Source: Bacteroidota bacterium
GTDB lineage: Bacteria > Bacteroidota > Bacteroidia > B-17B0 > Aurantibacillaceae
NCBI GenBank assembly: GCA_021156365.1
Contig: JAJNDK010000019.1
Span: 1-40,990, forward strand
Length of the DNA stretch: 40,990 bases
Reading direction: 5' to 3'
Of the stretch, positions 1 to 40,990 are shown piece by piece. Below the pieces are notes generated by a model. That model worked only from the letters and a program-made list of their open reading frames with translations, ran no database searches and was not told the DNA's origin. The position numbers and the translations under genes were made by a program. Position 1 is the first letter of the stretch. The number at the start of each line of letters is the position of its first letter.

Positions 1-70
1 ACCTATTGGGGGATGGAAATTAATATCATCTCAACTTATGATTATCTTTGAAGACAGAATGACTCAACAT

Positions 71-87
71 TAAACTGACACAGTTTA
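71..87. repeat. Short perfect inverted repeat upstream of the SET gene
   Basis: TAAACTG and CAGTTTA form 7-base perfect arms around ACA. It lies about 90 bases before the SET-domain gene. It could be an operator or the remains of a terminator for a gene to the left of the window; there is no run of T after it, so a terminator is less likely. A TATCTTTG box that fits the -7 consensus lies just before it at 43-50. Nothing else is recognisable in bases 1-175. Confidence 0.3.
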
Positions 88-175
88 GTGAATAGACCCC
101 AAATGCCTGTTCTGCCAGGATAATATAATTTTTGTCTTATCGGTCCTATACTGGTAAATTCTCTACCTTCACCGG

Positions 176-616
176 ATGAGCAAAGAAGTATATGAAACAC
201 CCGAAACCATTGATGCGAAAGAAGCGGATTACCTTTATTTTAAGGCATCAGCTATCAGGGATGCCGGTCTCGGTTTGTTTACGGCTATTCCAATCAATAA
301 AAATGAAGTGATCTCTTTGTTCAAGGGAGAAATTCTTTCTGCCAGGGAAGCCGCGAGCCGTGCAAAAAACAACATGGATGGCTATTTTATCAATATGCCC
401 GACGGAACTATTATGGATTCGAAGTTCGTGAAATGCTTTGCCAAATACTCGAACGATGCCGAGGGTTTTTCTTTTCCGCGCTTCAAAAATAATTCGGAAA
501 TAGCGCTCGATGAAAAGTCGAAAGTTTGTCTTGTGGCAACAAAGAATATAAAAGCGGGCGAAGAGATTTTTTGCAGTTATGGAAAAAGGTATTGGAAAAA
601 TTTCGGGATGAAATAG
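176..616 (+). CDS. Small SET-domain protein (putative protein-lysine methyltransferase)
   Basis: 146 residues, almost all SET fold. The N-terminal SET strand is GLGLFTAIPINKNEVI (about residues 31-46), the central part includes KCFAKYSNDA (87-95) where eukaryotic members have the NHS/C motif, and the C-terminal catalytic motif is AGEEIFCSYGKRYW (127-140) with Tyr135 in the expected position. SET proteins transfer a methyl group from S-adenosylmethionine to lysine. There are no pre-SET or post-SET cysteine clusters, as is normal for short bacterial members. The target is unknown. The ATG at 176 follows directly on a TACCTTCA sequence that is only a poor match to a -7 box. It appears to be a single-gene unit; the next gene is on the other strand. 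Confidence 0.8.
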   Translation: MSKEVYETPETIDAKEADYLYFKASAIRDAGLGLFTAIPINKNEVISLFKGEILSAREAASRAKNNMDGYFINMPDGTIMDSKFVKCFAKYSNDAEGFSFPRFKNNSEIALDEKSKVCLVATKNIKAGEEIFCSYGKRYWKNFGMK

Positions 617-683
617 ATCTGCCTGGCTTATTGTTCCAAAAAGTAATTCATAGTGCGTTGCAGCATCTTGTGTAATAGAATTA

Positions 684-1091
684 TTAATCCATCACCGTTT
701 TATTCGTCTTCAGTAGCTTCATGTATTCATCAAACTCTTTGCTGGGCTTTACAATGAGGACTTTTTCCTTCTTCTTTCCTTTTTTCACGGAGAGGACAAT
801 GGATGGTTTGATGCGCTGTTTCAGGTGCTGCGTTTTGTCTTTGGCGATATCATTGAACCAGGTTTCTATTACATAAAACACTTCCTGGTCGATCTTTTTG
901 GTCCAGGGATCGCCACCGCTGTAGGTGCCGGAAGAGCTTTCCATAGGTGTGATGGGATCATAGGTTACGGTGTTTTGCGTGACAGTGTACGTGTTGTTGT
1001 TCTGGTCGGTGTAGACCATGGTGGTGTTTTGTGCGTCCATAGAGGAGATGCTTAGGAAGGAAATGATGAGAAGGGTTATATGGAATTTCAT
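684..1091 (-). CDS. Small secreted protein of unknown function
   Basis: 135 residues with a clear Sec signal peptide (hydrophobic residues 5-17, likely cleavage after SSMDA before QN). The mature part begins with a Thr/Asn/Tyr-rich stretch (TMVYTDQNNNTYTVTQN, 24-40) and ends in a lysine-rich region (102-131) with alternating hydrophobics. I do not recognise a domain. The start is supported by the signal peptide directly after the first Met and by a near-consensus -7 box (TATCTTTA on this strand, about 1097-1104). The gene stands alone. Exported to the periplasm or surface by inference. Confidence 0.6.
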   Translation of the reverse strand: MKFHITLLIISFLSISSMDAQNTTMVYTDQNNNTYTVTQNTVTYDPITPMESSSGTYSGGDPWTKKIDQEVFYVIETWFNDIAKDKTQHLKQRIKPSIVLSVKKGKKKEKVLIVKPSKEFDEYMKLLKTNKTVMD

Positions 1092-1127
1092 AAGAGTAAA
1101 GATAAGAAATTTGCTTTAGCTGACCAG

Positions 1128-1147
1128 ACGCGGATTTCGCAGATTTT
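1128..1147. repeat. Degenerate mini-repeat, class A (CGCGGAT / CGCAGAT type)
   Basis: ACGCGGATTTCGCAGATTTT is one member of a family of short degenerate repeats in this window built from words such as GCGGAT, CGCAGAT and ATCTGTG (see also 4177-4342, 7415-7540, 8697-8741). It lies between genes. A separate small inverted repeat AACCTATGAGGTT lies at 1176-1188. The rest of 1092-1283 contains no gene that I can support. Confidence 0.45.
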
Positions 1148-1283
1148 CAGTGGGGTGTAATTTGCATGGATATGGAACCTATGAGGTTTATACGGATGCA
1201 ATGCGATCTGAGATCCCTGACGTTCCGCAGCAAGTCCCGAAGGGCAAATGCTGCCAAGCGGGGATTATATTGTGACGTAATTT

Positions 1284-1940
1284 TTAAATTAATTTATTGG
1301 CATTTTTTTCTTTAATTGTTTTTGGGAGTTTGCTTAATTTAAAGCGAATTTCCCGTATAAGACTTTCAAAAGCGCCATTAACATCATGTGCGGACAGGGT
1401 TTTTAACAGTAGATCTAAATCAGAATTATCAGTTATTTTCAAGTCAGTGATTTCCTCTATTGATAATTGACTTATGCAATCTTTGGATATTGATTCCAGT
1501 ACTCGTTGCAGGTTAATATAGTCTGTACATTTAATATATCCTTCAGAAGCTATTATATAATCTGAAAGCGCCTCTAAAGTCCTTTTTTGGCTCAGATTAG
1601 TATTTCCCTGGAGATGAAAAGTTTTGGCTTCCGCGGAAGAAGTTATATTCTCTACTTTAATTTCAAATTCCTGTAATCTCTTCTCAAGAGAGGCGTTAAT
1701 TTCTTTCAATAGTTCGGATTTAATCTTAAGAGTTTTTGCTTCAGTATCCTTTTTAAGTAGCTCTTCACTGATTTTTAAAGTCTTTTTTTGGTACCATTGA
1801 ATAACAATTGGTACTATTATACCAATAACGCCAAAGGAAACAGTCCCAATGATTATAAGTTTATTCCATGCTGACTCATAAAAGTCATTTACTTTAGTTA
1901 ATAGTTCTAAAGCATCAATAGTTTGAGTAGGATCCGCCAT
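1284..1940 (-). CDS. Membrane-anchored coiled-coil protein, unknown function
   Basis: 218 residues. One strong transmembrane segment (about residues 27-48, LIIIGTVSFGVIGIIVPIVI) is followed by a basic flank (QKK) and a long heptad-like, Lys/Glu/Leu-rich coiled coil (about 52-108), then a helical C-terminal region (110-218) rich in Ile, Leu and Ser. The helix after the coiled coil (AKTFHLQGNTNLSQKRTLEALSDYI) is TPR-like in feel but only one unit is visible. There is no signal peptide, so the bulk probably lies in the cytoplasm behind the membrane anchor. The gene and its upstream region are much more AT-rich than the neighbours and favour codons such as TTA, ATA and AAT, which suggests recent acquisition. 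Function not recognised. Confidence 0.6.
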   Translation of the reverse strand: MADPTQTIDALELLTKVNDFYESAWNKLIIIGTVSFGVIGIIVPIVIQWYQKKTLKISEELLKKDTEAKTLKIKSELLKEINASLEKRLQEFEIKVENITSSAEAKTFHLQGNTNLSQKRTLEALSDYIIASEGYIKCTDYINLQRVLESISKDCISQLSIEEITDLKITDNSDLDLLLKTLSAHDVNGAFESLIREIRFKLSKLPKTIKEKNANKLI

Positions 1941-2064
1941 AATTTATTTGTTTGAAGATTAGGTAATCTAAATTACGAATTATTCAGATTAATAATTCTT
2001 GTTTTCTATAAGTAAGAAAATTTCCAATTACCATTTCTTAACGCCTAATTCCCAATAAATTCCC

Positions 2065-2072
2065 TATCTTTG
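2065..2072 (+). promoter_or_regulatory. -7 promoter element for the ABC-F gene
   Basis: TATCTTTG matches the Bacteroidota -7 consensus TAnnTTTG and is followed directly by CGGCCC, the GC-rich start-site sequence seen at other translation-related promoters here. The ABC-F start codon is 25 bases downstream. No TTTG is seen at the expected -33 distance. Confidence 0.65.
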
Positions 2073-2096
2073 CGGCCCTTAAAATTCTTTTGAAAA

Positions 2097-3728
2097 ATGA
2101 TCACAGTTTCTAATGTCACCCTGCAGTATGGCAAGCGGGTTTTATTCGATGAGGTAAACGTAAAATTTGCTCCCGGCAATTGTTATGGAATTATTGGTGC
2201 CAATGGTGCCGGCAAGTCCACGTTCATGAAAATCCTTTCGGGGGAGATCGAAGCCAATAAAGGTGATGTGAGCTTCCTGCCGGGTATGCGCATGAGCGTG
2301 CTGAAACAGAATCACTTCGAATTTGATGAATTTGCAGTGCTGGAAACGGTGATGATGGGCAACAAAAAACTGTTCCAGATCATGAAGGAAAAAGATGCGA
2401 TCTATGCAAAGTCGGATTTCACCGACGCTGACGGCATCAAAGCTTCGGAACTGGAATCGGAATTCGCTGAAATGAACGGCTGGAATGCAGAAAGCGATGC
2501 TGCTACTTTGCTCAGCGACCTGGGTATCGGGGACAGCTTTCATGACAAATTACTGAAAGATCTTACCGGTAAAGAAAAAGTACGTGTGTTACTGGCACAG
2601 GCTTTATTCGGGAACCCGGATATCCTGCTGATGGATGAGCCTACCAATGACCTCGATGCAGAAACCATTGCCTGGCTGGAGAACTTCCTCGCCGATTTTC
2701 AGAACATCGTTATTGTTATTTCCCATGATCGTCACTTTTTAGACTCGATCTGTACACATATCTGCGACATCGATTTCGGTAAGCTGCAGACCTACTCCGG
2801 TAACTACAGCTTCTGGTACCAGATGAGCCAGCTGGCCCTGAAACAACGCAGCGACCAGAATAAAAAAGTAGAAGACAAACGTACTGAATTACAGGATTTC
2901 GTTCGCCGTTTCAGTGCCAACGCCAGTAAATCGCGCCAGGCCACAAGCCGTAAAAAATTGCTGGACAAGCTGGTGATCGATGAGATCCCGGCAAGCAACA
3001 GGAAGTATCCGGCTATTATTTTTAACCAATTGCGTGAGGCCGGCGACCAGATCCTGCACATTGAGAACCTGAGCGTTTCCAATATGGACGGGGTGCTCTT
3101 CAAAAACCTGAACCTGAATGTGCGCAAGGGTGATAAGATAGCGGTGCTGTCAAGAAATCATACAGCGATCTCGTCTTTCTTCCAGATCATCAACGAAGAA
3201 TTGAAGGCGGATACGGGTGAATACAACTACGGAACTACGATCAATAAAGCGTATCTGCCAAACGATAACAGCGATTATTTCAAAGTGGATTACAACCTGA
3301 TCGATTGGTTGCGCCAGTATTCGACGGACAAGGATGAGACGTATATCCGCGGATTCTTAGGCAAGATGTTGTTCAGCGGGGAAGAGGTGCTGAAAAAGTG
3401 TAATGTGCTGTCCGGGGGCGAAAAAGTGCGTTGTATGTTATCGAGAATGATGCAGCAGAATGCGAATTTCCTGGTAATGGATGATCCTACCAACCATTTG
3501 GACCTGGAAGCTATTATTTCCCTCAATGACGGGATGAAGGATTACAAAGGCACTATTTTGTTCACCTCTCATGATCATGAGCTGACACAAACAATTGCGA
3601 ACCGTATTGTGGAACTGACCCCGAACGGAATTATCGATAAATCCTGCACTTATGATGAATATCTTGATAATGAAGAAGTTAAAAAGCAACGGGAATTGTT
3701 GTACAAAGGGGTAAAAGTAAAAGCCTGA
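2097..3728 (+). CDS. ABC-F family ribosome-associated ATPase with one decayed ATP site
   Basis: 543 residues with two ABC ATPase domains joined by a charged linker (about 240-310), no membrane segment: the ABC-F layout. These proteins bind the ribosomal E site and tune translation or relieve stalling. Domain 1 has Walker A GANGAGKST (34-42), the atypical signature LTGKE (156-160) and Walker B/D-loop DEPTNDLD (180-187). Domain 2 has a clean signature LSGGE (438-442), but its Walker A reads SRNHTAISS (352-360) with Ile358 in place of the catalytic Lys, and its Walker B is MDDPTNHLD, with Asp463 for the catalytic Glu. Overall order resembles the YbiT/Uup type of Bacteroidota. It has its own promoter with the translation-gene start-site motif. 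Subfamily assignment is from memory and moderate. Confidence 0.9.
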   Translation: MITVSNVTLQYGKRVLFDEVNVKFAPGNCYGIIGANGAGKSTFMKILSGEIEANKGDVSFLPGMRMSVLKQNHFEFDEFAVLETVMMGNKKLFQIMKEKDAIYAKSDFTDADGIKASELESEFAEMNGWNAESDAATLLSDLGIGDSFHDKLLKDLTGKEKVRVLLAQALFGNPDILLMDEPTNDLDAETIAWLENFLADFQNIVIVISHDRHFLDSICTHICDIDFGKLQTYSGNYSFWYQMSQLALKQRSDQNKKVEDKRTELQDFVRRFSANASKSRQATSRKKLLDKLVIDEIPASNRKYPAIIFNQLREAGDQILHIENLSVSNMDGVLFKNLNLNVRKGDKIAVLSRNHTAISSFFQIINEELKADTGEYNYGTTINKAYLPNDNSDYFKVDYNLIDWLRQYSTDKDETYIRGFLGKMLFSGEEVLKKCNVLSGGEKVRCMLSRMMQQNANFLVMDDPTNHLDLEAIISLNDGMKDYKGTILFTSHDHELTQTIANRIVELTPNGIIDKSCTYDEYLDNEEVKKQRELLYKGVKVKA

Positions 3729-3778
3729 GCCGGATCGGGAGGCTGTGAGGGGCTATGAACAAAGAAAAGTGGAAAAAA

Positions 3779-3810
3779 TTTGCAGAATAGGTAAATAGTT
3801 CGTTTCTTTG
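3779..3810 (+). promoter_or_regulatory. Promoter of rpmB (TTTG, 20 bases, TTTCTTTG)
   Basis: TTTG at 3779-3782 is separated by 20 bases from TTTCTTTG at 3803-3810, one mismatch from TAnnTTTG. It continues directly into CAGCCC. The start codon of rpmB is 38 bases downstream. Spacing is right for a Bacteroidota -33/-7 promoter. Confidence 0.65.
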
Positions 3811-3848
3811 CAGCCCTAATTTAAGTAACACGTTTAAAATTTAAGATA

Positions 3849-4088
3849 ATGTCACGTATTTGTCAATTAACAGGAAAAACAGCGATGGGTGGAAATAATG
3901 TTTCTCACTCTAACACGAAAACGCCACGTCAGTTCAAAGTGAATCTGAAACGTAAAAAGTTTTTTGTTCCTGAAACAGGAGAGTGGATTACATTACGTGT
4001 TTCTACTTCTGCTATTAAAAACATCAACAAAAAAGGTATTTCTGCCTGCCTGAGAGACGCGAAAGCCAACGGCTTCCTTTCTGCATAA
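3849..4088 (+). CDS. rpmB: 50S ribosomal protein L28
   Basis: 79 residues, normal length for L28. Diagnostic features are the N-terminal MSRICQLTGK, the basic stretch FKVNLKRKKF (29-38), and the C-terminal LRVSTSAIKNINKKGI (48-63). L28 binds 23S rRNA in the large subunit. It is a single-gene transcript by appearance: it has its own promoter and a strong hairpin terminator 27 bases after the stop. In many Bacteroidota rpmB is followed directly by rpmG; here an aminopeptidase gene lies between them. Confidence 0.97.
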   Translation: MSRICQLTGKTAMGGNNVSHSNTKTPRQFKVNLKRKKFFVPETGEWITLRVSTSAIKNINKKGISACLRDAKANGFLSA

Positions 4089-4114
4089 GAATATTTTTTA
4101 GCATACATTGATTG

Positions 4115-4144
4115 AACCTTGTCGCATTCCGGCAAGGTTTTTTC
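4115..4144 (+). terminator. Intrinsic terminator after rpmB
   Basis: AACCTTGTCG (4115-4124), a five-base loop, and CGGCAAGGTT (4130-4139) form a ten-pair stem with one G-T pair, followed by a run of six or more T. A textbook rho-independent terminator. Confidence 0.88.
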
Positions 4145-4176
4145 GTTTCTACCAACATAGTATTCAAAGGAATGCA

Positions 4177-4342
4177 GACACAGATTGCACGGATTACGCA
4201 AATATCTAAACTGGATAAATTACATAGATTTGCTGTTGTTTTTGTACTACCAATTCAGGCGCAAATTGTACAGATGTTTGGAGTTTTGTAAATAGCCCAT
4301 CTGTGTAATTTTAAAATCCGCGGAATCTGCGCAATCTGTGTC
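4177..4342. repeat. Inverted pair of class A mini-repeats between rpmB and pepP
   Basis: GACACAGATTGC at 4177-4188 and its exact reverse complement GCAATCTGTGTC at 4331-4342 are the ends of two inverted copies of the class A mini-repeat; similarity continues inward (GGATTACGC against GCGGAATCTGCG). The 142 bases between contain another ATCTGTGTAAT word and no gene. The gap 4089-4412 between rpmB and pepP therefore holds the terminator, this pair and the upstream region of pepP, where TGTCTTTG at 4339-4346 is one base off a -7 box. Confidence 0.6.
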
Positions 4343-4412
4343 TTTGTTTTTAATTGTTGATGAAATTCCTGGCAGGATTATTATGATAAACGGTATTGCA
4401 AAAAGCTCACAA

Positions 4413-5840
4413 ATGAAGTACTTTCAAACTATGATTTCAAAACGCATACTATTGCTTGTGGCAGGTATCCTGATCGTTTGCGGTCTGCTTCCTGCCCAAA
4501 CAAAAAAGAGTGATTACGACAACGATATGCTGCCGGCCCAGTTCCATGCCGACCGCCGGCAGGCATTACGGGATAAGATGGAGCCGAATTCGGTAGCAGT
4601 GATCTTCACCAACCCGGAACGCAACCGCTCCAACGATGTGGATTTTAAATACAGCCCTGCACCGGATTTCTATTATCTCTGCGGGTATACGGAGCCGAAT
4701 GCAGTGCTCATTATCTTCAAGGAAAAACAAACGATCGATAGTATCAGTACTTCTGAAATACTCTATGTGCAGCCACGGAATGCCACCGAAGAAAGCTGGA
4801 CCGGCAGGCGGCTGGGAACCGAGGGAGTAAAAAAACAGCTGGGTATCGTAAATGTGTACGGCAATGTGAATTTCGATGCGCTTAGTCTTAATTTCTGCAC
4901 CTTTGATAAAATCTATCAAAGCGAATCGTATAATGATGTGCGTGATGATCAGAACGACAAGGGAGATCTGTATTCGCTGATCAAACAATGCAAAGAGAAA
5001 ACGGATTTCTGCAAAAGCAAGCGCAATTCTTTTTCACTGCGTACCCTCCTGGCAGCCCTTCGCGAGATCAAAACCCCGGAGGAAATGATGCTTTTGAAAA
5101 AAGCCATTGATATTACCTGCGATTCGCACAAGGAGCTGATGCGGAACCTGGATACGAGCATGACCGAATACCAGGCACAGGCATTGGTGGAGTTCGGATT
5201 CAGCTTTAATGGCTCCGAATACCCCGGATATCCTTCGATAGTGGGCGGGGGCGAGAATTCCTGCATCCTGCATTATGTGACCAACCGCAAGAAGCTGCAC
5301 AATCCCGAGCTGCTGGTGGTGGACGCGGGCGCCGAATACCACGGCTATACAGCCGACGTAACGCGTACTTTGCCGGTGAACGGGAAATTCACCAAAGATC
5401 AGAAAGCGCTGTACGACGTGGTCTTAAAAGCGCAATTAGCGGGTATTAAGCAATGCAGAAAGGACAATAATTTCCGTGATCCGCACAATGCGGCGGTAGA
5501 AGTGGTGAAAAAGGGCCTGATAAGCCTGGGGATCATTACGGAACCGAACGATTTTGCAAAGTATTTTTTCCATGGAACTTCGCATTACCTGGGCCTGGAT
5601 GTGCACGATGCGGGCACTTATGGCAAGCTGAAAGCAGGAAGTGTGATAACGGTAGAACCGGGCATTTATATCCCGGAAGGCTCTTCCTGCGACAAAAAAT
5701 GGTGGAATATGGGGATCCGGATCGAGGATGACGTGCTGATAACAGAGGGAGAACCCGATGTTTTGTCCGGGAAACTGGCGAAAACAACGGAAGAAGTGGA
5801 AAAAATGATGGCGGAGGAAGGAATTTTAAAGAAAAAGTAG
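4413..5840 (+). CDS. pepP: Secreted Xaa-Pro aminopeptidase (M24B family, aminopeptidase P type)
   Basis: 475 residues from the chosen ATG (4413; 4431 is also possible). It removes the N-terminal residue from peptides with proline in position 2. The reading frame is open further upstream to 4338, but that part is made of mini-repeat sequence and would spoil the signal peptide. Signal peptide: KRILLLVAGILIVCGLLPAQ. The N-terminal creatinase-like domain includes FHADRRQALRDKM and DFYYLCGYTEPNAVLII. The catalytic pita-bread domain shows all metal ligands: the two Asp in VVDAGAEYHGYTADVTRTL, His in FFHGTSHYLGLDVHD, Glu in VEPGIYIP and Glu in MGIRIEDDV. It sits between rpmB and rpmG, which are usually adjacent. 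Predicted periplasmic peptide degradation. Confidence 0.93.
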   Translation: MKYFQTMISKRILLLVAGILIVCGLLPAQTKKSDYDNDMLPAQFHADRRQALRDKMEPNSVAVIFTNPERNRSNDVDFKYSPAPDFYYLCGYTEPNAVLIIFKEKQTIDSISTSEILYVQPRNATEESWTGRRLGTEGVKKQLGIVNVYGNVNFDALSLNFCTFDKIYQSESYNDVRDDQNDKGDLYSLIKQCKEKTDFCKSKRNSFSLRTLLAALREIKTPEEMMLLKKAIDITCDSHKELMRNLDTSMTEYQAQALVEFGFSFNGSEYPGYPSIVGGGENSCILHYVTNRKKLHNPELLVVDAGAEYHGYTADVTRTLPVNGKFTKDQKALYDVVLKAQLAGIKQCRKDNNFRDPHNAAVEVVKKGLISLGIITEPNDFAKYFFHGTSHYLGLDVHDAGTYGKLKAGSVITVEPGIYIPEGSSCDKKWWNMGIRIEDDVLITEGEPDVLSGKLAKTTEEVEKMMAEEGILKKK

Positions 5841-5861
5841 GTTTGTTCGAAAAAAAAATGC

Positions 5862-5869
5862 TACATTTG
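5862..5869 (+). promoter_or_regulatory. -7 promoter element for rpmG-DUF4295
   Basis: TACATTTG fits TAnnTTTG exactly and runs into CAGCCC, as at rpmB and the rRNA promoters. A TTTG lies at 5842-5845 but the 16-base gap is shorter than usual. The rpmG start is 30 bases downstream. Confidence 0.68.
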
Positions 5870-5899
5870 CAGCCCTGTTTATTAAAAACATAAGACACA

Positions 5900-6082
5900 A
5901 TGGCAAAGAAGCAAAACAGAATTCAGGTGATTTTAGAGTGCACAGAGCACAAGGAAAGCGGTAAGCCCGGAACGAGCCGTTATATCACCAAAAAGAACAA
6001 AAAAAATACACCGGAGCGTATCGAATTGAAAAAGTACAACCCTATTCTGAAAAGAATGACTGTACACAAAGAGATTAAATAA
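5900..6082 (+). CDS. rpmG: 50S ribosomal protein L33
   Basis: 60 residues, typical for L33. Core features are [11 protein letters not shown] (7-17), [23 protein letters not shown] (26-48) and the basic end. There is a single cysteine (Cys14) and no CxxC pairs, so this is the zinc-independent form. Part of the large ribosomal subunit. It is followed after 24 bases by the DUF4295 gene, with which it is probably co-transcribed. Confidence 0.96.
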
Positions 6083-6106
6083 TTAACATTATAATATTCC
6101 AGACAA

Positions 6107-6262
6107 ATGGCTAAGAAGGTTGTAGCAACACTGAAAACCGGAAAAGGTAAAGATTTTACCAAGGTTATTAAAATGGTGAAGTCCCCAAAAACGGGTGCTT
6201 ACTCATTCAAAGAAGAAATCGTACACAACGATCATATCGCGGATTTCCTGAAATCTAAATAA
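6107..6262 (+). CDS. DUF4295 family protein, small basic protein next to L33
   Basis: 51 residues, starting MAKKVVATLKTGKGKDFTKV and ending NDHIADFLKSK; about a quarter Lys. It matches the DUF4295 family, which is known from Bacteroidota between rpmG and ftsY. Size, charge and location suggest a ribosome-associated protein, but that is inference. It ends 24 bases before a strong hairpin terminator, so rpmG and this gene form a two-gene unit separate from ftsY. Confidence 0.9.
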   Translation: MAKKVVATLKTGKGKDFTKVIKMVKSPKTGAYSFKEEIVHNDHIADFLKSK

Positions 6263-6286
6263 GATCCGTTAACTTTTTTTTGAACC

Positions 6287-6318
6287 AAAAGCTTCTTCCC
6301 TCACGGGTAGGAGCTTTT
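6287..6318 (+). terminator. Terminator after rpmG-DUF4295
   Basis: AAAAGCTTCTTCCC (6287-6300), loop TCAC, and GGGTAGGAGCTTTT (6305-6318) pair at 12 of 14 positions. The 3' arm ends in four T. The A-run in the 5' arm means it could also act on the other strand. Confidence 0.78.
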
Positions 6319-6357
6319 GTAATTTATACGGGAGCATCAAAATCAGGAATATTCCTT

Positions 6358-6365
6358 TATATTTG
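6358..6365 (+). promoter_or_regulatory. -7 promoter element for ftsY
   Basis: TATATTTG fits TAnnTTTG exactly and lies between the terminator and ftsY, 87 bases before the start codon. What follows is AGGCATCG, not the GCAGCCC seen at ribosomal genes. No -33 TTTG at the expected place. Confidence 0.5.
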
Positions 6366-6452
6366 AGGCATCGCATCCGAATCCTACCCCGGATGCCCAT
6401 GGATTGAATTTCAGGTATTTCGCATCTACACAACAAAACAGCAGTAAACATT

Positions 6453-7406
6453 ATGGGAATTTTCGGCTTCTTCAGTAAAGAAAAAAAAGAATCATTGGAC
6501 AAGGGTTTGGAAAAAACGAAAGAAGGTTTTTTTTCCAAGCTGGCCAAAGCTGTGGTGGGTAAGAGCGCTGTGGATGAAGAGGTGCTCGACAACTTAGAAG
6601 AGATCCTGGTTACTTCCGATGTAGGTGTGGAAACAACACTGAAGATCATTAAACGGATCGAAGCACGTGTAGCAAAAGACAAGTATGTAGGAACGGACCA
6701 GCTGAACGGGATACTGCGTGAAGAGATCGCTGCCTTGCTTACGGAGAACAACAGCAATGACGAGGTGGATTTTGTGGTACCGGAAGGCAAAAAGCCTTAT
6801 GTGATCATGGTGGTAGGTGTGAACGGTGTGGGAAAAACAACAACTATCGGGAAGCTGGCCAATGCATTCCATAAACGTGAAAAAAGTGTGATCTTAGGAG
6901 CCGCTGATACGTTCAGGGCGGCAGCGGTGGATCAATTGACCATATGGAGCCAGCGCGTGGGTGTTCCGATCGTATCGCAGGGAATGGGGGCCGATCCGGC
7001 TTCCGTAGCTTTTGATACGCTCAGCTCTGCAGTTTCGAAAAATGCCGATGTAGTGATCATCGATACAGCAGGCCGTCTTCACAACAAAGTGAACCTTATG
7101 AATGAGCTCACCAAGATCAAGAAGGTGATGCAGAAAGTGATCCCGGACGCACCGCATGAAGTATTATTAGTGCTGGATGCATCCACGGGACAAAACGCAA
7201 TCGAACAGTGTAAACAATTTACCGCCGCTACCGAAGTTACGGCGCTTGCCCTTACCAAATTAGATGGAACAGCTAAAGGCGGTGTGGTGATCGGGATCTC
7301 CGACCAGTTCAAAATCCCGGTACGTTATATCGGCGTGGGCGAAAAGATCGAAGACCTGCAGGTATTCAATCGCACGGAGTTTGTGGATAGTTTATTTAAG
7401 GGTTAA
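6453..7406 (+). CDS. ftsY: Signal recognition particle receptor FtsY
   Basis: 317 residues, the SRP GTPase NG domain with a very short N-terminal extension (no long acidic A domain). It receives SRP-bound ribosomes at the membrane for co-translational insertion. Motifs: N-domain helices 1-100 including DEEVLDNLEEILVTSDVGVETT; G1 GVNGVGKTT (122-130), insertion box DTFRAAAVDQL (152-162), G3 DTAGRL (204-209), G4 TKLDGTAKGG (268-277), and the closing GVGEKIEDLQVFN (295-307). Order rpmG-DUF4295-ftsY is conserved in many Bacteroidota. Start chosen at the ATG before the amphipathic MGIFGFFSKEKKE, which would serve as a membrane-contact helix. Confidence 0.97.
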   Translation: MGIFGFFSKEKKESLDKGLEKTKEGFFSKLAKAVVGKSAVDEEVLDNLEEILVTSDVGVETTLKIIKRIEARVAKDKYVGTDQLNGILREEIAALLTENNSNDEVDFVVPEGKKPYVIMVVGVNGVGKTTTIGKLANAFHKREKSVILGAADTFRAAAVDQLTIWSQRVGVPIVSQGMGADPASVAFDTLSSAVSKNADVVIIDTAGRLHNKVNLMNELTKIKKVMQKVIPDAPHEVLLVLDASTGQNAIEQCKQFTAATEVTALALTKLDGTAKGGVVIGISDQFKIPVRYIGVGEKIEDLQVFNRTEFVDSLFKG

Positions 7407-7414
7407 GTATACTG

Positions 7415-7540
7415 CCGCGGATTCCCGCTGATTTCACAGATATGTGTAACAGAAATAGTATTTGCTTTAATCTCAGCTTCATTGTTTTTATCTGCGAACT
7501 TTTCTCAGCGAAGTTAAATTCGCGAAAATCTGTGGCTGCC
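7415..7540. repeat. Class A mini-repeat copies after ftsY
   Basis: Two further copies of the degenerate family: GCCGCGGATTCCCGCTGATT around 7415-7434 followed by TCACAGAT, and TTCGCGAAAATCTGTGGC around 7519-7536. They sit in the gap between ftsY and the next gene. A TATCTTTC sequence at 7557-7564, one base from the -7 consensus, could be the promoter of the next gene. No gene is visible in 7407-7582. Confidence 0.45.
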
Positions 7541-7582
7541 TGATTGCTAAAATCCTTATCTTTCCCACATCAATTTGTGCGT

Positions 7583-8689
7583 ATGAGATCCCTGTTTGCA
7601 GTTATTTTACTATTGATATCGGGCTTTTCCCTGGCTCAGAAACATCCTTCCGCCATCCTCAAGTCGATTATGAAAGCCAATGACGAAGGCCGTTACGAGG
7701 ATATCCGCAAAATGCTTTGGTCCAAAGCCAACCAGGAAGATATTGTAAGGACGCTGGAAAAAACAAAAGAGACCTTCGGCCCGGCGAACTATTTCCTTCA
7801 AACGGACAGCGCCTACAAGACTTCCAAATCTCAGCCCAAAAAATACTACGAATTTAAATTCAATACCTATTATCAGCACGACCTGTTCAAATACGAATTC
7901 ATCCTCGTAGATGAAAAAGGTGAATACCGGCTTGCTTCCATGATCTCCCATGGCTATAAAGGAAATTACAACGATCCGCTGATGAATTACGGTGCCCTGA
8001 CAGTGCCCAAAGTCTTTATCAATGCGGTCGTTTCCGGAAAGACGAAGGATGCCTATTCCTTATTCTCCCGGTCGCTCACTGAAAGCCTTACAGAAGAGGG
8101 TTTCCAGGGAATGGTGGATATTATAAACGGAGCGCTTGGCGAACTGAATGCTATTGAATTTATTGATACCTGCACGGCATTGAATTTTTACGGTGAGAAT
8201 GAAAGTATCGCCATGTTTGCAGTAAAGCTCACCGGAACGAAGGGAAATCTGTACTTCACCGGAACGATCGCTATGACCAATGACGGGACGTTTTTCATCA
8301 CCCGGTTCCAATTGTTCGAAGAGATCGAAATAAACAACCTGAACGAAATGAAAGCTGCTGAAAAGCTCCTGGATGAATTTTATTTTGCACTGGCTGCAGG
8401 CGCTTATGATAAAGTATACGCTTTGTTGCACCCGGACCTGCAGGAAACAAAGAGCCTTTCCTCGGTAACGGAATTGTTGCAGGGCATGAAAACAGCTGCC
8501 GGCAGGCATAAAGGACATTCAGCTGTGTCGCAGATCTTCTCGCGGAATAAAAGCGGCAGCGATCTAAATAAGTTTATGCTGATCATGAGGGATGAGAACC
8601 AGCACAAAGTGTTGCACGATAATTTTGTGCTATGCTACGACAAAGAAAATAAACTGAGGATCTCGTATTTTTATTTTGTGGAGTATTAG
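7583..8689 (+). CDS. Secreted protein with three NTF2-like (DUF3887/DUF4019-like) modules, unknown function
   Basis: 368 residues from the ATG at 7583, chosen because MRSLFAVILLLISGFSLAQ is a clean signal peptide while the upstream ATG at 7544 adds a polar tail in front of it. The mature protein seems to consist of three similar modules (about 20-128, 138-248 and 258-368). Each begins with a helix, a G-(K/R/A)-Y-D/E turn and a helical pair (for example NDEGRYEDIRKML, SGKTKDAYSLFSRSL, AAGAYDKVYALLHPDL) and ends in beta strands with FKFNTYY, IAMFAVKL or FMLIMRDE. This resembles small cystatin/NTF2-fold domains such as DUF3887 and DUF4019. Fold assignment is by eye and uncertain; function unknown. 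It converges with the suf operon. Confidence 0.65.
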   Translation: MRSLFAVILLLISGFSLAQKHPSAILKSIMKANDEGRYEDIRKMLWSKANQEDIVRTLEKTKETFGPANYFLQTDSAYKTSKSQPKKYYEFKFNTYYQHDLFKYEFILVDEKGEYRLASMISHGYKGNYNDPLMNYGALTVPKVFINAVVSGKTKDAYSLFSRSLTESLTEEGFQGMVDIINGALGELNAIEFIDTCTALNFYGENESIAMFAVKLTGTKGNLYFTGTIAMTNDGTFFITRFQLFEEIEINNLNEMKAAEKLLDEFYFALAAGAYDKVYALLHPDLQETKSLSSVTELLQGMKTAAGRHKGHSAVSQIFSRNKSGSDLNKFMLIMRDENQHKVLHDNFVLCYDKENKLRISYFYFVEY

Positions 8690-8696
8690 TTTTTTA

Positions 8697-8741
8697 GCCG
8701 CAGCCCGATAGCTATCGGGACGCAGATGCCGCGGATTTTTT
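8697..8741. repeat. Class A mini-repeat carrying a perfect CCCGATAGCTATCGGG palindrome
   Basis: The 16-base perfect palindrome CCCGATAGCTATCGGG (8704-8719) is embedded in class A repeat words (GCCGCAG before, ACGCAGATGCCGCGGATT after). It lies between the convergent ends of the secreted-protein gene and the suf operon. As RNA it would fold into a hairpin, so it could help end transcription from both sides, but there is no immediate T run. The same palindrome recurs at 15123-15140. Confidence 0.7.
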
Positions 8742-8798
8742 CATTTCGATTGCAATCCTGTATAAGAAGAATGGAAAAGTAGTCGAGAGAGGCAAGCG

Positions 8799-9128
8799 TC
8801 ACATAAAGCCCAATTCCACTTGTGCCACTTCGCTCATCATCTCTTTTGTCCAGGTGGGCTCGAAAGTAAGCTCCATTTTAACGGATTTCAATTCGCTGAT
8901 CTCTTTTATTTTTGATTCCATTTCAGCCGGCAGTGTTTCTACGGCAGGGCAGTTTGGCGACGTGAGCGTAAAACGGACGAGCAGATCGTTATCGTCGCTT
9001 AAATTTATTTCATAGATAAGCCCGAGCTCCCAGACATCCACAGGAATCTCCGGATCGTAGCAGGTTTTCAGCTGATCGATGATCTTTTGCGTGAGCTCAA
9101 CGTTCTTTGATATTATAATTGCTGCCAT
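8799..9128 (-). CDS. sufT: SufT/PaaD-like MIP18-family FeS assembly protein
   Basis: 109 residues, one MIP18 (DUF59) domain. Hallmarks are YDPEIPVDVWELGLIYEI (24-41), with the DPE motif, and LTSPNCPAVETLP (56-68) with the conserved Cys61. Proteins of this type help maturation of iron-sulfur proteins and are commonly the last gene of suf operons in Bacteroidota and Firmicutes. It starts 4 bases after the stop of sufE, so the two are probably translated together. In older annotation this would be called a metal-sulfur cluster biosynthetic enzyme or PaaD-like protein. Confidence 0.9.
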   Translation of the reverse strand: MAAIIISKNVELTQKIIDQLKTCYDPEIPVDVWELGLIYEINLSDDNDLLVRFTLTSPNCPAVETLPAEMESKIKEISELKSVKMELTFEPTWTKEMMSEVAQVELGFM

Positions 9129-9132
9129 GTTC

Positions 9133-9558
9133 TTAAGAAGATAATTTTGTTTTTAAAGCCACTGCATCCAGTTTCATTTGTTTGATCATACTCAGCAAAC
9201 CATTTGCGCGGGTAGGGGACAGGTGCTCTTTTAGCCCGATCCGGTCTACGAAATGCATATCCGCTGTCATGATATCATCCGGCGCCTGCCCGCTCAATAC
9301 ACGAATCATCAGCGCCACCAATCCTTTTGTAATGATGGCATCGCTGTCTGCCGAATAGATCACTTTTCCATCCTTCAGGTCGCTTTGCAGCCAAACCCGG
9401 CTCTGGCAGCCTTTGATAAGCCGGTCGTCGGTTTTCAGCTCTTCAGGCAATGCGTGCAGGTCTTTGCCCATATCGATCACATACTGGTACTTGTCTTCCC
9501 AGTTATCGAACATTTCGAATTCGTTTATTATTTCGTTCTCAATTTCTTCTATTCTCAT
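9133..9558 (-). CDS. sufE: Cysteine desulfuration protein SufE
   Basis: 141 residues, typical SufE length. It takes the persulfide sulfur from SufS on Cys51, in the motif LIKGCQSRVW (47-56), and passes it to the SufBCD scaffold. The family end HLSPTRANGLLSMI is present. The start codon at 9558 is preceded within one base by a class B mini-repeat (9559-9588), so the normal spacer to sufS is occupied by repeat sequence. The gap to sufS (96 bases) is the largest in the operon. Confidence 0.95.
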   Translation of the reverse strand: MRIEEIENEIINEFEMFDNWEDKYQYVIDMGKDLHALPEELKTDDRLIKGCQSRVWLQSDLKDGKVIYSADSDAIITKGLVALMIRVLSGQAPDDIMTADMHFVDRIGLKEHLSPTRANGLLSMIKQMKLDAVALKTKLSS

Positions 9559-9588
9559 GTTTCTCGCAGAGACGCAAAGAGCGCAAAG
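9559..9588. repeat. Class B mini-repeat directly upstream of sufE
   Basis: A 30-base sequence rich in GCGCAAAG / GACGCAAAG / CGCAGAG words. Read on the minus strand it is closely similar to the sequence at 36520-36547 on the plus strand (CTTTGCGC, then CTCTGCG). It touches the sufE start codon and fills its leader. Similar extragenic words are frequent in some Bacteroidota genomes, from memory. Confidence 0.6.
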
Positions 9589-9654
9589 GGGATACCTTCT
9601 GTGTTCTTATGCCTTATATGGTTTTACTATTTTCGAATTTATTATGGTGAAGTA

Positions 9655-10872
9655 TTACAATAACATTTTTACTGCTTTTTTTACTCCTGTGATAAATGCA
9701 TCTACTTCCTCTATCGTATTATACACTGCAAAGCTTGCCCGCACTGTTCCGGGTATTCCCAGGCAATGCATCAAGGGCTGTGTGCAGTGATGTCCTGTTC
9801 TTACTGCAATTCCCATCTGATCGAGCAAAGTGCCGGTATCAAAAGGATGCACTTTTTTAATGTTAAAAGAGATCACGCCGGCTTTGTTTGCGGTATTTCC
9901 ATAGATCTCGGTTTCTTGTATTGCCTGCAATTGTTTTGTGGCATATATCAGCAGCTCATGCTCATGTTTTGCAATAGCTTCTATGCCGATCTCATTTACA
10001 AAATCGATAGCCGCTTTGGTAGCAGGTCCGGCTTCAATATTAGGTGTTCCGGCTTCAAATTTATTCGGCAGGTCGGCCCATTCGCTTGTTCCGATCGTAA
10101 CGGATTTTATGATCCCACCGCCATACTGATAGGGTGGCATGGCCTGCAGCAATTCTTCTTTTGCATACAGCACTCCCATTCCTGTCGGGCCATATACTTT
10201 GTGCATGCTGAATGCATAAAAATCGGCATCCAGTTCCTGCATATCCACTTTCATATGAGGTACCGCCTGGGCGCCATCCAGCAGCACCTTCGCTCCGTAT
10301 TTTTTCGCTTCGGCAATGATCTCTTTTACCGGATTGATGACACCTAATGTGTTGCTCACCTGTGTAACAGCCACCAGCCTGGTTTTGTCGCTCAGTAGTT
10401 TTTTGTATGCTTCGATATCTAAGTCCTGTGTGGCAGTGAGCGGAATTACTTTGAGAACGATCCCTTTTTCATCGCGCAGGTTCTGCCAGGGAAGAAAATT
10501 GGAATGATGTTCCATCTCCGACACAATGATCTCATCTCCTGTTTTTAAAAATGCCCTTGAAAAGGAATTGGCCACCAGGTTGATGGAATCGGTAGTGCCT
10601 TTGGTAAAGATGATCTCATGGGCATGTTTCGCGCCGATAAACTGTTGAACAGCTGTTCTGCCCAGTTCATAAGCATCGGTGGCTGTGCGGCTGAGGGCGT
10701 GCACTCCTCTGTGGATATTGCTGTTCTGATGCGTATAATAATGAACGATCGCATCGATCACACGCTGAGGTTTTTGTGTGGTGGCTCCGTTATCGAAATA
10801 AACCAAAGGCTTTCCGTTTACCGTTTCAGTAAGAATAGGAAATTGCTGCCGTACATGGTTTATATTCAACAT
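9655..10872 (-). CDS. sufS: Cysteine desulfurase SufS
   Basis: 405 residues, class V aminotransferase fold with PLP. It converts cysteine to alanine and holds the sulfur as persulfide. PLP lysine is Lys225 in FYAFSMHKVYGPTG; catalytic cysteine is Cys363 in RTGHHCTQPLM, in the short-loop context typical of the SufS group. YFDNGATTQKP (25-35) and the SEMEHHSNFLPWQ motif (118-130) are also typical. Its start overlaps the sufD stop (TAATG), so it is translationally coupled. Confidence 0.97.
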   Translation of the reverse strand: MLNINHVRQQFPILTETVNGKPLVYFDNGATTQKPQRVIDAIVHYYTHQNSNIHRGVHALSRTATDAYELGRTAVQQFIGAKHAHEIIFTKGTTDSINLVANSFSRAFLKTGDEIIVSEMEHHSNFLPWQNLRDEKGIVLKVIPLTATQDLDIEAYKKLLSDKTRLVAVTQVSNTLGVINPVKEIIAEAKKYGAKVLLDGAQAVPHMKVDMQELDADFYAFSMHKVYGPTGMGVLYAKEELLQAMPPYQYGGGIIKSVTIGTSEWADLPNKFEAGTPNIEAGPATKAAIDFVNEIGIEAIAKHEHELLIYATKQLQAIQETEIYGNTANKAGVISFNIKKVHPFDTGTLLDQMGIAVRTGHHCTQPLMHCLGIPGTVRASFAVYNTIEEVDAFITGVKKAVKMLL

Positions 10873-12161
10873 TAGTTCAATGAAGCTTCAAATAAATTCA
10901 GGATATTTTCCTGTAAAGCAGGGATCTCCACTTTGTCGATCAGTTCCTGCGCAAATGCCTGCAATAATAATTTACGGGCAGATGTATCACCAATACCGCG
11001 GGCTTTCAAATAAAACAGCGCTTCTTCATCTACTTTACCGGTTGAGGTTCCGTGCGAGCATTTTACATCATCGGCATAGATCTCTAACTGAGGTTTGGTA
11101 TTCACGGTGGCATCGTCGCTCATCAGAATGTTCTTGCTGCTTTGGTAAGCGTTCGTTTTCTGTGCATCACGTCTTACCATGATCTTACCATTGAAAACGA
11201 TGGTCGCCTTATCATAGGCCACACCTTTGTAAAGCTCATTGCTGTTGCAATTTGGCATAGCATGGTCGATATAGGTGTGATTATCGATGAGACGATTTTT
11301 TGTCCCTATGATCAAACCATTGAGATGCGATTCGATGTTTTTACCCAGCAGGCGAACGAGGTGATTGTTGCGCACCAGGTTTCCTCCGAAAATAAACGTA
11401 GAGGCATCGTAGGTACTGTCTGCTGACTGCACTGCTTCAATAGTATGCACAGAGAATGCATTTTCTTTTTCTGCCTGGATACGTAAATGATTGAGGTGGG
11501 CATTCTCTTTCACTACGATCTCACTCGTGTGGGTAGAGAAATAATTTGCACCTTCCGCCGCATGATAAAAATCCACTACCGTGCAATTGCTTCCGCTTTC
11601 GGCAACGATCAGTGTGCGTGGGTTGATAAATGCGGTTTCTACGGCCTGGGTAATATGATGAATGAAGACCGGTAATTGAATAGCAGTGTTCCGTTCGATA
11701 CGAATGAATACACCATTCTGGCAATAGGCCGTATTGATAGCAGTAAAAGCATCCGATGACGGCAGTGCATGCACCGCCAGATGTTCTTTTACAAGTGCTC
11801 CGTTGGCGGAGGATCCGGCAGCTTCTTCGAGACTACTGATCACTATTCCTTTTTCAGCGCCCGCTACCGAATGGAATCGTCCGTTGATCATGTATACATT
11901 GATGGCAGCATCAAAAGAGGGTAGTGTTGCCGGTGTGCTGAACTTATTTCCTATTTGTTTGAACTCTTTGCGAAGGATCGCATCGGTGTTGCAGTATTTA
12001 TATTCTTCGTTCTTAGCAGTAGGGATACCGGAAGCCTCAATGTATTGAAGTGCTTCCCCGATCTGCTCAAAACCAATGATTGTATTCTTCTCTGCAGTGG
12101 AATTAAGAAGGGAAATAAGATTTTGGGAAGTACTTGTTTTATTTTCTAATGCTAATGACAT
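10872..12161 (-). CDS. sufD: FeS cluster assembly scaffold protein SufD
   Basis: 429 residues. SufD forms a complex with SufB and SufC and is needed for iron entry in the scaffold. The right-handed beta-helix core and the conserved C-terminal block DDVKCSHGTSTGKVDEEALFYL followed by ARGI are visible, including the conserved Cys-Ser-His. It starts one base after the sufC stop (TGA G ATG) and its stop overlaps sufS. Confidence 0.95.
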   Translation of the reverse strand: MSLALENKTSTSQNLISLLNSTAEKNTIIGFEQIGEALQYIEASGIPTAKNEEYKYCNTDAILRKEFKQIGNKFSTPATLPSFDAAINVYMINGRFHSVAGAEKGIVISSLEEAAGSSANGALVKEHLAVHALPSSDAFTAINTAYCQNGVFIRIERNTAIQLPVFIHHITQAVETAFINPRTLIVAESGSNCTVVDFYHAAEGANYFSTHTSEIVVKENAHLNHLRIQAEKENAFSVHTIEAVQSADSTYDASTFIFGGNLVRNNHLVRLLGKNIESHLNGLIIGTKNRLIDNHTYIDHAMPNCNSNELYKGVAYDKATIVFNGKIMVRRDAQKTNAYQSSKNILMSDDATVNTKPQLEIYADDVKCSHGTSTGKVDEEALFYLKARGIGDTSARKLLLQAFAQELIDKVEIPALQENILNLFEASLN

Positions 12162-12162
12162 C

Positions 12163-12918
12163 TCAGGCTAATTCAAACTGTTTTTTAATATCGTCGTATC
12201 CTTTTTCTTCCAACTCAAGCGCCAGCTCTTTGGTGCCCGATTTCACTATTTTCCCGTTGTACAATACATGTACAAAATCAGGAACAATGTATTCAAGCAA
12301 ACGCTGATAATGTGTGATCACTAAAAACGCATTTTCCTTTGAGCGAAGTTTGTTTACCCCATTTGCCACAATACGCAGGGCATCAATGTCCAGGCCGGAA
12401 TCGGTCTCATCCAGGATGGAGAACACCGGGTTCAGCATCGCCATCTGGAAGATCTCATTCCGTTTTTTCTCACCACCGCTGAAGCCTTCATTCACACTCC
12501 TGTTTGCCAGCTTTCCATCCAGCTCTACCAGCTTTTGTTTTTCTTTTACGAGTGCCAGGAAGTCTTTGGCTTCTATGTTCGGCATCCCTTTGTATTCGCG
12601 GATCTCGTTAATGGCTGTTTTCAGGAAATTGATATTGCTCACGCCGGGGATCTCCACAGGGTATTGGAACGCGAGGAAAACACCTTCGCGGGCACGGTCT
12701 TCAGGGGCCAGCTCCAGCAGGTTTTTACCGTTAAACAGTACTTCACCTTCCGTTACTTCATAATCGCTTCTTCCGGCTATTACGCTCGAAAGAGTTGATT
12801 TTCCGGAACCATTGGGCCCCATGATAGCATGCACTTCACCTGCTTTTATTTCGAGGTTGATTCCTTTTAATATCTCTTTTCCTTCTACTGAAGCGTGTAA
12901 ATTTTTAATTGTGATCAT
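12163..12918 (-). CDS. sufC: FeS assembly ATPase SufC
   Basis: 251 residues. ABC ATPase of the SufBCD scaffold. Walker A GPNGSGKST (34-42), Q-loop FLAFQYPVEIPGVSN, signature FSGGEKKRNEI and the SufC-specific Walker B variant LDETDSGLDIDAL are all present. The frame stays open upstream to 13101 and into sufB, but MITIKNLHASVEGKEILKG is the family start, so the ATG at 12918 is chosen. 35 bases separate it from the sufB stop. Confidence 0.97.
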   Translation of the reverse strand: MITIKNLHASVEGKEILKGINLEIKAGEVHAIMGPNGSGKSTLSSVIAGRSDYEVTEGEVLFNGKNLLELAPEDRAREGVFLAFQYPVEIPGVSNINFLKTAINEIREYKGMPNIEAKDFLALVKEKQKLVELDGKLANRSVNEGFSGGEKKRNEIFQMAMLNPVFSILDETDSGLDIDALRIVANGVNKLRSKENAFLVITHYQRLLEYIVPDFVHVLYNGKIVKSGTKELALELEEKGYDDIKKQFELA

Positions 12919-12953
12919 TTTCCTTTTATAAATTCCGATTCTTAAATTCCGTA

Positions 12954-14408
12954 TTAACCTACGCTTCCTTCGAGGCTGATGGCCAGTAATTTTTGCGCTT
13001 CGATAGCAAACTCCATCGGCAGCTTGTTCAGTACTTCCCTGCAATATCCGTTCACGATCAACCCGATGGCTTTCTCTGTGCTGATCCCACGCTGGTTGCA
13101 ATAAAACAGCTGGTCTTCGCCTATTTTGGAAGTGGTTGCCTCATGCTCTACCACCGCCGATTTATCTTTTATTTCAATATAAGGGAATGTATGTGCGCCG
13201 CACTTATCACCCATCAGCAAACTGTCGCACTGGGAGAAATTACGTGCATTCAGCGCACCTTTCCGGATCTGCACCAAACCCCGGTAGGAGTTATTGCTTA
13301 CACCAGCCGAGATCCCTTTGGAAATAATGGTCGATTTGGTATTCTTCCCGATGTGGATCATCTTGGTGCCGGTATCGGCCTGTTGGTGATTATTCGTAAG
13401 TGCCACGGAGTAAAATTCACCAACACTGTTATCGCCTTTCAATATCACCGAAGGATATTTCCAGGTAATGGCAGAGCCTGTTTCCACCTGTGTCCAGCTG
13501 ATCTTGCTGTAGTCACCCACACACAGTCCGCGTTTGGTAACGAAGTTATAAATACCGCCTACACCGTTCTTATCGCCGGGATACCAGTTCTGAACTGTGC
13601 TGTATTTCACTTCTGCATTTTTGTGTGCAATGATCTCCACTACGGCAGCATGCAATTGGTTCTCATCGCGCTGAGGAGCCGTGCAGCCTTCGAGGTAACT
13701 TACGTAGGACTCTTCATCGGCTACGATCAATGTACGTTCGAACTGGCCGGTACCGGAAGAGTTGATACGGAAATAGGTGGATAGTTCCATCGGACAACGA
13801 ACGCCTTTTGGAATGTAACAGAAAGAACCATCGCTGAAAACGGCGCCGTTCAATGCCGCATAATAGTTATCCGTATACGGAACCACCATTCCCATGTATT
13901 TCTTGATAAGATCAGGATGCTCCTGTACGGCTTCGCTGAAGGAACAGAAAATGATCCCTTTTTCGGCCAATGTTTCGCGGAAAGTTGTTTTCACGGAAAT
14001 ACTGTCGAAAACCGCATCTACTGCTATATTGGAATTAACTCCTGTCAGGCGTTTTTGCTCTTCGAGGGAAATCCCTAATTTTTCGAATGTTTTTAATAGC
14101 TCCGGATCCACTTCATCCAGGCTGTTCAGCACCGGTTTCTTTTTTGGTGCAGAGTAATAGGAAATGTCCTGGAAATTCACTCTTGGATATTGGAAATACG
14201 CCCAGTGATCGGGTTCTTTCATGGTAAGCCAATAGCGGTAAGCTTTTAAGCGGTATTCCAGCATCCATTCCGGCTCGTTCTTTTTGTGCGACAGCAAACG
14301 GATCACCTCTTCATTCAGTCCTTTTTTGAAGGTGTCTGATTCGATGTCGGTCGTGAAGCCCCACTTATACTCACTGTTTATATGCTCTTCTAAAATCTCG
14401 TTAGCCAT
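12954..14408 (-). CDS. sufB: FeS cluster assembly scaffold protein SufB
   Basis: 484 residues, usual length for SufB. It carries the assembling cluster within SufBC2D. Recognisable are the N-terminal [23 protein letters not shown], the [21 protein letters not shown] segment of the beta-helix, and the C-terminal [21 protein letters not shown] with the conserved Glu/Cys region. Second gene of the operon, 68 bases after sufA. Confidence 0.97.
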
Positions 14409-14476
14409 TGGTTCTTGGTTCGTTCTGTGAAAATTTGGCGGGGCATACTAAAAACACCCCAATTTGTCGGAATGGT

Positions 14477-14803
14477 TTAAACGGAGAAGGATTCTCCGCA
14501 ACCGCAGGTCCGGGAAGCATTGGGGTTATTGAACAGGAAACCCTTTCCATTGATCCCGCCGCTGTATTCCAGCTGGGTGCCAACGAGGTATAAAAAACTC
14601 TTGCGGTCGCAAACTATCTTTATTCCCTTATCTTCAAAAACCTGGTCGCCTTCTTTCGGAACATTGTCAAATTCAAGCTTATAGCTGAGTCCTGAACATC
14701 CTCCGCCTTCTACTCCCACACGGATAAAGGTATCTGCGGGCTTATTTTCGTCCTGTATTAATTTCAGCGCATGGTCGCGTGCTGAGTCGGTTACTGTGAT
14801 CAT
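14477..14803 (-). CDS. sufA: A-type iron-sulfur carrier protein (SufA/IscA family)
   Basis: 108 residues. The three conserved cysteines appear in GGGCSGLSYKLEF (about 31-43) and TCGCGESF (about 99-106). A-type carriers receive clusters from the scaffold and pass them on. First gene of the suf operon, directly behind the promoter and palindromic operator at 14841-14897. Confidence 0.94.
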   Translation of the reverse strand: MITVTDSARDHALKLIQDENKPADTFIRVGVEGGGCSGLSYKLEFDNVPKEGDQVFEDKGIKIVCDRKSFLYLVGTQLEYSGGINGKGFLFNNPNASRTCGCGESFSV

Positions 14804-14840
14804 TGGGTCAGTTTTTAGGAGTTAAAATTTCCTTATACTT

Positions 14841-14859
14841 ATTTAGATTAAGTCTAAAT
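14841..14859. promoter_or_regulatory. Palindromic operator at the suf transcription start
   Basis: ATTTAGATTAAGTCTAAAT has 7-base perfect arms (ATTTAGA / TCTAAAT) around TTAAG. It lies just downstream of the suf -7 box on the minus strand, over the expected start site, an ideal place for repression. The TTAG/CTAA half-sites resemble DtxR/IdeR-like iron-repressor sites; an Rrf2 or Fur-type protein is also possible. No regulator gene is seen in the window. Which protein binds is inference. Confidence 0.6.
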
Positions 14860-14865
14860 TTTATG

Positions 14866-14897
14866 CAAAAATACCACAAATGCGGTATATAACCAAA
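14866..14897 (-). promoter_or_regulatory. suf operon promoter (TTTG, 20 bases, TATTTTTG)
   Basis: On the minus strand TTTG (14897-14894) is followed after exactly 20 bases by TATTTTTG (14873-14866), an exact Bacteroidota -33/-7 promoter. sufA begins about 60 bases downstream. The rest of the 14804-15079 gap holds the operator, this promoter and the promoter of the next plus-strand gene. Confidence 0.82.
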
Positions 14898-15047
14898 GTT
14901 TTAGGGAAAATTAGCCGGAAGGTAGAAAAGTGAGAGTTTTACTAAGTAAACGGCTTTTTTCCTGTCTTTCAAGGGCTTGTAATTTCGCTTTTAGACTAAT
15001 TGCAAATATCTGTCGATCTAAAACCATGTAACCTGAAGCGAAAACTT

Positions 15048-15055
15048 TAATTTTG
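15048..15055 (+). promoter_or_regulatory. -7 promoter element for the DUF3857 gene pair
   Basis: TAATTTTG fits TAnnTTTG and lies 24 bases before the ATG at 15080. No -33 TTTG at the expected distance. Confidence 0.55.
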
Positions 15056-15079
15056 TAGTACAAACAAAAAACTACCTAA

Positions 15080-17014
15080 ATGAATGAACTAAAACGTTCA
15101 GTTCTCTTTTTCTCTTTTTGTGTCCCGATAGCTATCGGGATCACTCCAGACACCTTCGGTCAATCTACAAAACGGGATCTAAAAAAAGAACTTACCACCA
15201 AGTATGCGGATGAACCCTGTATCGCAGTCAAAGAAGATATAAAATACAGCTTTAATCTTGTGAAGAACGGTAAAAAAGAAGATTTTATCATTTCCGAGAA
15301 TTATTATTCCAACCAGTTTACTCCCAATTACAGTTATACCAAAAGCAATGTTGTTTTTTACGATGATTATTCATCGGTAAAGAACCTCGTATGCAAAAAA
15401 GACGGAAAAGTGGTTGGTGGGCTGCCGGTTGTGTATACCAATTATGAAAAGGCCGAAATATTTCATGATGATGTGAAGCTGTGTGCATATAAAGTAGAGA
15501 TGGGTAAGAACCAGAACGTGGAGTCCTCTTACACCAAGGAATACCGGAACCCACGTTTTTTCTCCAAGATCTATTTTCATGAAGGATACCCGATCGCCGA
15601 AAAAACGATCGTTTTTGAAGTTCCTGAATGGGTGAGCCTCGAGATCAAAGAATTTAACTTTGAAGGTTTTGCCATTGAGAAAACAGAAAAGAGCATTCCT
15701 GCTAAAAAATCCAAAGAGATAAGGTATCTACTGAAATCCCTTAAGCCGATCCCGGATGAAAACCATAAACCGAACATTGCTAAAACACATCCGCACCTGA
15801 TGGTTTTTATAAAATCATACAAGGGCAAAGTGAAAAGCGAAAATTATTTTTCCTCGCACGATGATGTGTATGCCTGGTGCAAGAGCCTCGCGGACAGCGT
15901 TGACAATGATCCGGAAGTGTTTGCCGACAAGCTGAAAGAAATAGCAAGTAATGAAAAAGACAGCGTATTGATTATGGAGAAGGTGTTTTACTGGATCCAG
16001 GATCATGTGCGGTACATCGCTTTTGAGGACGGGATCATGGGATACAAGCCCCAGGCAGCTTCCAGGGTATACAGCATGTTGTATGGCGATTGCAAAGGCA
16101 TGGCCAACCTGACCAAAAATATGTTGAAATCTCTTGGATACGATGCACGGCTTACCTGGATCGGCACCAAGGATATTCCCTACAGCAATGATCTGCCTTC
16201 TTTGGGTGTATACAATCACATGATCTGTACCGTGTTCTTAGGTGGTAAGAAATATTTCCTCGACGGCACAGAGAATTTTATAGCATTGAATGATTATGCA
16301 GAGCGCATCCAGGGCCGGCCGGTAATGATCGAAAACGGAAAGGCATATATAAATGATAAAATACCCGCTTTTGAAACAGAGCGCAATAAGATCGATATAA
16401 AATCAAAGCTCACTATAACCGGCCCTGTGCTGAAAGGCAATAGCACACTGACATTGAACGGGGAAGAGAAAACCAATTTCCTGCGTGCAGTAAATGATAT
16501 TAAAACAGAGAACCAGGGCAAGGCAATAAAATCCTACCTCGAATCGGGCAATCCGGATGTATCCGTAGTGAACTATTCGAATTCGAATTTCAATGAACGC
16601 AAAGCGCCTTTGGTTATCAACAGCGAGTTTGAAATGTCCAACAAGGTATTTTACAGCAAGGATAAAAAAGAGATCATCCTAATGCCGGAAAAAGATGCGG
16701 AGTTTGAGAATTTTTTGTTTGATACAACACGCATCAGTGACTATGAATTCTATAACCGCTATTTCCTGTCATCGGTATGCGACATCACGATCCCAGCCGG
16801 ATATTCGGTGAAGAACCTGCCGGCTAATGTAACGATCTCCAACGATACCTATGATTTTGTGCTGGCGTACACACAAGTAGGAAATGCCATCCGGCAGTCG
16901 AAAAAGATCGTGATCAAGAAAACGCTGATCAAACAATCCGGTTTCAAAAACTGGAATGAAGATATCCTGACGCTAAAAAAATTCTACACCGAACCACTGA
17001 CCTTAAAACAATAA
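15080..17014 (+). CDS. DUF3857 and transglutaminase-like secreted protein, catalytic triad intact
   Basis: 644 residues. Signal peptide at the N-terminus, interrupted by the in-frame palindrome that encodes PIAIG (see 15123-15140), likely cleavage near FGQ-S. The N-terminal half is a DUF3857 beta domain, followed by a transglutaminase-like core (about 290-400) with Cys338 (YGDCKGMANL), His380 (YNHMICTV) and Asp395 (YFLDGTEN), the papain-like triad. The C-terminal beta domain (about 430-644) is DUF2569/DUF3858-like in position. Such proteins are common in Bacteroidota and are thought to be exported; the substrate is unknown. Three bases separate its stop from the next gene, a paralogue lacking the triad, so the two are surely in one operon. 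Confidence 0.87.
   Translation: MNELKRSVLFFSFCVPIAIGITPDTFGQSTKRDLKKELTTKYADEPCIAVKEDIKYSFNLVKNGKKEDFIISENYYSNQFTPNYSYTKSNVVFYDDYSSVKNLVCKKDGKVVGGLPVVYTNYEKAEIFHDDVKLCAYKVEMGKNQNVESSYTKEYRNPRFFSKIYFHEGYPIAEKTIVFEVPEWVSLEIKEFNFEGFAIEKTEKSIPAKKSKEIRYLLKSLKPIPDENHKPNIAKTHPHLMVFIKSYKGKVKSENYFSSHDDVYAWCKSLADSVDNDPEVFADKLKEIASNEKDSVLIMEKVFYWIQDHVRYIAFEDGIMGYKPQAASRVYSMLYGDCKGMANLTKNMLKSLGYDARLTWIGTKDIPYSNDLPSLGVYNHMICTVFLGGKKYFLDGTENFIALNDYAERIQGRPVMIENGKAYINDKIPAFETERNKIDIKSKLTITGPVLKGNSTLTLNGEEKTNFLRAVNDIKTENQGKAIKSYLESGNPDVSVVNYSNSNFNERKAPLVINSEFEMSNKVFYSKDKKEIILMPEKDAEFENFLFDTTRISDYEFYNRYFLSSVCDITIPAGYSVKNLPANVTISNDTYDFVLAYTQVGNAIRQSKKIVIKKTLIKQSGFKNWNEDILTLKKFYTEPLTLKQ
15123..15140. repeat. 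Perfect 18-base palindrome inside a signal-peptide coding region
   Basis: TCCCGATAGCTATCGGGA is a perfect palindrome, the same core as at 8704-8719. Here it lies in frame inside the first 25 codons of the DUF3857 gene and encodes the residues PIAIG within the hydrophobic stretch. Confidence 0.85.
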
Positions 17015-17017
17015 GAA

Positions 17018-19234
17018 ATGCCTAAAAATATTCTGCTTTTTTTTCTTGTATTTTCCTGCAGCCTGTTTGCACAGGTACCGGATACTACTTCGATCCCGGC
17101 CCACTGGAAAAACGAATCGATCATATTGCTCGACTATGATTATTCCATCAGGGTAAACAGATCGGGCGGCCACGAAGAAAAGATCCGTATGGTGTATTAT
17201 TTGCGCGACAAGTGGGGCCTGGATGAGGTTTCGCAGATCTCGCTTCCGGGTGTGGTGTCCGGTAAAACAACAGAAAAAAAAATCGGAACGGTTTACAAGA
17301 GGAATGGTAAACAGATCACTATTGATACCACACAGCTGATACCGCGCAAATCGAAGATAAATTTTAATAATGCAACTGGTAGAAAAACCCTGTTCTCCGT
17401 CGAATCGAACAACGGTCAGAAGTTAGCAGTACCATCGTTGGAGGTAGGTGATATCCTGGAAATACATTACGAAACGAAAATTTCTGACGCACCTACCATT
17501 ATCCCGCTTGTTACAAAATTTTGCGCACTGAATTACGCAGTCGACCTTTGGATAGAAACCGTTTCTTCTTACCGATATGGAACTTATTACGCAACCATTG
17601 TCGTGGATCCGCTGTTGATGAATACAAAGGCAACGTTTAAATCGCAGAATGAGAACAGCTTCTCTATAAAACAACAGAATGTAGAGAAATACAAGGAGGA
17701 GATCCTCAACGACAATCTCTCGCAGATACCTTATGTGCTGGTAAAATACAAGTACAAAGATCTGGGCGTTGGTAATAACAGCGCCGACAGGGAATTTGTG
17801 AAAATGAGCGAAGAGGAAATGAAGAAAGATCAAATGACCCGTGTAAGGCAGATCTATTATAAAAAAGATAAGCAGGAAAAAGCATTAGCAAGAAGAATAA
17901 GCGGCTCACTGAAAAAAAAACATCCGAAGATCGAAGATACACTGAGCTATGTAAGGGATGCCTATTACCTCTATCGGGAGATCATTGGAGGCGATTATTT
18001 GTACGCGGGTTATAATAAGAGCGGATACAAAGGAAATCTGTTTTTTGTAAATGTGATGGGCAGGGTACTGGGAAAGAAGGGGATCAAAAACAAGGTTTTC
18101 CTTTCACAGGAAAATCATTACGGGGGAACGTCGAAGCAGAGTGATTTCCTGGAGCCTGTGCATGGCATTGTAATTCCGCATCTTGATTTTTATCTTTTCA
18201 ATCCTTTGTACAACCTGGAACCGGGAAATGTTCCTTCGCATTTCGAGAATCAAACTTATGTTTCCTTTACAGCGAATAAATATTATAAAAAGAACAGGTA
18301 TAAATGGTGGCTGATTCCTTTAGGCGTCTACACCCCGATATTTATAGCGCCGAACTCGGGAGGACTTCTTCTTGCCGGTACTGCAGCGGGAATTGGTGGT
18401 TCGGTTGCAGATATTGTAATTGCTTCGGTAAAGAGCAAAAAGAAACGGAAATACGATTACAAGACCGGGCATTTCCCGCTTTCACAACCGAACTACAACC
18501 AGATCTCGACAGATGTGGAGATAAAGGATCTGAAAACAAACGGAAAGCCACTGGAGATCGAAACAAAAAATTCCTTCTACGGGAAAATGAAGATCAATGA
18601 GCTGCGGAAGCTGAACAATTATTCGGATATCTATAACATGGAGAAGAATATCTATAAAGAGCTGATCCATGCAAAAACACCGGTTCAGGATGCAGAAGCA
18701 AAAACGAATGAAGCAAAAACCATGAAAAAGTTATTTGTGATCGATCTGAAGGATGATGGTTTTGATGTGGACAAGGTTACTTCCTATAACTTCGACCAGG
18801 CTAATTTCTTTAACACCTCGGCACCCTTAAAGTATTCTCTCAACTATACTGCAAAAAACATACTGGTAGAGTCAGGCGATTACCTGATATTGAATGCCGG
18901 TCACCTGATAGGCGAGCAGCTGAATGTGAATGAAAGAAATTCGGAACGGACGCAGGATTTTTATATCCCGTATCAAAAGCAATTCACCAAGCAGATCACG
19001 ATCCATATTCCGGCCGGGTATACAGTTCAGAACATAGAGGACTTTACAGTGTCCAAAGAGACCACTGCAGGTAAATTTGTTTCCAAAGCATATGTAGACG
19101 GAGGTAAAGTGGTCATCAATACGACAAAAACCTATGCGTTCCAGTACTATGATAAAGATGATGTTGACGATATCTACAGCTTTCTTATAGTGGCAGAGCA
19201 TTTCAGGAACAAACGGCTGGTGCTGAAGAAGTAA
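17018..19234 (+). CDS. DUF3857 secreted protein with a decayed transglutaminase site and a hydrophobic Gly-rich insert
   Basis: 738 residues, paralogue of the upstream gene. Signal peptide KNILLFFLVFSCSLFAQ. The N-terminal part is a DUF3857 beta domain (for example DYDYSIRVNRSGGHEEKIRMVYYL). In the transglutaminase-like region the residues that align with the triad are Asn340 (YKGNLFF) for Cys, His382 (PVHGIVI) and Asn395 (YLFNPLYN) for Asp, so catalysis is very unlikely. Between about 427 and 475 there is a hydrophobic, Gly-rich segment (WWLIPLGVYTPIFIAP, then GGLLLAGTAAGIGGSVADIVIASV) followed by KSKKKRK, which may insert in a membrane. C-terminal beta domain as in the neighbour. Likely a structural or regulatory partner of the active paralogue. 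Ends one base from the convergent gene. Confidence 0.82.
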   Translation: MPKNILLFFLVFSCSLFAQVPDTTSIPAHWKNESIILLDYDYSIRVNRSGGHEEKIRMVYYLRDKWGLDEVSQISLPGVVSGKTTEKKIGTVYKRNGKQITIDTTQLIPRKSKINFNNATGRKTLFSVESNNGQKLAVPSLEVGDILEIHYETKISDAPTIIPLVTKFCALNYAVDLWIETVSSYRYGTYYATIVVDPLLMNTKATFKSQNENSFSIKQQNVEKYKEEILNDNLSQIPYVLVKYKYKDLGVGNNSADREFVKMSEEEMKKDQMTRVRQIYYKKDKQEKALARRISGSLKKKHPKIEDTLSYVRDAYYLYREIIGGDYLYAGYNKSGYKGNLFFVNVMGRVLGKKGIKNKVFLSQENHYGGTSKQSDFLEPVHGIVIPHLDFYLFNPLYNLEPGNVPSHFENQTYVSFTANKYYKKNRYKWWLIPLGVYTPIFIAPNSGGLLLAGTAAGIGGSVADIVIASVKSKKKRKYDYKTGHFPLSQPNYNQISTDVEIKDLKTNGKPLEIETKNSFYGKMKINELRKLNNYSDIYNMEKNIYKELIHAKTPVQDAEAKTNEAKTMKKLFVIDLKDDGFDVDKVTSYNFDQANFFNTSAPLKYSLNYTAKNILVESGDYLILNAGHLIGEQLNVNERNSERTQDFYIPYQKQFTKQITIHIPAGYTVQNIEDFTVSKETTAGKFVSKAYVDGGKVVINTTKTYAFQYYDKDDVDDIYSFLIVAEHFRNKRLVLKK

Positions 19235-19235
19235 T

Positions 19236-19967
19236 TTATTTAAAAATGGAACTGAGTGAAAAGCCTACCTTAACAGTGGTGCAATAAATGAAGTAGCTTT
19301 TTTTAGCGAAGAACATTTTTCTTTCTTCAGGGTTTTGCATATCGGTGTAGCCAAGGTATTTGCGGGAATGGAACCTGTATCCGCAACCCAGGCCGAGGTC
19401 GAAATGAAAAAAGCCATCTTCATCTACGAATTGCCAGCCGGTCATCAAGCGTATTTCTTCCTGGGTACTTGACAATTTATGTGTTGTATAGTCCGACGTG
19501 TTGTATTTGTTGAAAATATACCCTTCTGTATTATACAGTCGGTGGGAAAACTGGGGACCTGCATAAAAACCTTCGAGACTTTCCTTTTCGGAGAAGGGAT
19601 ACCAGCGTGCTCCGAATCGGAGAGAGATCCCCGCTTTTGACTTTCCATTTCCTTCAGGCATATTTTCGGGCCGGAAGTTCAGAAAAGGTCCCTGGTCAAA
19701 CATCAGGTCGTAACCCGTTCCTCCCAGGCTGATCTCACCACTGATCTGCTCTGTTACTTTCTTTTCAAAGGTGAGCCCGAAATCGGATTTAAAAGCCGAC
19801 GAGATACTGATGGTGGTCGCCCAGTCGCCGGGAGCATATTCGAACATGCCTTTTTTTTCATCGGAGGTATCATCCACTACTATTGACTTTTTTTTGACCT
19901 GTGCTATGGAAGGAAACACAGGCAGCATAAAAATCAGAACAAGGAAGGAAAAATAAGATCTGAACAT
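19236..19967 (-). CDS. Predicted outer-membrane beta-barrel protein, paralogue 1
   Basis: 243 residues with signal peptide (SYFSFLVLIFMLPVFPSIAQ). The body shows alternating aromatic/hydrophobic strands, as in small outer-membrane barrels. It shares with the genes at 19992 and 22435 the blocks S-x-F-(K/R)-x-D-(F/Y), FEKK, LNF(R/Y)PENM, GPY-type loop, GW and the tail YLGYTDM ... KVGF. Start at 19967, 24 bases after the upstream gene's stop, so co-transcribed with it. A KKK-rich segment follows the signal peptide. Function unknown. Confidence 0.68.
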   Translation of the reverse strand: MFRSYFSFLVLIFMLPVFPSIAQVKKKSIVVDDTSDEKKGMFEYAPGDWATTISISSAFKSDFGLTFEKKVTEQISGEISLGGTGYDLMFDQGPFLNFRPENMPEGNGKSKAGISLRFGARWYPFSEKESLEGFYAGPQFSHRLYNTEGYIFNKYNTSDYTTHKLSSTQEEIRLMTGWQFVDEDGFFHFDLGLGCGYRFHSRKYLGYTDMQNPEERKMFFAKKSYFIYCTTVKVGFSLSSIFK

Positions 19968-19991
19968 TTCAGCGCGGTCTCAGGTTGTAGT

Positions 19992-20753
19992 TTAGTAGTC
20001 GAGCAAAAACCCGATCTTAAAATTGAGAAGGAAAACAACATAATTCTTTTGTCCCTTCATCATCTCTTCGTAATAGTAATTGTTATCGGTATAGCCCATG
20101 TAGTTTCGCACATGCATACGGTACCCCACTCCGATGGAAAGATCATAAAAAGCGAAATCGCTCCACTCACTTCCCTGCCAGCCTAAAAATGTTCGTATTT
20201 CCCGGTGGTCGTTGTATTCTTTTACCGGTATCGGACTTGAATAATTAGGTACTACGGTTGTATTATATCGCCTGAACATCCCTTCAAGTCCCACATACGG
20301 GCCGGCAATTTCTTCGTCATCTGCAGAAAAATAGTAGCGGGTGGCCAGCTTCACGGAAGGACCGATCTCATATTTCCTGCGAACGGGCACCATGTTGAAC
20401 GGTTTATAATTCAGAAAATCACCGATATCATCGAACATCTGATCGCGGTACACCACTCCACCTGTCACTTCGGCGCTGAGCTCTTTGGTGATCTTTTTTT
20501 CAAAGCTCAGGCAGTAATCGCCACGAAAAATGGGAGATATGTTCAATTTAATAGCACTTTCGCTAGCCCCGAGGAAGGTGGAAGGTGCATCTTTCATGCC
20601 GGCTTTGTTCGCTCTTGTTTTTGTCCGTTCCTTTTCTTTCTTTTTGTTATCATGCTGCGTGGTGTTCTCATGAATGATGATCTTTGTTTGCGCCTGGCTG
20701 TAAAACAGGGAAACTGTCAGCAGAATGAAAATGGGAAAGGGGGCTTTACACAT
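19992..20753 (-). CDS. Predicted outer-membrane beta-barrel protein, paralogue 2
   Basis: 253 residues from the ATG at 20753, chosen because CKAPFPIFILLTVSLFYSQAQ gives a good signal peptide and a TATTTTTG promoter box lies 22 bases before it; the longer frame would run into that promoter. Directly after cleavage there is IIIHENTTQHDNKKKEKER, a charged tag similar to the third paralogue (HANTTQH). The barrel region has SAIKLNISPIFRGDYCLSFEKK, FLNYKPFNMV, GPYVGLEGMFRRY and ends in NYVVFLLNFKIGFLLDY. First gene of a two-gene unit with the 243-residue paralogue. Divergent from the 510-residue gene, only 40 bases apart. Confidence 0.68.
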   Translation of the reverse strand: MCKAPFPIFILLTVSLFYSQAQTKIIIHENTTQHDNKKKEKERTKTRANKAGMKDAPSTFLGASESAIKLNISPIFRGDYCLSFEKKITKELSAEVTGGVVYRDQMFDDIGDFLNYKPFNMVPVRRKYEIGPSVKLATRYYFSADDEEIAGPYVGLEGMFRRYNTTVVPNYSSPIPVKEYNDHREIRTFLGWQGSEWSDFAFYDLSIGVGYRMHVRNYMGYTDNNYYYEEMMKGQKNYVVFLLNFKIGFLLDY

Positions 20754-20775
20754 GAGAAATAAGTAGTATTTTAGA

Positions 20776-20783
20776 CAAAAATA
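20776..20783 (-). promoter_or_regulatory. -7 promoter element for the barrel gene pair
   Basis: On the minus strand TATTTTTG (20783-20776) fits TAnnTTTG exactly. The same octamer is used at 23194-23187 for the third paralogue. The 40-base divergent gap must also hold the start of the plus-strand gene. Confidence 0.6.
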
Positions 20784-20793
20784 TAAATATAAA

Positions 20794-22326
20794 ATGAGAA
20801 AATTTCTTTTACTATTCATACTTGCTGCAATTTCGACGGGATTGGGAGCGCAGACGGTGAATCTTACCTGGGGACCTGAAATGAGCCGTCCTAAAAAAAC
20901 GGATATATCCGGCCTTATCGGAGCAGATAAAACAAGCTTTTATTGCCTTCGTACAAGTATGGCCCTATTTTCAAGAGGTGATATGGCCCTCGAAAAGTAT
21001 AATAAGACGAATATGGAGCTTGAATATGTGAAGGATTTTGAATTGCCAAAAGTGAACGGAAAGGACCTTAGTTTCGGTGCTGTGTATATTCTGCAGGGAA
21101 AGATGCTGGTTTTTGCATTCCGGTATGACAAGGATCAGGATAAAAACATTGCATATGTGCAAAAAGTAAACACTTCTGACGGAGCTATGATCGGAACACC
21201 TAAAGAGATCGATTATATTGCTGCAACGAAAAGGAGGAACTCCGGTTCTTTTGATTTTGTTCTTTCCGAAGATAGCTCCAAGATCCTTCTCCTGCATAAT
21301 GAACCTTTTGAAAAATATTCCAAGGAAAAATTTTCCTATAAAGTGTTTGATGCGAATGCAAACGAGATCTGGTCGGCAGCATTGGAATTACCTTATACGG
21401 ACAAAGCTTTTACCATTAGTAATTACCGCGTGGATAATGACGGAAATGTGTTCATGCTGGCAAGTATCGAAAAAGAAAAGGCCGACAGGGAAAGAAAGAA
21501 ACCACGTTACAGGTATGAGCTGATCAGCTATTTGTACAAAACCAAAAGCGTAAAAGAAACAGAGATCTCCATCGAAGATAAATTCATCACGGATGTCGCT
21601 TTTCGCATCAACGAAAAAGGAAACATTGTTATCGGTGGATTCTATTCCAACAAAACATCTTATGGCCTGGCCGGTACATTTTTCCTTTCGATGGACAGAG
21701 AAAGCCGCAAAGTGTTATCCTCGGGATACAAAGATTTCTCTACCGAGTTCTTAGGGGAATTCATGTCGGCACGGCGTGCCGAGAAACACAAGGAATTATA
21801 CAATTACAGCATCGATTACCTGGTAACCAAATCCGACGGAGGTGTTTACATGATAGGTGAGCAATACTATATGTATACGGTTACCACTACAGACCCGAAA
21901 ACAGGTGCTACTCATACAACCTATCATTATTATTACAACGATATCATTGTAGTAAGTGTGAACCCGGATGCATCTATTGCCTGGGTAAAAAAGGTACCTA
22001 AGCTGCAACACACAACGAATGATAACGGATATTATTCTTCGTATTCGATGGATGTGGTAGGGGATAAGCTTTACCTGATATACAATGATAACCCGAAGAA
22101 CCTCCTGGCAGATGCAACGAAAGTAAAGAACGGGATCACGAAGAAAATGGTTACTGTGTTGGCAACGGTTGATTCGAAAGGTACCCTGGAACGTAATGTG
22201 ATGTTTGTGGCAAAGGAAGCGAAGATCTTCACGCGCCCGAAAATAGCGCTACAGTTAGGACCTAAGGAATCCCTGTTCTATGCGATCAAAAAGAAAAAAT
22301 ACAAATTCGGAAGAATAAATTATTAA
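20794..22326 (+). CDS. Secreted protein with propeller-like repeats, unknown function
   Basis: 510 residues with signal peptide RKFLLLFILAAISTGLGAQ. The mature protein is strand-rich with recurring patterns of the type (G/D)G-x-(V/I)-(F/Y)-(M/I)-(L/I)-(A/G), such as NDGNVFMLASI, EKGNIVIGGFYS, SDGGVYMIGEQYY and VGDKLYLIYND, which suggest a beta-propeller or a series of blades. A Tyr/Thr-rich stretch (YYMYTVTTTDPKTG, then HYYYND) lies in the middle. It is set between paralogous barrel genes and may work with them at the outer membrane; that is inference from position only. Strong terminator follows. Confidence 0.68.
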   Translation: MRKFLLLFILAAISTGLGAQTVNLTWGPEMSRPKKTDISGLIGADKTSFYCLRTSMALFSRGDMALEKYNKTNMELEYVKDFELPKVNGKDLSFGAVYILQGKMLVFAFRYDKDQDKNIAYVQKVNTSDGAMIGTPKEIDYIAATKRRNSGSFDFVLSEDSSKILLLHNEPFEKYSKEKFSYKVFDANANEIWSAALELPYTDKAFTISNYRVDNDGNVFMLASIEKEKADRERKKPRYRYELISYLYKTKSVKETEISIEDKFITDVAFRINEKGNIVIGGFYSNKTSYGLAGTFFLSMDRESRKVLSSGYKDFSTEFLGEFMSARRAEKHKELYNYSIDYLVTKSDGGVYMIGEQYYMYTVTTTDPKTGATHTTYHYYYNDIIVVSVNPDASIAWVKKVPKLQHTTNDNGYYSSYSMDVVGDKLYLIYNDNPKNLLADATKVKNGITKKMVTVLATVDSKGTLERNVMFVAKEAKIFTRPKIALQLGPKESLFYAIKKKKYKFGRINY

Positions 22327-22363
22327 GCAGTATACACATCCGTTCTTCGGGGCTGAAATTTTT

Positions 22364-22393
22364 AAAGGCCGTTCTTCATAAGGACGGCCTTTT
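22364..22393. terminator. Strong hairpin terminator between convergent genes
   Basis: AAAGGCCGTTCTT (22364-22376), loop CAT, AAGGACGGCCTTT (22380-22392): 13 pairs with one G-T. A/T runs on both sides, so it can serve the 510-residue gene on the plus strand and the barrel gene on the minus strand. Confidence 0.88.
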
Positions 22394-22434
22394 CAATTTA
22401 AATGAATTCAGTATGCTTTGCTGCCAGGGAATTG

Positions 22435-23166
22435 CTAACGAAACATGTATCCAACCTTGATGCTAATCACGAAGACGAGATAATTCTTACTGCCTTTGAG
22501 TATTTGTTGTGTGGAACGGTTGTACATATCTCCGTATCCGAGATAAGATCTTTCGTGGGAACGATAACCCAGGCCAACCGAACAATCGTAGAAAGCCACA
22601 TCTCTGAAATCGCTGTCCTGCCATCCGTACAGCACACGGATCTCTTTTTGATCGCTGTGTTCTTTTGCAAGTGAGGGGGTGGTGTAGGTGTTTTTGAGCC
22701 GGTAACCGTATCTCCTGTACATACCTTCTACTGAAATATAAGGCCCGGAAATTTCGTCTGCACCCGTTTCAAAATAATAACGCCCTCCTAATTTTACCGA
22801 AGGAGCCATATTGAATTGCCTTTTGGCCCGGACCATATTTTCGGGCTTGTAAGTGAAAAAATCAAGAGCTTCGGTCAGCCGGTCGTAGCGGGTAAAACCA
22901 GCGGTCAACTCGGCACTGAAAAACCGGCTGAGCTTTTTTTCATACCCAATGCAGTAGTCGGCCCGAAAAACAGAGGAAAGATTAAGTTTTATAGCACTCT
23001 CTCCGCTTCCTAAAAAATCCAGACCGGTTTTCGGCTTTCTCAGCGTATTCGGTTCTTTTGGATGCTGAGTGGTATTTGCATGCACAATAATGGGTTGCTG
23101 CGCATTGGCAGCGGGCAAACAGCAGAGGAGCAGGTATGCCTTTAGAAGTAGGTATGATCTGTTCAT
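22435..23166 (-). CDS. Predicted outer-membrane beta-barrel protein, paralogue 3
   Basis: 243 residues from the ATG at 23166, chosen for the signal peptide NRSYLLLKAYLLLCCLPAANAQ and because a TATTTTTG box lies 20 bases upstream. Directly after cleavage comes IIVHANTTQHPKEPN, matching the tag of paralogue 2. The barrel region repeats the shared blocks: ESAIKLNLSSVFRADYCIGYEKK, FFTYKPENMV, PSVKLGGRYYF, SGPYISVEGMYRRYG, and the end KNYLVFVISIKVGYMFR. Single gene. Function unknown. Confidence 0.7.
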   Translation of the reverse strand: MNRSYLLLKAYLLLCCLPAANAQQPIIVHANTTQHPKEPNTLRKPKTGLDFLGSGESAIKLNLSSVFRADYCIGYEKKLSRFFSAELTAGFTRYDRLTEALDFFTYKPENMVRAKRQFNMAPSVKLGGRYYFETGADEISGPYISVEGMYRRYGYRLKNTYTTPSLAKEHSDQKEIRVLYGWQDSDFRDVAFYDCSVGLGYRSHERSYLGYGDMYNRSTQQILKGSKNYLVFVISIKVGYMFR

Positions 23167-23186
23167 TATAAAGGTAGTAGGTATTA

Positions 23187-23194
23187 CAAAAATA
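23187..23194 (-). promoter_or_regulatory. -7 promoter element for barrel paralogue 3
   Basis: TATTTTTG on the minus strand, identical to the box of paralogue 2 and at a similar distance from the start codon. A further hairpin, CCGAATA-loop-TATTCGG at 23261-23281, lies in the same gap and is somewhat like the CCCGATAGCTATCGGG palindrome. Confidence 0.58.
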
Positions 23195-23349
23195 AGAAGA
23201 AGCAGAGAGATTTTTGTTTTTTTTAACAGACCACTCCTGAAAATCAGCAAAAGTTTTTGCCCGAATACGAAAGCTATTCGGCGAATCTGAATTATTGCAG
23301 GTTCAATGCGTTTTAACAGAAAAGCCCTGATCCACTCCTTAATGAAAGA

Positions 23350-25059
23350 CTATTCCTTAATCAACTTTTGTGTCTGATCACCGGTTTTTATGAAATAAAC
23401 CCCGCTGCTAAAACCTTCAAGGTTGATTGCCTGCTTAACCGAATGTATCCTTGTTTTATACACTTCCTCACCCATTATGTTAAAGATGTGAACTTCGCTG
23501 TTCAAAGCACCATTCAGAATGTATACAGCATCCTGTGCAGGATTTGGAGCTACACGGAATTTTGGAGCTTCTTTCTTTTGCAGCGAAGTAAGGTTGTAAT
23601 TGTATGGTAAGTTGTTCCTGTAACACCCATTGGCGTCGGTAACTACCACTATGTATGTTCCGTTCCCGATCGTGGTTACTATGGTGTCTGTTGCTCCCGG
23701 AATATCTACGAAATTATAAGACCACTGATAGGTACAATTTGGAACAGTGGCAGTGTATAGCTGTGTCTGATCTCCGGATAAGGAAATCGTTGGCACCGGA
23801 GGTCCTGTGGTAACAATAAGATCCGCTCCGTTATCATCGGAAGCGATCGCTGGCTCTGATGCTATAACACGCAGACGATAGTTAGCAGATGCCGGTATAC
23901 CGGTTAAAATAGCAATGGTATCAGGGCTTTCGCCTGGTGTTATCGAGGCAATATCGGTTGGATTGGTAAAAGAACCTGTAGGATCGGAGAGTTGCAGGGT
24001 AAATTGATTTGCTGCGCCATACATTCCGGTATATTCAAATATAGCTCCAATAGTATCTACAGGACAGGCAGGAAAACCAATTACGCCGGTAATGGTTATT
24101 GTATCCGCTACAATTGTTCGTAAGGTGCTTCCCGAGCCTGCAAAAGCACCACGCGGTGTACGCGCTGACGTTGTTCTTAAATTTGCATTCGATCCTATAG
24201 TGTAACGTGTAAAGTTTAAACCGGCGTTCGCAGAAACATAAATAACCCCACTGTCACCGACGGCATATATTTCGTTTGGATTGATACCTTCGCTGACGCC
24301 GTTTAAATTATGTGTAAGGCCGGATTGAATAATGCTCCAGTTAGCTCCGAAGTCGATACTGCGAAGGATCAGGCCACTGTCACCTACGGCAATTACCGTT
24401 GCGTTATCCGGAAATAAATACATATCGTTGATGCGTGTGGTAACCGGTGCCTGCGAGTTAGTCCAGGAACCAAACTGGTAATGTGAAATAACACCTCCAT
24501 CGCCGGCAGCCATTGCCTCACCGTCTGTAAAAATACTGGCACTTGTTTTAAATGAGACCACCGCATTCAATTTTTGCGTTAGGCCTGTTACAATATGTGA
24601 CCAGCCTAAACCTCCAACCCATTTATAAATAACCGCATCTCCATTGTCACCTACAGCAGCGCCAAAAGTAGTGTCGGCAAATCCGACATCGTGGTAATTA
24701 ATGAGTGGCTGTGCCTGCGGAGCAGTTGCCCATGAAGCACCTCTGTTGTTGGAGAATGTAACAGTTCCGCTATCACCTGCAATACAGATATAATTTCCGG
24801 TCATGATAACACTGTTGTTGTTTTCTGTACCGGTGAAGGTTGGGATCACAGTATACGTAAAACCACCGTCAGTACTTCTCCATACCATACCGTTATCACC
24901 TACAGAAACCACAGTGTCCTGGTTCAGATAGAATACAGCATTGGGTTCGAATGTAGGGATTGCCGGAACAGCCGGAATTGTAGGAAATATGGGATCCTGT
25001 GCTTTTAGCAGGTTAATGCATGAAATAAGACAAATGATGAGTAGTAATTTTGTACGCAT
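23350..25059 (-). CDS. T9SS-sorted surface protein with YCF48-like propeller and Ig-like domain
   Basis: 569 residues from the ATG at 25059 (signal peptide RTKLLLIICLISCINLLKAQ). The N-terminal 330 residues hold about six repeats with the motif (A/V)-G-D-(N/S)-G-x-(V/I) followed by S-x-(D/N)-x-G-x-(S/N/T)-(W/F), the pattern of YCF48/BNR-type propellers. Then come a strand-rich domain, an Ig-like part (TISLSGDQTQLYT, CTYQWSYN, GTYIVVVTDANGCY), and at the end a type A sorting domain: FRVAPNPAQDAVYI, VHIFNIMGEEVY, GFSSGVYFIKTGDQTQKLIKE. It should therefore be secreted and anchored by the type IX system, whose core genes are not in this window. Own promoter at 25084-25115. Confidence 0.88.
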   Translation of the reverse strand: MRTKLLLIICLISCINLLKAQDPIFPTIPAVPAIPTFEPNAVFYLNQDTVVSVGDNGMVWRSTDGGFTYTVIPTFTGTENNNSVIMTGNYICIAGDSGTVTFSNNRGASWATAPQAQPLINYHDVGFADTTFGAAVGDNGDAVIYKWVGGLGWSHIVTGLTQKLNAVVSFKTSASIFTDGEAMAAGDGGVISHYQFGSWTNSQAPVTTRINDMYLFPDNATVIAVGDSGLILRSIDFGANWSIIQSGLTHNLNGVSEGINPNEIYAVGDSGVIYVSANAGLNFTRYTIGSNANLRTTSARTPRGAFAGSGSTLRTIVADTITITGVIGFPACPVDTIGAIFEYTGMYGAANQFTLQLSDPTGSFTNPTDIASITPGESPDTIAILTGIPASANYRLRVIASEPAIASDDNGADLIVTTGPPVPTISLSGDQTQLYTATVPNCTYQWSYNFVDIPGATDTIVTTIGNGTYIVVVTDANGCYRNNLPYNYNLTSLQKKEAPKFRVAPNPAQDAVYILNGALNSEVHIFNIMGEEVYKTRIHSVKQAINLEGFSSGVYFIKTGDQTQKLIKE

Positions 25060-25083
25060 AATGATATGTGTTTGAGTGCTATA

Positions 25084-25115
25084 CAAATTTAACTATTTAT
25101 CTCATAATGAACAAA
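25084..25115 (-). promoter_or_regulatory. Promoter of the T9SS-sorted protein (TTTG, 20 bases, TAAATTTG)
   Basis: On the minus strand TTTG (25115-25112) and TAAATTTG (25091-25084) with 20 bases between them, an exact -33/-7 pair. The -33 part lies in the gap after the receptor gene, which ends at 25149. Confidence 0.75.
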
Positions 25116-25148
25116 CAGCATCGAGTTTGCGACGGCAAATCAATACTG

Positions 25149-28100
25149 TTAAAAACTGATCCCAAAAATGCAGACATCGTCAACCTGCTCAACGTTTTGT
25201 TTCCAGGCGAGATAGGTATCGGTGAGTATTTGTTTTTGTTCCTGCGAAGAAGCAGATGAAACCTGAATGTATAATTCATTCAGTTTTTTTGTCATGAATT
25301 TTTTACCATTAGGCCCGCCAAACTGGTCTGCATATCCATCGGTACTTAAGAAATAAGAGTATCCTTTTTGAATAGGGAGCGAGTGCATTTCATAATCCCT
25401 GTCAGGCCCGTATTGTGAGCCTCCTACAGGAAGCTTGGTAGGTTTGATCTCTTCGTGCGTTTTGTTTTCACGGTTAACGATGATCAGGTTCCGGTTAGCA
25501 CCTGCATACTGCAACCTGTTGTTTTGCCTGTCGATGGTAATGATACTCATATCCATACCATCCCGGCTGTCAGTGTTTGGTTTTCCCTGTCCGAGTGTTT
25601 CAAAGATCAGTCGGTTAAGGCGGTTCAGCATCCTGTCGGGCTGATGGATGTTTTCTGCTTTGATCTCATTTAGTTTGGCAACACCTAACATGCTCATGAA
25701 TGCGCCCGGAACACCATGTCCGGTGCAATCGGCTACCACTATGCATTCGATGCCGTTGATATTGTTGAACCAGTAATAATCCCCACTTACAATATCTTTT
25801 GGTATGTATAGAACGAATGCATTCGGAAATGTTTCCTGCAAATAATTCTCATCGGTAAGTAAAGCACTCTGGATCCGTTTTGCATAATTGATACTGTCTG
25901 TTATCTCTTTGTTCTTGTGTTCGATCTCGTTTTTTTGCGTGGCGATCTCGAGTGTTCGTTCGGTCACAATTTTCTCGAGTTTGATCTTCGATTTTTTTAA
26001 ACGATAAATACTTAATTGCACAATTGCATAAATTAAGAGAATTGTTGACAGCACCAACAAGGCAATGGCCCACCATGTTTGCCACCAGGGCTTGCCTATG
26101 ATAAACTGAATATAAGAAGTTGGTGTTTCCAGTGCATTTCCATAGTTTGCTTTTATTTCGAGTGTGTAATTTCCGGGTGGGAGGTGGCTGAACTGTAGGC
26201 GGGTCAGGTAATTGTCTTTCCAGAGGCTGTCGTATCCAATCAGTCGGTATTTATACGAAGTGTTATCTGCTTTATTGTAAAAACCACTTAATGAAAAGAA
26301 TACATCAATGTTTTTACTTTTGTTGTATGGTATAAAGATCTCTGACTCAAGTTCGTACTGAATACTGTCGGCAACAAAATTAAAAATGTGAACTTTTTCT
26401 TCTGGCTTGCCTGTTATATATAAAGGGCTTAGGAAGAGTCCTGATTTTGTTCCTACAAGGTAGGAGGAACCAGCGCTTACGATGTCATTGATCTCAACAG
26501 AGCTTTTAAATGAATTGGCCAGATAGGTTTCATTAGTAGTGGTAAGATAAAGATAAGTGTTGTTCTGGCCATCGTATTCAAAAGTGAACTCCATCGGTTT
26601 TCCTTTTTCTGTCTGGTCGTTGGTTGGAGGAAGGCTGATAGCTCCGTGCGCCCAGACCTTCCGTGCGTCATCCGGATCAAGCGGAACAAAAGTGTTGTTT
26701 TCCAGTTTAAACGTATTATCTACATTTCGCAAAATGATGGAGCTGTTATATACGAATAGTCTTGCGAGGTTCAGTGTTTTAAAATGCTTGTTGTATGGAA
26801 TAGTGGTTGTAACTTTAAGTGTGTTATCCAGCACCTTCACTCCTTGTTCTTCACTGATGACGTAATAGTTATTGTTCCATTCAACTACCTGCAGAATATT
26901 TTCTTTTTCCAGCACTATTTTTCCTTTTCCTGAGCTGATGAGGCCGGATTCTGTTGCAATTAACATATCTTTATCGGTGATGCAGAAATCGTTTAGGAAA
27001 AGCTCTGATGCGCCGAGTGTCATTTTCTGCCGGGTATAAATATTCAATCCGAAGTCGCGCAGGCAAAAAACACTGTCACCTTTGCTTTCGATTTTTTTAT
27101 AGACTTCCTCTGAGATCTTCGACAGTGCCTTTGCGGTATGAAATTCGTTACTGAGTTTGAACAAACCATTCTCTGTTGCAATAAGGGTTTCATTGCGTGT
27201 GGTACACATGTCAAGTACAGTAACACCTGCCAGCTCGTTAAAGAACATGCTCAAATCTGATGGTAATATGGAAAGGTTGGTCTTGCCCAGTATCCAGGTG
27301 TTTTTTTGTTTGTCAAAAAACAATCCCATGGCGCTTTTGATGTTGGTGGAAGCACTTGTTTCAGAAACGATATTCCCAAGGTCCAGCATTTCGGTGGTAT
27401 GTGAGCGGTTCGTTGAAACAATAAAAGCTCCTTTATTGAGTGTCGCCAGTACCAGGTATTGGGAACGGGCACTGTACTGCACGGCATATAGCTGGGTTTC
27501 ACTCAGAAACTTATCGAACGCAGGTGTGCTGATCTTTTCAATGCCGCTTATGCTTTTATCATTTATACCGGCTTTGAATACCCCTTCATTACGATAAAAG
27601 AACTGCCAGTGTTCAGGTTCCAGCGAGGGTAGTACGCCATAGCATTTGTCCTGCGGTAGTTGCTCAGATCCTTTGAGCGGCGACAGTTTACCGTCGAATA
27701 CGTACCAGCCTTTAGTAATGGTGTTGATCAGCAGTTTGCCTTTTTCTATTTCAAATACATTATGAAAAATGCTTTCGGCAGGAGCGGGGATGCTTTTCAG
27801 ATTGCCATTCTCATAAACCAGTAATGCTTTAACGGTATGAAAAACAATGCTGTTGTTGACTTTATTGATGTGCCATACCGGTGTGTTTTTAGCCTCTTCG
27901 GAGCGCTTTTCGTTAAGTGAAGTGTAAGTGCCGGTGAAATAATTTTTCAGTTCAAAATAACCCATCTGCGTTTCGCCGCCTACATAAAGGCGATTGTTGC
28001 GCGAATCGAAATAAAGGGAATAAATAATGTCAGGTTCCGGCAGCAATAAAAAGTCCCATCCCTTGGCCTGCGATTTCCGCTCTCCCTTATAAATGAGTAC

Positions 28101-28286
28101 GCCAAAATTGGTAGCGAAATAAATAGTGCCGCGGTTGTCTTCAACTGCACTGTGAAATTCCAGGTCTTCTATGTAATCAATAGTATTGTAGTTCTGGCAA
28201 ACAGGTTGTAAGCCCTGCGAACGGATCAGTTCCGCCTGTAACAGGAAAACAAAGGCAAACAGAAATGTTAAGCGGTGTTTGAACAT
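25149..28286 (-). CDS. Propeller / Y_Y_Y / SpoIIE-type serine phosphatase receptor
   Basis: 1045 residues. Signal peptide (LTFLFAFVFLLQAELIRSQG), then a long periplasmic beta-propeller of the two-component-regulator type (about 25-640), a Y_Y_Y domain (YKYRLIGYDSLWKDN, LPPGNYTLEIKANYGN, about 670-725), a transmembrane helix (WWAIALLVLSTILLIYAIV, about 733-755), a coiled-coil stalk and a PP2C/SpoIIE phosphatase domain. Metal-binding motifs are DIVSGDYYW (about 826-834), DCTGHGVPGAFMSMLG (about 851-866), STDGYADQFGG (about 978-988) and VDDVCIFG (near 1038). The layout is that of hybrid sensors, but with a phosphatase instead of a histidine kinase. Such phosphatases act on anti-sigma-factor antagonists or similar phosphoproteins; no partner is encoded nearby. 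Confidence 0.92.
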   Translation of the reverse strand: MFKHRLTFLFAFVFLLQAELIRSQGLQPVCQNYNTIDYIEDLEFHSAVEDNRGTIYFATNFGVLIYKGERKSQAKGWDFLLLPEPDIIYSLYFDSRNNRLYVGGETQMGYFELKNYFTGTYTSLNEKRSEEAKNTPVWHINKVNNSIVFHTVKALLVYENGNLKSIPAPAESIFHNVFEIEKGKLLINTITKGWYVFDGKLSPLKGSEQLPQDKCYGVLPSLEPEHWQFFYRNEGVFKAGINDKSISGIEKISTPAFDKFLSETQLYAVQYSARSQYLVLATLNKGAFIVSTNRSHTTEMLDLGNIVSETSASTNIKSAMGLFFDKQKNTWILGKTNLSILPSDLSMFFNELAGVTVLDMCTTRNETLIATENGLFKLSNEFHTAKALSKISEEVYKKIESKGDSVFCLRDFGLNIYTRQKMTLGASELFLNDFCITDKDMLIATESGLISSGKGKIVLEKENILQVVEWNNNYYVISEEQGVKVLDNTLKVTTTIPYNKHFKTLNLARLFVYNSSIILRNVDNTFKLENNTFVPLDPDDARKVWAHGAISLPPTNDQTEKGKPMEFTFEYDGQNNTYLYLTTTNETYLANSFKSSVEINDIVSAGSSYLVGTKSGLFLSPLYITGKPEEKVHIFNFVADSIQYELESEIFIPYNKSKNIDVFFSLSGFYNKADNTSYKYRLIGYDSLWKDNYLTRLQFSHLPPGNYTLEIKANYGNALETPTSYIQFIIGKPWWQTWWAIALLVLSTILLIYAIVQLSIYRLKKSKIKLEKIVTERTLEIATQKNEIEHKNKEITDSINYAKRIQSALLTDENYLQETFPNAFVLYIPKDIVSGDYYWFNNINGIECIVVADCTGHGVPGAFMSMLGVAKLNEIKAENIHQPDRMLNRLNRLIFETLGQGKPNTDSRDGMDMSIITIDRQNNRLQYAGANRNLIIVNRENKTHEEIKPTKLPVGGSQYGPDRDYEMHSLPIQKGYSYFLSTDGYADQFGGPNGKKFMTKKLNELYIQVSSASSQEQKQILTDTYLAWKQNVEQVDDVCIFGISF

Positions 28287-28302
28287 AAGTGCTTATCTGA
28301 AT

Positions 28303-28310
28303 CAAAAATA
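28303..28310 (-). promoter_or_regulatory. -7 promoter element for the SpoIIE receptor
   Basis: TATTTTTG on the minus strand, 16 bases before the start codon at 28286. No TTTG at the -33 distance. Confidence 0.5.
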
Positions 28311-28365
28311 AAGATAATTCTCCATAAAGCGGGCTGTGTTGCAAGATAAACGGACGTAGAAAAGG

Positions 28366-29070
28366 CTAAAGACTCAAAGCATCCTTTACATCAAAGATAC
28401 CGATCCGCTCCCGGCGCAGCGAACTGAGGTGCGCTCCACTGTTCAGCGCCAGGCCGAAATCGCGTGCGATAGAACGGATATAAGTGCCCTTACTGCAAAC
28501 GATCCGGAAGCTGATTTCGGGCATGCTGATCTGTTCGATCTCAAAGGATTTGATCTCGATCTCCCGCGATTTTAATTCGACTTCTTCGCCAGCCCTTGCC
28601 AGATCGTAAGAGCGTTTGCCATCCACCCAAATAGCCGAAAATACCGGGGGAGTTTGTTGCTGCACACCTACAAACTGTTGTGCGGTTTCCCGGATAAGCG
28701 TTTCGGTGATATGTTCTGTGGGGAAAGTAAAATCGATTTCTTTTTCTTTATCAAAGCAGGGAGTAGTAGCCCCGATATAAAAAGTACCGGTATATTCTTT
28801 TTCCTGTCCCTGGTAGCTGTCGATCTCCTTGGTTTTTTTTCCGGTGCAGATGATCAGCAGCCCTGTTGCCAATGGATCCAAGGTGCCTGCATGTCCAACT
28901 TTCGCTTTTAATTTTACGCCGTCCCTGGTGAAGGTTGGATGATTTTTGATGCTGTGTCTGATCTTATTCACGACATTGAACGAGGTCCAGGTAAGTGGCT
29001 TGTCGATCAGCAGGACTTCTCCGGCTGCAAAATCCAGGTCGGGTTTCAGGATAAATTCGGAGAACAGCAT
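28366..29070 (-). CDS. truB: tRNA pseudouridine(55) synthase
   Basis: 234 residues. TruB makes pseudouridine 55 in the T-loop of tRNAs. Catalytic Asp65 in KVGHAGTLDPLATGLL (58-73), the LIDKPLTWTSFNVV start motif (21-34), PPVFSAIWVDGKRSYDLAR and the late CSKGTYIRSIARDFG block are all present. It lacks a C-terminal PUA domain, so it is the short form common in Bacteroidota. It starts two bases after the uppP stop, so co-translated. Confidence 0.96.
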   Translation of the reverse strand: MLFSEFILKPDLDFAAGEVLLIDKPLTWTSFNVVNKIRHSIKNHPTFTRDGVKLKAKVGHAGTLDPLATGLLIICTGKKTKEIDSYQGQEKEYTGTFYIGATTPCFDKEKEIDFTFPTEHITETLIRETAQQFVGVQQQTPPVFSAIWVDGKRSYDLARAGEEVELKSREIEIKSFEIEQISMPEISFRIVCSKGTYIRSIARDFGLALNSGAHLSSLRRERIGIFDVKDALSL

Positions 29071-29072
29071 GG

Positions 29073-29867
29073 TTAAATGATTTGCAGATTATAACCGCAG
29101 GCGAATAAGGTCAGCAGCAAAGCGCCGATTGCGATGCGGTACCATCCGAATAATTTGAAGCCATATTTATTCAGGAAACCAATGAAGGTTTTGATGGCGA
29201 GCAGGCCTACGACAAAGGCAACTACATTTCCGATCGCGAGGAGCTTTAATTCCTCACCTGATGGCATTCCAAATTCTTTTATGTATTTCAATAATTTATA
29301 ACCGGTAGCGGCAAACATGGTGGGTACTGCCAGGAAAAAAGAAAATTCGGCAGCAGCTTTACGCGTCATCTTCTGGCTCATCCCACCCACGATCGTAGCA
29401 CCGCTTCTCGATACGCCCGGGATCATGGCAATACACTGGAACAAACCGATCTTAAAGGCCGTAAAGCGACTCATTTTATCCGTATCGTCTACTTCGTTTT
29501 TTGTAAAAAGCTTGTCTACAAACAAAAGGAAAATACCGCCCACCAGCAATGAAATAGCCACACCCACCGGTGTTTCCAATAAGGCATCGATGTAATCGCT
29601 AAGCAATACACCTAAGATGGCAGATGGGATAAATGCAATGATGAGCTTTATATAAAAATCCACCGACTTGAAAAAACGTTTGAAGTACAGCACCAGCACG
29701 GAAAGTATAGCGCCTAACTGTATGCAGATCGTAAACAGCTTTACAAAATTATCGGATGCAATACCCATCACGGAGGAACCGATGATCATATGCCCGGTGG
29801 AAGAAACTGGAAGAAACTCGGTAAGCCCTTCAATAACGGCTAAAACAATAGCTTCAAAAACGTTCAT
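29073..29867 (-). CDS. uppP: Undecaprenyl-diphosphatase UppP (BacA)
   Basis: 264 residues with about eight membrane helices. It removes a phosphate from undecaprenyl diphosphate so that the lipid carrier for wall synthesis can be reused, and confers low-level bacitracin resistance when abundant. The two signature motifs are [17 protein letters not shown] (13-29) and [13 protein letters not shown] (150-162) with Arg154. The start overlaps the stop of the DUF3098 gene (TAATG). Confidence 0.96.
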
Positions 29868-30118
29868 TAGTCTGCGTTTTCTGCTTTGTTTTTAGGTTTG
29901 CGCATGATGGCCACAATGATAGTAACAAAACCTGCGAGGCAAATAACAGGAGCTACCACGATACGTTGTGTACCAAAGATCTCCGGGTTGAACTCATTCG
30001 GATCATCACTACCGCCACCGATCATCAGGATATAACCTAATGCGATCAGTGCGATGCCGCCTAAAAGTATTTTGTAATTTTCTTTAGCGATGCCGAAGCC
30101 TGTTGGTGAGTTGCTCAT
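29867..30118 (-). CDS. DUF3098 small membrane protein
   Basis: 83 residues with two membrane helices (about 19-34, [16 protein letters not shown]; and 53-70, [20 protein letters not shown]) joined by a polar loop with [15 protein letters not shown]. It matches DUF3098, a Bacteroidota family usually found next to uppP and truB and often behind ftsX. Here ftsX is absent and DsbD precedes it. Probably a partner of cell-envelope synthesis; function not known. Confidence 0.88.
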
Positions 30119-30141
30119 TGTTGTTTTGTAAATAAGAGGAA

Positions 30142-30149
30142 CAAATATA
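30142..30149 (-). promoter_or_regulatory. -7 promoter element for DUF3098-uppP-truB
   Basis: TATATTTG on the minus strand (30149-30142), within the 36-base gap after the DsbD stop and 24 bases before the DUF3098 start. It suggests the three-gene unit can be transcribed on its own. Confidence 0.55.
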
Positions 30150-30154
30150 GTAAA

Positions 30155-32236
30155 TTATTTATTTTTAGCGGCCTTGAATTTATTGATGGCTTCATCCATC
30201 CATTGGATATATTCGGGAATGCCTGATTTATAACCACGTGGAGCGCTCATAGGCTGCTCATAATGATCCAGGATCACATACAGGGGTTGTGAGCTTTGCT
30301 TGTAGCGCGTTTCCTGCATATACTTGAATTTGTCGCCGATATCGGTTATTTCGTATTCTTCGCCGTACCAGTTCACCTTCATGTAGTCCTTCGGATCGAG
30401 AGGTCTTTTATCGTCCACATAAAGCGAAACCAGTACCACCTCATTGTTAAGGCGTTTTACGATCTCCGGATCGGGCCAGATATAATCTTCCGTTTTCCTG
30501 CAATTGGCGCAGGCGTGGCCGGTAAAGTCGACCATTAAAGGCTTTCCGGTCTTTTTTGCATAAGCAAGGGCTTTGTCATAGTCATTCTTGAAATGAACGA
30601 TCCCGTTCTTATTGGTTTCGATATACTGTGAGAACTCATCATCTGTTTTAGTACCCGCCTGCGGCGACATAGTATTCCCTCCGAAACCATGTGGCGACTC
30701 GGAATATTCCAACGGAGGAAGTACACCTGAAAACAGTTTCAGTGGAGCGCCCCACAGGCCCGGGATCAGGTAAACAGTTATAGAGAATGAAATGATCACG
30801 AAGAAAATGCGGGTAACGGATAAGTGCTTTGTATCACTGTCGTGAGAAGTTTTGAAAAGCCCCATCAGGTAGAAAGTGAGCAAAGCAAAAATAACGATCC
30901 ACAGGGTAATGAATACCTCTCTTGTAAGAATGTGCTTCTGCCATACCAGATCAGCATTGGAAGCAAATTTCAATGCCAATGCCAGTTCTAAAAATCCCAG
31001 GGTTACTTTCACTGCATTCAGCCATCCGCCTGATTTTGGCATCGAATTCAGCCATCCCGGAAAAGCAGCAAACAAACCGAAGGGCAATGCAAGTGCAAGG
31101 GAGAAACCAAACATACCCCAGAAAGGCCCCGAGTAATTGCCCTGTGATGAGGCTTCCACCAGTAGTGTTCCGATGATAGGCCCTGTACAGGAAAAAGAAA
31201 CCAGTGCCAGTGTAAAGGCCATAAAGAAAATACCCATCAGCCCGCCTTTATCCGATTTCGAATCCATTTTATTTACAAACGCGCTTGGTAGTGTAATTTC
31301 AAATGCACCAAGGAAAGAAGCGGCAAATACGACCAGTAACAGGAAGAAGAATAAATTGAACCAGGCATTGGTAGAAAGCGTGTGAAGTGCGCCGGCTCCG
31401 AACACCGCCGTCACAATAAGACCAAGTGCTACATACAATACGATAATAGAAACGGAATAGATCAAAGCATTACGAACCCCTTGTTTCTTGGTTTTACTTT
31501 GTTTGGTAAAAAAACTAACGTTCATCGGGATCATTGGAAATACACAGGGAGTGAGCAATGCAGCAAAACCTCCTACAAATCCCGCCAGAAAGATAGACCA
31601 CCATGGAGAATCTACAGTTACTTCTCCGTCTGCCGGCTCGTTGGAATTGAAAGGGGAAACAGTGGCTGATTTGCTTGTGGCCGAATTGTTTTTTACTACG
31701 GCAGTTTTTAAGCTGTCTGTAAGTGTATCTGCAGCATTGTTGAGTTCAATTAGTTTAACACTCCCAACTTTACAATCGCTCGCATCAATATCGATTGAAA
31801 ATTTCTTTGCCGGCGGGAATTCGCACATCGCATCCGTACAAACCTGATATTCGTATTTGCCTTTCAGGGTGATCTTACCTGCTTTTAGGGTTTTGATCCT
31901 TTGGGTAAATGTAGCTTCACCATCAAAAGACCGTACTTCAACCTCAAATACAGGATCCATCTCGGTTTTCGGTGTGCTTTCTTTTAGCTTCCCAACCACT
32001 TCGTACTCATCACTTTTGTTGAATTTGACGGAAGTTGGATTGGGGCCATCCTTGGAAGGGATAATACTGTATAAATGCCACGGCTCGTCGATCTTTACGG
32101 AAAATACAATATCGTATTCACAATCATTTACTTTCACCGGTTTTATCATCCAGTGCGCATGCAATTGCTGAGCATTAGCATTCGCAAAGAATAAAATTCC
32201 GAATAGTGCAAAAAGTAGTTTCCTTAACATAGGCAT
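30155..32236 (-). CDS. dsbD: Thiol:disulfide interchange protein DsbD
   Basis: 693 residues (start 32236 or, two codons later, 32230). It carries electrons from cytoplasmic thioredoxin to periplasmic thiol proteins. All three parts are present: N-terminal immunoglobulin-like domain (about 24-155) with Cys133 and Cys138 (QVCTDAMCEFPPA); eight-helix membrane domain with Cys231 (LLTPCVFPMIP) and Cys350 (FSCTGPIIG); and C-terminal thioredoxin-like domain with CANC (Cys576, Cys579) in DFTGHACANCRKTEDY. The signal peptide ends near NANAQ. A second gene encoding only a copy of the N-terminal domain lies directly upstream. A TATCTTTG promoter box lies 23 bases upstream. Confidence 0.95.
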   Translation of the reverse strand: MPMLRKLLFALFGILFFANANAQQLHAHWMIKPVKVNDCEYDIVFSVKIDEPWHLYSIIPSKDGPNPTSVKFNKSDEYEVVGKLKESTPKTEMDPVFEVEVRSFDGEATFTQRIKTLKAGKITLKGKYEYQVCTDAMCEFPPAKKFSIDIDASDCKVGSVKLIELNNAADTLTDSLKTAVVKNNSATSKSATVSPFNSNEPADGEVTVDSPWWSIFLAGFVGGFAALLTPCVFPMIPMNVSFFTKQSKTKKQGVRNALIYSVSIIVLYVALGLIVTAVFGAGALHTLSTNAWFNLFFFLLLVVFAASFLGAFEITLPSAFVNKMDSKSDKGGLMGIFFMAFTLALVSFSCTGPIIGTLLVEASSQGNYSGPFWGMFGFSLALALPFGLFAAFPGWLNSMPKSGGWLNAVKVTLGFLELALALKFASNADLVWQKHILTREVFITLWIVIFALLTFYLMGLFKTSHDSDTKHLSVTRIFFVIISFSITVYLIPGLWGAPLKLFSGVLPPLEYSESPHGFGGNTMSPQAGTKTDDEFSQYIETNKNGIVHFKNDYDKALAYAKKTGKPLMVDFTGHACANCRKTEDYIWPDPEIVKRLNNEVVLVSLYVDDKRPLDPKDYMKVNWYGEEYEITDIGDKFKYMQETRYKQSSQPLYVILDHYEQPMSAPRGYKSGIPEYIQWMDEAINKFKAAKNK

Positions 32237-32258
32237 AAGCTGATCGGTTTATGGGCTC

Positions 32259-32266
32259 CAAAGATA
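32259..32266 (-). promoter_or_regulatory. -7 promoter element of dsbD
   Basis: TATCTTTG on the minus strand (32266-32259). About 27 bases further upstream lies GAATTCATAAAAAA on the plus strand (32294-32307), which recurs at the same place upstream of the duplicate gene. Confidence 0.62.
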
Positions 32267-32385
32267 CTAAAACAGGCTACGTTCAGCCATCCCGAATTCA
32301 TAAAAAAGTTCAATTATTTGGTTTGGGAAAAAGCCTTTCCAGGGCCTGATTTCTATGCTTTTACGGTAAAAGACCATTGGTCAAA

Positions 32386-32835
32386 TTATATTTCAACAGA
32401 GAATTTTTTGGCAGGAGGGAATTCGCAGGCCCCTTCTTTGCAGATCTCGTATTCATATTTTCCATCTATCGTCACCTTACCGGGTTTTAAAACTTTGATA
32501 CGCTGTGTAAAGGTTGCCGTCTTTTCAAAATAGCTTACCACCAGTCCGAATCCATCATCCATTTCAGATTTTGCTTTGCTTTCTTTCAATTTACCAACCA
32601 GCTGAAAGGCTCCGTTCTCATTGAACCGGACTTCTGTTGCTCTCGGGCCAACTCCCTCTACCGGTATTGAACTGTAAATGTGGAATTGAGGATCTATTTT
32701 CACGGTGAAAACAATGTCGTATTCATTCGTATTCACCTTCACTGCTTTTACATTCCATAGCGTGTGAAGCAGCTGGGCATGAGCGCTTGTAATGAACAGA
32801 ATGCCTGCTGTAAGTAGAAGTAGTTTTTTGATCAT
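32386..32835 (-). CDS. Stand-alone DsbD N-terminal-domain protein (duplicate of the dsbD 5' end)
   Basis: 149 residues from the ATG at 32835, chosen because IKKLLLLTAGILFITSAHAQ is the signal peptide and because a TATCTTTG box lies 22 bases upstream. The mature part is a single DsbD-alpha-like domain, similar along its whole length to residues 24-150 of DsbD (shared VKVN-EYDIVF-VKID, VGKLKES, ATFTQRIK-LK-GK-T, KYEY, CEFPPAKKFS). The redox pair is kept: Cys132 and Cys137 in ICKEGACEFPPA. It ends exactly where the domain ends. Probably an additional electron acceptor of the DsbD membrane domain or a carrier to particular substrates; inference. Confidence 0.8.
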   Translation of the reverse strand: MIKKLLLLTAGILFITSAHAQLLHTLWNVKAVKVNTNEYDIVFTVKIDPQFHIYSSIPVEGVGPRATEVRFNENGAFQLVGKLKESKAKSEMDDGFGLVVSYFEKTATFTQRIKVLKPGKVTIDGKYEYEICKEGACEFPPAKKFSVEI

Positions 32836-32856
32836 AGCTGTTTGTTTTGAGTATTT

Positions 32857-32864
32857 CAAAGATA
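32857..32864 (-). promoter_or_regulatory. -7 promoter element of the DsbD-domain duplicate
   Basis: TATCTTTG on the minus strand (32864-32857), identical to the dsbD box, with the shared upstream word GAATTCATAAAAAA on the plus strand at 32893-32906. Confidence 0.62.
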
Positions 32865-32934
32865 AGATAACAGCCTTCCTTCCGCTAATCCGGAATTCAT
32901 AAAAAAATGCAATTTTTCGACTTTGGAACAGGGG

Positions 32935-33501
32935 CTATTTGATCGCCTTGAACGAAGCAATGATAGCGTCCAATTTTGCTTTTTGCTGTTGGAGCATATA
33001 CGGCTTGCCCCATATGTACATAAGGAAATAGGTGGCGCCGAAATGACTTTCGAAACGATAAGCAACATAATCCTTAAAACGATTATCGGACGAACCGGAG
33101 GGCTTCAGTTTCGAAACCTGTTTTTCCCACACAAGGAAATCGGTTTTAACCGTATCCACTTTTTCCACATGCACAAATCTATACTGCCAGACACTCTGTC
33201 TTTTTTCTGCGTTGACATGTTTGCGGTCGCTCGGGTAGGCCGCCATGTAGATGTACTCAAAATCACTACCGCCCGGCACTTTCCACGCATTCAGCACACC
33301 TGCGCAGGCACATAGATTATTGCCGCCCGGTGTTTCCCAGTCTACTTTGAAAAAAGGTGTGGTTACCCAGTTGGAAGGTACTTCGTATTCCATATTGAGC
33401 TCCGGCAGCGAAACTTTTGTTAGCTTCGACGTATCCACTTTGGCCTGTGAGAACAAAGTGTTGCACGCGAAAAGCAGTGATATGAAATACAGTTTGTACA
33501 T
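32935..33501 (-). CDS. Secreted CxC protein, paralogue A, unknown function
   Basis: 188 residues with signal peptide (YKLYFISLLFACNTLFSQ). Mature protein has only two cysteines, Cys64 and Cys66, in VDWETPGGNNLCACAG. It is similar to the neighbouring paralogue over its full length (LPELNMEYEVPSNW, FKVDWETPGG, YIYMAAYPSD, NAEKRQSVWQYRFVHV, KPSG, YLMYIWGKP, IIASFKAIK). The general pattern (short strand-rich domain, PxxW at the start, ASFK-type end) resembles small secreted proteins of the PsbP/DUF1795-like kind, but I do not claim the family. Start overlaps the upstream stop (TAATG). Confidence 0.68.
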   Translation of the reverse strand: MYKLYFISLLFACNTLFSQAKVDTSKLTKVSLPELNMEYEVPSNWVTTPFFKVDWETPGGNNLCACAGVLNAWKVPGGSDFEYIYMAAYPSDRKHVNAEKRQSVWQYRFVHVEKVDTVKTDFLVWEKQVSKLKPSGSSDNRFKDYVAYRFESHFGATYFLMYIWGKPYMLQQQKAKLDAIIASFKAIK

Positions 33502-34052
33502 TATTTCAGGGGTTTAAACGATTGAACGATCAGGTCGACTTCCTTTTTATGTTCTTTCAGCATGGCCGGTTTACCAATGATGTAAAGCAGGTAATGTGTG
33601 GGGCCGGATGCGGATGTTCCTGCCAGGCGATAAGCAGCATAACCCTTGAACTGGCTCTCGTAGGTGCCAATGGGTTTCAGCATAGAGATCTTCTGATCCC
33701 AGGTCATAAATTTCGTTTTTACTTTTTCCGTTTTGGTGACGGGCACAAAGGTGTACCGCCAGAGGTTCTGCCTTTTTTCCGTGTTCACCTTTTTCTCATC
33801 GCTTGGATAAATGATCACATACAGATAATCGGCAACGCCTTTGCCTGGAATTTTGAATGAGCTGACAGCCACAGCACAGGGACAAACATCGCTGCCACCC
33901 GGTGTTTCCCAGTCCGATTTGAAAAATGATTTGGTTTCCCAGGTATCCGGGGCATCGTATTCCATATTCAGATCGGGCAGGGTAATTTTTTTTTGTGCGA
34001 AGACCTGACTTGCGGCTATAAAAAGGGAAAGGGTTAGTATTCGGTGTATCAT
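33501..34052 (-). CDS. Secreted CxC protein, paralogue B, unknown function
   Basis: 183 residues with signal peptide (HRILTLSLFIAASQVFAQ). The only cysteines in the mature part are Cys57 and Cys59 (SDWETPGGSDVCPCAVA). About 45 percent alike to paralogue A by eye, with the same KRQ-x-(L/V)-W-(R/Q)-Y-x-FVPV and IGKP blocks. Start codon overlaps the arfB stop (TGATG) and its stop overlaps the start of paralogue A, so arfB-B-A are translated as a coupled chain. Function unknown; a CxC pair in an exported protein next to DsbD suggests a thiol-redox or metal-binding role. Confidence 0.68.
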   Translation of the reverse strand: MIHRILTLSLFIAASQVFAQKKITLPDLNMEYDAPDTWETKSFFKSDWETPGGSDVCPCAVAVSSFKIPGKGVADYLYVIIYPSDEKKVNTEKRQNLWRYTFVPVTKTEKVKTKFMTWDQKISMLKPIGTYESQFKGYAAYRLAGTSASGPTHYLLYIIGKPAMLKEHKKEVDLIVQSFKPLK

Positions 34053-34480
34053 CAGATGTGTACTTTTTTTCGGGTTGATTTTATTTCACTGCGTTTCTCT
34101 TTGCTTTCTTTCTTTCTTTTCAGGGAAGCTTTGGTAGGAGCGCTTGCTTTCCTTGGCTTTGGCTTCTCCAGGCTTTTTTCCATCAGGGTGAGGAATTTTT
34201 TCACGGCCAGCTCCTTGTTCTTATGCTGCGATCGGTCCCTGTCCTCACTAAGGTGAAGCACTCCGTTTTCGCTCAGCTTGTTTTTTAGCTTTTTGCGGGC
34301 CAGCTCTTTTTGCTCATCTGTGAGGCACAATGAATTTTCGAGGTCAAAGAAAAGCTCTATCTTGGTAGCTACCTTGTTTACGTTTTGTCCTCCTTTTCCG
34401 CCACTCCTGGCTGTGGAGAACCACAATTCTTTTACAATTCCTTTTGTTAGCAAAGTTTTCTGGCTCATCGTTTGCGTCAT
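34052..34480 (-). CDS. arfB: Alternative ribosome-rescue factor ArfB (peptide release factor-like)
   Basis: 142 residues from the ATG at 34480 (34468 also possible); the frame is open to 34615 but that part overlaps the divergent amidase gene and its signal peptide. ArfB hydrolyses peptidyl-tRNA on ribosomes stalled without a stop codon. The catalytic GGQ (30-32) lies in TARSGGKGGQNVNKVATKIEL. The C-terminal tail is strongly basic (KPKPRKASAPTKASLKRKKESKEKR), as needed to enter the empty mRNA channel. Length matches the E. coli protein. First gene of a coupled chain with two secreted proteins. Confidence 0.92.
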   Translation of the reverse strand: MTQTMSQKTLLTKGIVKELWFSTARSGGKGGQNVNKVATKIELFFDLENSLCLTDEQKELARKKLKNKLSENGVLHLSEDRDRSQHKNKELAVKKFLTLMEKSLEKPKPRKASAPTKASLKRKKESKEKRSEIKSTRKKVHI

Positions 34481-34508
34481 TAAACAGTCAACTAAATTAG
34501 CAAAGATT

Positions 34509-35819
34509 ATGCTAAAATTGAAACAATCACTTTTAGTCCTTTTTTTAACTGCCTGTGCGGGCTCCTGTTCTGCACAAAATCCCGCTGTTCCTGTCTTCCA
34601 GAACCGCTTTGCCAACTATCTCAATTTTAAAGGTTCATTGAGTCCCTTTGTTTCCATTACGGGGAAAGATGTGAGGATCTATAAAAATTCCAACGATAAA
34701 GCACGTGATCAGCCGGAACTATTGATCGATTACAGTGAGATCAAAACATTTGAATACCTGCTCAAATATGCACCACAGGACAGCATCGAGTCGATCCTGA
34801 AGCGGAAAGGCCCGAACAAATGGAGCAAGAAAACAGTTGCCGAGCTGATGATCCAGTACGAGGATGAACCACGTCAGCTGAGGGGCACGAAGCCATTGGA
34901 AGGAAAAAAAATACTCATCGATCCGGGCCATATTGCCGGAACTCCTGAAATGGCTTTCATGGAACAAAAATACATCCGTTTTGTAAGAGATTCGTTTCCT
35001 GCCCTGCCAATGGATTCAGTGAAAATACAGGAAGGCGTGTTGACATATGCGACGGCGGCCATCCTGAAAAAACGACTGGAAGAGCAGGGAGCAAATGTAG
35101 TGCTGACACGGACGGAAAATAAGACTGTGTTCGGTAGCACCTACAACGACTGGCTGAATACGCGGAAGAAAAAAGTACTGGATTCGCTTAAAACATCAGG
35201 CAGCATAGATCTAACAAAATACAAACACCTGCTGGTTGCAAATGATCATGATTTTTTCTGGGAATTTTTCCGTGACTTTGAGCTGGCAGCCCGTGGACGT
35301 TTTATCAACCGGCAAAACCCGGATCTCACGCTCATTATTCATTACAACGTAGATGAGAAAAATACGGATTGGGTGCGCCCCAGCGATAAGAATCTGACCA
35401 TGGTTTTTATGCCCGGTGCCATGAGCAGCGATGTTTTCAAAAGCTATAACGGCAAACTGAATTTTTTGCGCCTGTTGCTTACCGATGATCTCCCGCTTTC
35501 CGAAAGGATATCCGGCCTCACCCTGCAGGAATTCAACAAGCAGCTCGGCATTCTTCCTGCTGAAAAGAAGGATGCGCTGTACCTCGAAGAGAATTGCATG
35601 GCGACCGCACAGAAAGGTGTTTTTTGCAGGAACCTCGCCCTGTGCAAATCAGTGAAATCTCCTCTCGTGTACGGCGAATGTCTCTTCCAGGACAACCGGA
35701 ACGAATTCATGGAGCTTAGCCGCACCGATAAGGTCTTTTATGGTGTTCACACAAATACCCGCGTAAAAGCAGTAGCAGATGCGTATTTTAACGCGGTTAT
35801 GCAGTTTTACAAAAAATAG
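34509..35819 (+). CDS. N-acetylmuramoyl-L-alanine amidase, exported
   Basis: 436 residues from the ATG at 34509; a longer open frame exists upstream but it runs antisense to arfB. Signal sequence KLKQSLLVLFLTACAGSCSAQ with possible lipoprotein cysteines (LTAC or AGSC). The amidase_3 fold is recognised by KILIDPGHIAGTPEMAFMEQK (Zn-binding His and Glu), LTYATAAILKKRLEEQGANVVLTRT and LTLIIHYNV (second His). The usual family motif is DPGHGG; here it is DPGHIAG, and a long insert (about 215-275) separates strands. It should cut the amide bond between MurNAc and the peptide stem. Only 28 bases divide its start from arfB on the other strand. Fourteen bases upstream of the response regulator. Confidence 0.82.
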   Translation: MLKLKQSLLVLFLTACAGSCSAQNPAVPVFQNRFANYLNFKGSLSPFVSITGKDVRIYKNSNDKARDQPELLIDYSEIKTFEYLLKYAPQDSIESILKRKGPNKWSKKTVAELMIQYEDEPRQLRGTKPLEGKKILIDPGHIAGTPEMAFMEQKYIRFVRDSFPALPMDSVKIQEGVLTYATAAILKKRLEEQGANVVLTRTENKTVFGSTYNDWLNTRKKKVLDSLKTSGSIDLTKYKHLLVANDHDFFWEFFRDFELAARGRFINRQNPDLTLIIHYNVDEKNTDWVRPSDKNLTMVFMPGAMSSDVFKSYNGKLNFLRLLLTDDLPLSERISGLTLQEFNKQLGILPAEKKDALYLEENCMATAQKGVFCRNLALCKSVKSPLVYGECLFQDNRNEFMELSRTDKVFYGVHTNTRVKAVADAYFNAVMQFYKK

Positions 35820-35827
35820 TACATTTG
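35820..35827 (+). promoter_or_regulatory. -7-like element directly before the response regulator
   Basis: TACATTTG fits TAnnTTTG and ends 6 bases before the ATG at 35834. If used, the transcript would be leaderless or nearly so. No -33 TTTG. Could also be chance, as the gene probably is read through from the amidase. Confidence 0.4.
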
Positions 35828-35833
35828 CTACGC

Positions 35834-36469
35834 ATGTATGTAATCAAACTCCATATTGTTGACGATCACCAGATGATGCTGGATGGTTTGCGCGCCTTGC
35901 TTGGTGACGAACCTTCTTTTAAGATCATCGGTGAATCCAATAATGGGAAAGTGGCTTTTGCAAAAATAGAAGAGGAACAACCGGACGTATTGCTTACGGA
36001 TATCAGTATGCCCGAAATGAACGGGTTGGAGCTGACCCAGGCAGTGAAAGAAAAATTCCCGAATGTAAAGGTCATTGCCCTTTCGATGTTTGGTGAGCGT
36101 AATACCATTTCCGAAATGTTGCAGGCCGGCATCAGCGGATACATTGTAAAGAACACCGGAAAACAGGAGCTCATCCAAGCGATTAACAAAGTGGCACAGG
36201 GTGGTATGTTTTTCAGTGATGAGGTCAGTGCCGAAATGATGAAAGTGATCTCAGCGCCTCCGGTAAAAGAAGAAGTCATCAGTCTCACTCCCCGCGAAAT
36301 TGAAATTGTAAAGCTGATCGCAAAAGAATACAGCAACCTGCAGATAGCGGAAGCCTTGTTTATCAGCGAGCGTACCGTAGAAACACATCGCAAGAATATC
36401 TTCCGTAAGTCCAACACCAAATCGGTGGTAGGATTGATCAAATACGCGATCGAGAAAAAACTTCTTTAA
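35834..36469 (+). CDS. NarL/FixJ-type response regulator
   Basis: 211 residues from the ATG at 35834. Receiver domain with acid pair Asp10-Asp11 (IVDDHQMMLDG), phospho-acceptor Asp56 (VLLTDISMPEMNG), Ser84 and Lys106 (GYIVKNTGK), then a LuxR-type helix-turn-helix (about 150-207: LTPREIEIVKLIAKEYSNLQIAEALFIS..., SERTVETHRKNIF). No histidine kinase is next to it, so it is an orphan regulator whose partner is elsewhere. Its proximity to an amidase gene suggests an envelope link but nothing more. Confidence 0.93.
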   Translation: MYVIKLHIVDDHQMMLDGLRALLGDEPSFKIIGESNNGKVAFAKIEEEQPDVLLTDISMPEMNGLELTQAVKEKFPNVKVIALSMFGERNTISEMLQAGISGYIVKNTGKQELIQAINKVAQGGMFFSDEVSAEMMKVISAPPVKEEVISLTPREIEIVKLIAKEYSNLQIAEALFISERTVETHRKNIFRKSNTKSVVGLIKYAIEKKLL

Positions 36470-36519
36470 TCAATTTACGATTTTTGCCATCGTTGGTGAC
36501 AACACCAGCAGTGGCCAAA

Positions 36520-36547
36520 CTTTGCGCCCCCTGCGCCTCTGCGTGAG
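36520..36547. repeat. Class B mini-repeat after the response regulator
   Basis: CTTTGCGCCCCCTGCGCCTC followed by TGCGTGAG; same family as the repeat before sufE (9559-9588), in the opposite strand orientation relative to the window. It lies between convergent genes. Confidence 0.6.
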
Positions 36548-36551
36548 CCTA

Positions 36552-37235
36552 TTAATGCTCCCACATATCCTTCTCCTTATTCTTTTTCTCGTCAGGATTG
36601 TTTGATTTTAGCAGTGATGTCTGGATGATGTATCCATGGAACATCCGTGTTTCGAAGTATTGTTTCAAAGTAAAATCAGCTGCTGCGTTTTTAGCGTTGG
36701 TCAGTTTAAAATCAGGTCGGTTCAGTTTGATCACATCCTCGAATTTGAAAACAGGGCCCAGCAGGTCGAACATCTGATCCCCTTTTTCTTTTACATAGAT
36801 CAGCCGGATGTATTTGATATCGTATACTTCCGTCGACAGGTTCTTATCAAAACGTTTGTTCTGGATGATCTCGAAATTGTGCTTGAATTGTTCCAGTACA
36901 GGATCATTCGGATTGTCGCAAAAACTTTGCGGGCACTGAATATCGGTGAATTCATCGGCTGAGGGAATAGGCTGAGTTCTTCCAAATCCGAATTGGCGCA
37001 TAAAATTATGGTAGCTGCAGGCACTGTCTACCTGCAGCGGATAATAGCCCTGTATCAGGCCTTCGCACCAGGCTTTCACTAATATTTCCGGAAGCTTGCG
37101 GGCAGGCAGGTTGAATTTTTCCAACAGCGGGATCTTCATGATCTCACCCTGTTTCACTACATTATTGTCTTTGGTCTGTGCAATGCCAAGCGAGAAAAGC
37201 AAAGCAGCAGCTGTGGATAGAATGATCTTTTTCAT
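36552..37235 (-). CDS. Secreted four-cysteine protein, unknown function
   Basis: 227 residues with signal peptide (KKIILSTAAALLFSLGIAQ). Four cysteines in the mature part: Cys57 (KAWCEG), Cys73 (DSACSYH), Cys101 and Cys106 (QCPQSFCDNP). The middle has a conserved look (EVYDIKYIRLIYVKEKGDQMFDLLGPVFKFEDV) and the C-terminus is charged and hydrophilic. There is a faint similarity of arrangement to GldN-type proteins (a YYP motif followed by a strand pair), too weak for assignment. Twelve bases after the next gene upstream, so one operon. Confidence 0.6.
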   Translation of the reverse strand: MKKIILSTAAALLFSLGIAQTKDNNVVKQGEIMKIPLLEKFNLPARKLPEILVKAWCEGLIQGYYPLQVDSACSYHNFMRQFGFGRTQPIPSADEFTDIQCPQSFCDNPNDPVLEQFKHNFEIIQNKRFDKNLSTEVYDIKYIRLIYVKEKGDQMFDLLGPVFKFEDVIKLNRPDFKLTNAKNAAADFTLKQYFETRMFHGYIIQTSLLKSNNPDEKKNKEKDMWEH

Positions 37236-37247
37236 GGTGATGCTGTT

Positions 37248-38258
37248 TTAGGTGTTGCTGATTTTAGTTACGGCTGCTAATTCTGCTTTTGTTTTTGGCT
37301 TCTTCGGTTGTTTCTCCAGTACGAATTTCTGTTTGGTGCCCTGCATCAGCTTTATGTTTGCTTTGTCGAGGAAACCTTCCGGCAGGATAGCATAGCTGCC
37401 GTCTTTTAGCTTAGTGAAGATCTTAATGCCTTTTGTGTTCAGTAGAACAAAATTCGTTTCGAAGTCGGAAGCATAATAGGTAACAAGTGTATTTCTGCCG
37501 GCATAGGCAACGTAAACTGTTTCACCGATCGCTTCACCTGTGTTCACTGCAAACTCTGGGATCATCGGGATAGCATCTTTATCTTTTATCACACCATCAT
37601 AATTGAAAATGCCGAGCGTTTTCAGGTTCATCCCCTTGAAATAGCCGTCCGGCAGATCATTGGCAATATTTTTCAGTTCCTTATATGTTTCCATACCATC
37701 CGATCCGGCTTCAAAGACCTGTATCGGGTCTCCATTCTGTGGTGCATTTCCCCAGTTGTTGTAATCGTTTTTCGGATTGGCTTTATTGTAGGAAAAATCA
37801 TATACCTGGTCGTAGTCGATCCAGCGTTTCCCTTTCTCATCGTACACAAATCCTTCGAGGTTGGGCAGGTTCCTCCGGCATTTCATGCGAACTTGAATGG
37901 ATTTTCCTTCGCATAATTTCATCGGCTTCCCGTTGCATTCGGCGCGTAGCTCGAACATCCCTGCCGATTCAAGGATCAGGTTTTTTCCACCACGGCTTAG
38001 GATCATGTTAAGTCCGGAAACCAGCATATCTGTTTGTGTGTGAAACTCACGGTATTTTATTTTTATAGCTCCGTTGCAGGCGCTGCCATCCTCCATGCAA
38101 AAAGCATCATTGGGAACAAATATCAGCGATCCGTCGCCGTATTTGAACCCGCTGCAGCCTTTGTTTTCATAGGCGTATTCCATAAAAGGCACATTGCTGA
38201 TCTGGGCGGATAGTTGAAGGCTCAGAAAAAACAGGAAGGGAAGGAGTGATTTTTTCAT
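37248..38258 (-). CDS. Secreted protein with N-terminal six-cysteine YREFH/SAGMFE domain
   Basis: 336 residues, signal peptide KKSLLPFLFFLSLQLSAQ. The first domain (about 35-127) contains LIFVPNDAFCMEDG, IKIKYREFHTQTDMLVSGLNM, LESAGMFELRAECNG and EGKSIQVRMKC, a pattern I recognise from many Bacteroidota secreted hypotheticals, where it appears as a conserved unnamed domain. All six mature cysteines (35, 54, 61, 108, 116, 127) fall in this domain and none after it, so disulfides are likely. The C-terminal two thirds have strand-rich FETNFVLLNTKGIKIFTKLKDGSYAIL and a basic tail. Forms an operon with the four-cysteine gene. Confidence 0.65.
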   Translation of the reverse strand: MKKSLLPFLFFLSLQLSAQISNVPFMEYAYENKGCSGFKYGDGSLIFVPNDAFCMEDGSACNGAIKIKYREFHTQTDMLVSGLNMILSRGGKNLILESAGMFELRAECNGKPMKLCEGKSIQVRMKCRRNLPNLEGFVYDEKGKRWIDYDQVYDFSYNKANPKNDYNNWGNAPQNGDPIQVFEAGSDGMETYKELKNIANDLPDGYFKGMNLKTLGIFNYDGVIKDKDAIPMIPEFAVNTGEAIGETVYVAYAGRNTLVTYYASDFETNFVLLNTKGIKIFTKLKDGSYAILPEGFLDKANIKLMQGTKQKFVLEKQPKKPKTKAELAAVTKISNT

Positions 38259-38390
38259 GACGTTGTTTTCTGTTTATACTGTAAATATGATTCAAAGAAA
38301 CGGATATTTCCATATTAATTTCCATAAAATCTTACCAATCTCCTGTAGCCTTTTGATTCCTATAATTCCGCTACATCACAAAAATGTGAC

Positions 38391-38398
38391 TATCTTTG
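38391..38398 (+). promoter_or_regulatory. -7 promoter element, very close to the next start codon
   Basis: TATCTTTG fits TAnnTTTG; it ends five bases before the ATG at 38404, so the mRNA would have almost no leader. It argues against the longer reading frame that begins at 38257. Confidence 0.55.
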
Positions 38399-38403
38399 TC
38401 TAT

Positions 38404-39045
38404 ATGATAAAGCACATCATCGCCCTTGGTTTTTTTCTATCGATCGGATCCATGTTTTCGCAGCAGGATAAGGATACCTTATTCCTCATGAATGGAAAAG
38501 TATATGTTTCCAGGGTATTGGATACCTTGTTGGGAGGAGTAACGATCAAAGATGAAAAAGACACAAGTAAGCAGTTTACGATCGATAACGATGATCTGTT
38601 TTCGGTAAAGTATGCGGATGGCCGTGAATATTTTTATTACAGCCAGGATACCCTAATTGGGAATGAATTCACACGGGAAGAAATGCGCTATTTTATGCTG
38701 GGCGAGCGCGATGCGAAAAAAGGCTTCAAAGCCCCTGGCTCCCTATTCGGGTCTATGGCGGCGGGATTTGCAGGAGGTTTGTCCGGTAATATCCTTGGAC
38801 CTATTTTACCTTTCGGATACCTGGGCTTGTGTGGTATTACGAAGGTGCGTATCCGGCACGAGACCATTTCCAATCCATACTACATCGATCACGATCCGTA
38901 CATCCTGGGATATGAGCGGCAAGCAAGAGCCAAACGCAGGATACAATGTTTGATCGGTGGCGGTATTGGTCTGGTGGCGGGCTATGCAACCAATTTCGTG
39001 ATCGCAAGAACGAATCCCAATTTCACACTGAAGTTCAAATTTTAA
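38404..39045 (+). CDS. Membrane-associated exported protein, unknown function
   Basis: 213 residues. The ATG at 38404 gives a clean signal peptide (IKHIIALGFFLSIGSMFSQ). After it: a strand-rich part (DTLFLMNGKVYVSRVLDTLLGGVTIKD, ADGREYFYYSQDTLIGNEFT) of the kind found in Bacteroidota proteins that read as small sensor or lipid-binding domains, then two hydrophobic Gly-rich segments (about 120-145, GSMAAGFAGGLSGNILGPILPF; and about 186-202, LIGGGIGLVAGYATNFVIA). Function not recognised. A promoter box lies directly upstream. Confidence 0.62.
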   Translation: MIKHIIALGFFLSIGSMFSQQDKDTLFLMNGKVYVSRVLDTLLGGVTIKDEKDTSKQFTIDNDDLFSVKYADGREYFYYSQDTLIGNEFTREEMRYFMLGERDAKKGFKAPGSLFGSMAAGFAGGLSGNILGPILPFGYLGLCGITKVRIRHETISNPYYIDHDPYILGYERQARAKRRIQCLIGGGIGLVAGYATNFVIARTNPNFTLKFKF

Positions 39046-39060
39046 TTGCCCGGACTTTTC

Positions 39061-39363
39061 ATGGCCCCCAAGGATCAAAGCATAGAGAAGATTATTTCCT
39101 ACCTAAGATCAAAATACGGGGATTCAAAATGGGAAGTGAATAATTTTTGGGATCCGGATAAATTTTCGATTGGTTTAATGGGACGTCAGGAGGGCCATCT
39201 GGCTTATATTTCTACCTATATGGCGAAGGAGAACCAGTATTTTGTTTCACTCGAAGATGGAACGCTTGACGACGATGGTGAGCCCCTGTCACAGAATTAC
39301 ACCGGTATTTCTCTAGAAGAATTGGAAAGGCTGGTAGTCGCTCATTTAAAACTTCTTTTATAA
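39061..39363 (+). CDS. Small cytoplasmic protein, unknown function
   Basis: 100 residues from the ATG at 39061 (an alternative TTG at 39046 adds five). No signal peptide or membrane segment. Begins with an amphipathic helix ([22 protein letters not shown]) and has strands [19 protein letters not shown] and YFVSLE, ending in a leucine-rich helix ([14 protein letters not shown]). The mix of a helix, a WEV strand and a three-strand sheet suggests an immunity-like or SMI1-type small fold, but this is only a guess. 15 bases downstream of the previous gene and 44 upstream of purT. Confidence 0.55.
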
Positions 39364-39407
39364 AAAAGTGGATTAATTCTATATTTACTGCTCCATACAA
39401 AACAATT

Positions 39408-40571
39408 ATGATGAAAAAGATAATGCTCCTCGGTTCGGGCGAATTGGGAAAAGAAGTGGTGATTGCATTGCAGCGATTGGGACAACACGTGATCGCTGTG
39501 GACAGTTATGAAGGTGCACCGGCTATGCAGGTAGCGCATGAATTTGAAGTGATCAATATGCTGGATGGCGATGCGCTGGATAAAATTGTGGCAAAGCATA
39601 AGCCTGACCTGCTGGTTCCGGAAATAGAAGCTATTCGCACCGAGCGCTTTTATGATTATGAAAAGCAGGGTATCACGGTTGTTCCAAGTGCAAAGGCAGC
39701 TAATTTTACCATGAACCGAAAAGCTATTCGCGATCTGGCCGCAAAGGAATTAGGATTGCGTACAGCAAAGTACTTATATGCAACCACACTTGAAGATTTT
39801 ACAAAGGCAGTAAAAGAGATCGGGATCCCTTGCGTGGTAAAGCCTTTGATGAGCAGTAGTGGCAAGGGGCAAAGCGTTGTAAAAACAGAAACGGATATAG
39901 AAAAATCATGGAACTATGCCATGGAAGGCTCACGCGGCGATTATAAGGAAGTGATAGTGGAGGAGTTCATTAAATTCAATTCAGAGATCACATTGTTGAC
40001 CGTAACGCAACATAGCAGAGAAACATTGTTTTGTCCGCCTATCGGTCACCGGCAGGAGCGGGGCGATTACCAGGAAAGCTGGCAGCCTTGTGCCATCAGT
40101 GATGCAGACCTGAGAGATGCGGAAGAGATGGCTGCGAAAGTAACGAAAGCCCTCACCGGGTCAGGCATCTGGGGAGTGGAGTTTTTTCTTACGGATAAAG
40201 GAGTTTATTTTTCCGAACTATCCCCGCGCCCGCACGATACGGGAATGGTGACATTGGCGGGAACACAGAACTGGAGCGAATTTGAGCTGCATGCACGGGC
40301 TATTTTGGGATTGCCCATTGCAGAGCTTACGCTGGAAAGAGCAGGAGCTTCGGCAGTGATCTTGGCCACGGAAGATAATAAGGTGCCGGTGTATGAAGGC
40401 ATAGAAAAGGTGCTCACCAATAAAAATACGGATATCCGGATCTTCAACAAGCCCGTTACCCGCAAATACCGGCGGATGGGAGTAGTACTGACCTGGGATC
40501 AGCCGGAGTCAGATGTACAAATTGTTAAGCAAAAAGCCATCGAAAGGGCGGCATTGGTAAAGATTGTTTAA
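39408..40571 (+). CDS. purT: Formate-dependent phosphoribosylglycinamide formyltransferase
   Basis: 387 residues, typical PurT. It uses ATP and formate to formylate GAR in purine synthesis, without folate. N-terminal [38 protein letters not shown], then the ATP-grasp domain with [48 protein letters not shown] and [16 protein letters not shown]. The start is at 39408 or the next codon 39411. Single gene before the rRNA leader. Confidence 0.96.
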
Positions 40572-40652
40572 ACTTCACATAAAATTTAAGGACTTAAAAT
40601 CAGTCTATTAGCTTTGAAGTGATCTTTTTTTTCGTTTTTTGTTAAAAACGAC

Positions 40653-40683
40653 CTTGCAGATTGACAAAAGCTGAGTACATTTG
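40653..40683 (+). promoter_or_regulatory. Upstream rRNA operon promoter P1
   Basis: CTTG at 40653-40656, 19 bases, TACATTTG at 40676-40683, then CACCCCCG. The T-rich and A-rich tract at 40624-40648 just upstream is in the position of an UP element. Strong -33/-7 promoter. Confidence 0.75.
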
Positions 40684-40770
40684 CACCCCCGTTTGAGAGA
40701 CGTTATTTGAAGCGGGAAACTGGCAGGAGTAAGGGAAGAAGAAAAAATATTTAAAAAAGTTGAATATTTT

Positions 40771-40801
40771 TTTGGTGGAAGAGAAAGAATGATTACTTTT
40801 G
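40771..40801 (+). promoter_or_regulatory. Downstream rRNA operon promoter P2
   Basis: TTTG at 40771-40774, 19 bases, TACTTTTG at 40794-40801, then CAGCCCCG. AT-rich sequence precedes the -33 box. With P1 it makes a tandem pair 118 bases apart. Confidence 0.8.
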
Positions 40802-40990
40802 CAGCCCCGTTCGAACGAGAATGGGAAAATGAAATAGAGATATCGGGTACCAAAAAGACGTGGAGTCTAATAATTATCCAATAGATATATAAGTTCTTTG
40901 AAAGAAATGTTTAACCAAGCAAGCGAGTAACACGCGTAATTAGTCACGCTGCAAAGCGTGATGAGATTAAAAGTTACATGCAACCCTGAA
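40802..40990 (+). other. Leader of a ribosomal RNA operon with boxA-like sequence and hairpin
   Basis: No protein gene is visible from 40572 to the end. After the tandem promoters the sequence has a boxA-like element GTTCTTTGAAA (40893-40903), as found in many 16S leaders, and a perfect 7-pair hairpin TCACGCT-GCAA-AGCGTGA (40944-40961) with a GNRA loop. A 10-base palindrome CGTTCGAACG lies at 40808-40817 near the P2 start. The 16S gene itself should begin just past 40990; its 5' AGAGTTTGATC-type motif is not yet reached. Identification rests on these signals and is strong but not proven in the window. Confidence 0.72.

Follow-up and report, generated by a model that had tools for sequence, protein, structure and literature searches.

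An unnamed exported protein family of one Bacteroidota lineage with an invariant CxC motif and a predicted PsbP-like fold

Two adjacent genes of a Bacteroidota genome, here called CxC-A and CxC-B, belong to an unnamed, lineage-restricted family of exported proteins that carry an invariant Cys-x-Cys (CxC) motif on a predicted PsbP-like fold, a modest but real finding. We give a probability of roughly 0.4 to the reading that each is an exported PsbP-fold protein whose CxC would serve as a thiol/disulfide pair in a mobile loop, rather than part of a dedicated DsbD module. A DsbD pathway finds no support other than the adjacency of the genes within a single genus, and the part worth a test is the company that these genes keep with ribosome-rescue genes.

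Results

Two CxC genes are chained to arfB

The window, meaning the whole 40,990-nucleotide stretch of DNA that was analysed, is contig C15 of a 5.3-Mb genome. Its minus strand carries, in order, arfB, CxC-B, CxC-A, a free DsbD-alpha gene and dsbD. The ribosome-rescue peptidyl-tRNA hydrolase gene arfB (34052..34480, minus) was identified by NCBIfam NF006718 (116.5 bits, cut-off 100) and a GGQ motif. CxC-B (33501..34052, minus) encodes a 183-aa exported paralogue with the sequence CPC in the stretch WETPGGSDVCPCA, and CxC-A (32935..33501, minus) an exported protein of 188 aa with CAC in the stretch WETPGGNNLCACA; a WETPGG..CxCA stretch is common to both. Signal-peptide-like N-termini were recognised by eye on both proteins, and the third cysteine of CxC-A lies inside that N-terminus (by eye), in agreement with the original prediction of two secreted paralogues with two mature cysteines each. 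At the arfB/CxC-B junction, TGATG, stop and start codons share one base, and the CxC-B/CxC-A junction, TAATG, has the same one-base overlap, confirming the predicted chaining of the pair and arfB. Pfam domain matches likewise placed the two DsbD-related genes after the pair: the free DsbD-alpha (DsbD_N) gene (32386..32835, minus; PF11412, 35.9 bits, cut-off 25) and dsbD (30155..32230, minus; DsbD_N, DsbD_TM and thioredoxin-like domains). Divergent from arfB, at 34509-35819, lies a further exported gene that is retained in both genus mates and whose product has a DPGH stretch suggestive, by eye, of an amidase-like enzyme.

CxC-A and CxC-B share 45-48% identity. Of the two, CxC-A is nearest to the orthologues that the genus mates have as single copies (68% and 64%), while CxC-B shows 45-48% identity to the other copies of the genus and is the faster-evolving duplicate. 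Comparison of CxC-A with its orthologue in the genus mate G002 gave identities of 80% and 79% at codon positions 1 and 2 and 40% at position 3, which indicates purifying selection. The WETPGG-CxC pair is taken to be beyond chance because of the paralogue identity, this selection and the retention of both cysteines in homologues described below.

Searches of Pfam (E up to 1) and NCBIfam gave no match for either protein. A viral or defence origin was rejected: no relative of CxC-B was found in viral contigs, PADLOC had no match for either protein, and the PHROG search gave a single match, for CxC-A alone, to a PHROG without known function (E 0.89).

The family is lineage-specific and keeps both cysteines

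A profile search revealed a CxC gene in 46 of the 87 genomes of the window's taxonomic family, spread over 6 of 10 genera; three of the relatives, both genus mates included, are metagenome-assembled genomes. Samples of the class and the phylum yielded 9 of 395 genomes, all nine from the same taxonomic family, and 1 of 395, the window itself, at a depth of only 8 candidates scored per genome, so that remote members could be missed. No CxC gene was found in 59 tmRNA or arfB flanks outside the taxonomic family (30 tmRNA and 29 arfB loci, about 1.5 kb per side), the best profile match having an E of 0.11. The family is lineage-specific, found here only in one Bacteroidota family.

Conservation was assessed in an alignment of 47 proteins from 46 loci of 45 genomes, which leaves aside the fragments in G444, a stretch of 30 residues in G451 and the second part of a frame-broken copy in G463. 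The first cysteine is present in all 46 proteins that reach its position, which the frame-broken G463 copy does not, and all 47 have the second, at identities to CxC-B as low as 20%. Loss of the motif among homologues had been named beforehand as grounds for giving up the idea; the motif was conserved throughout. A conserved Cys pair in an exported domain, the mark by which thiol exchange was judged, was thereby found, and it measures conservation, not reactivity. In CxC-B numbering, further near-invariant residues are W38, W48, K93 and R94 (46 of 47 each) and Y82 (47 of 47). A Trp occupies position 159 in 45 proteins, CxC-B itself having Ile there, and Glu or Asp follows the second Trp in 45 of 46. 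Between the cysteines stands Lys or Arg in 29 of 47 members and Asn, His, Ala, Gln or Pro in the remainder. No column of the alignment has His in 85% of its rows.

When 16 members were each searched alone against Pfam, single weak, unrelated matches were obtained (best E 0.029), and the family profile matched no PDB sequence. Among the matches listed from the open-licence PMC literature, none described the family. The original proposal is supported in this part: the pair is real, has no Pfam or NCBIfam family, looks exported and belongs to proteins with an invariant CxC.

A tree of 45 members (omitting G454, which is cut, and G463) splits at its midpoint root, with long branches, into 39 and 6 rows. 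The larger part includes every tmRNA-linked copy in the tree; the smaller holds the four arfB-linked proteins, the copy in G031 and the second copy of G437. The last of these, on contig C393 (L076), belongs to the window's clade and is not beside arfB; it lies 9 bp behind a gene that looks by eye like a short-chain dehydrogenase, and could be contamination (4% listed).

A PsbP-like fold is predicted for both proteins

AlphaFold2 models of CxC-A and CxC-B reached mean pLDDT values of 71.4 and 71.5, and both rest on the same five sequences, so that their agreement is not independent. The best structural match of both was the cyanobacterial PsbP 2xb3, with Z 11.0 over 138 residues at 3.3 Å for CxC-A and Z 11.8 over 137 residues at 3.2 Å for CxC-B; PsbP and Mog1 entries fill most of the top rows for both models. 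Foldseek gave the CyanoP structure 2lnj as the best match of CxC-A (E 4.4e-5). A PsbP/Mog1/DcrB-like alpha-beta fold is predicted for the two proteins on these grounds, while no profile of the PsbP, Mog1 or DUF1795 sequence families matched them (Pfam for both proteins and the 16 members; NCBIfam). In both models the CxC falls at or just past the end of a loop with pLDDT below 50 (residues 52-66 in CxC-A, 45-58 in CxC-B), shortly before a core strand, and this CxC-bearing loop is the least confident part of each. Listed structures of the fold comprise photosystem accessory proteins, Mog1, Eag chaperones and immunity proteins, and sharing it does not give a function.

dsbD neighbours CxC genes in one genus only

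The order arfB, CxC, dsbD occurs in all three genomes of the window's genus, and these three are the only CxC loci, among 46, with dsbD nearby; the flanks compared vary in length and some contigs are short. Because dsbD is present in 84 of the 87 genomes of the taxonomic family and CxC in 46, presence and absence lend a DsbD-CxC link no support.

In the window, dsbD and the free alpha gene each have a -7-like element of their own, TATCTTTG, at 32259..32266 (minus) before dsbD and at 32857..32864 (minus), 29 bp before the free alpha gene; in each of the three genomes of the genus it precedes dsbD by about 28-36 bp. We take TATCTTTG to be of the Bacteroidota -7 type, for which we assume the consensus TAnnTTTG, a pattern whose frequency in the window is 0.057 per 100 bp per strand. 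The genes downstream of CxC vary: the copies in G003 and G018 precede an M28 peptidase, and those in G028 and G431 a Mur-ligase-like gene. Own promoter-like elements and variable downstream genes together argue against a fixed DsbD partner.

The free alpha gene has a local origin. Comparison of 32386-32940 with 30155-32330 gave three repeat pairs spaced 599-605 bp, and the free alpha protein is 56% identical to the alpha domain of DsbD, both domains retaining the cysteine pair; by its sequence, the gene is a local tandem duplicate of the 5' part of dsbD and its upstream region. In other genera, 16 of 17 dsbD loci (L110-L126, all except L126) have a more divergent free DsbD_N gene of about 150 aa immediately before dsbD; these loci were chosen mostly for a second match on the same contig, so that 16 of 17 is not an unbiased rate. 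A free alpha gene upstream of dsbD is thus a family habit and not part of a CxC module. The window's genome has an additional, divergent free DsbD_N copy on another contig (G000:C16:304791-305204).

CxC genes recur beside tmRNA

Outside the window's genus, ARAGORN showed that most CxC loci have a tmRNA next to the CxC gene. By comparison of coordinates, for which only tmRNA matches over the Rfam cut-off counted and a second such match in G024 was set aside, the CxC gene is divergent from tmRNA, with 64-221 bp between, in 36 of the 46 CxC-bearing genomes. The ten others are seven with tmRNA elsewhere (the three of the window's genus, G031, G003, G018 and G032), two with no tmRNA over the cut-off (G456 and G034, in which 269 bp separate the start of the CxC gene from the end of the contig) and G444, whose CxC gene is in fragments. 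Over the Rfam cut-off, tmRNA was found in 77 of the 87 genomes, with or without CxC.

The shared intergenic regions were compared in 17 cases (18 rows minus L069, where the start codon was read too far upstream). TAnnTTTG faces tmRNA in 16 of the 17, against a mean of 2.3 and a maximum of 7 in 500 base shuffles; TAnnTTTA/G faces CxC in all 17, against a mean of 4.9 and a maximum of 11 in as many shuffles.

In 22 of 33 genomes that lack CxC, the first gene on the 5' side of tmRNA belongs to an S41 peptidase, beta-lactamase-like or alanine-dehydrogenase-like cluster; these cluster names rest on one scanned member each. CxC therefore lies between tmRNA and an otherwise shared block. The S41 peptidase was rejected as a partner of the Prc/Tsp kind, being next to tmRNA without CxC too, and its one scanned member has an S41 domain and no PDZ. 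Also rejected was the idea that the neighbour of tmRNA in the window's genus is an unrecognised CxC relative: it is another gene, thioesterase-like by sequence reading, in 3 of 3 genomes, and none of the 40 tmRNA flanks compared matched the profile at E up to 10. Integration is known to occur at tmRNA genes; in six loci (L023, L024, L067, L068, L079 and L086) the next gene upstream of CxC, beyond tmRNA, belongs to a serine-recombinase cluster, of which one member was scanned.

The window's genus, whose CxC genes are away from tmRNA, has them directly behind arfB, with an overlap in the window, 3 bp of spacing in G002 and direct abutment in G001. ArfB-like matches, some of them only release factors, occur in 85 of the 87 genomes of the taxonomic family. 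In the G031 member of the arfB clade the contig is cut, and arfB is not seen beside CxC. Elsewhere the distance between arfB and CxC is about 6.6 kb in G028 (L020) and G431 (L067) and about 20 kb in G018 (L025), a hint that the region has a common ancestry rather than that the two genes work together. In G018 (L025 2965-3432) a gene that looks peroxiredoxin-like by eye is divergent from CxC; G003, its sister, has a different gene at that position.

Discussion

We propose that CxC-A and CxC-B, members of a lineage-specific family, would be soluble proteins exported to the envelope. They would adopt a PsbP/Mog1-like alpha-beta fold, with the Cys-x-Cys pair where a long mobile loop ends, just ahead of a core strand. 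In the periplasm, the pair may make and break a disulfide, either within the protein or as a mixed disulfide shared with a partner, and the protein could then act as a thiol-switch or thiol-exchange factor. Its gene neighbours tmRNA stably in most of the family, with promoter-like elements placed back to back; in the window's genus it follows arfB instead, and in this genome it has been duplicated. The redox role, like any partner, is something we infer, from the invariance of the CxC, the lack of a His column at 85%, the basic middle residue in 29 of 47 members and purifying selection; it appears the most likely mechanism. The peroxiredoxin-like gene divergent from CxC in G018 is also in its favour. 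Against it, a middle residue that varies among Lys, Arg, Asn, His, Ala, Gln and Pro is unusual for a tuned redox motif, and the same pattern would be expected of a structural disulfide or of a metal site assisted by the acidic residue that follows the second Trp.

A metal site is one rival: CxC is a common soft-metal motif, and the pair might coordinate Cu, Zn or an Fe-S centre, possibly between the two subunits of a dimer or jointly with the acidic residue nearby, in a periplasmic metal carrier or sensor. The acidic residue in 45 of 46 members fits this, as does the zinc in the title of one listed structure of the fold (4n7s, Tse3-Tsi3), but only two cysteines and no His column are conserved, and no metal transporter or chaperone was recognised among the part of the neighbours read by eye or scanned; we consider it rather unlikely. 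The CxC could instead merely shape a ligand-binding loop, as in PsbP-fold binders such as the photosystem accessory protein PsbP, Mog1, Eag chaperones and Tsi3-type immunity proteins. Many listed structures of the fold are binding proteins by title, and conserved aromatics and the Lys-Arg pair accompany the motif; conservation of both cysteines around a free middle residue would nevertheless fit chemistry better than loop shape, and this reading too seems improbable. The original prediction had at its core a reducing path in which the CxC pair would be dedicated partners of DsbD and the free DsbD-alpha, with DsbD-alpha holding the CxC reduced, and it expected homologues to be linked to dsbD. 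In its favour are the gene order in all three genomes of the genus and the cysteine pairs kept in both alpha domains. The linkage, however, was found in 3 of 46 loci from one genus, with no dsbD in the fetched flanks of the other 43; dsbD is near-universal while CxC is not, and too common for co-occurrence to discriminate; both DsbD-related genes have their own promoter-like element; and the free alpha is a local duplicate of a kind common upstream of dsbD in the biased sample from other genera. The module was rejected on linkage, promoter-like elements and the local origin and commonness of free alpha genes, and we consider a reducing path of this sort very unlikely.

The link with ribosome rescue had been played down earlier as perhaps only transcriptional, yet the rescue side is what recurs, with tmRNA in 36 of 46 genomes and arfB in 3 of 3 of the genus. 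The CxC protein might handle truncated or tmRNA-tagged polypeptides in the periplasm, or guard export under stalling stress, as an exported arm of ribosome rescue. The divergent arrangement, the elements facing both genes in numbers above the shuffled maxima and the coupling to, or abutment on, arfB in the very genus that has no CxC at tmRNA would all fit, and the periplasmic protease Prc is reported to degrade ssrA-tagged proteins in vitro (PMC7481392). By our own estimate, the chance of a CxC gene landing at random beside one of a handful of rescue genes, among some 4000 genes, is a few in a thousand, for a pattern that was seen first. Against this, the two-part tree makes each linkage count as about one event: the tmRNA adjacency is probably one inherited arrangement of one clade, and the arfB adjacency one event in one genus, a coincidence noticed after the fact. 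Both rescue systems are found in most genomes of the taxonomic family, the two other members of the arfB clade were not seen beside arfB, the S41 peptidase also flanks tmRNA without CxC, and the 59 flanks outside the taxonomic family hold no CxC gene. A part in rescue is therefore highly doubtful, and the company of tmRNA and arfB may be shared ancestry plus one coincidence. Weighing these alternatives, we prefer the exported thiol/disulfide protein, tentatively.

The family has no Pfam or NCBIfam match, yet it combines an invariant CxC in a PsbP-like exported protein with a habit of divergence from tmRNA. If that habit, and the one with arfB, is functional, an exported protein would be tied to both tmRNA and ArfB; we know of no earlier example, and to our knowledge little is understood of what becomes of rescued polypeptides whose export has already begun. 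If it reflects only inherited gene order, the CxC protein would still be a thiol protein, and the result corrects a tempting DsbD story.

Among known systems, DsbD and the free DsbD_N protein are the neighbours of the CxC genes in the window, and the free alpha passes the PF11412 cut-off. The CxC proteins, in contrast, match no DsbD domain, and outside the window's genus they are not beside dsbD in the fetched flanks. PsbP/CyanoP and the wider PsbP-Mog1-DcrB-like fold (PDB 2xb3, 2lnj, 1eq6 and 6e8a) resemble them in predicted fold and size, but identity to 2xb3 in the structural alignments is only 6% and 11%, and the invariant CxC is the trait that defines the CxC family against PsbP and Mog1 proteins. 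A comparison within the same phylum is offered by BT_1490 of Bacteroides thetaiotaomicron (PDB 3hlz), whose first 130 or so residues align with Z 9.8 and 10.4 at 12-13% identity, although it is longer, at 268-269 residues. CxC thiol motifs are known from Mia40 (CPC) and Hsp33, whose folds are unrelated to that of the CxC proteins. There, too, two cysteines stand one residue apart, and CxC-B has the same CPC as Mia40, whereas across the CxC family the middle residue is not conserved.
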